From a virus: DNA of 35,401 nucleotides. Position numbers and translations under genes: made by a program. This document shows positions 1 through 35,401 of this stretch, piece after piece; the first letter of the stretch is position 1, and each line of letters starts with the position of its first letter. Under the pieces are notes generated by a model. It was not told where the DNA came from. It saw nothing but the letters and a program-made list of their open reading frames with translations, and did not search any database. The DNA is taken from IMG/VR virus record IMGVR_UViG_3300044729_002317, positions 1-35,401 of that record; one strand, written 5' to 3'.

Positions 1-665
1 ACGTTAATAGTAGAACTTACATTGGATGCTGTAGTTGCTGTACCTGTAAGATTTCCAGTAAAACTAGAAGCAGTTATAATTCCTGTAGTGTTTATATTTG
101 ATGTTGCAGTTAATCCAGAAGCAGTAGTTGCTGTACCTGTTAAGTTACCTACAAAACTTGAAGCAATTAAATTTCCTGTAAATCTTCCAGTACCAACAAC
201 ATCTAAATTATAATTTGGAGTCGTGCTTCCAATTCCCAACAAACCTGATGGGTTAAAAACAAGTTTACTGGATGGAACTACAACTGTTGAATAAGTACCA
301 GCATTTGCTGAAGATGGAGTCAGAATTGGATAATAATAATTATTCTCGTCAATTGCAGATATTGTATTTTTTGCTACTCCAATGAGATCAGTACCAGATC
401 CCACAAAAGATGTTGCAGTTACTGAACCAGAAACATTTATATTCCCTAAAACATCAAGTTTTTCTTTTGGTTGAGTAGAACCAATACCAATAGAATAAGA
501 ACTTGAGAGAATTATATTTGAGTTTACCTTCCCACCGACAGAAAAATCTGTGCTAACAGAAAATAAAGGAGCATTTACCTGCAGAGTATCTCCACTCTCA
601 ATTAATGAAGTTCCTGCTATTCCAGTAAAATTTAGTTGATTTAAACCGAAACCTTTATCTGCCAT
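1..665 (-). CDS. Tail fibre/adhesin-like structural protein, N-terminal part (runs off window)
   Basis: The frame is open from an ATG at 665-663 to the left edge, about 221 residues, so the C-terminus is missing. The N-terminus (MADKGFGLNQLNFTGI) leads into a segment reading IGIGSTQPKEKLDVLGNINV, a pattern common in phage fibres that carry repeated 'xxLDVxGN' strands. Two copies of the motif ASSF(V/T)GNLTGTATTAS follow, the same motif found five times in the next gene upstream. It is the last gene seen of the minus-strand fibre operon and starts 45 nt after the 480-residue fibre gene. No catalytic motif is visible. Function as a trimeric fibre or adhesin is inferred from composition (Ser/Thr/Gly/Asn rich, beta-repeat) and context. 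Confidence 0.8.
   Translation of the reverse strand, partial: MADKGFGLNQLNFTGIAGTSLIESGDTLQVNAPLFSVSTDFSVGGKVNSNIILSSSYSIGIGSTQPKEKLDVLGNINVSGSVTATSFVGSGTDLIGVAKNTISAIDENNYYYPILTPSSANAGTYSTVVVPSSKLVFNPSGLLGIGSTTPNYNLDVVGTGRFTGNLIASSFVGNLTGTATTASGLTATSNINTTGIITASSFTGNLTGTATTASNVSSTIN
85..165. repeat. 81-bp perfect direct repeat, copy 1
   Basis: Positions 85-165 are identical to 1504-1584. Both encode a full 'FVGNLTGTATTAS' unit plus flanks in two neighbouring fibre genes on the minus strand. Related, less exact copies lie around 1150, 1245, 1360 and 1455. Confidence 0.9.
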
Positions 666-678
666 GAGAGTTTTTAAG

Positions 679-686
679 TATTTATG
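679..686 (-). promoter_or_regulatory. Possible late promoter motif CATAAATA
   Basis: NATAAATA match in the 45-nt gap before the partial fibre gene. Only 13 nt separate it from the ATG, shorter than the 21-22 nt seen at the better candidates, so it may be coincidental. Confidence 0.25.
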
Positions 687-710
687 TTTTCATTTGAAAT
701 GATAAATTAA

Positions 711-2153
711 TTATAATAAACTTCCTCTTACGAATCTATATGTGGTCACTCCATTTACTCCAGACTGAGGTGTAACTTGCAATTTACAGTCAGTCCCATC
801 CAAAGTTGCTCCAATTGCAACCAAAGCATTTTTGTTATACATAATGCCATAAGATTCAGCATTTGCAATAATGCCATCTTGCATAATTAAAACTTTTTGA
901 ACTTGAATACTGCTACTAAATCCAATATGAACAGAATACTCAACTAATTTGAAGTCTGTAGTTGTAATGGAAAAACTATCTATGGATGTAGTAATTCCAA
1001 CTGAAGCAATAAAATTACCAGTTCCTGTTTTTACTCCATAAGTTTCAACTTGTAATGGTGTATTTGTGGAAGTTGTTGCACTTCCAATCGTAGTTATGCC
1101 AGAGACATTCAATGAAGAAACAGATGCAAAACCACTAATTACATTTGTTGCTGTAGTTGCTGTGCCTGTTAAGTTACCTACAAAACTTGAAGCAGTTATA
1201 ATTCCACTAGTGTTTATATTAATACTAGAACTTACATTATTTGCTGTAGTTGCTGTTCCAGTTAAATTACCTACAAAACTTGAAGAAGTTATAATTCCTG
1301 TGGTATTGATGCTAATTGATGCTGATACTCCAAGTGCTGTAGATGCTATGGTTGCTGTGGTTGCTGTGCCTGTTAAGTTACCTACAAAACTTGAAGAAGT
1401 TATAATACCAGTAGTGTTAATGTTTATTTCTGTGGAAACACCAGAAGCAGTGGTTGCTGTTCCAGTTAAGTTACCTACAAAACTTGAAGCAGTTATAATA
1501 CCAGTAGTGTTTATATTTGATGTTGCAGTTAATCCAGAAGCAGTAGTTGCTGTACCTGTTAAGTTACCTACAAAACTTGAAGCACTTACAGATCCAAGAA
1601 ACTTACCATTTCCACTTACATCCAGTATTTCAGTTGGAGAATTACTTCCAATTCCAATATTTCCTGAAGAATATACAAATCCACTTGCTGCTCTAATTAA
1701 ATTACCACTTCCGTGATACATTATTTGATTTGCTTGACCAGGCGCTTTTAGTGAAAATCTAATTGTCGCAATTCCAGTTTGATCGGAAACCCCAGAACCA
1801 ACTGGATCTACTGACACAATATCACCAACTAAATTAAAAACATTAAAACTATTTGCTGCTCCTACTTGAATATTATCATCAAAAATAGTGAAAGAACCGG
1901 GAATTAAACCACCAGTCAATACCTGAGAAGATGCAATCCAATATCTTTTTCCCGGATTATTTTTATTGGCAACGAGTAAATATTGATCACCAGATATTGA
2001 AGGTGGTGCTGGATTTGCACCAACTGAAGAAGGACCAACCAATGGATCTCCGAGATCTGGCTCTGCTTGATTTAATCCTAAAAATTCATATCTATCGGAT
2101 GTGATTCCTGTTCTTGTTTCTTTTTTAACTCTTCCGGAAGTGTAATTATACAT
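711..2153 (-). CDS. Repeat-rich tail fibre protein
   Basis: 480 residues, ATG start, separated by 5 nt from the upstream 117-residue gene. The N-terminus (GRVKKETRTGITSDRYEFLG ... NQAEPDLGDP) is clearly related to that of the collagen-like fibre at 6847-8895 (GRVKRRSQSDLTSDRYKYLA ... NQAEPNLGDP), suggesting a shared attachment domain. Residues about 195-345 hold five copies of SSFVGNLTGTATTA separated by variable NINTTGIIT linkers. The C-terminal 130 residues, ending YRFVRGSLL, form a non-repetitive domain likely to be the distal knob. No enzyme motif is seen. It is a virion fibre or adhesin by composition and neighbours; the receptor is unknown. Confidence 0.8.
   Translation of the reverse strand: MYNYTSGRVKKETRTGITSDRYEFLGLNQAEPDLGDPLVGPSSVGANPAPPSISGDQYLLVANKNNPGKRYWIASSQVLTGGLIPGSFTIFDDNIQVGAANSFNVFNLVGDIVSVDPVGSGVSDQTGIATIRFSLKAPGQANQIMYHGSGNLIRAASGFVYSSGNIGIGSNSPTEILDVSGNGKFLGSVSASSFVGNLTGTATTASGLTATSNINTTGIITASSFVGNLTGTATTASGVSTEININTTGIITSSSFVGNLTGTATTATIASTALGVSASISINTTGIITSSSFVGNLTGTATTANNVSSSININTSGIITASSFVGNLTGTATTATNVISGFASVSSLNVSGITTIGSATTSTNTPLQVETYGVKTGTGNFIASVGITTSIDSFSITTTDFKLVEYSVHIGFSSSIQVQKVLIMQDGIIANAESYGIMYNKNALVAIGATLDGTDCKLQVTPQSGVNGVTTYRFVRGSLL
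1504..1584. repeat. 81-bp perfect direct repeat, copy 2
   Basis: Identical to 85-165. It is one of five roughly 100-nt repeat units inside the 480-residue fibre gene, so recombination with copy 1 would delete or swap units between the two genes. Confidence 0.9.
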
Positions 2154-2158
2154 TTATA

Positions 2159-2512
2159 TTATCCTTTTGCAGTTTCTAAAACACTCAACACAATATTTAA
2201 ATTATCATCAGAATTTGCCGAAACTTTAATTACATCACCAGTTTCCAACACAAGTCTTCCGTCTGGAATTAAATTTACAGAATCATTGGGGGGAACAGAA
2301 ACATTATTTGCAAATTTATAATCAGTGGGAGATTCTGTGCTTCTAGAATGAACAGCAGTCACTGTATAAGTGGTTGATCCTGTTGAGACATTTGTTACTT
2401 GTGCCAAAATTACAATTGAAGCAACTCCAGATGGACAAGTATAAATTCCAACATTGGAAGTTGTTAAATTTTTTCTTATAGTTTTAAATGTATTAAGTGC
2501 TACTACTGCCAT
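2159..2512 (-). CDS. Small fibre-module structural protein (short paralogue)
   Basis: 117 residues, ATG start, 1 nt after the stop of the 1140-residue fibre gene. It is paralogous to the 226-residue protein at 8898-9578: both begin MAV..LNT, share a VPPND...DGRLVLE segment and end (I/V)LET. The larger copy carries about 100 extra residues just before the shared end. Both sit in the same place, between a large beta-helix fibre and a fibre with a GRVK...SDRY N-terminus. Small size and beta-rich character suggest a structural adaptor or connector, but this is inference. No known domain was recognised. Confidence 0.7.
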   Translation of the reverse strand: MAVVALNTFKTIRKNLTTSNVGIYTCPSGVASIVILAQVTNVSTGSTTYTVTAVHSRSTESPTDYKFANNVSVPPNDSVNLIPDGRLVLETGDVIKVSANSDDNLNIVLSVLETAKG

Positions 2513-2513
2513 T

Positions 2514-5500
2514 TTATCTTCCTAGTGCAATGAGTAAAGGTGTTACTGTATTTAACAAACTTTGACTGAAGGATCTTCCAGTAATGGTTCCAGATAATTG
2601 ATTAATGACTACCCCCTCACCAATTCTAAAGTTTCCAGACTGATCAGTACTAGTATAAACTATTTCTCCTCCATTTATTCTAACAACTTCATTTTCTTGT
2701 ATTGTCACACCACCTTTAGATGGTCTGGCAGATTCAATAGCATTACCTGCACCAACATATTCAAATGATATTGTAGATGCAACCTGCAAACTCATTCTAG
2801 AGAAATAAGCAGTAGTTCCTGCACTGACTGTATTATTTAGATTTTCAGTTAATGTGATAGTTGAAATGCCAGCAGATGGTAAAGTTGCACCATCAACTTT
2901 ATAATATATTGGTGCAAGATTTGCAGAAGCAGTTGCCGTAACCCCAGCACCAGGACCACTGATCGTTACAGTTGGTGCAGTTACATATTGATTACCAGTA
3001 CTAATAACATTAATTGAAACTACTTTTCCATTTTCAATTACAGGAAATGCCTCGGCAGTAATTCCATTTGGACCAGTTGGAGAACTAATTGTAACAGTTG
3101 GTTCCGATGTATAACCAGAACCACCATCAGTGACACTTATAGATTCAACAGAATAATATAAGTTTCCAAAATAAATTGCTTGCCCTTGATATGGTCTATT
3201 GGTTCCCAAACCAGAAACTGTAATTATATTTTGACCTATAGTAGCATTTGTATTTGCAGTTCCAGTATATCTAAAAATTGATCTACTAGAGTAATCCCCT
3301 ACACCATTTGAATATAATCCATAAGTTCCGAATGAATTGTTAGAATTGGTAATATCACACTGACCACCAGAAGATGTATAAATCGCAATATCATCACAAA
3401 TTGTAAAGATAGAAACTAATTGAGCATAACCACCATTGGTAATTGACACTCCAATACCACCTTGATTATATTGTGTATAAGAATCAACACTCATAGAACC
3501 TTGAATGCCATTATCAATTTCATCTCCAGGTTCTGCATCAAAACCATTTACCTTTAATCCAATGCTATTTGGTATAAAATTTGTGCAGTTGCGAATATAA
3601 GGACCTTTTGAAATAATTCCGACACCAGGTGAGAACGTTGTTCCTTCAAGTTTTGTGCTGGACCAATTGTTACTTGATTGTCCATCATATGCTGATGGTA
3701 GTGTTGTATTAATTCCTGCTCCACCAAGAGCACTCAAACCATCATTAATTATTGTAGTCACAATTCCAACACAAGAATATAATGCAGAAATTACATTTGA
3801 ACAAGAATTTAAATTAGTATTAGATCCAGTTGCAGAATCTGCTTGAATGGAAACATCCTTTACTTGTGTATAATAAGACTGATAATTTCCACCACTTGTT
3901 TTTGCAAAAGAAACATTATTAATACAAGACCTTGCAATTCCTACTGCATAATTAAAGGCATCTATTGTTTCGGTTTTAAATCCAACAATATTCTGAAGTG
4001 CTCCTCCTGCAGTGTAATATGATTTTCCTGCAACCACACACTTAGAATTTCCACCCCTTGTAATGTCATGGCATACTGCCTTTAATGCAGATACAACACC
4101 TTTTCTAATTGTACTTATTCCAGAATTAAATATAGGATTTTTATAATCTGTGCTGGTTAAATATCCTACAGTTTCTTCAGAAATAAAATCAAGATTCATA
4201 CGAATCATTCTTGCAGCATCAAAAAATCTATGAGTAGAAACTCCAGCAAGTGGTTGAAATGATACTACCGATGCACCATTTGTTGATGGAGCACCAACAA
4301 AACTTAAATCTGTTAAATGACATCCATTATTAACGTGGAATAAATCAAGTCCAGTGTTTTGTGGTGAAACTAAACAGTTACGCAACTCTGTTCCTTCCAC
4401 TGAAACATCTTTTGATAAAACTATTGGATTATTTTCAACATAAGTTCCTGGAAAAACTTTAATTGTATCTCCAGGTAAAGCAAGTGCTGCTGCTGCTTTT
4501 ATAGTTTTCTTTGCATCATTATTCAACAATCCAGTGTTTGAATCATTTCCTTCAAAGGAAACAAAGATTGTTTTTCCTATAGTAGTGCGAATTCCTACAT
4601 TAACTATTCCCTTTCCTGCTGTTTGTGTAGATGTTAAAGTAAGACCGGTCCCAATATTAATTTGAGTTACAATACCTACTATGGATTCCCCATTTCCAAG
4701 ATAATTATTAGTGAAAATTGTTGTTGCAGTTAAAAGACCAACAGTAGCAGTTCCAGAAACACGAACATCAGTTGCGGTTAAAAATCCTATAGTAGCAATA
4801 CCAACAGAGGCAAATCCTACAGTTGCAATACCAATTGATGCAAGTCCGACATTTGCATAACTAATTGTTGCAATTCCAATAGAAGCAGCAGCAGCAACTA
4901 TTCCTCCACTAAAATTACCAGAAAATGTACCTGCAGTTAATATTCCCGATACTCGTACATTTGTAAAAGTTCCAAATCCTATTGTTGCAATTCCAATTGA
5001 TGCTGCAGTTCCAACCAATAAACCCGATGTAATCCTAGTATTATTAATAAAATCAAGGGTTGCATCATACGAAGATAATGTATTAAGACCAGTGAGTGTA
5101 TTTGCAGTAACAATTCCCAAAGTTGCATTGGGTGAATTTAAATTAGTTGCAGTTAAAAATCCAACAGTAGCAGTTCCAGAAACACGAGCATTAGTTGCTG
5201 TTAAGAACCCAATTGTAGCAGCACCTGATATTCTGACATTTGTAAATGTTCCAAATCCAATCGTTGCAACTCCTACAGAAGCAAACCCAATTGATGCTAA
5301 ATTGGTTACATTTAAGTTAGTTGTTGTTGTTAAACCAGAAACACCTAAAGTTCCAATTGTACCAATGTCACTAATATTTAAATCAACACCAGAAACTGTT
5401 CCACCAGAAAGATTGACTGCTGTAGTAGCAGTAGCAGCATTTCCTCCAATACTAATATTCTGAAAACTTCCAGGAGTAATAATGTTTGCAGTGTTTGCTG

Positions 5501-5936
5501 TTCCTACATTAATGTCGTAAAATCCCTCTAACCTTTCGGAAGGAACTATACCACCTGTAATATTTGATGCATCAGTCAAAGCATCAGAAGAAGAAGCAGA
5601 ATCAACAGAAATTGGATAATGACCAGATAATCTTGCACTGCTGATTGTTCCTGCAGCAATATTTGCAGCATTCGTAAGTATATTTGCACTATTTACATCA
5701 ATTCCATAATAACCAGATAATCTAGAACTACTAATAAATCCACCAGTTATATTCGCAGCATTATTTAATCTATCAGCAGTTGCTGCGTTTCCTTGTAGAG
5801 TTCCAACAAACTTATCTGCGGTTATAGTTGTAGCACCAACTATTCCACTATTCTGTAAATTGAGATTATCTCCAGGTGCTAATTCCTCAATCTGTTGAGT
5901 TGTTGGATTTGCTATAAGTGGAAATCTGTCCGTCAT
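2514..5936 (-). CDS. Large tail fibre with beta-helix-like domain
   Basis: 1140 residues, ATG start. The N-terminal third is made of short repeats (variants of VGxATIGFxTxTNxRVSG), typical of an extended beta-structured shaft. Around residues 455-550 comes FVSFEGNDSNTGLL, then IKAAAALALPGDTIKVFPGTY and repeated short strands, the pattern of right-handed beta-helix (pectin-lyase-fold) proteins. Further on are two GxGYTSxPTVTISxP-type units and a C-terminus (TSTDQSGNFRIGEG ... TVTPLLIALGR) shared with the 914-residue protein at 9583-12327, its paralogue. It may be a glycan-binding or depolymerising fibre, but no catalytic residues could be assigned. A 149-nt gap with a host-like promoter lies upstream. 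Confidence 0.8.
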   Translation of the reverse strand: MTDRFPLIANPTTQQIEELAPGDNLNLQNSGIVGATTITADKFVGTLQGNAATADRLNNAANITGGFISSSRLSGYYGIDVNSANILTNAANIAAGTISSARLSGHYPISVDSASSSDALTDASNITGGIVPSERLEGFYDINVGTANTANIITPGSFQNISIGGNAATATTAVNLSGGTVSGVDLNISDIGTIGTLGVSGLTTTTNLNVTNLASIGFASVGVATIGFGTFTNVRISGAATIGFLTATNARVSGTATVGFLTATNLNSPNATLGIVTANTLTGLNTLSSYDATLDFINNTRITSGLLVGTAASIGIATIGFGTFTNVRVSGILTAGTFSGNFSGGIVAAAASIGIATISYANVGLASIGIATVGFASVGIATIGFLTATDVRVSGTATVGLLTATTIFTNNYLGNGESIVGIVTQINIGTGLTLTSTQTAGKGIVNVGIRTTIGKTIFVSFEGNDSNTGLLNNDAKKTIKAAAALALPGDTIKVFPGTYVENNPIVLSKDVSVEGTELRNCLVSPQNTGLDLFHVNNGCHLTDLSFVGAPSTNGASVVSFQPLAGVSTHRFFDAARMIRMNLDFISEETVGYLTSTDYKNPIFNSGISTIRKGVVSALKAVCHDITRGGNSKCVVAGKSYYTAGGALQNIVGFKTETIDAFNYAVGIARSCINNVSFAKTSGGNYQSYYTQVKDVSIQADSATGSNTNLNSCSNVISALYSCVGIVTTIINDGLSALGGAGINTTLPSAYDGQSSNNWSSTKLEGTTFSPGVGIISKGPYIRNCTNFIPNSIGLKVNGFDAEPGDEIDNGIQGSMSVDSYTQYNQGGIGVSITNGGYAQLVSIFTICDDIAIYTSSGGQCDITNSNNSFGTYGLYSNGVGDYSSRSIFRYTGTANTNATIGQNIITVSGLGTNRPYQGQAIYFGNLYYSVESISVTDGGSGYTSEPTVTISSPTGPNGITAEAFPVIENGKVVSINVISTGNQYVTAPTVTISGPGAGVTATASANLAPIYYKVDGATLPSAGISTITLTENLNNTVSAGTTAYFSRMSLQVASTISFEYVGAGNAIESARPSKGGVTIQENEVVRINGGEIVYTSTDQSGNFRIGEGVVINQLSGTITGRSFSQSLLNTVTPLLIALGR

Positions 5937-6044
5937 TACTTATTGCTGGTACTTTTTTTCTTATAATATATAGGTTTCATTCTATGGAGCATTTTTAAAC
6001 AGTTCCAATATTAACAGTAGAAGAAGATATTTTTCTAATTTATA

Positions 6045-6073
6045 TCTATAGAACCAATTTGGGGTCCTGTCAA
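6045..6073 (-). promoter_or_regulatory. Sigma70-like promoter upstream of the 1140-residue fibre gene
   Basis: On the minus strand TTGACA (6068-6073) is followed after exactly 17 nt by TATAGA (6045-6050), in the 149-nt gap 5937-6085. Transcription would start near 6038 and leave a leader of about 100 nt before the ATG at 5936. A TATAAATT sequence (6037-6044), one base off the late motif, lies at the expected start. The rest of the gap shows no gene. Confidence 0.45.
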
Positions 6074-6085
6074 CCAATTCAATTC

Positions 6086-6512
6086 TTAAGAAAACAGTTC
6101 AACCCAAGAATGTATGGTTTTACCCCAGTCATAATGCTCTCTTGCATAATGTTGTATCTCTTCACATTTTTCTTTATATTCCTTTGGATTATCTTTATAG
6201 TATAGTAAATTTTTTCTAGTTTCGTTTAGAAATCCTAATTCATCTAAAGGAACTAAAATTCCTCCACCATGTTTTCCATTTTCTTCAAAATATCCAACAG
6301 GAGTTCCTATAACAAGTTTGCCAGTCCTCATTTGTAATGACTGAAACGTGCTCATTGCAAATTGCATCAGAATCTTCATGACCATAATGAATAATATAGT
6401 GCCCACGAGCACTCATCATCTTACAAAATTTAACTACTTTTTGAGTATATGCACAGGCATTAAAATCTTTACTAGAAACCGTGTGCGGTAAACCAAGAAC
6501 ATGAAATCTCAT
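6086..6512 (-). pseudogene. Glycosyltransferase remnant with out-of-frame internal deletion
   Basis: Two pieces lie in different frames. The 5' piece, from the ATG at 6512, reads MRFHVLGLPHTVSSKDFNA, then KFCKMMSARGHYIIHYGHED and VSVITNEDWQ before running into a stop at 6285. The 3' piece, in another frame to the stop at 6086, reads GKLVIGTPVGYFEENGKHGG, then ILVPLDELGF and a final helical tail. The first resembles the N-terminus and the second the nucleotide-sugar-side C-terminus of a GT-B glycosyltransferase. Only about 145 codons remain where such enzymes usually have 350-400, so most of the middle is gone. The junction lies near 6320-6331. A true glycosyltransferase origin is inferred from these motifs. 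The product should be inactive. Confidence 0.65.
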
Positions 6513-6541
6513 AATAAAAAGTATCTTCAGTATATATTATA

Positions 6542-6850
6542 TCACGGTTTTGGATATTTTTGCTTTATTTTATCAATCTCTGCTTTCCAAGCATCATAAC
6601 CACCATGATATAAGAGATCAAATTGATCAGCAAAAGATGGATATTCTATTGCTCTAAGTCTTTGATATTCATTGTGATCATATTCTGCTTGAAGTCGTTG
6701 CATCTCTGCTTCAATTTCTTCAAAAGTTGGTTTTGGAATATCTTCAGAAAACCACTTTAATTGTTCATAATCACAATCAATACAAAACCATTGTGATTTT
6801 GGTGCTAAAGATGAAATTGCCTTATAAAAAAAGTTTGATTCTATTGTCAT
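6542..6850 (-). CDS. Small fibre-associated protein, possible tail fibre assembly factor
   Basis: 102 residues; its ATG overlaps the stop of the collagen-like fibre gene by 4 nt (ATGA, 6847-6850), implying translational coupling. The C-terminal half reads YPSFADQFDLLYHGGYDAW and ends IKQKYPKP. This pattern (YP...DQ.D.LY...W...I..IK.KYPKP) recurs in small proteins or C-terminal tails next to phage tail fibre genes. The middle (residues about 40-65) is a Glu/Gln-rich helix. A chaperone or assembly role for the fibre is inferred from position and this motif; no biochemical motif is present. Confidence 0.65.
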   Translation of the reverse strand: MTIESNFFYKAISSLAPKSQWFCIDCDYEQLKWFSEDIPKPTFEEIEAEMQRLQAEYDHNEYQRLRAIEYPSFADQFDLLYHGGYDAWKAEIDKIKQKYPKP

Positions 6851-8895
6851 GCTACTATCTCCATTGCCGTAATTGATGCTGCTCTAGTTTCACCACCAGT
6901 TCCAGTTAGAGCACTTACAGTTCCTCCCAATTTACTTCTAAAATAAAGTTTATATTCTACAGAAGATGTTGTACTTGGAGAATCTATCCAAGTGAGCGAT
7001 GCACCTGAATAAACTGGTGGTGAATTCGTACCTACAAATATCATACCATAAGTTGCATCTCCAAGATTAGTACCACTTCTAAAAATAGAAAAATATCCAC
7101 CATCTCCACTTGATGCTTGAGTTTCTTGATTTGCTGAGAAATGTGAAATTATAAGTATTTTACTAGAAGTAGAGCTTGGGATGATTGAAACTGCTAAACT
7201 TGATGCCTGAAAAGATGTTGATGTTGTTGAGTTCGTTGAACTAGATGTTGCATATGCAACTTGTATAATACTTCCACTAACACTAACACCTGAAGCACCT
7301 TGAGTTCCTTGAGTGCCCTGAGTGCCCTGAGTACCTTGAGTACCTGTTCCTGTAGTACCTTGAGTACCTGTTCCTGTAGCACCTTGAGTACCTTGTGTGC
7401 CTTGAGTACCTTGAGTTCCTTGAGTACCTTGAGTTCCTTGAGTACCCTGAGTACCCTGAGTACCCTGTGTTCCTTGAAGTCCCTGAAGACCTTGAGTACC
7501 TTGAGTTCCTTGAGTACCCTGTGTTCCTTGAGTACCTTGAGTACCTTGAGTTCCTTGAGTACCCTGTGTTCCTTGAGCACCTCCTCCACCAGAGATACCT
7601 TGAGTACCTTGAGTTCCCTGAGTACCCTGTGTTCCTTGAGCACCTTCTCCACCAGAGATACCTTGAGTACCTTGAGTTCCCTGAGTACCCTGTGTTCCTT
7701 GAGCACCTCCTCCACCAGAGATACCTTGAGTACCTTGAGTTCCCTGAGTACCTTGAGTTCCCTGAGTACCCTGTGTTCCTTGAGTTCCTTGAGTTCCTTG
7801 AGCACCTCCTTCCCCAGAGATGCCTTGAGTGCCCTGAGTTCCTTGTGTTCCCTGAAGACCTTGAGTACCTTGAGTTCCCTGAGTACCCTGTGTTCCTTGA
7901 GTTCCTTGAGTTCCTTGAGCACCTCCTTCCCCAGAGATGCCTTGAGTGCCCTGAGTTCCTTGTGTTCCCTGAAGTCCTTGAGTACCTTGAGTACCTTGAG
8001 TTCCCTGTGTTCCTTGAGTTCCCTGTGTTCCTTGAGTACCTTGAGTACCTTGAGTACCTTGAGTTCCCTGTGTTCCTTGAGTACCTTGAGTTCCCTGTGT
8101 TCCTTGAGTACCTTGAGTTCCCTGTGTTCCCTGTGTTCCTTGAGTACCTTGAGTTCCCTGTGTTCCTTGAGTGCCCTGAAGTCCCTGAAGACCCTGAAGA
8201 CCAGCAGCATAAGGGGAGGTCCAAGAAACTCCAGCACCTGTAGAAACAAGAATAGAACTTTCAATACCTACATTGTTATTAAAATCTTTAAGACCAGAAC
8301 GAAGTCTTATATTTCCATTTACGTCTAATGGGTCTGTTGGGGTTGCAGTTCTAATTCCAACTAAACCATCTAAAGTTGCAGTCAAAACAGTGGCACCAAT
8401 ACCAACATTAATGGATTTTCCTGCTGTTAAAATTCCAGTAACATTATCAAAAATCAATAATGAAGAAGTTCCAAACTCATTGTTATTATTAAAAAATATT
8501 TGTTGATTATTTCCTGGAGCAAAAACTCTAACAGTAACTCCAGTTCCTGGGGAATTATCTGCATTTAAATAACCAGTTACACTAATTGCAGATCCAACAA
8601 AATTTATTTGAGTAATGCTACTCACACCAGCATTACTGGGGACAATAATATTTTCATCATAAACACTAATAGAACCAGGTATCAATCCACCTCCAGGTGG
8701 AATCCAATATCGTTGTCCTGGATATCCAGGTACTGAAACAACTTGATATGGTTGACCAAAAGGAAGAGATTGTTCCAGTAAAGAAGGATCTCCAAGATTT
8801 GGTTCTGCTTGATTTATTGCTAAGTACTTATATCTATCACTTGTTAAATCGGACTGTGACCTTCTTTTTACTCTTCCACTTAAATACTTTGTCAT
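6847..8895 (-). CDS. Collagen-like tail fibre (Gly-Thr-Gln triplet repeats)
   Basis: 682 residues, ATG start. The N-terminal 60 residues match the 480-residue fibre (LTSDRYKYLAINQAEPNLGD), indicating a common base-attachment domain. Residues about 160-225 contain the fibre pattern VGIRTATPTDPLDVNGNI. Residues about 231-533 are roughly 100 uninterrupted Gly-X-Y triplets, mostly GTQ with GLQ and GAQ, broken at intervals by GIS-GEG/GGG-GAQ blocks. This is the signature of a collagen-like triple helix. The last 145 residues are a Ser/Thr-rich globular domain that probably trimerises or binds the host. A trimeric, rod-like virion fibre is the likely role. Proline is absent from the triplets, so stability would rely on Thr/Gln rather than hydroxyproline. 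Confidence 0.85.
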   Translation of the reverse strand: MTKYLSGRVKRRSQSDLTSDRYKYLAINQAEPNLGDPSLLEQSLPFGQPYQVVSVPGYPGQRYWIPPGGGLIPGSISVYDENIIVPSNAGVSSITQINFVGSAISVTGYLNADNSPGTGVTVRVFAPGNNQQIFFNNNNEFGTSSLLIFDNVTGILTAGKSINVGIGATVLTATLDGLVGIRTATPTDPLDVNGNIRLRSGLKDFNNNVGIESSILVSTGAGVSWTSPYAAGLQGLQGLQGTQGTQGTQGTQGTQGTQGTQGTQGTQGTQGTQGTQGTQGTQGTQGTQGTQGTQGTQGTQGTQGTQGLQGTQGTQGTQGISGEGGAQGTQGTQGTQGTQGTQGTQGLQGTQGTQGTQGISGEGGAQGTQGTQGTQGTQGTQGTQGTQGTQGISGGGGAQGTQGTQGTQGTQGISGGEGAQGTQGTQGTQGTQGISGGGGAQGTQGTQGTQGTQGTQGTQGTQGTQGTQGLQGLQGTQGTQGTQGTQGTQGTQGTQGTQGTQGTQGATGTGTQGTTGTGTQGTQGTQGTQGTQGASGVSVSGSIIQVAYATSSSTNSTTSTSFQASSLAVSIIPSSTSSKILIISHFSANQETQASSGDGGYFSIFRSGTNLGDATYGMIFVGTNSPPVYSGASLTWIDSPSTTSSVEYKLYFRSKLGGTVSALTGTGGETRAASITAMEIVA
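7297..8205 (-). repeat. 9-nt tandem repeat array encoding collagen-like triplets
   Basis: About 900 bp of variants of the 9-nt plus-strand unit CCTTGAGTA (minus strand: GGT/GGA ACT/ACA CAA). A larger period is visible as CACCTCCTCCACCAGAGATA blocks (near 7575, 7645, 7705) and CACCTCCTTCCCCAGAGATG blocks (near 7800, 7920). Most other frames are also free of stops across the array, which explains the long overlapping reading frames there. Confidence 0.9.
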
Positions 8896-8897
8896 AA

Positions 8898-9578
8898 TTA
8901 TACAATGCCAGATACATTAGTTTCAAGAATGCTACAGATGAATTCCATTTGCAACGGACCTACTTGACCACCACTTACATAAGTGTGTGCAATACCAATG
9001 GTTATACCAGAATTGGTCACAAACGTTTTTGATGTTCCTACACTCCCAATAATAGAATCTATAACAAAAGACTTTTGAGGTGATGGAAAAATTGTAGTAG
9101 TAAGTCCTATAAACTGACTTGAACAAGTAAATGCAAGACCACTCATTGTGACTTCATCACCTGCTACAAAATTATGAGGAGTTACTGTTGTGACAGTTGT
9201 AATTCCTGTTTGATTATCATAAGTGCAAGTAGAAATTGAAACAATCCCGGATTGTATCCCGGAAAGAACGATTGAGTCAGTGATAATTGCACTCTTTTCC
9301 AAAACCAGACGACCATCAATCAAAATAGCAACATCATTTGGAGGAACTTCTATATTTTTCGCAATCCTTGTATTCCTTGTATTCCCTACTGTTCTTTGAG
9401 AACTACTTGTTCTTCTATGTGTAAGTGTAACTATTGGATAAGTGTTGACTCCAACATTCGCAACTTGAGCATATAACAAAATAGAAGATTGTCCAGTGGG
9501 GACTGTATAAACAGTCTGCTCTCCTGGTGCGACAGGAACTGCTATGGTCAAATATGTATTAAGTGGTGAAACTGCCAT
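8898..9578 (-). CDS. Fibre-module structural protein (long paralogue)
   Basis: 226 residues, ATG start, 4 nt after the stop of the 914-residue fibre. The first 110 residues (MAVSPLNTYLTI ... VPPNDVAILIDGRLVLEK) align by eye with the 117-residue protein at 2159-2512, and the ends agree (SILETN). An extra block of about 100 residues lies between, containing TPHNFVAGDEVTMSG, a pattern frequent in phage structural proteins. Position within the fibre module suggests a connector or small virion protein. The exact role is unknown. Confidence 0.7.
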   Translation of the reverse strand: MAVSPLNTYLTIAVPVAPGEQTVYTVPTGQSSILLYAQVANVGVNTYPIVTLTHRRTSSSQRTVGNTRNTRIAKNIEVPPNDVAILIDGRLVLEKSAIITDSIVLSGIQSGIVSISTCTYDNQTGITTVTTVTPHNFVAGDEVTMSGLAFTCSSQFIGLTTTIFPSPQKSFVIDSIIGSVGTSKTFVTNSGITIGIAHTYVSGGQVGPLQMEFICSILETNVSGIV

Positions 9579-9582
9579 ATTA

Positions 9583-12327
9583 CTATCTTAATGCTAAAAT
9601 CAGTGGTGTAACTTCTGCCTGAATTGCTCTACTAAAATCTCTCCCTCTAATTGTTCTTGTCGGTTGATTAATCTGAAGACCTTCTCCGATATCAAAATTA
9701 CCTTTTTGGTCTGTACTTGTGAATGGCACTTGTGCCCCATCTAAAGCAACAATTTCATTTGCTTTTATAGGAACTGCCCCCTGAAAAGGTGTGGAAGTAT
9801 TTATACTTGTGCCAGTACCAATATATTCAAAAGAGTGAGAACTCGTAAGAATTCTGCTAATTCTTTTTAATGAAACATCTTCATCACCATATAACTCATA
9901 AGGAATTCTTTCATTGAATGTAACTGTTGTTGTGCCACCAACAGAAACTTGAGTGGCAACATCAACTGTATAATAAATTGGTTGTGTAATAACTATTGCC
10001 GTTGCAGTAGTACCTATACCAATTGGTGAATCAATTTGAACTATTAAATTTTGAGTAGGTAGATAATTTCTCCCACTACTTATAACATCAACTGAAAGGA
10101 TACTCCCATCATTTGTATCTACTGTGGGACTTAATTGTGCTATAATACTTTGAGGTCCTTTTGGTTGTTGTGTATTATCGTTACTATCAATAATGCGGAC
10201 ATTAGGTGGAGATGAAGCACTATATCCAGATCCAGCATCTATTATTTTAATTTCTTGTACTCTAACCATCGGTAAAGTTAAAGTTGGGAAACTTGCTGCA
10301 TCTGGATATCTCCCATCCAAATTACTAATCTGGAAAAATAAAGCCTGACCATCATAAGGTCTTCGTGGTACATTATATACATCCTTTACATTTGTAAGTT
10401 CAACTTTATCACTATTTGCATTCACACCAGGAGTTACTCTTGTTATAACTGGTCCAAAATTTTGAGGAACAGGATTAACCTTTCCAGTAAATTCTGTAGA
10501 ACCCAATCCAACTGCATACAATCCATAATTACCAAATGAAGAGTTGGAGTTTGTAAGGTCGCAAGATCCTCCACTATCACAATAAATTCCTTTATCACAA
10601 TTAATTGTAAAAATAGATACTAATTGAGCATAACCATTGTTTGTAATGGAAACACCAATACCATTTTCATTATATTGAGTAAATGAATCACAAACCATAC
10701 ACTTGAGATTATTTCCAATATTATTAATAGGATCTGAAACACTTGCGTGATTTCCATCAATCTTCATACCAATACTTTTTGTCATAAAGTTGGTACAATT
10801 TCTAATGTATGGACTTCTCCATCTTCCAGATGGACCTTCTAATGTTGGTCCTGCAGCAATATATCCAGTATTTGCACGGTCGGCAATATCTATTGGAGGA
10901 AATGCAACTGCTGCACATCCAGTATGAGCAATTGAAACTGCATTTGGATCTCCTGGTGCTCCACCAGCAAAATTTAAATTTTCTATTAAGCAACCTCTAC
11001 GAACGTGAAATACATCTTTTGTGCGATTTTGTGGAACGATTGTGACTAATCTCAAATCTTGTCCTGATACTGTTACATCAGTTCTCAAACCGATAGGATT
11101 ATTTTCAAAATAAACACCAGGACGTATATAAATTGTATCACCATCTTGTGCAATTGATGCTGCTGCTCCTACAGTTGCTTTTGCATCACCTTCAAGTAAT
11201 CCACTGTTTGCATCATTACCATCTTTGGTTACATATATGATATTTTGAGTTTGAACACCAGAAGGTCTCCAAGATACTCCGGTTCCTACAGAAGAAAGAC
11301 GATAATCAAATTTTCCAGTAGCAGTGCTGTTGTTTATATCAATCAATGAAGAATTAAGTTCTACTGTATTTTGAAATAAAACCTCCTTTACAATATCTAC
11401 ATCTTTAATTGGTAAATTGGTTCCAACTCCAACCGAACCAATTCCAGTCGTGGTAAATACTGTGCCTGAAATTCCAACTTGAAATGTCTGAGTAACACTT
11501 GCTGTTCCGACAACATCCAGAGAAAAAGAAGGATTTGAATTGTTAATTCCAACATTAGAATTTCTGTAGATTGATGTACTTCCATTTACATAATCCCAAT
11601 AATCATAAACATAAACATCTGCAATGTTTGAATTACTTGAATTTACAAATGCCTGAACTGGATCAGTGTTAACACCAGCACCTCGTCCTGTGTTAAAATT
11701 TATTCCAAAAAAAGACTGTCCAGTTCCAATTAAAGACAAGTCATTATAAACAAGAATTCCAGCAGCACTGGCAGGGGTTATTTCAACCCATCTAATTCCA
11801 TTAATGTCTCGGGAAAGATAATATCCAGTAACTCCAGAATAATTTACAGAATCATATATATTTTCATCTACTTTTATACTTCCTGCAATATCAAGTTTTT
11901 GTGTTGGTATGTTGCTGCCAATACCAACATTTCCAGAATAAGTTGAACCGAGTCCAACAATATTTGAGTCTCCACTATTAAGTACAGTAAAAACTGTCCC
12001 ACCATACCCAACGTCAAATCTTTTTGTAATTGTTCCAACACCACTTACATTTAAATTACCAAAAACATCAAGTGTTGCTTGTGGATTTGTTGTGTTTATT
12101 CCCAATCTATTCAAACCAGGATTATAAACTAATCCGAGACTCACACCGGGATCGTTGCTATCAATAGCACTATCGTTTAAATATGGATAATAATTTTTAT
12201 TTTCATTTAATGCAATTCCAACTTTTACAATATCTGGATTTTCACGAAGATACAATCCAAGCCAAGGTTCAATTAAATCGGTTGATGTTATAAGACCAGT
12301 TCTCGTATCCCTTAAAAGTATACTCAT
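9583..12327 (-). CDS. Large tail fibre with beta-helix-like domain (second copy)
   Basis: 914 residues; its ATG overlaps the previous stop by 4 nt (ATGA, 12324-12327). Residues 1-350 hold several xxLDVxGx/xxVGIxxxxP fibre units. From about residue 355 it reads IIYVTKDGNDANSGLLEGDA, then ASIAQDGDTIYIRPGVYFEN, closely matching the beta-helix-like segment of the 1140-residue protein. Both also share NCTNF, DSFTQYN..GIGVSITN and GLYA.G stretches, a GSGYSASSPPNVRI unit and the C-terminal STDQKGNFDIGEG ... VTPLILALR. The two are clearly paralogues with different N-terminal shafts. A receptor-binding or spike role is inferred. No catalytic triad was identified. Confidence 0.8.
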   Translation of the reverse strand: MSILLRDTRTGLITSTDLIEPWLGLYLRENPDIVKVGIALNENKNYYPYLNDSAIDSNDPGVSLGLVYNPGLNRLGINTTNPQATLDVFGNLNVSGVGTITKRFDVGYGGTVFTVLNSGDSNIVGLGSTYSGNVGIGSNIPTQKLDIAGSIKVDENIYDSVNYSGVTGYYLSRDINGIRWVEITPASAAGILVYNDLSLIGTGQSFFGINFNTGRGAGVNTDPVQAFVNSSNSNIADVYVYDYWDYVNGSTSIYRNSNVGINNSNPSFSLDVVGTASVTQTFQVGISGTVFTTTGIGSVGVGTNLPIKDVDIVKEVLFQNTVELNSSLIDINNSTATGKFDYRLSSVGTGVSWRPSGVQTQNIIYVTKDGNDANSGLLEGDAKATVGAAASIAQDGDTIYIRPGVYFENNPIGLRTDVTVSGQDLRLVTIVPQNRTKDVFHVRRGCLIENLNFAGGAPGDPNAVSIAHTGCAAVAFPPIDIADRANTGYIAAGPTLEGPSGRWRSPYIRNCTNFMTKSIGMKIDGNHASVSDPINNIGNNLKCMVCDSFTQYNENGIGVSITNNGYAQLVSIFTINCDKGIYCDSGGSCDLTNSNSSFGNYGLYAVGLGSTEFTGKVNPVPQNFGPVITRVTPGVNANSDKVELTNVKDVYNVPRRPYDGQALFFQISNLDGRYPDAASFPTLTLPMVRVQEIKIIDAGSGYSASSPPNVRIIDSNDNTQQPKGPQSIIAQLSPTVDTNDGSILSVDVISSGRNYLPTQNLIVQIDSPIGIGTTATAIVITQPIYYTVDVATQVSVGGTTTVTFNERIPYELYGDEDVSLKRISRILTSSHSFEYIGTGTSINTSTPFQGAVPIKANEIVALDGAQVPFTSTDQKGNFDIGEGLQINQPTRTIRGRDFSRAIQAEVTPLILALR

Positions 12328-13376
12328 ACAAAATAATCGCCGTAAGTAGAATCAGATAAAGTACCTATAATACTATTTACCGTACTTTTTCTTGAATTTA
12401 AATCACCTTGTGCAAAAACGAATCCATATCTTTGTACATACATTTTTTTGGATTCTGTTTTAAGATGATTGGTTCCAGATAATAAACTATCTCGTTTCGC
12501 ACGAAGAGATGACAAATCATTACTTAATATTGTAAATTGAGATGAATATGTCGCACAAGATGTGGAACAAATACTCACATTTCCAGAGGATACGGTGGGA
12601 ACAAAAACACTTCCTACACCAGAACTTGCAACAATATAAGTATCTGTACCAACACCAAGAATAGGAGAACCTACACGGGAAATGTTAAAAGATGCACCAG
12701 GAAATGAAAGAACACCAACACTTTGATTAGTTTGATATCCAGTTCCACCATTATTCACAATCACTGAAGTAATTATTGTCCCTCCACTTCCTACTATAAT
12801 ATCAACAAGTCCACCAGTTCCTATTTCACCAGTTAATTCTTGACGATAATAAGTTCCTGGTGTGTATCCATAACCAGGATTTGTGATTGTTAAACTTGTA
12901 ATGGAATCATTGTCAATTCCATTTACAGTGGTAGCATAACCTATTCCAGTCGTAAAAGTTGTAGAACCGTCAGTTCCAAAATATGGTCCATAGGGATCAG
13001 TTCCAGTATATGAAGTATTTTCTGCATTAATACGATGTGCTTTAACTTGTTCGTAATAATAATAATTACCAATAGTGTAAGTTGTTGTTGTAACTCCGAC
13101 TATAGCACCAACACTATCATAAATGACCTCTGTACGAGTTGCAGTTGAACCACATCCGCAAGCATTTGCATTGTTTGCAACAATTCCAATATCATAAATC
13201 TTTTGATTAATTTTTACGGTTAAATTGCAAACTTCCAAATCAAGTTGTGCTACAGGGTTAATAAAACGATTAATCTTCAATTGCAATGGATCTACCAAAG
13301 TACCCAAAGAACTTACTTGATTATCCAGTGAAACAATTTCTGATTTATATTCATCAATAATTTCCTGTACTGGCAT
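12324..13376 (-). CDS. Virion structural protein with GxGY repeats
   Basis: 350 residues, ATG start preceded by a good Shine-Dalgarno (AAGGAG about 9 nt before, inside the 3-nt-spaced upstream gene end). The N-terminal 85 residues are helical or coiled-coil-like (DEYKSEIVSLDNQVSSLGT) and the C-terminal 70 are helical again (SSLRAKRDSLLSG). Between them lie beta units ITNPGYGYTPGTYY and VNNGGTGYQTNQSVGV of the type also seen in gp5 and the large fibres. Three Cys close together (CGCG region and CSTSC) are unusual. Between the hub genes and the fibres, it could link fibre to baseplate, but this is inference. Confidence 0.7.
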   Translation of the reverse strand: MPVQEIIDEYKSEIVSLDNQVSSLGTLVDPLQLKINRFINPVAQLDLEVCNLTVKINQKIYDIGIVANNANACGCGSTATRTEVIYDSVGAIVGVTTTTYTIGNYYYYEQVKAHRINAENTSYTGTDPYGPYFGTDGSTTFTTGIGYATTVNGIDNDSITSLTITNPGYGYTPGTYYRQELTGEIGTGGLVDIIVGSGGTIITSVIVNNGGTGYQTNQSVGVLSFPGASFNISRVGSPILGVGTDTYIVASSGVGSVFVPTVSSGNVSICSTSCATYSSQFTILSNDLSSLRAKRDSLLSGTNHLKTESKKMYVQRYGFVFAQGDLNSRKSTVNSIIGTLSDSTYGDYFV

Positions 13377-13379
13377 ATA

Positions 13380-14204
13380 TCAACTCCTTATTGCACTTAA
13401 AACATATTCACGATTATCACCTGGATAATCGTCATAAGTACCTTCGTATTCTGGAATATTTTTAGATGTATCCTTTCTTTCACCATAAACAGTATAATAA
13501 CACTTAATTGCTGAACCAGAATTATTTTTAATATAAATTTTATTTCCCCACTCAATTTTATCTACAAATAATTCTTGATGCATTTCAATTGGTGTAAGAT
13601 GAACAGTAATGGTCTCAACATCAACTAAATTTTTCCAATAATATGGAAGTTCAATAACATTTTTATTATCAAGTTGCCCTCTCACAAAAACATCAGCAGT
13701 TGGACCTTCAATACAAACGTGCCTTAGTCTCCATCCTGGTTTTGATGGATGTGGAATATCAAAATTTTTTTTTCCGACACAAGCACTAATATCTCCAAAA
13801 TATCGAACTGCGGTTACATTTTCAGTAACATTGAGATTTCCAGTAATTACTTTGTTTGCAGTGGAAATGTGTGCTCCCGAATTGACTTTTATAGCAGAAG
13901 ATATATCTGCTGCTAATTTCATAGCAAGACCCAAAAATTTAGAAATTCCTATTGTATTTGTATCTCCAACAAAATTTGCGATTCCAGAAACTTCAAGAGA
14001 AGCAGGAACAGTAAGACCTGGCACTGGTGGTCCAATCATACAAGTTGCTCTTGCAACTCCAATCTGTGGGGTCAAACCAATATAACAAGGACCATTAATA
14101 ACTGCTGTTCCCGGAGTAATTTCTGCAGTAGCAGTCAAAAAGGACATATCCAATTGACCTACAATTAGTTTTTCTCCAATGTTAGCAACTGTAAAATCTG
14201 CCAT
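13380..14204 (-). CDS. Virion structural protein with C-terminal HPxxPG...LRHxCxEGP domain
   Basis: 274 residues; ATG overlaps the upstream stop by 1 nt (TAATG). The N-terminal 140 residues look like fibre beta-repeats (ASLEVSGIANFVGDTNTIG). From about residue 145 comes FDIPHPSKPGWRLRHVCIEG, then PTADVFVRGQL, LPYYW and TVHLTPI. I recognise this order as a conserved C-terminal domain in many phage fibre and structural proteins, but cannot give it a function. Acting as a short fibre or wedge-linked protein is inferred from the neighbours. Confidence 0.7.
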   Translation of the reverse strand: MADFTVANIGEKLIVGQLDMSFLTATAEITPGTAVINGPCYIGLTPQIGVARATCMIGPPVPGLTVPASLEVSGIANFVGDTNTIGISKFLGLAMKLAADISSAIKVNSGAHISTANKVITGNLNVTENVTAVRYFGDISACVGKKNFDIPHPSKPGWRLRHVCIEGPTADVFVRGQLDNKNVIELPYYWKNLVDVETITVHLTPIEMHQELFVDKIEWGNKIYIKNNSGSAIKCYYTVYGERKDTSKNIPEYEGTYDDYPGDNREYVLSAIRS

Positions 14205-14788
14205 TATTTGCCTCCAGGATTATCAGAGCAAATGGAAGCAAAGAAATTTTTAAACCTAGTAATTGCATCTAATATTTTGCCCAAAACAGAAGACTTATCG
14301 GAGTCTATTCCTGATTGAACTTCTGCTTGTGTATTCGCACTTAAAGATGCAGTGCTTCCAGTTACTGAAGCATTATTTGCTGCTGCAGTTGTTGTATTTG
14401 TTCCTTGTGTAGTGACCGTTGGAGCGTCTTGATGAATTAATTTGGATGCTTGAAATGTAATCTCTCCTCCTCCTGTCCCATCAAGAGCAACAAACCGAAT
14501 GTTTGCTGCAACAATTGTAACAGTTCCATAGGGTGCAGATAGAACTATTCCTCCATTTTCCGCACGAATAATTTTTGCTGGTTCAGATTCATTGGTAATT
14601 TTTCTTCCGACAACTTCTTTTGATGTTTTATCGGCAACAATATCTAAATCACCATTTTCATAATAGATAAATCCTTGACCTTTTTTTGTTGTGCAAGAAT
14701 AGTCTATCTTCCCATTATGAGGACTTTCTACTCCACAAGCTTCTATAAAATGGTCAGTCTGTCTTAAATGTGGGTCTGGAGTTGTCAT
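14204..14788 (-). CDS. Baseplate spike/needle-like protein
   Basis: 194 residues from the ATG at 14788, which overlaps the gp5 stop by 4 nt (ATGA). A TTG two codons upstream (14794) is a less likely start. The first 130 residues consist of short alternating strands (GFIYYENGDLDIVADKTS, GGIVLSAPYGTVTIVAANIR, GGEITFQASKLIHQ), resembling the intertwined beta-helix that follows the hub in T4 gp5 and VgrG-type spikes. The remainder is Thr/Ala/Ser-rich, then a short helix. Its place right after gp5 suggests that the needle portion is a separate polypeptide here. This is inferred from pattern only. Confidence 0.55.
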   Translation of the reverse strand: MTTPDPHLRQTDHFIEACGVESPHNGKIDYSCTTKKGQGFIYYENGDLDIVADKTSKEVVGRKITNESEPAKIIRAENGGIVLSAPYGTVTIVAANIRFVALDGTGGGEITFQASKLIHQDAPTVTTQGTNTTTAAANNASVTGSTASLSANTQAEVQSGIDSDKSSVLGKILDAITRFKNFFASICSDNPGGK

Positions 14789-16965
14789 ACACAATCTATC
14801 ACTGAGGTTACTGCGATTCCAGAGACTGCTGGAACACCAGTTGTTGAAGAATAATTTGGAGTAAATTGCATAACTGGAATGAGTTCTGCTCCTACTCCTG
14901 TGTTGGTATTTATAGTTAGTGTGGGAATGGTTTTAAATTCTCCTATAATATTTGTTGGCAACTTAACATCTACAATTGCTCCACTTCCAGGAGAAATAAT
15001 TGGTTCATAAGTATTTTTACCATCAGTAATTTTATCCCCAGTTGTATATCCATATCCTGGTTTATCTACCACAACATCAGTAACTGTGCCAGTTATAGAA
15101 GAACTTATTCCTGGTGCTGTAACATTGCCTTTACAATATCCATCACCAGAATTTAGAATTATAACTTTATCAATACCACCATCTTTTTCATTCACCTCAA
15201 CTCTTGCAGTTGCACCTAAACCATAATTACTTTTATCAACAATTCTTACATCTGTTGTTCCATTTGTATAACCAACTCCCCTGTTGGCAATTTGAACAGA
15301 GAAAATCTTACCATTATCACCAACTATTGGAATTGCTTTAGCACCAACTCCGTCACCTGTGATATAAACTTGTGGTGGTATGCACGTTTTCCATCTGCTT
15401 CCAATTGGCATTCTCATTAAATCATCCTGATTCTGTGGATTAAGAACTTTAGACACACAAGATGCATTATTAAGTGCTCTATCAATCAAACCACCAAATC
15501 CAGACCCAAAAGTATCAGTTGCAGAATATAAAGGAGTATTACGAAGAGAAACTTCTATTGAACTTCCTGCTTTAGCAGCAGTTTTAAACACATTAACATT
15601 ACTAACCATTTTTTTCCAATCATCTGCTTCTTTTTCACTTGGTCCAAATTTTGCTGCCCAAGTATGTGGTTTCTTGCAAGCAAGTCCAGTGCATTCAAGA
15701 AAGCTAAAAATTTGAGATGCCAAAGAACTTGCTTGATTTAAAATTCCAGAAATTGTTCCTAATCCACCAGTCAACCAACTAATACCAGACATTATATCAG
15801 ATAATGCATCTTCAATCGCATTCATTAGTTTAGCAAGAATTCCAGCAGTCCATTCTTCTGCTGCACAAAGAGGGACATTTACTGTTCTATCTACTAAATC
15901 CTGTAAAGCATTTGTAATAAAATCCAAAAGACTTGATGGAAGTTTTTCTAGAATACAAAAAATTCCATCAAGAATTTTCTTCATTGATTCCAAAACAATC
16001 TTTTGTTGGGGTTGTGGAACAACAAGACCGACTAATTTTCTAAATGCCCAAGTAATACATTTAAAAATTGTATTTCTTAAATTATTGATAATGAGTTTTA
16101 CGATACTAAGTATAGACCTAGCAGTATTACGAATTTGATTTCCTATATCTACAATTTCATTTAATACAGTATCTACATAAACATTTAAATATCGGTCTAA
16201 TCCATTTGTAATTGCCATAAAGCTCTGAAGAGCTTGTGAAATATCTCCGATTAATCCATTCTGACAACCATTAGGTATTGTAATTTCTACATCTGCTTTT
16301 TTCGCAACTTGCCATATAGATGATGCATCAAATTGAAGTCTATCTCCATACTGAGGAAATACACGAGTAGTCCCAGTGTAAAATCCAACATTTGAATTAA
16401 AAGCAATATCTACTTTGTCTTTTGTTGATAGTGGAGAAGTTTCTGTTTGAGGATTTTCAGGAATAATTTCTTTTTCTTTTCTTGCACTTCTTTGAGTTGC
16501 TGGGATATTATTTCCAGGATGTCCAGTAAATGGTTTGAATTGAGAACTTTTTTCTTTTGCTATTACCTCTTCTGAGATTAAATTCTTAACACCATCACTA
16601 CGATGAAGAAGACCCATTATGACTGGTTGTTGTGCATCATCTCCGTCAATAAAAAATCCAAAGCAAGTCTCACCACCCTTTAAATTTATTGTTGCTCCCA
16701 TACCACCTTGACCACTTCCAAAAGCAGGGTCCATCATAATCTGTGCCCAAGGCAAATCATTATCAGGAAGAACATTACCATCAAAAGTATGATGACCAAC
16801 AATTCTTACCTTACATCTTGCTGCCCACACTTGACCGTCAGAACCCTTTTCTTCTGAAAACTGAGATTTACTTTTCCAAGAATTTTGATTTGCTACTTGT
16901 CCAATCCACCAATAAAAACCATCTTTGCCAATGTAATTGGATTTCAATAAAGATTCTTCAATCAT
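14785..16965 (-). CDS. 5: Baseplate hub subunit gp5 (OB-fold), no lysozyme domain seen
   Basis: 726 residues, ATG start. Residues 15-135 read GKDGFYWWIGQV ... VRIVGHHT ... LPWAQIMMDPAFGSGQGGMG ... GETCFGFFIDGDDAQQPVIM, matching the OB-fold N-terminal domain of T4-type gp5 at the tip of the tail. The middle (about 210-430) is mostly helical. Residues about 535 to the end hold several GxGYT/GDGYC/GYGYTTG beta units shared with the fibres. T4 gp5 carries a T4-lysozyme domain after the OB fold; nothing like it is recognisable here. Lytic domains sit instead in the two proteins encoded just upstream. The start overlaps the 69-residue gene by 8 nt. Confidence 0.8.
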   Translation of the reverse strand: MIEESLLKSNYIGKDGFYWWIGQVANQNSWKSKSQFSEEKGSDGQVWAARCKVRIVGHHTFDGNVLPDNDLPWAQIMMDPAFGSGQGGMGATINLKGGETCFGFFIDGDDAQQPVIMGLLHRSDGVKNLISEEVIAKEKSSQFKPFTGHPGNNIPATQRSARKEKEIIPENPQTETSPLSTKDKVDIAFNSNVGFYTGTTRVFPQYGDRLQFDASSIWQVAKKADVEITIPNGCQNGLIGDISQALQSFMAITNGLDRYLNVYVDTVLNEIVDIGNQIRNTARSILSIVKLIINNLRNTIFKCITWAFRKLVGLVVPQPQQKIVLESMKKILDGIFCILEKLPSSLLDFITNALQDLVDRTVNVPLCAAEEWTAGILAKLMNAIEDALSDIMSGISWLTGGLGTISGILNQASSLASQIFSFLECTGLACKKPHTWAAKFGPSEKEADDWKKMVSNVNVFKTAAKAGSSIEVSLRNTPLYSATDTFGSGFGGLIDRALNNASCVSKVLNPQNQDDLMRMPIGSRWKTCIPPQVYITGDGVGAKAIPIVGDNGKIFSVQIANRGVGYTNGTTDVRIVDKSNYGLGATARVEVNEKDGGIDKVIILNSGDGYCKGNVTAPGISSSITGTVTDVVVDKPGYGYTTGDKITDGKNTYEPIISPGSGAIVDVKLPTNIIGEFKTIPTLTINTNTGVGAELIPVMQFTPNYSSTTGVPAVSGIAVTSVIDCV

Positions 16966-17167
16966 CGTAAATTCTACACTCCAGTGCGTTTGGGTTTAAA
17001 TCGCAAAATAATTCTAATGCATTTGGTATTAAAGTATTATTTGGATTATTCTTTTGATATTCCAAAAGTTCTTCCAAATGTGCTTCTAAGTATCTTTTTC
17101 TTTGTTTATTTAATGATGAATTTCCCAATTCATCATTTATATTATGTATGAATTGTTGTAAATCCAT
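16958..17167 (-). CDS. Small conserved-looking protein between hub genes
   Basis: 69 residues, ATG start, 5 nt after the gp27-like gene, overlapping the gp5 start by 8 nt. It is predicted almost entirely helical (SLNKQRKRYLEAHLEELLEY) with an acidic, Cys/Asn-containing C-terminus (LFCDLNPNALECRIYDD). No family was recognised. Tight packing between two hub genes suggests an assembly or minor structural role. Confidence 0.65.
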   Translation of the reverse strand: MDLQQFIHNINDELGNSSLNKQRKRYLEAHLEELLEYQKNNPNNTLIPNALELFCDLNPNALECRIYDD

Positions 17168-17172
17168 TTTTC

Positions 17173-18486
17173 TTACCCGTTTTGAGGACCGTAAAGACCG
17201 TAACTATCACGAATTAATTTTACACTTGTAACCATTTGATTTCCTTCAAAATGATGTCTCAATTCTTTAATCAAATAATTTCCACTTTGCTCATCATCTG
17301 CTTCTTTATTATCCGATCTTTTGATTCTCGGAAATTGTGCATTTATAATATCTCCAACTTTCAGTTTTATATTACAAGGTATAACCATATTTAGTGCTTG
17401 AGTGAATAATAAATTATATCTAGAATAAGACATTGACATATCCGCACCACTTCTTGACTTGCCACTTACAGTTCCATCATTATTCAAATTTCCTCTATCA
17501 GAAATTTTAAACATAATTCTACTAATACTATCTCCAAATTCATCAGAAACAGCAATATTCTTAGACGCACCTAGTTTATTTTTAACTTGGTCTTTCACTG
17601 TGTATTTGTAAATATCTAAAGTGTTTGAATACAAATCAAAATAATATGTTTTATTTGAATACATACCAACTCTCAATGATTTCATCAAATCAATATTCTT
17701 TTCATACTTATAGTTTAAAATTCTAAAATTTGTTTCTACATTATTACTCTCAATGATTGGAGCATATTGATAATTATATATTGATTCCTTATCGGCACTA
17801 TTGTTTTGAATTTGAGTGCTTGAAACTAAACTATCAATACTTCTAAAATTAAACCCATCTTTGTTTTCATAGAATAAGAATCCTGCAGTTCCTTTTGCGA
17901 TTCCACTATTCTCTCCACCTGATGTTCCAGAGTTTTGACCATTTGCAGGAACTGCTTTTGGTCCCAACCAAGTCAAAGTATGAAATGGTTTTCTATTGTT
18001 TCCAATAAAAGAAAAATCATTTGATGTTCCTTCTATATTTTCACTCTTAAATTTTTTAGTTTTTAATACATCTTTTAAAATTTTAGTTACTGTAGTTTGA
18101 ATATTACCTGTATATTTTCTTTCACATCTGACAGTATCATTCGTCAAACCTTCACGAGAAACTAAGTGTAAAGTGAACATTTCACTTGACTTTTGTGCAT
18201 CAAGATTGCTAACCTTATAAACATAAAAAGCAGTATCACCGTCAAATAAAAATTCACCAAATGCAGTATCAACACTAATGGAAACTTTTTCTCCACCACG
18301 AATTGGTAAAAGATTAAACAAACTTGTACTATTAACTATTTGTGCAGTAGCAGTTATACAAGGAGATAAAATATCCTCAAAGTAATCAAAAAACAATAAT
18401 GAATTGGTAATATCAATTTTTTTACTACCATCTAATGATTGTATGATAAAATAATTTGGTTTAAATGCTGCTACAGATTGTGACAT
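17173..18486 (-). CDS. 27: Baseplate central hub protein, gp27-like
   Basis: 437 residues; ATG overlaps the upstream stop by 1 nt (TAATG). N-terminal strands (ITNSLLFFDYFEDILSPC ... FNLLPIRGGEKVSISV ... FYVYKVSN) and a later FLFYENKDGFNFRSIDSLV segment have the order expected of T4 gp27/gpD-type hub proteins, which form the trimeric ring around gp5. The C-terminus has a long strand pair ending in LKVGDIINAQFPRI and GNYLIKELRHHF, also typical of hub proteins. Placement next to gp5 agrees. Length is slightly above T4 gp27 (about 390). The assignment is by pattern, so moderate. Confidence 0.6.
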   Translation of the reverse strand: MSQSVAAFKPNYFIIQSLDGSKKIDITNSLLFFDYFEDILSPCITATAQIVNSTSLFNLLPIRGGEKVSISVDTAFGEFLFDGDTAFYVYKVSNLDAQKSSEMFTLHLVSREGLTNDTVRCERKYTGNIQTTVTKILKDVLKTKKFKSENIEGTSNDFSFIGNNRKPFHTLTWLGPKAVPANGQNSGTSGGENSGIAKGTAGFLFYENKDGFNFRSIDSLVSSTQIQNNSADKESIYNYQYAPIIESNNVETNFRILNYKYEKNIDLMKSLRVGMYSNKTYYFDLYSNTLDIYKYTVKDQVKNKLGASKNIAVSDEFGDSISRIMFKISDRGNLNNDGTVSGKSRSGADMSMSYSRYNLLFTQALNMVIPCNIKLKVGDIINAQFPRIKRSDNKEADDEQSGNYLIKELRHHFEGNQMVTSVKLIRDSYGLYGPQNG

Positions 18487-20582
18487 TAGCTTGCTGACAG
18501 ATTAGTAAGTAACATAGTCTTCATAAGACTATTTACCAGTTGTCCTTCATCTGGACCAGGAAGAATTACAGTTCCTCCACCACCACCTCCAACTGGAATA
18601 AAGACTGGTTTTTGTTGTCCTCCTCCACCTTGAGGACTCATCATCATTGGTATAATTGTTGTAACCTGTTGTAGTTGATTATAAGAAGGGTATTGTTGGA
18701 GATTTTGAATCATTCCAGATTGATATGCAGCAATTGCCTCTGGAGTTAAATCTGGACCTCCTATTCCAGGTCTCTTTGAAGCATCCATTATTGCTTTAAT
18801 TCTGGAAAGATTTGAATTTGGATCACTTGCTTCATTTGCAATAATAGATTTATGGTACATTACATTTAATTTCTGTGCTTTTGCTAATTTTTCAACCAAT
18901 TCAGCAGTTTTTAAATTATATTCCTTTTCTCCAGGAGCACCAGTTTCACCTTTTGTTACATCAGCGTGTCCTGCAAAAATATGATATGCACGTTTAGGGT
19001 CTTTCATCATTGCTTCAACTATTCTTTTTGCATTTGCTTCAGCACCTAATGCCATATCTGACTCTAGAATATTTCCACCTCTATTTGTAACACCCAATCC
19101 TCCTCTAAAATTTTTACCATAAGTCCCGAAACTAGAAACAAGTGCTTGAGAAACAGCAGTATCTGGACTGGTATTGCTTGGGATTAATCCTGTCTTTTGT
19201 CCTTTTGCATTTGGGTCTGCGTGTAATTCTAAAACAAAAGGATTAGAACCTGCTCCCGAAACTCCTGCCTTTGGTTTGACTTTTACATTGCCACCGAATC
19301 TAAAATACTTATCTCCCTCACTTGTAGGTATTTCTAATTTTTTACTTCCTTGTCTAACTTCAAAATGAACGTGAGGTCCCGTAGAATTTCCTGTGCTTCC
19401 TACATTTCCAATTACAGTTCCAGGTTCTATTTGTTGTCCTTCTTTGACTGATATTTTACTTAAGTGCCCATAAAAACTACTAGAACCACCAGGATGTGCA
19501 ATTTGTACAGCATATCCATACCCACCATCATTAAATTGTGCGTATGTTACTTGACCAGGTTGAATCACACTTACTGGTGTTCCTTCCGTAATAGCATAAT
19601 CAACACCACTATGAATTCTTCCCCATCTCCAACCATAAGGAGATGAAGTATATTTGCTGGGCATTTGACCACCTTCAGCAGTCATATCTGGAAGTTCTCC
19701 TGGAATTTCAGGAGCATCTGGAATTGCATCTGGGTCTAAACCGTAATCCAACATCATTTCATCAGAACCAGCAGCAGCTGCGGCACCATTTACCACAGAA
19801 GCAAATGACTTATAGACAAAGTTTTCAAACTTTCCTACAGAGTCACTAAATCTGTTTATTACATCACCAAATCCACTTTCTTGAACTGATGCCTTTTGTT
19901 GTTGTTCTTGTGCCTTTAGTTTTTCTTCAACTTTTCCAGACACACCTCCAGCACCACCAGTTGCAAGTTCATATGCTCTATCTGCGGTGTAACCACCCAA
20001 AAATCCACCTGCCATACTTCCAATTACAAAACCAAGCCCAGGTATTGGAATTAGTGCTTGCCCAATGGCACCACCAAGTAATGAACCAGCAAGATTGCCC
20101 ACTGCTCCCGATGCTGCTTGACCTGTGCTTTCTCCCTCTGCCAATCCCTGAGCAAAATCCAATCCAGAAAAAACTGCATTCAAAATACCTACAGATTTGA
20201 GTCCTCCAAATTGTAACTTAGAACCAGAAACTATTGGTTTTGGTGGTCTCAATCCTCTTGTATTTTGAGGAGCACCCATTTTTCCTCTTGGAGGGAACAT
20301 ATTACCAAGAAAACCAGCAACATCAAGTGCCCCTCCAAGTAAAGATGATAATAAATTTCCAGGAGAACCAAAACTTGAAGCAATGTTTAAGTTCGCAAGT
20401 TCTTTAATTTTTCTTTTTTCAGGTAATTTTATTCTATTAATTTCTTTATTTTGAGTGTTTAAAAACTTAGAGAAATCAACAACATCTCTCTGAATTCCTT
20501 TTAGTCTTCTTGAGGAATCTCCACTAAAAGAAACTATGTTATTGGAAGCAGAAACTAAAGGAGAAGAAAGTACTTTTTTCAT
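18486..20582 (-). CDS. Tail/hub protein with M23 (LytM) endopeptidase domain
   Basis: 698 residues; ATG overlaps the upstream stop by 1 nt (TAATG). Residues about 60-230 are Gly/Ala-rich and hydrophobic (SLLGGALDVAGFLGNMF; GNLAGSLLGGAIGQALI), possibly membrane-active. Residues about 310-430 form an M23 metallopeptidase: SPYGWRWGRIHSGVDYA (zinc His and Asp), FYGHLS and GPHVHFEV (second His pair). Such domains cut peptidoglycan cross-bridges. Residues about 445-590 hold another conserved-looking block (FVLELHADPNAKG ... HIFAGHADVTKGETGAPGEK ... IIANEASDPNSNLSR) somewhat like an amidase but not assigned. The end is Gly/Pro-rich. It probably acts at the tail tip during DNA entry. Confidence 0.8.
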   Translation of the reverse strand: MKKVLSSPLVSASNNIVSFSGDSSRRLKGIQRDVVDFSKFLNTQNKEINRIKLPEKRKIKELANLNIASSFGSPGNLLSSLLGGALDVAGFLGNMFPPRGKMGAPQNTRGLRPPKPIVSGSKLQFGGLKSVGILNAVFSGLDFAQGLAEGESTGQAASGAVGNLAGSLLGGAIGQALIPIPGLGFVIGSMAGGFLGGYTADRAYELATGGAGGVSGKVEEKLKAQEQQQKASVQESGFGDVINRFSDSVGKFENFVYKSFASVVNGAAAAAGSDEMMLDYGLDPDAIPDAPEIPGELPDMTAEGGQMPSKYTSSPYGWRWGRIHSGVDYAITEGTPVSVIQPGQVTYAQFNDGGYGYAVQIAHPGGSSSFYGHLSKISVKEGQQIEPGTVIGNVGSTGNSTGPHVHFEVRQGSKKLEIPTSEGDKYFRFGGNVKVKPKAGVSGAGSNPFVLELHADPNAKGQKTGLIPSNTSPDTAVSQALVSSFGTYGKNFRGGLGVTNRGGNILESDMALGAEANAKRIVEAMMKDPKRAYHIFAGHADVTKGETGAPGEKEYNLKTAELVEKLAKAQKLNVMYHKSIIANEASDPNSNLSRIKAIMDASKRPGIGGPDLTPEAIAAYQSGMIQNLQQYPSYNQLQQVTTIIPMMMSPQGGGGQQKPVFIPVGGGGGGTVILPGPDEGQLVNSLMKTMLLTNLSAS

Positions 20583-22357
20583 TATCCGTCTACTATATTA
20601 TAAACCATTCTTGAATATAAAACTAAAAAATTATCAGTGTTTGCAGAAGGTAATAATGGAACTGATGGACCATTTTTTTGAGTTGATGGTGGTGCAGAAA
20701 TACCTCCTCCACCACCTTGAGATTGTTGAGGCATTGCACCAGACAAATCTATTGGTACAATATTTGTTTGTGATTGTGCTGCTGTTTGAGCAACTTGAGA
20801 AACACCTGTTGCTAAGTTGTTGTATTCTTCTAATTTTAATTTTCCAGCCTTATATGCTGCAGCATATTCTTTAGGCAATTCCTCATAACTACCTCCTATT
20901 CCTGGTTTTGGTTTATATGTTTTTTCCAATCCTGGAGTCAATTTTTTATACCATTCTCCAGTTTTAACTGATCCATATTCTGGATCAGGACCCCCAGAAT
21001 AACCACGATCAGTTCTATAAACAATATACTTATCTCTAAGTAATTGTGATATTTTAGCACCAGAATAACCTTGAGTGGTTAATGCTTCAGGAACTCCAGC
21101 ACCTCTCGTCTTAATTTCATTTGCAGAAAATCTTGCTTGGAATCTCAATCCCTCAGCAGTTTCTTTTATTTGACCTTTGGTCTCATCCCAAACCCCAGCC
21201 TTTTTGGCCTGATCGATTAAAGCAGTTCTTCTATCTTGATTCCAACTAAACATACCAGTATTAGGAATTTTTGCAGAAGGATCAGTATGAGTTCCAAACA
21301 AGTTTTTATTGTCCATCCCACCTTCTCTGCCAATTTCAGCAATTAATCTTTTTGCTCCCTCATCAGTATATCCAAGATTTCTATATTCATCATATAAAAC
21401 TGCTGATTTGCCTGCCATAGTAGATATATCACCACTTTTCAAATTACTATAATCCACTGGAGATCCAGGACCAGGACCTCCAGGACCAGGACCTCCAGGA
21501 CTTCCCCCACCACCTCCTGCACCACCACCAGGAGGTTTGGAAGGACCCTTTCCAATACCAATCATTGTATTAATTGCTGTAATAAATCTTTCTATTGCAG
21601 AACTAAACGTTGATATGATGTCTCCACCATCTCCAGGTTGAAGCATTCCTGCTCTAATTTCATCAACATTAGAAAGAGCATTCACTGTGCCAGCACCAAC
21701 AGCACCCAATCCAAGAGCACCAGCACCAAGGGCAAGCATTTTGCCTCTTCCCTTGAACATATTACCAAGTCCTCGTGGTGCGCTCTTTCTGACACCACCC
21801 ATGGGAACATCAACATCAATGTCAATTCCACCTCCACCACCTGGAGATGCTTTTGGAAGATTTGATAATTGTTGTACTATTTTTACAATGACCTGACGAA
21901 TCAATTTTGCAACTTCAAAACTTTCTGTAAATGATTTAGAAAGATTTTTTAAATTGTCACTTATTCTATTCACAAATTTTTTGTTGCCAAAAAACTGAAT
22001 GAATTGTATTACACTCTTATAGGTACTTAAAAACTTACTTAGAATGCCGGTTGGTTTCGCAGAATCAACATCAGATACTCTTTTCTTATAATCTGTAGTG
22101 AAACTTTGAAGAGTATTATTTAAAGTGCTTGTTATATTGTTTGTAATATTTGTAGAAATAGTACTTACGATTGAATCTACTGAAGATGGGACTGGTTTTG
22201 CAGTCCCTCTTTGAAATCCTACTATTTTATTTGCAGCAGAAGCAATTGAAGATGTTCCAAGAAAAGAACCACCAGAAATAAAATTTTTGGCGAGTTGTTG
22301 GTTTGTATTCTGCTTACCTACTATTCTTTCTGGGTTCAGAACCGAACCTATTACCAT
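20582..22357 (-). CDS. Tail protein with phage tail-lysozyme domain
   Basis: 591 residues, ATG start. Residues about 50-180 are helical (coiled, tape-measure-like). Residues about 200-225 are a hydrophobic Gly/Ala stretch (MLALGAGALGLGAVGAG), then a poly-Gly/Pro linker near 275-305. Residues about 315-415 (LYDEYRNLGYTDEGAKRLIA, EIGREGG, FSWNQDRRTALIDQAKKAG, FQARFSANEIK) follow the layout of the phage tail-lysozyme family, with the likely catalytic Glu near residue 342. The role would be local cell-wall hydrolysis from the tail. It sits where T4 has genes 27-29, and a tape-measure function is possible but unproven. A late promoter motif lies 21 nt upstream. Confidence 0.7.
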   Translation of the reverse strand: MVIGSVLNPERIVGKQNTNQQLAKNFISGGSFLGTSSIASAANKIVGFQRGTAKPVPSSVDSIVSTISTNITNNITSTLNNTLQSFTTDYKKRVSDVDSAKPTGILSKFLSTYKSVIQFIQFFGNKKFVNRISDNLKNLSKSFTESFEVAKLIRQVIVKIVQQLSNLPKASPGGGGGIDIDVDVPMGGVRKSAPRGLGNMFKGRGKMLALGAGALGLGAVGAGTVNALSNVDEIRAGMLQPGDGGDIISTFSSAIERFITAINTMIGIGKGPSKPPGGGAGGGGGSPGGPGPGGPGPGSPVDYSNLKSGDISTMAGKSAVLYDEYRNLGYTDEGAKRLIAEIGREGGMDNKNLFGTHTDPSAKIPNTGMFSWNQDRRTALIDQAKKAGVWDETKGQIKETAEGLRFQARFSANEIKTRGAGVPEALTTQGYSGAKISQLLRDKYIVYRTDRGYSGGPDPEYGSVKTGEWYKKLTPGLEKTYKPKPGIGGSYEELPKEYAAAYKAGKLKLEEYNNLATGVSQVAQTAAQSQTNIVPIDLSGAMPQQSQGGGGGISAPPSTQKNGPSVPLLPSANTDNFLVLYSRMVYNIVDG

Positions 22358-22378
22358 CTTGCTTTCTTATTTTAGAAT

Positions 22379-22386
22379 TATTTATT
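22379..22386 (-). promoter_or_regulatory. T4-type late promoter AATAAATA before the tail-lysozyme gene
   Basis: Motif covers the TAA stop of gp51 and ends 21 nt before the ATG at 22357, the same spacing as at gp26. Confidence 0.5.
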
Positions 22387-22555
22387 GAGCATTTTGTTGT
22401 TTTAGTTTCTCATCTTCAATATGTTGTTGGAGAAGTGCTAAGTAAATATCTCTTTCCCAAGGCATCATATTTTCAACATCCCTAATCGGCCATTTATGAA
22501 ATTGAAGTAATGCAAAATTAATTCTAAAGTATGACTCCAATTCCATATAAGCCAT
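22382..22555 (-). CDS. 51: gp51-like baseplate hub assembly protein / T-type tail chaperone
   Basis: 57 residues, ATG at 22555, 2 nt after the gp26 stop. It begins MAYMELESYFRINFALLQFH and contains IRDVENMMPWERDIYLALL, then an acidic/Gln-rich helix. The MPWER.IY.xxL motif is characteristic of small tail assembly chaperone C-terminal parts (as in lambda GT-type proteins) and of the short gp51 of marine T4-like phages. No Shine-Dalgarno stands at usable distance from the ATG: the only purine block (GGAGGGG) is 23 nt upstream. The frame is exactly -1 relative to gp26, and a slippery heptamer lies just before the gp26 stop, so it may be made largely as a gp26-gp51 fusion of about 301 residues. 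Confidence 0.75.
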   Translation of the reverse strand: MAYMELESYFRINFALLQFHKWPIRDVENMMPWERDIYLALLQQHIEDEKLKQQNAQ

Positions 22556-22557
22556 AC

Positions 22558-22585
22558 TCAACCGAAAAAAGATGTTAACCCCTCC
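22558..22585 (-). promoter_or_regulatory. Putative programmed -1 frameshift site joining gp26 to gp51
   Basis: On the minus strand GGAGGGG (22585-22579) is followed by 8 nt, then T TTT TTC (22570-22564) with TTT and TTC as in-frame gp26 codons, then GGT and the TGA stop (22560-22558). A -1 slip continues CGG TTG AGT ATG GCT, entering gp51 in frame. Upstream SD-like element plus slippery heptamer is the layout of the E. coli dnaX signal. Confidence 0.65.
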
Positions 22586-23286
22586 AACGTAACTTCACTT
22601 TCCACTCCAGTCTTTGGATTCTTAACTTTTACTTTGTGTGCAAGTTTTGGCATTGTATTAAAAAAGTTTTCAACCTGTTTGAATTGATTTGAATCAAGTG
22701 TTTCAATCCAAGAAACTAATTCTTTTTTAGTACAATCAGATGCTGCCCAACTTTCTTCTTCATTAAAGATCATATCAATACAAGAAGCAATAATATCTAA
22801 AGATTTTTCAATATTTGATGTACTTTGCTCTGTGTTAAAATCAAAATTATTTTTAATAAACTGGTCTAAAGATGGATACTTCATTCTTAAAACTAAAGAA
22901 CTATCAAGTTTAATATCCGTGCTATGATTTTCTTCTTTTTGAACTTGAATCTCATCAATATAAATTGTGACTGGAACTTGAGTTTCCATATCATCACCAC
23001 AAGTAATAATTAATTCAATAGACTCACCAACAGATTTTGAACGAAGGTTTAAGAACAAATATTCAATATCAAAAGTTGGAAGTTCTTCTACTTTAATTGC
23101 TTTTGTTAAAATACAATCTTTTAATACTTGCTTGATTGCATTTGTAATTTCTTTTGTATCTTGACTTTCAAGAGCAAGAATTAATATCTTTTCTTCTTTG
23201 ACTAGAAATGGTCTGTATTTAATTGTTTTCCCAGTTGATGGCAAAACCAATTCATACGTTGGTGTAGAAATCTTAGGTAATGGCAT
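22558..23286 (-). CDS. 26: Baseplate hub subunit gp26
   Basis: 242 residues, ATG start. The N-terminus (PTYELVLPSTGKTIKYRPFL, then VKEEKILILALES) is the hallmark of the T4 gp26 baseplate family, followed by YLFLNLRSKSVGESIEL and a Cys-containing strand. In T4, gp26 is needed for hub assembly. The last codons are ACA TCT TTT TTC GGT TGA, containing a slippery heptamer that could send about a fraction of ribosomes into gp51. A late promoter motif lies 21 nt upstream, over the gp54 stop codon. Gene order gp54-gp26-gp51 on this strand agrees with a hub operon. Confidence 0.85.
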   Translation of the reverse strand: MPLPKISTPTYELVLPSTGKTIKYRPFLVKEEKILILALESQDTKEITNAIKQVLKDCILTKAIKVEELPTFDIEYLFLNLRSKSVGESIELIITCGDDMETQVPVTIYIDEIQVQKEENHSTDIKLDSSLVLRMKYPSLDQFIKNNFDFNTEQSTSNIEKSLDIIASCIDMIFNEEESWAASDCTKKELVSWIETLDSNQFKQVENFFNTMPKLAHKVKVKNPKTGVESEVTLEGLTSFFG

Positions 23287-23307
23287 AATTCAATAGTTCA
23301 GTGCTTT

Positions 23308-23315
23308 TATTTATT
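23308..23315 (-). promoter_or_regulatory. T4-type late promoter AATAAATA before gp26
   Basis: Motif overlaps the gp54 TAA stop (23311-23313); 21 nt separate it from the gp26 ATG at 23286. Confidence 0.5.
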
Positions 23316-24015
23316 TACTCCTCGTTTTATGTTTTTCAATTACATAACGGGAGTAACTAAAGGTAACTATTGTTTTAGTGATTGTACTTCCTTCATAAGT
23401 CACTGGCATTGCTGCTATGTTTGTAGGGAAAGCATCAATCAAACGATAAGTTATTCTTGGCACATCATTAGTTCTATTCAAATCTCTTTCAAATTTTACA
23501 ATTGATATAATTCTCTTATATGTGTCGGGATATTTAAGTCTAAAAAAATCTGGACGATTTTTTGCGTCTCCCTGTCCCCTTGAATTTGCTTTAACTTCTC
23601 CAGCATCTGTATAAACAGGATTGATATAATTCATCCATTCTTCAAAAAGACGAATGAGTTTATAATCATAATCAACATAAAATGTCATTGTAACATCTGG
23701 ATAAACTCTTTTAGTTGGAAACCTCTCTATCACTCCTTGACGTGACCCAATCTCTTCCGTGACATCAAAGGTTGCGCCAGGAAGTGAAGTCTCCGCACAA
23801 TAAAAGTCAAATTTTGAAAATTCTCCATCACTTGTAATTCCTGCATCTGCCAACCAATTCATCAATAAATCACCATCACCACGATTAGTCAAGTGCAATG
23901 ATACCTTAAATTGACTTGTAAGGGATAATTTACCAAAGATTTCTAATGCTTCATCTGTTGTCTTATACAAAAAACCAACTTCAGGTTGTCCTGCTCCTGG
24001 TCCTCTTGATGCCAT
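23311..24015 (-). CDS. 54: Baseplate tail-tube initiator, gp54-like
   Basis: 234 residues, ATG start. Central motifs FYCAETSLPGATFDVTEEIG and TMTFYVDYDYKLIRLFEEWM, then FSYSRYVIE near the end, are the conserved pattern of T4-type tail-tube-fold proteins (gp19/gp54 relatives). The adjacency to gp26 and the divergent gp48 favours gp54, the protein that caps the hub and nucleates the tube. The tube protein gp19 itself is an alternative of the same fold. Only 31 nt separate its start from the divergent gp4 gene, and no clear Shine-Dalgarno is seen. Confidence 0.7.
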   Translation of the reverse strand: MASRGPGAGQPEVGFLYKTTDEALEIFGKLSLTSQFKVSLHLTNRGDGDLLMNWLADAGITSDGEFSKFDFYCAETSLPGATFDVTEEIGSRQGVIERFPTKRVYPDVTMTFYVDYDYKLIRLFEEWMNYINPVYTDAGEVKANSRGQGDAKNRPDFFRLKYPDTYKRIISIVKFERDLNRTNDVPRITYRLIDAFPTNIAAMPVTYEGSTITKTIVTFSYSRYVIEKHKTRSK

Positions 24016-24016
24016 T

Positions 24017-24024
24017 TATAAATA
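24017..24024 (+). promoter_or_regulatory. T4-type late promoter TATAAATA before gp4
   Basis: Perfect TATAAATA in the 31-nt divergent gap, 22 nt before the gp4 ATG at 24047. Confidence 0.6.
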
Positions 24025-24046
24025 CGATTAAGATTATATAATATGT

Positions 24047-24511
24047 ATGCCTCGTAACGAAGATAGTAAGTATAGGCAAGGAAAATATAGACCACAAAAC
24101 CCAGAAAAATATAATGGTGACCCAACAAACATAGTTTATAGGTCATCATATGAATTGAAGTTTATGCAATATTGTGACCTAACTGAAAGTGTAAATGGTT
24201 GGAAATCTGAAGAATTTTGGATTCCTTATCGTTCTCCAATTGATAATAAAATTCACAGATATTTCCCAGACTTCTTCGTTAAATATAAAGACAAAAATGG
24301 AAATAACAGACATCTGGTTGTAGAAATTAAACCACAAAAAGATTTAAAAATGCCAGAAACAAATCCAAAAAGAAAAACAAAATCTTGGGCATATGCTGTT
24401 AAAACTTGGGCAGTAAATCAAGCAAAATGGGAAGCAGCAAAGGAATATTGTGCAGACAGAAATTATGAGTTTCGTGTTCTGACAGAAAAAGAATTAGGTA
24501 TCAAATTATGA
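24047..24511 (+). CDS. 4: Head completion nuclease-fold protein gp4
   Basis: 154 residues, ATG start. YRSSYELKFMQYCD, then HRYFPDFFVKYKD and LVVEIKPQKD give the Glu...Asp...Glu-x-Lys pattern of a PD-(D/E)XK/TnsA-like nuclease fold, as in T4 gp4, which stabilises DNA-filled heads before tail joining. The C-terminal WAVNQAKWEAAKEYC and FRVLTEKELG also match the family. Length is near T4 gp4 (150). It is first in a plus-strand block, preceded by a perfect late promoter motif, and its stop overlaps the next start (ATGA). Confidence 0.85.
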   Translation: MPRNEDSKYRQGKYRPQNPEKYNGDPTNIVYRSSYELKFMQYCDLTESVNGWKSEEFWIPYRSPIDNKIHRYFPDFFVKYKDKNGNNRHLVVEIKPQKDLKMPETNPKRKTKSWAYAVKTWAVNQAKWEAAKEYCADRNYEFRVLTEKELGIKL

Positions 24512-25005
24512 TAGCAGAAGAAATTATAAAAGAAACGGGAGGAAAATATAAAAGCACCAGTTGGTATGTCAATTCATTGATGAATTCTTTATTAGAATAC
24601 AACAAAAAAGATATCAATCAATTAGATACTGGATTTATAATTCCTGGTGATTTAGTATTTTTTATGTACAATGCCAAGTATCCTCAAAGATATGATTATT
24701 GGGATATGCATCCACTATCTTATATCATTGAAGTAAATCCAAGAGAAGGTTCTTTTTTTGGTTCAAATCTTCACTATCTAACACCAAAGTATCGTGAAGC
24801 AGTTGCAAATTCTTATCTAAATAAATCAGGTATTGTAAATGCACCCAAGAAAACTTTACATAAATATCTCTTCTCTGGAGTAATGAGTGATTTCTTTAAA
24901 GTGCCTGAAGGAGAATGGGCAGGAGTATCTTTACTTCCAACAGAGAAATTTGTGGATAGACGAGGACAACCAGTATTTAAAACCAAAGTTTGGGACGCAC
25001 CATAA
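24508..25005 (+). CDS. Conserved T4-like phage protein of unknown function
   Basis: 165 residues; ATG overlaps the gp4 stop by 4 nt. The central block GDLVFFMYNAKYPQRYDYWD, then HPLSYIIEVN and FFGSNLHYLTPKYREAV is one I recognise as recurring in T4-like phages (small protein with a 'Y.A.YP..L.YWD..PL.......FFG.NLHYL.P' pattern) but for which I know no function. Position between gp4 and gp48 suggests a virion assembly role. No membrane segment or enzyme motif is visible. Confidence 0.7.
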   Translation: MIAEEIIKETGGKYKSTSWYVNSLMNSLLEYNKKDINQLDTGFIIPGDLVFFMYNAKYPQRYDYWDMHPLSYIIEVNPREGSFFGSNLHYLTPKYREAVANSYLNKSGIVNAPKKTLHKYLFSGVMSDFFKVPEGEWAGVSLLPTEKFVDRRGQPVFKTKVWDAP

Positions 25006-26526
25006 ATGTCTGACTGGATAATACTAAACGACAATTATTACACATCACAACCAAGTGGTGCGCCAACTTCAATTAGACTTGGAATTGAATACAACTATAA
25101 AACAGGAGATTATCAACTTAAAGAGCAACCACCACATAATGTAATTTCCCCTTCTGTATTTTTTCTAAATGGTAGTTGGACTAGTGATGCTATAAAAGAT
25201 CCAAAATTATTTCAGGATGGGGATCCAAATAAACCCACACAACTAGCAAAACAATATTCAGAAAACATCAATAAAGTATCTTATGCTGCTTTTCAGACGA
25301 GAGGAGGAAGCGCAAAAGGCAATAAGATTAATGCGGCAGCGCAACCACAGAATCAAGGAAGATTTATTGTCTACAATGCCCCTGCTGGAGCAGGACCACC
25401 ACCTTCATTGCCTGGATTGGGAGGAACATCACTCACTGCCCCACCAGGACAAGGAAACTTTTTTGACCCTGGACTTAATTTAGGAAATTATAAAAATTTC
25501 CAAAGTAAAAATGAAAAAGAATTATTCAAAGGTCTTTTAAAGTACCCAAAAGATATTCTTGAGAATCAACAAGATACTCTTCACATTACAATGTTTAATT
25601 ATAAACCACCTCTTGAAGAATTATTTGATCCAGCACCAGGCAAAGCAATAGATATAAAATCTATATTCACTGAAGGAGTTCAAAGAAATAGTGCATTAAA
25701 AGATCCAATCGGAACAGTCATTCTACCAATCCCATCTGGAATCTCGGATTCCAACAATGTGGAATGGGGGGATGATAGAATGAACAACATGTCAATAGCA
25801 GCTACTGGATATGTAGGTAAAAATTTGCTTGGAACTGGAATTCAACAATCTCTTGTTGCACTTGCTGCTGCCATTGCACAACAAAAGGGGGGATTAAATC
25901 TGCCATCAGGAGCAATAAATCAAGCAGCATTATTAAAGGGTGCAGGTGCTGACTTAAATATGCCAGAGATAAAAACAGCATTAATGTCAATGGTATTGAA
26001 AAATGCTGGATTTGAAGTTTCCCCCGAAAGTATTTTGGCAAGGGGTGCTGGATTGGTTCCAAATTCAAATCTTGAACTCTTATTCAGAGGTCCAACTCTC
26101 CGTCAATTTCAATTCGCATATCGTTTTAGTCCAAGAAGTGAACCAGAGGCAGCAGATGTAAGAAGAATCATCAGATTCTTCAAGCAAGGAAGTGCTGCAA
26201 GAAAACTTAATGCAACAAAAGGTGCTGGTTATAGATCAGTTTTTCTTGGTTCTCCTAATGTGTTTAAGTTGGAATATAAAACTGTAGGAGGAAAATCAAT
26301 CGCAGGTGTAAATAAATTTAAAATATGTGCTCTTCAAGGAGTATCCGTAAATTATGCTCCTGATGGTCAATGGTCAGCATATAAAGAAGGACAACCAGTT
26401 TCTTACACAATGTCTTTAGGATTTCAAGAAATTGAACCCATATACGAAAGTGATTATCAAGATACAATATTTGATGGTCTATCTGGTGATTATAATGAAA
26501 TCACAGAAAACGATATAGGATACTAA
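25006..26526 (+). CDS. 48: Baseplate tail-tube cap gp48
   Basis: 506 residues; ATG immediately follows the previous stop (TAAATG). The C-terminal third (NLELLFRGPTLRQFQFAYRF, then EAADVRRIIRFFK and YTMSLGFQEIEPIYESDY) is the conserved tube-like domain of T4 gp48, which with gp54 forms the platform on which the tail tube polymerises. A Gly/Pro/Ala-rich central insert (residues about 100-200) makes it longer than T4 gp48 (about 364). Followed after 1 nt by gp53. Confidence 0.8.
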   Translation: MSDWIILNDNYYTSQPSGAPTSIRLGIEYNYKTGDYQLKEQPPHNVISPSVFFLNGSWTSDAIKDPKLFQDGDPNKPTQLAKQYSENINKVSYAAFQTRGGSAKGNKINAAAQPQNQGRFIVYNAPAGAGPPPSLPGLGGTSLTAPPGQGNFFDPGLNLGNYKNFQSKNEKELFKGLLKYPKDILENQQDTLHITMFNYKPPLEELFDPAPGKAIDIKSIFTEGVQRNSALKDPIGTVILPIPSGISDSNNVEWGDDRMNNMSIAATGYVGKNLLGTGIQQSLVALAAAIAQQKGGLNLPSGAINQAALLKGAGADLNMPEIKTALMSMVLKNAGFEVSPESILARGAGLVPNSNLELLFRGPTLRQFQFAYRFSPRSEPEAADVRRIIRFFKQGSAARKLNATKGAGYRSVFLGSPNVFKLEYKTVGGKSIAGVNKFKICALQGVSVNYAPDGQWSAYKEGQPVSYTMSLGFQEIEPIYESDYQDTIFDGLSGDYNEITENDIGY

Positions 26527-26527
26527 T

Positions 26528-27370
26528 ATGTCATACTTCAGAGAACTTCCCAACTTTGAGTACGTCTCAAATTTTCCAAATCAAAGTTTTAATGATGATT
26601 ATACTGTAACAAAAAATCTATTTAAAAGAGCAAAACTTAGAGATGATATTGCAAATGCAGTTTCTGCCTTTGAATATTACCAAATAATAGATAATGAGAG
26701 ACCAGACCAAGTAGCACAAAAAGTTTATAATGATTCATCTCTTGATTGGGTTATTCTAATCTCAAATAACGTTACAAATCTAAATGACCAATGGCCTTTA
26801 GATAATAATAGTCTTTATAAGTATCTTTTGGATAAGTATGGTGATGACGAAACAATAGCACAAGTCCATCACTACGAAACGATAGAAGTTAGAGATAGTT
26901 TTGATAGATTGATTCTTCCTGGTGGTTTGCAAGTTGATCCACAAAAAACAATATCAGTCACAACAAACACAACAGATACTGAATATAATCTATCTGAGTT
27001 TCCAAGTGCTGATGCCGACAATGTAATCACAATTAATTTAAATCAATTTGTTCGTGTTTTTGGAAATTATATATCTAACGAAAATACTGATGCCATTGTA
27101 AAAGATATTGAAACTAATAAATCCTTCCTACAAGTAAAAGCACGAGATACAAACACACCAATTTCAATTATAAACACTTTATCAAATTGGCCTAATAGTT
27201 GGGGTGGAAGTTTTTCAGTAGTTGGAAGAAACAGTATATCTACAACTATACAAGTCGGTGATGTTGTCTTTGATAATGATGTTGCATTAGACCCAACACT
27301 GTATGAAATTGTCGGAGAAATTCAAGACGGAAAGGTTGTTCCAGTATTTAAATTCCTACCTCAATCCTAA
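26528..27370 (+). CDS. 53: Baseplate wedge subunit gp53
   Basis: 280 residues, ATG start. The N-terminal 115 residues (MSYFRELPNFEYVSNFP, then VSAFEYYQIIDNERPDQVAQ and DWVILISNN) match the T4 gp53 wedge family, whose core is LysM-like (RPDQVAQKVYNDSSLDWVIL). T4 gp53 is about 196 residues; here 80 or so extra residues, mainly beta, follow. The protein joins wedges to the hub. Translated with gp48 (1-nt gap). Confidence 0.8.
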   Translation: MSYFRELPNFEYVSNFPNQSFNDDYTVTKNLFKRAKLRDDIANAVSAFEYYQIIDNERPDQVAQKVYNDSSLDWVILISNNVTNLNDQWPLDNNSLYKYLLDKYGDDETIAQVHHYETIEVRDSFDRLILPGGLQVDPQKTISVTTNTTDTEYNLSEFPSADADNVITINLNQFVRVFGNYISNENTDAIVKDIETNKSFLQVKARDTNTPISIINTLSNWPNSWGGSFSVVGRNSISTTIQVGDVVFDNDVALDPTLYEIVGEIQDGKVVPVFKFLPQS

Positions 27371-27383
27371 ATAAAAATAAAAA

Positions 27384-27677
27384 ATGGCAACTCCATTACC
27401 TGGCGTAAAAATAAAAATATCTACAGAAAAACAAGATACCAAAATCACTGCACCAGCAGGAAACGTAGTATCAACAAAAAATAGTTTTAAAGCAGTTTCA
27501 AATTATGAATATGAGGTTGACCAAAACGAAAAAAAAAGACTTATTTTAATTCTAAAACCAGAATTTCTTTCAGTATTCATAAGTGATATGAAGAACATTA
27601 TGAAATATGATGAGTCTTCTCAATACATTAATCAAACAACTAAACGTGGTTATAATCCAAAAACAACTGGGGTATGA
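27384..27677 (+). CDS. Small unknown protein at the end of the gp4-gp53 block
   Basis: 97 residues, ATG start 13 nt after gp53. It reads MATPLPGVKIKISTEKQDTK, then a hydrophobic strand pair (KKRLILILKPEFLSVFISDM) and a Lys/Tyr-rich tail ending KRGYNPKTTGV. No family was recognised. The co-directional, tightly spaced position behind gp53 points to a small baseplate or assembly protein. The A-rich start region (AAATAAAAATAAAAAATGG) gives no clear Shine-Dalgarno. Confidence 0.6.
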   Translation: MATPLPGVKIKISTEKQDTKITAPAGNVVSTKNSFKAVSNYEYEVDQNEKKRLILILKPEFLSVFISDMKNIMKYDESSQYINQTTKRGYNPKTTGV

Positions 27678-27688
27678 ACCCTACAGAC

Positions 27689-27719
27689 AAAAAAATACCC
27701 CCGATTTTTTTCGGGGGTA
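27689..27719 (-). terminator. Rho-independent terminator of gp32
   Basis: Perfect 9-bp stem TACCCCCGA/TCGGGGGTA (27696-27704 and 27711-27719) with a 6-nt loop. Read on the minus strand it is followed by seven Ts, so it ends gp32 transcripts 28 nt past the gene. On the plus strand no U-tract follows, so it is a poorer stop for the gp53 block. Confidence 0.9.
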
Positions 27720-27746
27720 AAATGGATTTAAAAGTTGATTTTGAAA

Positions 27747-28646
27747 TCAGTCTGATGCCAACTTTTGAAAGTATGAAAGTGCGTCATCTTCATCTTCATC
27801 ATCATTAGAAACAGAAGAACGAACTGAAGTAGTTTCTTTCGCAGGACGTGAAACTTCAACTTCTTCCTCCTCATCAATCGTCTCGGGGTCTTGATACTTA
27901 GGAGTTCCTTTGAGACCAAGTGTATAATCAAGACGTTTCTTCAAATCTTCATAAGACTTGAACTCACCTGGAGCAACAAAGTCATTCAAGTTGTTGAGTG
28001 TCTTATAGATTGTTTCCAGTTCATCATCGTCTTCAAGAAGAACAGAAGATGGTGCGAACTCGGACTTATCGTAGTTCCAATAACCATCTTTCTTTACCAA
28101 CTTCAGTTTGAAGTTAGCACCCTTCCAGAAATCAAAAGGATTGATTGGTTCTTCATCATCAAACTCTGGTTGCATAGAAGCCATAATCTTATCAAAGATT
28201 TTCTTACCAAACTTATAAAGGAACACTCGTCCTTCATTCGCAGGGTTCGCAGGATCTTTTACAACATAAATGTTTGCGAAATAAGAAAGTTTACGCTTAC
28301 GATCACGAACAATATTTTGATTGTCCTTACTGCCAGTATTCCAAAGTTCACGGTTTGCTTCACATACAGGACAGTTTTGTCCCAAAGTAGTGAGGCAATT
28401 ATCAATCATCCATTTTCCATTTGATTGAAATGCGTGAGACCAAACTTGAACCCAAGGCAGATCACAACCCTCTGGTGCAGGAAGAAATCGAATGATTGCG
28501 GAACCAGTACCACCCTTATCCATTACTGGTTTCCAAAAACGTTCGTCATCTTTCGAACCAGTATCATTCAATTTTTCAACTTGTTTGATGAGTTTTTCAG
28601 TCAAAGAACCCATTTTTGATTGCTTCTTCAAATCAGCAAATGACAT
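27747..28646 (-). CDS. 32: Single-stranded DNA-binding protein gp32
   Basis: 299 residues, ATG start with GGAGA 6 nt upstream. A basic N-terminus (residues 1-20, self-association region), then an OB core with the zinc ligands His71, Cys84, Cys92 and Cys95 (SHAFQ ... DNCLTT ... NCPVCEAN), equivalent to T4 gp32 H64/C77/C87/C90. The C-terminus is strongly acidic (EEEEVEVS ... NDDEDEDDALSYF), the part that binds other replication proteins. It coats ssDNA in replication and recombination. Its own host-type promoter and terminator flank it, making it a monocistronic unit at the end of the gp33-gp59 cluster. Confidence 0.95.
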   Translation of the reverse strand: MSFADLKKQSKMGSLTEKLIKQVEKLNDTGSKDDERFWKPVMDKGGTGSAIIRFLPAPEGCDLPWVQVWSHAFQSNGKWMIDNCLTTLGQNCPVCEANRELWNTGSKDNQNIVRDRKRKLSYFANIYVVKDPANPANEGRVFLYKFGKKIFDKIMASMQPEFDDEEPINPFDFWKGANFKLKLVKKDGYWNYDKSEFAPSSVLLEDDDELETIYKTLNNLNDFVAPGEFKSYEDLKKRLDYTLGLKGTPKYQDPETIDEEEEVEVSRPAKETTSVRSSVSNDDEDEDDALSYFQKLASD

Positions 28647-28691
28647 TTGTATTCTCCATATTAGTTGTATTGAGACGTATTGTACATATTA

Positions 28692-28720
28692 ATTGTAGCA
28701 GTAATGAAGTTATTTGTCAA
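28692..28720 (-). promoter_or_regulatory. Sigma70-type promoter of gp32
   Basis: TTGACA (28715-28720) lies inside the last codons of the DUF1825-like gene, with a 17-nt spacer to TACAAT (28692-28697). A start near 28685 gives a leader of about 39 nt with the GGAGA ribosome site. Confidence 0.7.
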
Positions 28721-29042
28721 GTGTTTCTTCAAGGTTTTGGATTGACTCTTCCAGTTTTTCAAAGAAAGCATTCAAATTATCTCCTGGTTTCAATCCAAAA
28801 ATTTTGGCAGAATCCAGAATTCTATTTTTCATTTCAATTGCTTCTGGGTCATCAGACAATGATAATCTAAAAACAAAATTTTTTTGTTTTTCTAAAAAAA
28901 GTTTCATCTTATCAAGATGTTCCTTTTTTTGTTTTGAGTCAAAGAAAGGAAGAGAAAACAATTCATCAAAAATACTCTGCTGAAGTTCTTCCAATTCAAG
29001 TAAAGATTCTCTGACTTGTTCCGAATCAAAAAATCTACTCAT
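28710..29042 (-). CDS. DUF1825-like protein
   Basis: 110 residues; ATG overlaps the gp59 stop by 4 nt (ATGA). Predicted all-helical. The pattern FFDSEQV ... FFDSKQKKEHLDKMKLFLEK ... RLSLSDDPEAIEM ... G..PGDN...FF resembles the DUF1825 family known from cyanobacteria (FFDSE.V, M..L.ER...F..R..LS.D). The function of that family is unknown to me. Sitting between gp59 and gp32 it would be made with the replication cluster. Resemblance is by memory of the family pattern, so moderate. Confidence 0.6.
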   Translation of the reverse strand: MSRFFDSEQVRESLLELEELQQSIFDELFSLPFFDSKQKKEHLDKMKLFLEKQKNFVFRLSLSDDPEAIEMKNRILDSAKIFGLKPGDNLNAFFEKLEESIQNLEETLDK

Positions 29043-29629
29043 AACACAATCTCCTGAAGAACTTTCTTGTACTTTGCTACATCAATATTTAGAAATGGTT
29101 TGTATTTTATAATTCTTAACCTAACGGTTTCCCATACTGGGTCTGTTATTTTTTTATCAAATTTTTTAACATAACCCAATATCATATCCAATATCACCAT
29201 TGTTTCTAAACTGACTGCTTTTTGAAAATACTTTTTAAGAATTTCTGGATGTTGATTGTTTTTTATCTCAAACAATTTTTCAAAATTATCCTTTTGGATA
29301 AAAATTTCACATTCAGTTTTAAACAAATAAAAAAGACTCTGAGATTTTTTCAACCAATTAGTATATGTTTCTTCCCCACTACGAATAATTTCACCAATCC
29401 AAAGTGATTGTGGGTCATTACATTCAACAAAATTTGCAACAAAATATGCTTTGATTTCATCATCACTCTTCTGTCTAGAAGTTCGTTCAAAGAAAAATCT
29501 ATCTTTCCTCTTATGAAAAGAGTCCAGAGATGCTCTGGACTTTCCACAATACTTAAAGTAATCGTATGATGGTTTATTAAAATGATTTTTTATTGCAAGA
29601 TAGGTTTTATATACATCAAATGGAGTCAC
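29039..29629 (-). CDS. 59: Helicase loader gp59
   Basis: 196 residues from a GTG start whose last bases overlap the upstream stop (GTGA, 29626-29629). The N-terminus (TPFDVYKTYLAIKNHF, then YDYFKYCGKSRASLDSF and KRKDRFFFERTSR) is distinctive of T4 gp59, which loads gp41 helicase on gp32-coated forks. An all-helical fold is expected. Slightly shorter than T4 gp59 (217). The order gp33-like, gp59, (DUF1825), gp32 keeps T4 synteny. Confidence 0.85.
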   Translation of the reverse strand: MTPFDVYKTYLAIKNHFNKPSYDYFKYCGKSRASLDSFHKRKDRFFFERTSRQKSDDEIKAYFVANFVECNDPQSLWIGEIIRSGEETYTNWLKKSQSLFYLFKTECEIFIQKDNFEKLFEIKNNQHPEILKKYFQKAVSLETMVILDMILGYVKKFDKKITDPVWETVRLRIIKYKPFLNIDVAKYKKVLQEIVL

Positions 29630-29880
29630 AACGGCAATTTAGCACGAGTAGTTTTTTTCAAAAAATTCAATTCAATAGCATCATTTTTAATTTTTTCCTT
29701 TAATGGTTTTGAAATTAGTTTAGAAACCGTTTCAATTTCAATGCTATTCTCTTCACAATAAGTAACGATTGCATCAATATAATTAATTTTAGAATTTTTT
29801 ACAATATTTTCTATATCCTGTGCAAACCTTTGAGGACATAAAAACTTACTATTTAATTCGTCCTTTACTTTATCATTCAT
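29626..29880 (-). CDS. 33: Late transcription coactivator gp33-like
   Basis: 84 residues from the ATG at 29880, which overlaps the exonuclease stop by 8 nt. Longer in-frame starts (up to 29985) would lie deep inside the exonuclease gene. The sequence has a helical N-part (LCPQRFAQDIENIVKNS) and a C-part VSKLISKPLKEKIKNDAIEL ending NFLKKTTRAKLPL, a form I associate with gp33 of marine T4-like phages. In T4, gp33 links RNA polymerase to the gp45 clamp at late promoters. Position directly before gp59 supports this. The short length makes it tentative. Confidence 0.6.
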   Translation of the reverse strand: MNDKVKDELNSKFLCPQRFAQDIENIVKNSKINYIDAIVTYCEENSIEIETVSKLISKPLKEKIKNDAIELNFLKKTTRAKLPL

Positions 29881-30610
29881 ATTGGTGAAGTTTATCTCTA
29901 ACAAATTCTCTAATATATTCGGTGAGTAATTTAATGTATTTTTGTTTGTCATATTCTTCATAAACAATGCATTCTCCATTTTCACAAGCCATAATGATGA
30001 CTAATTTCTTTACCATTATACCAGTAATCTCGTATAACATACAACCATATGCCATACACTGAACAAAATAGTGTTCAATCCACTCTCTTGGTTTTGGTTT
30101 TTTAGAAGTTTTAAAGTCGATTATTGCTAACTCACCATTATACTCTCCGATACAATCTACAGTTCCTGCAATACCAAGAACTTTACTGTAAAGAGAACCT
30201 TCAAGAGCATGAATATTATTTATACAATTTAATTCTGGTTTTGCAATTTTGAAGAGAAAATCAGATAAAGGTTGGACTGGTGGAAGGTCTTTATTGTAAA
30301 GATAATTTTCCACCAGTGTATGCATATCAGTTCCACGACTGGTTGCTTGTTTAGTAATTTTATCTGCTTGCTTTTCCCCAACTTTTTTTCTCCAATCAGC
30401 AAAGAACTGACGGTTCTTATGACTGGTTACAGAGGTAATTGAAACAAGTTTAATTGGTTTATCTTCTTCTGGTATTGTGTAATAACGAACACCATCTATG
30501 GTTTCCCTTTCAAGTTTTGGAAGATTAATATCAATATGAGTGAAAAGATTACTTTTTATTTGTTTTTCACCATATAATTCATTATATTTTTCAATTAAAG
30601 GATTAGACAT
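29873..30610 (-). CDS. PD-(D/E)XK exonuclease (Cas4/RecB-like)
   Basis: 245 residues; ATG overlaps the PhoH stop by 1 nt (TAATG). Motifs run in order: SVTSHKNRQFFADWRKKVGE, GTDMHTLVENYL (His motif), GIAGTVDCIGEYNGELAIID followed by FKTSKKPK (Asp ... Asp-x-Lys catalytic core) and HYFVQCMAYGCML (QxxxY-type helix). These define the Cas4/AddB-like exonuclease family common in phages. It likely processes DNA ends in recombination or host DNA breakdown. The four Cys of an iron-sulphur cluster are not evident. Confidence 0.8.
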   Translation of the reverse strand: MSNPLIEKYNELYGEKQIKSNLFTHIDINLPKLERETIDGVRYYTIPEEDKPIKLVSITSVTSHKNRQFFADWRKKVGEKQADKITKQATSRGTDMHTLVENYLYNKDLPPVQPLSDFLFKIAKPELNCINNIHALEGSLYSKVLGIAGTVDCIGEYNGELAIIDFKTSKKPKPREWIEHYFVQCMAYGCMLYEITGIMVKKLVIIMACENGECIVYEEYDKQKYIKLLTEYIREFVRDKLHQYE

Positions 30611-31368
30611 TAATAACCTGCTTCCATTTTTGCAACAATATATTCCTTAACAAGTCCAGACCTACAAATATCATCTACTCCAAATTCAATAATATCAAAA
30701 GATTCCATCTTTCTTAGAATATTCATAAAATCACTAATGCCGTTTCTTTCATTTGTTTTAACCAAATCAGATTGTGTGGCATCTCCACAAAAAATAATTC
30801 TGCTATTTTCACCGACACGAGTAATGATAGAATCCAATTCGTGAAAATTAAGGTTCTGATATTCATCAACAATAATGATTGAATTATCAAGTGTTGTACC
30901 ACGAATAAAAGATGTGCTCCAAAACTTTACAGTTTCCTGAGATTTGAGATTACCATAAAGCATCTCAAAATCAGCATCACTGGGCATTTGGAACATATAC
31001 TTTACCATATTCTTATAAGGAATTTGATAAAGAGCAGACTTATCATCGTGGTCTCCTGGAAGAAAACCAATCTCACGAGTTGCTACAAGAGAACGAACCA
31101 CATAGATTTGTTCGTATGGTGTTGTCTCATCTAATACATCTTTAAGTGCATTATAGAGACTGATAAATGTTTTACCAGTACCAGCACAACCATAAGCAAC
31201 CAAATGTTTTCCGTTTTTATATGATTCAAAAAGTTTTCTTTGATTCTCTGTTAAAGGTTCAACATCAATGAGATAATCAGCACTGATTGGTTTTCTCCTC
31301 TTCATCTGTTTGGATGTGTAACCAACACCAATTGGTTGATTGTCATTGTTTCTTCTTTTTCTTGCCAT
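30610..31368 (-). CDS. phoH: PhoH-like ATPase
   Basis: 252 residues, ATG start 2 nt after the upstream gene. LTENQRKLFESYKNGKHLVA leads into Walker A GCAGTGKT, then YVVRSLVATREIGFLPGDHD, Walker B IIIVDEYQNLN and the sensor segment IIFCGDATQSDL. This is the full core of the PhoH/P-loop family, related to the helicase core of RNase-associated proteins. Widespread in marine phages; an exact role is not established. No phosphate-box promoter was identified. Confidence 0.93.
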   Translation of the reverse strand: MARKRRNNDNQPIGVGYTSKQMKRRKPISADYLIDVEPLTENQRKLFESYKNGKHLVAYGCAGTGKTFISLYNALKDVLDETTPYEQIYVVRSLVATREIGFLPGDHDDKSALYQIPYKNMVKYMFQMPSDADFEMLYGNLKSQETVKFWSTSFIRGTTLDNSIIIVDEYQNLNFHELDSIITRVGENSRIIFCGDATQSDLVKTNERNGISDFMNILRKMESFDIIEFGVDDICRSGLVKEYIVAKMEAGY

Positions 31369-31370
31369 AG

Positions 31371-31613
31371 TTAAATCGGTTTTACGTTTGCCCCAGGAAC
31401 CTTTGAAACTTTAGAAAGTACCTCATTCCATCCAGGATTTCTGCTGACGTGCTTACTTAGCATATCACCAATCTCTCCTGGTGTGGCACATCCTTGTGAC
31501 CAATCACGGGACCAAGGTTTATTATTTTCATACCAATCCATAATATCATGGACACTCATTTCAATAACTTTTTTTTCACCCGTTTCCGGATTATAAACTG
31601 GATATATTGCCAT
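31371..31613 (-). CDS. Small conserved protein upstream of phoH
   Basis: 80 residues from the ATG at 31613, which overlaps the GIY-YIG stop by 1 nt (TAATG) and has GGAG 9 nt upstream; an earlier ATG at 31628 is weaker. It reads MAIYPVYNPETGEKKVIEMS, then HDIMDWYENNKPWSRDWSQG and CATPGEIGDML. The opening (YPV.NPETGE...E) resembles FmdB-like small proteins of T4-like phages, but the paired cysteines of a zinc ribbon are missing. Function unknown. Confidence 0.7.
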   Translation of the reverse strand: MAIYPVYNPETGEKKVIEMSVHDIMDWYENNKPWSRDWSQGCATPGEIGDMLSKHVSRNPGWNEVLSKVSKVPGANVKPI

Positions 31614-32164
31614 TAAACCAATCTCCATCCTTTATGTTGTTGTTGTCTTCCTCTACGCAAATCATATATGCAAGAGGGTTTTAAATTGTGTAGTTCACAA
31701 AATTCATTAATATTGTCACCATTATATATTTCCCCCTTTGGAGACATCAATTTAAACGATTTAACATGTAAGGGAGGTTTTATTCCCATATCTTTATTTC
31801 GTTTAGAAAGACGATTTTTCGCATCTTCACTCATACCTGGACCCAATACTCTACCCTTGCAGGAATTTCGTATCTTTTCTTTACTTTTTTCAGTATGTCC
31901 AGTAAAGATAGGAGGAGCATCTCCACCATTTGATTTATTGCGAAGAATTCCAGTTCCCAAATCTTTTCTACCAAAAACATTAATCATATAAATTTCATGT
32001 TTATATGCAGCATCTTCTGTAAGATTATTTTTAAGAATGAGTATTCTGTCTTTTGGTGGAGGAGAAAAGAAATCATGTTTTTGATATGCTCTTCTACCTT
32101 TACCTTTACCAATATACCATGGAGTTTTATCTTCTCGTAAATAAGCGTAAGTATAATACTCCAT
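31613..32164 (-). CDS. GIY-YIG endonuclease, free-standing homing type
   Basis: 183 residues, ATG start. The N-terminus YYTYAYLREDKTPWYIGKGK, then GRRAYQKH is a GIY-YIG nuclease module (Y-x-Y ... YIGKG ... R), with a later conserved Glu/Asn region (HEIYMINVFGRKDLGTG ... LRNKSNGGDAP). The middle has basic GHTEKSKEKI and AKNRLSKRNK units (NUMOD3-like). The C-terminus FKLMSPKGEIYNGDNINEFC ends in a helix-turn-helix-like DNA-binding part and QQQHKGWRLV. This layout is that of Seg/mob-type homing endonucleases in T4-like phages. It sits as a self-contained insertion between thyX and the phoH-linked gene. Confidence 0.88.
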   Translation of the reverse strand: MEYYTYAYLREDKTPWYIGKGKGRRAYQKHDFFSPPPKDRILILKNNLTEDAAYKHEIYMINVFGRKDLGTGILRNKSNGGDAPPIFTGHTEKSKEKIRNSCKGRVLGPGMSEDAKNRLSKRNKDMGIKPPLHVKSFKLMSPKGEIYNGDNINEFCELHNLKPSCIYDLRRGRQQQHKGWRLV

Positions 32165-32191
32165 AAAATTACAAAATCAACACAAAAATAT

Positions 32192-32944
32192 TTAGGGACT
32201 CAGACGTGCTCTATGCAGTCTCTTCTCTTCATAGTAGTTCCAAACATTTGGTGCCCATAGTTTCAGTTCGGGAGCAATTGCATCACAAAGTGCTTGAATT
32301 TCAAGTTGAGCATCAAGTTTTGAACGAAGATCCATAAAGTGAAGAACAGACCTTAGATTGAAAGAAACCACAAAGTTCTGACGAATTGCCTGAGGAAGAT
32401 AATCCCGAATATGCTCTTCACACATACCCTGCTCATAGTAATCAACATACTCCTCACACTCACTCAAAATGCGATCTAACTTGCGTTGTCGGTGCTCTTC
32501 GGTCCATTCATACTTCTTACCCTTACGATTGGTGTAGAATCCCACAGGGCGCACATAGAAGACCTCTTCAACATCAAGTTCCTTTTTAGCAACCTTAACT
32601 ACACGCTTTCCAGTATAACGCTGAGATTGAACATCCCAACTAGTTCCGATACGATGAGTTCTTGCCTGAACGATAACATTATGAACAAATCCAGCACAAG
32701 AAAAAGTAATGCCAGGGTGCTCAATTGGACCCCAATGCCCTCTCTCATTAGCAAGCAATTGTTCAACAATCCACTGACCACATTCGTGATGGTTAGGAAC
32801 TGGAACGTTATGAATCGGAACTTCAGAATAATCGCCCTTTCCTGCTTGCCAAATAACTTGTTCTGGGATTGGATAACCCTGAAGTTTTACAACTTCAAGT
32901 CTTTTATCCAGTTCAAGAAGGTCTTTTGCTTTAATAGGTTTCAT
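32192..32944 (-). CDS. thyX: Flavin-dependent thymidylate synthase ThyX
   Basis: 250 residues; ATG overlaps the upstream stop by 4 nt (ATGA). It contains HWGPIEHPGITFSCAGFVHN, then the signature region RTHRIGTSWDVQSQRYTG, and SVLHFMDLRSKLDAQLEIQA near the C-terminus. These are the conserved ThyX segments: signature and folate/dUMP-binding helices. The reaction would be FAD-dependent methylation of dUMP to dTMP, supplying thymidine for phage DNA. The signature reads R-T-H-R with an Asp where the textbook motif RHRxxSxNxxSxR has Asn, so it is divergent. Codon third positions look less AT-rich than in neighbours. Confidence 0.9.
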   Translation of the reverse strand: MKPIKAKDLLELDKRLEVVKLQGYPIPEQVIWQAGKGDYSEVPIHNVPVPNHHECGQWIVEQLLANERGHWGPIEHPGITFSCAGFVHNVIVQARTHRIGTSWDVQSQRYTGKRVVKVAKKELDVEEVFYVRPVGFYTNRKGKKYEWTEEHRQRKLDRILSECEEYVDYYEQGMCEEHIRDYLPQAIRQNFVVSFNLRSVLHFMDLRSKLDAQLEIQALCDAIAPELKLWAPNVWNYYEEKRLHRARLSP

Positions 32945-33108
32945 TTCTTTCCAAATCCTTTTGTTGTTTTTGCTTCAAGTTCTGCAAGTTCTTGTTTTAC
33001 TACTCGCAGTTGTTTTTTCATATCAATCAGTTGCTCAGAAGAATATAGGTGTTCTTGTTTTGTCAATCTTTCAAGCAACTTTACTAGTTCTCGTGCTCTA
33101 TTAGTCAT
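32941..33108 (-). CDS. Small coiled-coil protein upstream of thyX
   Basis: 55 residues from the ATG at 33108: begins MTNRARELVKLLERLTKQEH, continues IDMKKQLRVVKQELAELEAK and ends TTKGFGKK. Entirely helical with heptad-like Leu spacing. It overlaps the upstream gene by 8 nt and thyX by 4 nt (ATGA), so it is translated in the same run. The frame is intact through both overlaps, which supports a real gene. No family recognised. Confidence 0.65.
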   Translation of the reverse strand: MTNRARELVKLLERLTKQEHLYSSEQLIDMKKQLRVVKQELAELEAKTTKGFGKK

Positions 33109-33265
33109 TATCATCCTCAAAGATTTCGTCGTAATCTAAAATTGGTCTTTTTCCCATCGGTTTCATAGGAGTGTAAGCAGAAACATCAGAATAAATTTCT
33201 GCCTTTAGAGAATCAACTAAAAGTTCCAAATTACGGACAATAAGTTTTAGTTTTTCTTTATCCAT
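33101..33265 (-). CDS. Small acidic-tailed protein
   Basis: 54 residues from the ATG at 33265 with an AGAAG ribosome site about 10 nt upstream; a GTG at 33283 is a poorer start next to the terminator. The sequence has a helix (DKEKLKLIVRNLELLVDSLK), a Pro/Met segment (TPMKPMGKRPILDYD) and an acidic end (EIFEDDND). Function unknown. Its stop overlaps the start of the coiled-coil gene. Confidence 0.6.
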   Translation of the reverse strand: MDKEKLKLIVRNLELLVDSLKAEIYSDVSAYTPMKPMGKRPILDYDEIFEDDND

Positions 33266-33296
33266 AGAATGTTTTCTTCTCACTTTATGTTAACAC

Positions 33297-33325
33297 AAAA
33301 AAAGGGAGAAGACAATCCCCCCTTT
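33297..33325 (-). terminator. Rho-independent terminator after the 85-residue gene
   Basis: Minus-strand stem AAAGGGGGGA/TTCTCCCTTT (10 bp, two G-U pairs) with a 5-nt loop, followed by further Ts and lying 3 nt past the stop at 33329. It separates the upstream small genes from the thyX-phoH-gp32 run. Confidence 0.7.
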
Positions 33326-33328
33326 ATC

Positions 33329-33586
33329 TTATTTTTTTGTTTTTTTATCTTTAACTTGATAGTTATATGATTTTGGATTTACAGTTCCTTCTGTCCATTT
33401 AATCTTTAAGATATTGCCTTTACCATATTGGTCGTAGTAATTATCAAATACTTCTACAAACGAACCTGCTTGAACAATATCATATTTTGTTTGATCATCT
33501 TCAAGATATGTAATTAAATAAGAGTTCCTGGGTAAACTTTTATTATTTGATACAGAAGGATCACAATTTTTATGTATTATTAGCAT
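33329..33586 (-). CDS. Small conserved-looking protein, unknown function
   Basis: 85 residues, ATG start, 2 nt after the upstream stop. The core LPRNSYLITYLEDDQTKYDI, then SFVEVFDNYYDQYGKGNILK and KWTEGTVNPKSYNY is a compact alpha/beta pattern I believe recurs in marine T4-like phages. A basic KDKKTKK tail closes it. No activity can be assigned. A terminator follows immediately. Confidence 0.65.
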   Translation of the reverse strand: MLIIHKNCDPSVSNNKSLPRNSYLITYLEDDQTKYDIVQAGSFVEVFDNYYDQYGKGNILKIKWTEGTVNPKSYNYQVKDKKTKK

Positions 33587-33588
33587 AA

Positions 33589-34179
33589 TTAACTTCTATT
33601 TCCCCAAGTAATATCTGGGTATGCTTCAGAAACTATTTCTTTAGTAATTTTATATCTTGTTTGTAATTTTTTATCTTTACACAAACAAAGAATCTCTGCT
33701 TCTAATGGATGTAAACCTTCCAACAGATTTACAAAAATATTTTCTCTACGAATACCATTTAAAGAATCATTACCACCCTTTACAAAGTTATAAAATTTAT
33801 CATATTCCTTACGTATTGTAGAATACTTTTGGTCAATTGCTCCGATTGAAGAATCACTCAATTGTTTAACTGCTTCTTCAATTCTTTCAGACATTGTTGT
33901 CGTCTTCATCGTATTATCCCCAAAAAAGGGAACATCACCTTCTGGTAAAACGGATATTACCGATTCATCAAAATTCCATATAAAAATTGCTTTTAATGAA
34001 TCGTGCTCATATTTTTTAAGCACTTCGACTTTTTTTACATTAGTTCTTTGTGAACTAGCAAGATTTAAAACTTCAAAAGCAAAAGGATTTGCAGGAAGAT
34101 CTATATTTTCATTTACAACTTCTTTTGCTTTTGAAGTGGTTCTTTTAGTCGTTGTTTTTTCTTTTACTGTCATTGTCAT
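33589..34179 (-). CDS. Conserved T4-like phage protein of unknown function
   Basis: 196 residues from the ATG at 34179; a second ATG at 34173 is also possible. The first 20 residues are Lys/Thr-rich (KEKTTTKRTTSKAK), like a flexible tail. A conserved-looking domain follows: NPFAFEVLNLASSQRTNVKK, then VLKKYEHDSLKAIFIWNFDE and LHPLEAEILCLCKDKKLQTR and ends AYPDITWGN. Mostly helical. I cannot name a function; it has the look of a small DNA- or RNA-metabolism accessory. A GATAAATA motif stands 31 nt upstream. Confidence 0.65.
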   Translation of the reverse strand: MTMTVKEKTTTKRTTSKAKEVVNENIDLPANPFAFEVLNLASSQRTNVKKVEVLKKYEHDSLKAIFIWNFDESVISVLPEGDVPFFGDNTMKTTTMSERIEEAVKQLSDSSIGAIDQKYSTIRKEYDKFYNFVKGGNDSLNGIRRENIFVNLLEGLHPLEAEILCLCKDKKLQTRYKITKEIVSEAYPDITWGNRS

Positions 34180-34210
34180 AAAATTAATGCAGAATTAAAT
34201 TAATTAAATT

Positions 34211-34218
34211 TATTTATC
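34211..34218 (-). promoter_or_regulatory. Possible late promoter GATAAATA
   Basis: NATAAATA match overlapping the stop of the 78-residue membrane gene, 31 nt before the ATG at 34179. The longer spacing makes it less sure than those at gp4 and gp26. Confidence 0.4.
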
Positions 34219-34453
34219 AATCATTATCACTATCATCTTCATCAATAAAATAATCAGGATCAAATCTTACTGAAACAATTTCTTGATCAATTAACTCACC
34301 ATTTTTATTGTAAAACTCTGGATGATAAGCAATTTGTTTTGGTCCTTCTTGATAGTTCATCATATATTCTCTGGCACTCCACCCGATAAAAAGTCCTACC
34401 ATAAAAAACAAAACAAATAAAAAAGAACCAAATACTAAATACGTTGCTGTCAT
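34217..34453 (-). CDS. Small membrane protein
   Basis: 78 residues, ATG start. Residues 5-26 (YLVFGSFLFVLFFMVGLFIG) form one transmembrane helix, followed by a basic/aromatic stretch and a strongly acidic cytoplasm-type tail ending DDSDND. No signal-peptidase site is obvious. The function is unknown; single-span membrane proteins of this kind occur in the early regions of marine T4-like phages. Transcription may begin at the late motif at 34644-34651, leaving a structured leader of nearly 190 nt. Confidence 0.7.
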   Translation of the reverse strand: MTATYLVFGSFLFVLFFMVGLFIGWSAREYMMNYQEGPKQIAYHPEFYNKNGELIDQEIVSVRFDPDYFIDEDDSDND

Positions 34454-34494
34454 TGATCTTCTCCGAGAGACTACTTTTTTTTCATTATATCTAA

Positions 34495-34551
34495 TTCAAT
34501 TTTGAAATATATCTCTCTTTTAAGGAAAGAAAATACTTTTTCAAAATTGAA
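34495..34551. repeat. 13-bp perfect inverted repeat (hairpin) in a 205-nt gap
   Basis: TTCAATTTTGAAA (34495-34507) and TTTCAAAATTGAA (34539-34551) pair perfectly, enclosing 31 nt that contain a smaller CTTT/AAAG stem. It lies between the glutaredoxin and membrane-protein genes. A 61-codon GTG-started frame (34471-34656) covers it but begins inside the promoter motif and is Lys-rich, so I treat the gap 34454-34658 as probably non-coding. Confidence 0.6.
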
Positions 34552-34643
34552 AGTTCTTAATGTCAATTTTGTTTCCTTTTTCTCTCCTCCTTTTTTTCTA
34601 AGCATTAACTCAAAACCACGATTAATGCCATAATTTCCAAAAT

Positions 34644-34651
34644 TATTTATA
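34644..34651 (-). promoter_or_regulatory. T4-type late promoter TATAAATA after glutaredoxin
   Basis: Perfect motif 7 nt past the glutaredoxin stop, facing the membrane-protein gene about 190 nt away. Confidence 0.45.
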
Positions 34652-34658
34652 GACACGA

Positions 34659-34907
34659 TCAGAGCATATTATTTTCTTTCAAATACGAGATCGTATCAGT
34701 ACATCCACCAAGATGCAAATCATTTAAAATTACCTGAGGAAATGTTGAACCTTCCCCAAATTCGGAATAGAATTGCTCTCTATTAAAATCAGTATTGAGT
34801 TCATATGAAGTGATTTTATATCCCTTTGATTCACTCAGAAGATTTAAAATTGTCTTTACCTTATCGCAATAAGGGCAACCTTGTTTTGAATAAATTGTAA
34901 AATTCAT
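34659..34907 (-). CDS. nrdC: Glutaredoxin
   Basis: 82 residues, ATG start. Active-site Cys11-Pro-Tyr-Cys14 (YSKQGCPYCDKV), cis-proline segment TFPQVILND and the LGGCTDTISYL glutathione-side motif are all present, so it should be a working thiol-disulphide oxidoreductase. In T4-like phages it serves as hydrogen donor for ribonucleotide reductase. Full family length. A TATAAATA motif lies 32 nt upstream inside the HNH gene. Confidence 0.93.
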   Translation of the reverse strand: MNFTIYSKQGCPYCDKVKTILNLLSESKGYKITSYELNTDFNREQFYSEFGEGSTFPQVILNDLHLGGCTDTISYLKENNML

Positions 34908-34911
34908 AATA

Positions 34912-35283
34912 CTATAAAACTTTATTTTGTCTTTGAGGGTATTTATAGAGCACTTGCTCTTGCTTATTGTGCATCCATTTTATTATAGCACTTCTTTTTT
35001 CTTCTGTAAAAAAGATTTGCTTTGAGAACCAATCTTCCCAATCTGTGTGTCCTTTATCATGATTGCATTCTTGGCAGCAACAGACAACATTGTTTGTGAA
35101 ATCCGTTCCACCTTTTGATCTTGGAACTATATGATCAATAGTTAATTTTTCTTCAGAACCACAGTAAGCACACTTATGATTCCAATTTTCTTTAATGTGC
35201 TGTCTCCATATTCGTCTTGCTTCTCCAGAACTTGTAGTATAAAGATTAAACAAATATTCTTTAGACGAATGAAGAGGAGTCAT
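34912..35283 (-). CDS. HNH endonuclease
   Basis: 123 residues from the ATG at 35283; a TTG four codons earlier is less likely. RRIWRQHIKENWNHKCAYCG, then LTIDHIVPRSKGGTDFTNNV and CCCQECNHDKG give a classic HNH fold: two CxxC zinc-binding pairs around the catalytic DHI...N...H/K residues. It may be a free-standing homing endonuclease or a DNA-packaging-type nicking enzyme; the genome context (next to glutaredoxin) does not decide. The C-terminus is Gln/Lys-rich. Confidence 0.88.
   Translation of the reverse strand: MTPLHSSKEYLFNLYTTSSGEARRIWRQHIKENWNHKCAYCGSEEKLTIDHIVPRSKGGTDFTNNVVCCCQECNHDKGHTDWEDWFSKQIFFTEEKRSAIIKWMHNKQEQVLYKYPQRQNKVL
34940..34947 (-). promoter_or_regulatory. Possible late promoter TATAAATA for glutaredoxin
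   Basis: Perfect motif inside the last codons of the HNH gene, 32 nt before the glutaredoxin ATG. Confidence 0.4.
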
Positions 35284-35306
35284 AAGTTTTTGCAACTTAT
35301 GATTAT

Positions 35307-35401
35307 TTAGAGATTAAACTTACGTCTAAATGCTTCAAAGTTTATTTGGATTTCTTCATTTGTCAATTCACGATTATAAATCATACAATTGTTCCAATGA
35401 C
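35307..35401 (-). CDS. C-terminal end of a structural protein (LamG/concanavalin-like)
   Basis: The frame enters from the right edge and stops at 35307. The 30 visible residues read HWNNCMIYNRELTNEEIQIN, then FEAFRRKFNL. The form 'YNR.LT.EEI..NF.A...RF' is the usual C-terminal strand and helix of LamG/concanavalin-like domains in phage virion proteins. The start lies outside the window. Function as a carbohydrate-binding virion protein is inferred. Confidence 0.7.
   Translation of the reverse strand, partial: HWNNCMIYNRELTNEEIQINFEAFRRKFNL

Follow-up and report, generated by a model that had tools for sequence, protein, structure and literature searches.

A very probable programmed -1 frameshift site joining gp26 to gp51 in marine T4-like phages

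Does the junction of gp26 and gp51 in a T4-like phage hold two separate genes, or one gene that is read in two ways? The question arises from a stretch of viral DNA of 35,401 nucleotides (IMG/VR record IMGVR_UViG_3300044729_002317, positions 1 to 35,401), here called the window, in which the small gp51 frame opens in the -1 phase at the end of gp26. Long-tailed phages are said to share a conserved frameshift in the genes of their tail assembly chaperones (TACs), the lambda chaperones gpG and gpGT being reportedly known from work by Levin in 1993 and Xu in 2004. We conclude that the gp26/gp51 junction is very probably a programmed -1 frameshift site, one that would make a short TAC-N (242 aa) and a long TAC-NC (301 aa).

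On the minus strand, gp26 ends GAA GTT ACG TTG GAG GGG TTA ACA TCT TTT TTC GGT TGA GT ATG GCT (Table 1). A slip of one base back at the heptamer T TTT TTC leads to the junction peptide S F F R L S M A Y M E L E and onward without a stop (...SFF-RLSMAYMELESYF...), so that gp26 residues 1-241 and 60 further residues form a fusion of 301 aa. The junction has both marks of a programmed -1 site: a zero-frame X XXY YYZ, and a -1 frame that stays open beyond the stop. The original prediction had described this arrangement, and its particulars hold: the heptamer lies in the right phase at 22570-22564; the -1 path enters the 57-codon gp51 frame stop-free and gives the expected length of about 301 aa (241 + 60); and GGAGGGG stands upstream, 8 nt from the heptamer and 23 nt from the gp51 ATG. 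That ATG is at 22555 and gives a gp51 of 57 aa; the ORF list starts it at an upstream in-frame TTG, for 59 aa. Since the ATG follows close behind the gp26 stop (TGAGTATG), a separate gp51 made by re-initiation is also possible in the window. The heptamer taken alone is weak evidence, because 39 chosen long ORFs of the window hold 8 in-frame T6N heptamers; the evidence is its conservation.

Table 1. Features of the gp26/gp51 junction and its neighbourhood, in window coordinates
Feature	Position	Strand	Basis
Tail tube gene, immediately upstream of gp26	23311..24015	-	Phage_TTP_2 E 1e-16; phrog_45 tail tube
gp26, 242 aa, PF12322 T4_baseplate	22558..23286	-	Pfam E 1.7e-72; phrog_150 E 1.7e-78
SD-like block GGAGGGG, candidate upstream stimulator	22579..22585	-	sequence; anti-SD pairing against synonymous null
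Slippery heptamer T TTT TTC	22564..22570	-	X XXY YYZ in zero frame, read in sequence
gp26 stop TGA, bypassed by a -1 shift	22558..22560	-	sequence
-1 frame extension, 60 codons + stop; gp51 is its last 57 codons	22382..22564	-	open frame; phrog_634
Predicted hairpin, 5' arm (11 bp), starting 4 nt after the heptamer	22549..22559	-	fold prediction
Predicted hairpin, 3' arm (11 bp)	22527..22537	-	fold prediction
591-aa ORF in tape-measure position	20582..22357	-	assignment from position only

We gathered 274 loci to set beside the window: 258 from IMG/VR, among the matches listed, and 16 from named phages. Scans of IMG/VR with the gp26 of BUCT-ZZ01 and of K476 gave no usable loci. A gp26 ORF was found in 269 of the 275 (six had no match), and 266 reach at least 150 nt past its stop (three had short ends). 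The loci were collected by similarity, among the matches listed, and are mutually related, so the p-values of the codon-usage and SD-pairing tests overstate independence, those for codons being descriptive only. A zero-frame T6N heptamer, its XXY codon 2-5 codons before the stop, is present in 244/266 loci among the matches listed, as TTTTTTC (228), TTTTTTT (8) or TTTTTTA (8). By source, it occurs in 231/249 IMG/VR loci (among the matches listed), in 12/16 named phages and in the window; dereplication at 90% leaves it in 178 of 186 loci, again among the matches listed. It is missing from 22 loci (among the matches listed): T4, Vibrio phage K476 and 20 of Ackermannviridae type. The original prediction had proposed aligning many such junctions, and among the matches listed the heptamer and the -1 phase are kept together in those 244.

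Codon choice at the site is equally constrained. Phe-Phe is written TTT TTC in 163/171 loci, against 16/174 Phe-Phe pairs elsewhere in the same genes. This difference argues against a reading that we judge very unlikely, in which the ATG after the gp26 stop serves as a start, through re-initiation or translational coupling, for a separate gp51 protein, and the T-run is just a pair of conserved Phe codons. A T precedes the site in 178/178 loci while the residue it belongs to varies (S, D, N, A, T or G), the codon always ending in T (AGT, TCT, GAT, AAT, GCT, ACT or GGT); this constancy is partly circular, because T6 was required for entry to the 178, yet only 8/186 loci lack T6. In 7 loci the second residue of the site is Leu (TTA), and T6 is kept. 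The site is found in phages of Caulobacter, Sinorhizobium, Ochrobactrum, Pseudomonas, Stenotrophomonas, Aeromonas, Vibrio and cyanobacteria, and the heptamer-bearing phages of these hosts have a gp26 that is 22-39% identical to that of phiM12.

Could shared ancestry or base composition have preserved the T-run, the SD-like block and the hairpin described below without any function? The relatedness of the loci, with its effect on p-values, leans that way, as does the fact that Phe is TTT in 71% of background codons. Three observations make this explanation extremely improbable: the residue and codon family before the heptamer change while the T stays; the heptamer recurs across these diverse hosts at the gp26 identities just given; and synonymous nulls and control regions of the same genes show little or no effect.

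The -1 frame itself bears on the choice between fusion and re-initiation. In the 244 heptamer loci it runs on for 53-66 codons beyond the gp26 stop before it closes; across all 266 loci it is open for at least 49 codons, and the longest stretch, 132 codons, belongs to T4, where it is gp25. In 104/244 loci including the window, the fourth -1 codon past the heptamer is an ATG that adjoins the gp26 stop, as re-initiation would have it. Against re-initiation, the first -1-frame ATG comes at codon 10 or later in 119/244 loci, and at codon 33 or later in 23/244. Even when ATG, GTG and TTG are all counted, the first start lies at codon 9 or beyond in 71 of the 178 dereplicated loci and at codon 13 or beyond in 40. 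The consensus from the slip onward reads R-I-A-L-F-H-E-x-L-E-x-Y-Y. Where no early ATG exists, only a frameshift or an unusual start codon could yield these conserved early residues. In the 72 dereplicated loci without an early ATG, codons 3-9 differ most at the third position (0.40, 0.27 and 0.63 at codon positions 1, 2 and 3), in favour of the frameshift; the differing pairs of the same codons are more often non-synonymous (8690) than synonymous (5015), which counts against it.

Upstream of the heptamer, the SD-like block is conserved beyond the needs of the protein. Over 178 loci, the 24 nt that precede the site pair with the 16S rRNA tail at a mean of -7.25 kcal/mol, against -5.58 for synonymous sequences (codon usage pooled over loci); in 712 control windows from the same genes there is no excess, the two means being -1.64 and -1.84. 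The best-pairing stretch ends 7-9 nt before the heptamer in 162/178 loci, and 109/178 carry an explicit GGAGG, AGGAG, GAGGG or AGGGG. A Glu-Gly motif is present in 151/178 loci, its Glu written GAG in 105 of those 151, against 1100/3802 elsewhere. These figures supply the conservation that the original prediction had sought for the block. Pairing is strongest where the gp51 ATG is near (-8.1 kcal/mol, 95 loci) and drops to -6.2 in the 51 loci whose first ATG comes late; some of the block's strength could therefore serve re-initiation. Against such a role, pairing just before the near ATG is almost nil, with a mean of -0.29 kcal/mol over the 95 loci.

A downstream hairpin, an element absent from the original prediction, completes the arrangement. 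In the window it is predicted to have 11 bp and an 11-nt loop, with the gp51 ATG inside its 5' arm; in P-HM1 it has 6 bp (GCCCUC/GAGGGC) and begins 5 nt after the heptamer. Folding from 3 nt past the heptamer gives -9.36 kcal/mol, compared with -2.97 for sequences that keep the -1 protein and again follow the pooled codon usage. The hairpin region has z < -2 in 70% of 178 loci (-4.2 in the window); two control regions have mean z of 0.14 and -0.46, with 3% and 11% of loci below -2. An uninterrupted stem of at least 8 bp is found in 47% of the loci, and one of at least 6 bp in 76%; for synonymous sequences the shares are 9% and 51%. The hairpin thus exceeds the needs of the protein code, a further point against re-initiation alone. 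Its exact form varies: a register of 11 bp with a 9-nt loop reaches at least 9/11 pairs in only 66/178 loci, and a form of 6 bp with a 6-nt loop fits fully in 22/178.

Covariation gave a mixed answer. In 87 loci selected by having ATG as the fourth -1 codon, and not by pairing, one 11-bp register pairs 83.9% of cells, compared with 29-49% when the partner is slid. The covariation score and the count of double-changed cells lie above all 500 shuffles of these 87 loci; the number of pairs with double changes is reached by 115/500 shuffles, and one slid register has more double-changed cells (36 against 24). As proof of the hairpin, covariation on its own failed in these two respects, pair number and slid register, and the synonymous-energy test is the better evidence. 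The SD-like block and the hairpin are both present and selected as sequence features, and both are candidate stimulators.

Both routes could also operate side by side, the frameshift giving the fusion and the internal ATG giving some free gp51 in lineages that keep it. We regard this as possible though rather unlikely. The ATG position is kept in 87/178 dereplicated loci, though others are without it; against this, the window ATG lies inside the 5' arm of the hairpin, such ATGs have nearly no SD, and a kept ATG may be just a conserved Met codon.

If the junction is a frameshift site, what would its products be? The closest annotated matches of the window are marine phages, such as Synechococcus phage S-SCSM2R (71%), and the 35,401-base record holds one PF12322 gene. 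The 59-residue gp51 ORF matches PHROG 634 (phrog_634, E 9.6e-24) and, weakly, positions 240-280 of PHROG 150 (E 1.1e-4), past the stretch matched by gp26. The tail tube gene adjoins upstream, and the 591-aa ORF downstream is by position a putative tape measure gene, which would give the order of a TAC locus (tail tube, TAC, tape measure). In Cr30 and phiM12 the ORFs after gp51, each past one more small ORF, are annotated as tape measure or similar. Homology searches with the 591-aa ORF did not show it to be a tape measure protein; they gave one short, weak match to its Cr30 counterpart (E 0.001). Directly after this presumed tape measure gene, at 18486-20582, the window encodes a 698-aa protein with an M23 peptidase domain (E 1.6e-29); the M23 peptidase domain is also present in several tape measure PHROGs.

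The fold of gp26 points in the same direction. In an AlphaFold2 model built from 56 sequences (pLDDT 88), the top three neighbours of 991 aligned chains are 3fgx (Z 7.8), 2ob9 (Z 7.7) and 3klu YqbN (Z 7.2), values in a range (best Z 7-8) that by the tool's own warning is common for models without a clear match. All three matches fall within gp26 residues 1-96, and the next chain has Z 4.9. In passages of PMC9603447, 3fgx, 2ob9 (the HK97 TAC) and 3klu are all termed tail assembly chaperones. A Foldseek search of the model against the PDB returned no E below 0.8 (2ob9, E 0.88-0.98), and it was only in the VIA comparison, which gave the Z scores, that the TACs stood out. Because such Z values are common without a clear match, and because Foldseek gives E 0.88, the TAC-like fold is supportive and not conclusive. 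A separate search of the gp26 profile against the sequences of solved structures gave nothing credible, the best E being 0.15, with helicase and caspase rows. Taken with the conserved junction and with the T4 homologues described next, the three TAC neighbours make gp26 and gp26-gp51 most likely TAC-N and TAC-NC.

T4 offers another view of the two forms. A short and a long form sharing their N-terminal part exist in the window as coding capacity (242 aa and 301 aa), and the T4 homologues have these two forms. T4 gp26 is the PF12322 domain alone. T4 gp51 has the domain in residues 1-201, and what comes after the domain can be aligned to the -1 extension (profile about 240-283); the alignment of T4 gp51 with PHROG 150 covers 13-280 of 282. 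In T4, gp51 lies on the strand opposite to gp26, and the T6N heptamer is missing. In the 15 named records searched whole, PF12322 occurs twice in T4 only and once in the other 14. Since gp51 combines domain and extension and T4 alone has two copies, the frameshift product corresponds to T4 gp51. T4 thus holds in separate genes, 26 and 51, the two forms that slippage could give the others. T4 gp26 and gp51 are given as hub assembly chaperones in the part of PMC3004832 that treats them, where gp51 is described as needed for assembly and absent from the final particle; the TAC reading would explain that combination. T4 gp26 (locus L081, 2492-3118) also has a weak match (E 9.4e-4) to PHROG 1140, 'baseplate hub distal subunit', which hints at a relation to gp28.

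A mechanism can be proposed from these parts. With the ribosome just downstream of it, the SD-like block would pair with the tail of the 16S rRNA; both tRNA-Phe could then re-pair one base back on U UUU UUC, and the hairpin 4 nt further on, 11 bp in the window, would hold the ribosome. Most ribosomes would stop and yield gp26, and a minority would shift and yield gp26-gp51. The two proteins would together coat the tape measure protein, and the C-terminal piece of the fusion would recruit tail tube subunits, as has been proposed for lambda gpG/gpGT. That slippage occurs, at whatever rate, and that the products act as chaperones is what we infer from the elements, their conservation and selection, the homology and the fold likeness.

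The likeness to lambda gpG/gpGT lies in a -1 shift near the end of the upstream gene that gives a short and a long form, with the tail tube gene upstream and the tape measure gene (presumed here) downstream. Lambda differs in its slip sequence, G GGA AAG instead of T TTT TTC, and its gpG is shorter than gp26; here an SD-like block and a hairpin are both present. In dnaX of E. coli an SD-like block, a heptamer and a hairpin a few nt downstream are combined as they are here; the heptamer is A AAA AAG, and the shift gives a product that is shorter, not longer. T4 shares with the window homologous proteins built as domain alone and domain plus extension, and differs in drawing them from two opposite-strand genes without T6N, where the window has one gene and a slip site. 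The TAC locus of Vandenendeviridae and Andersonviridae has a conserved -1 shift at a poly-T GTTTTT, and according to passages of PMC12846349 the -1 frame is open in every genome examined there; families and motif are different, and those passages mention neither SD-like block nor hairpin. The analogy with G and G-T drawn in the original prediction finds support in the heptamer and its phase and in the selection on block and hairpin, and further in the 119/244 loci without an early gp51 ATG, the T4 fusion, the PF12322 copy counts and a TAC likeness of moderate Z. The junction would then be a well-supported example of something that other tailed phages are already known to have.

The original prediction knew of no description for this group, and there it has to be corrected: in 2022 Vladimirov, Gautam and Davidson published a chaperone role for the T4-like genes, as cited in passages of PMC10885494 and PMC12846349. 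The PRFect paper (PMC10885494) cites that work for some T4-like phages having two genes, one short and one a longer fusion, in place of a frameshift, and the 2025 paper (PMC12846349) cites it for poly-T -1 signals in TAC-N genes of T4-like phages, each in the passage concerned. As so cited, the chaperone identity is known, and the frameshift in part of the T4-like phages is probably known too. Our literature search, with most subscription journals outside its scope, turned up no account of a frameshift between gp26 and gp51 in either cyanophages or T4-like phages, and for marine T4-like phages a cassette with both stimulators may not yet have been described.

Current annotation treats the two frames otherwise. 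In marine T4-like phages gp26 and gp51 are labelled as two proteins, 'baseplate hub' and 'hub assembly catalyst', and the shift is annotated in 0/12 of the named records that carry the heptamer (12/16). The gp51 frame has no annotated gene in Synechococcus phage ACG-2014d (L096, 3214-3402) or Ochrobactrum phage ORM_20 (L085, 3145-3340). Records with a gp26 match include 377 Synechococcus, 61 Cyanophage and 24 Prochlorococcus, with junctions checked in part of them; the TAC-N/TAC-NC reading would correct cyanophage annotation generally. It would also place frameshifting and gene duplication in one natural series, as substitutes for each other.

One evolutionary scenario, which we hold tentatively and at somewhat less than even chances, is that one ancestral cassette of three parts, the SD-like block, T TTT TTN and the hairpin, serves the chaperones of the tape measure in cyanophages and in alpha- and gammaproteobacterial T4-like phages; that the T4 lineage swapped it for gene duplication; and that Ackermannviridae drifted to a non-canonical junction that still needs the C-terminal piece. 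If this were true, replacement by duplication would explain T4's essential gp51.

The lineages without the heptamer show several kinds of junction. In Ackermannviridae it is A ATT TTC, with no canonical heptamer, and predicted folds of -0.7 to -2.5 kcal/mol give no stable hairpin. In 16 of the 20 Ackermannviridae-type loci, of Kuttervirus type (L086, L260-L274), the first 15 codons of the stretch inspected hold no ATG, and the C-terminal TAC piece lies in an open -1 frame; in the remaining four (L087, L257-L259) an ATG overlaps the gp26 stop. Vibrio phage K476 (L082, 3190-3405) has the junction CTT TTT GCG TAATG, with an overlapping ATG and no heptamer, followed by a diverged gp51-like ORF that matches phrog_9633 (E 1.4e-5).
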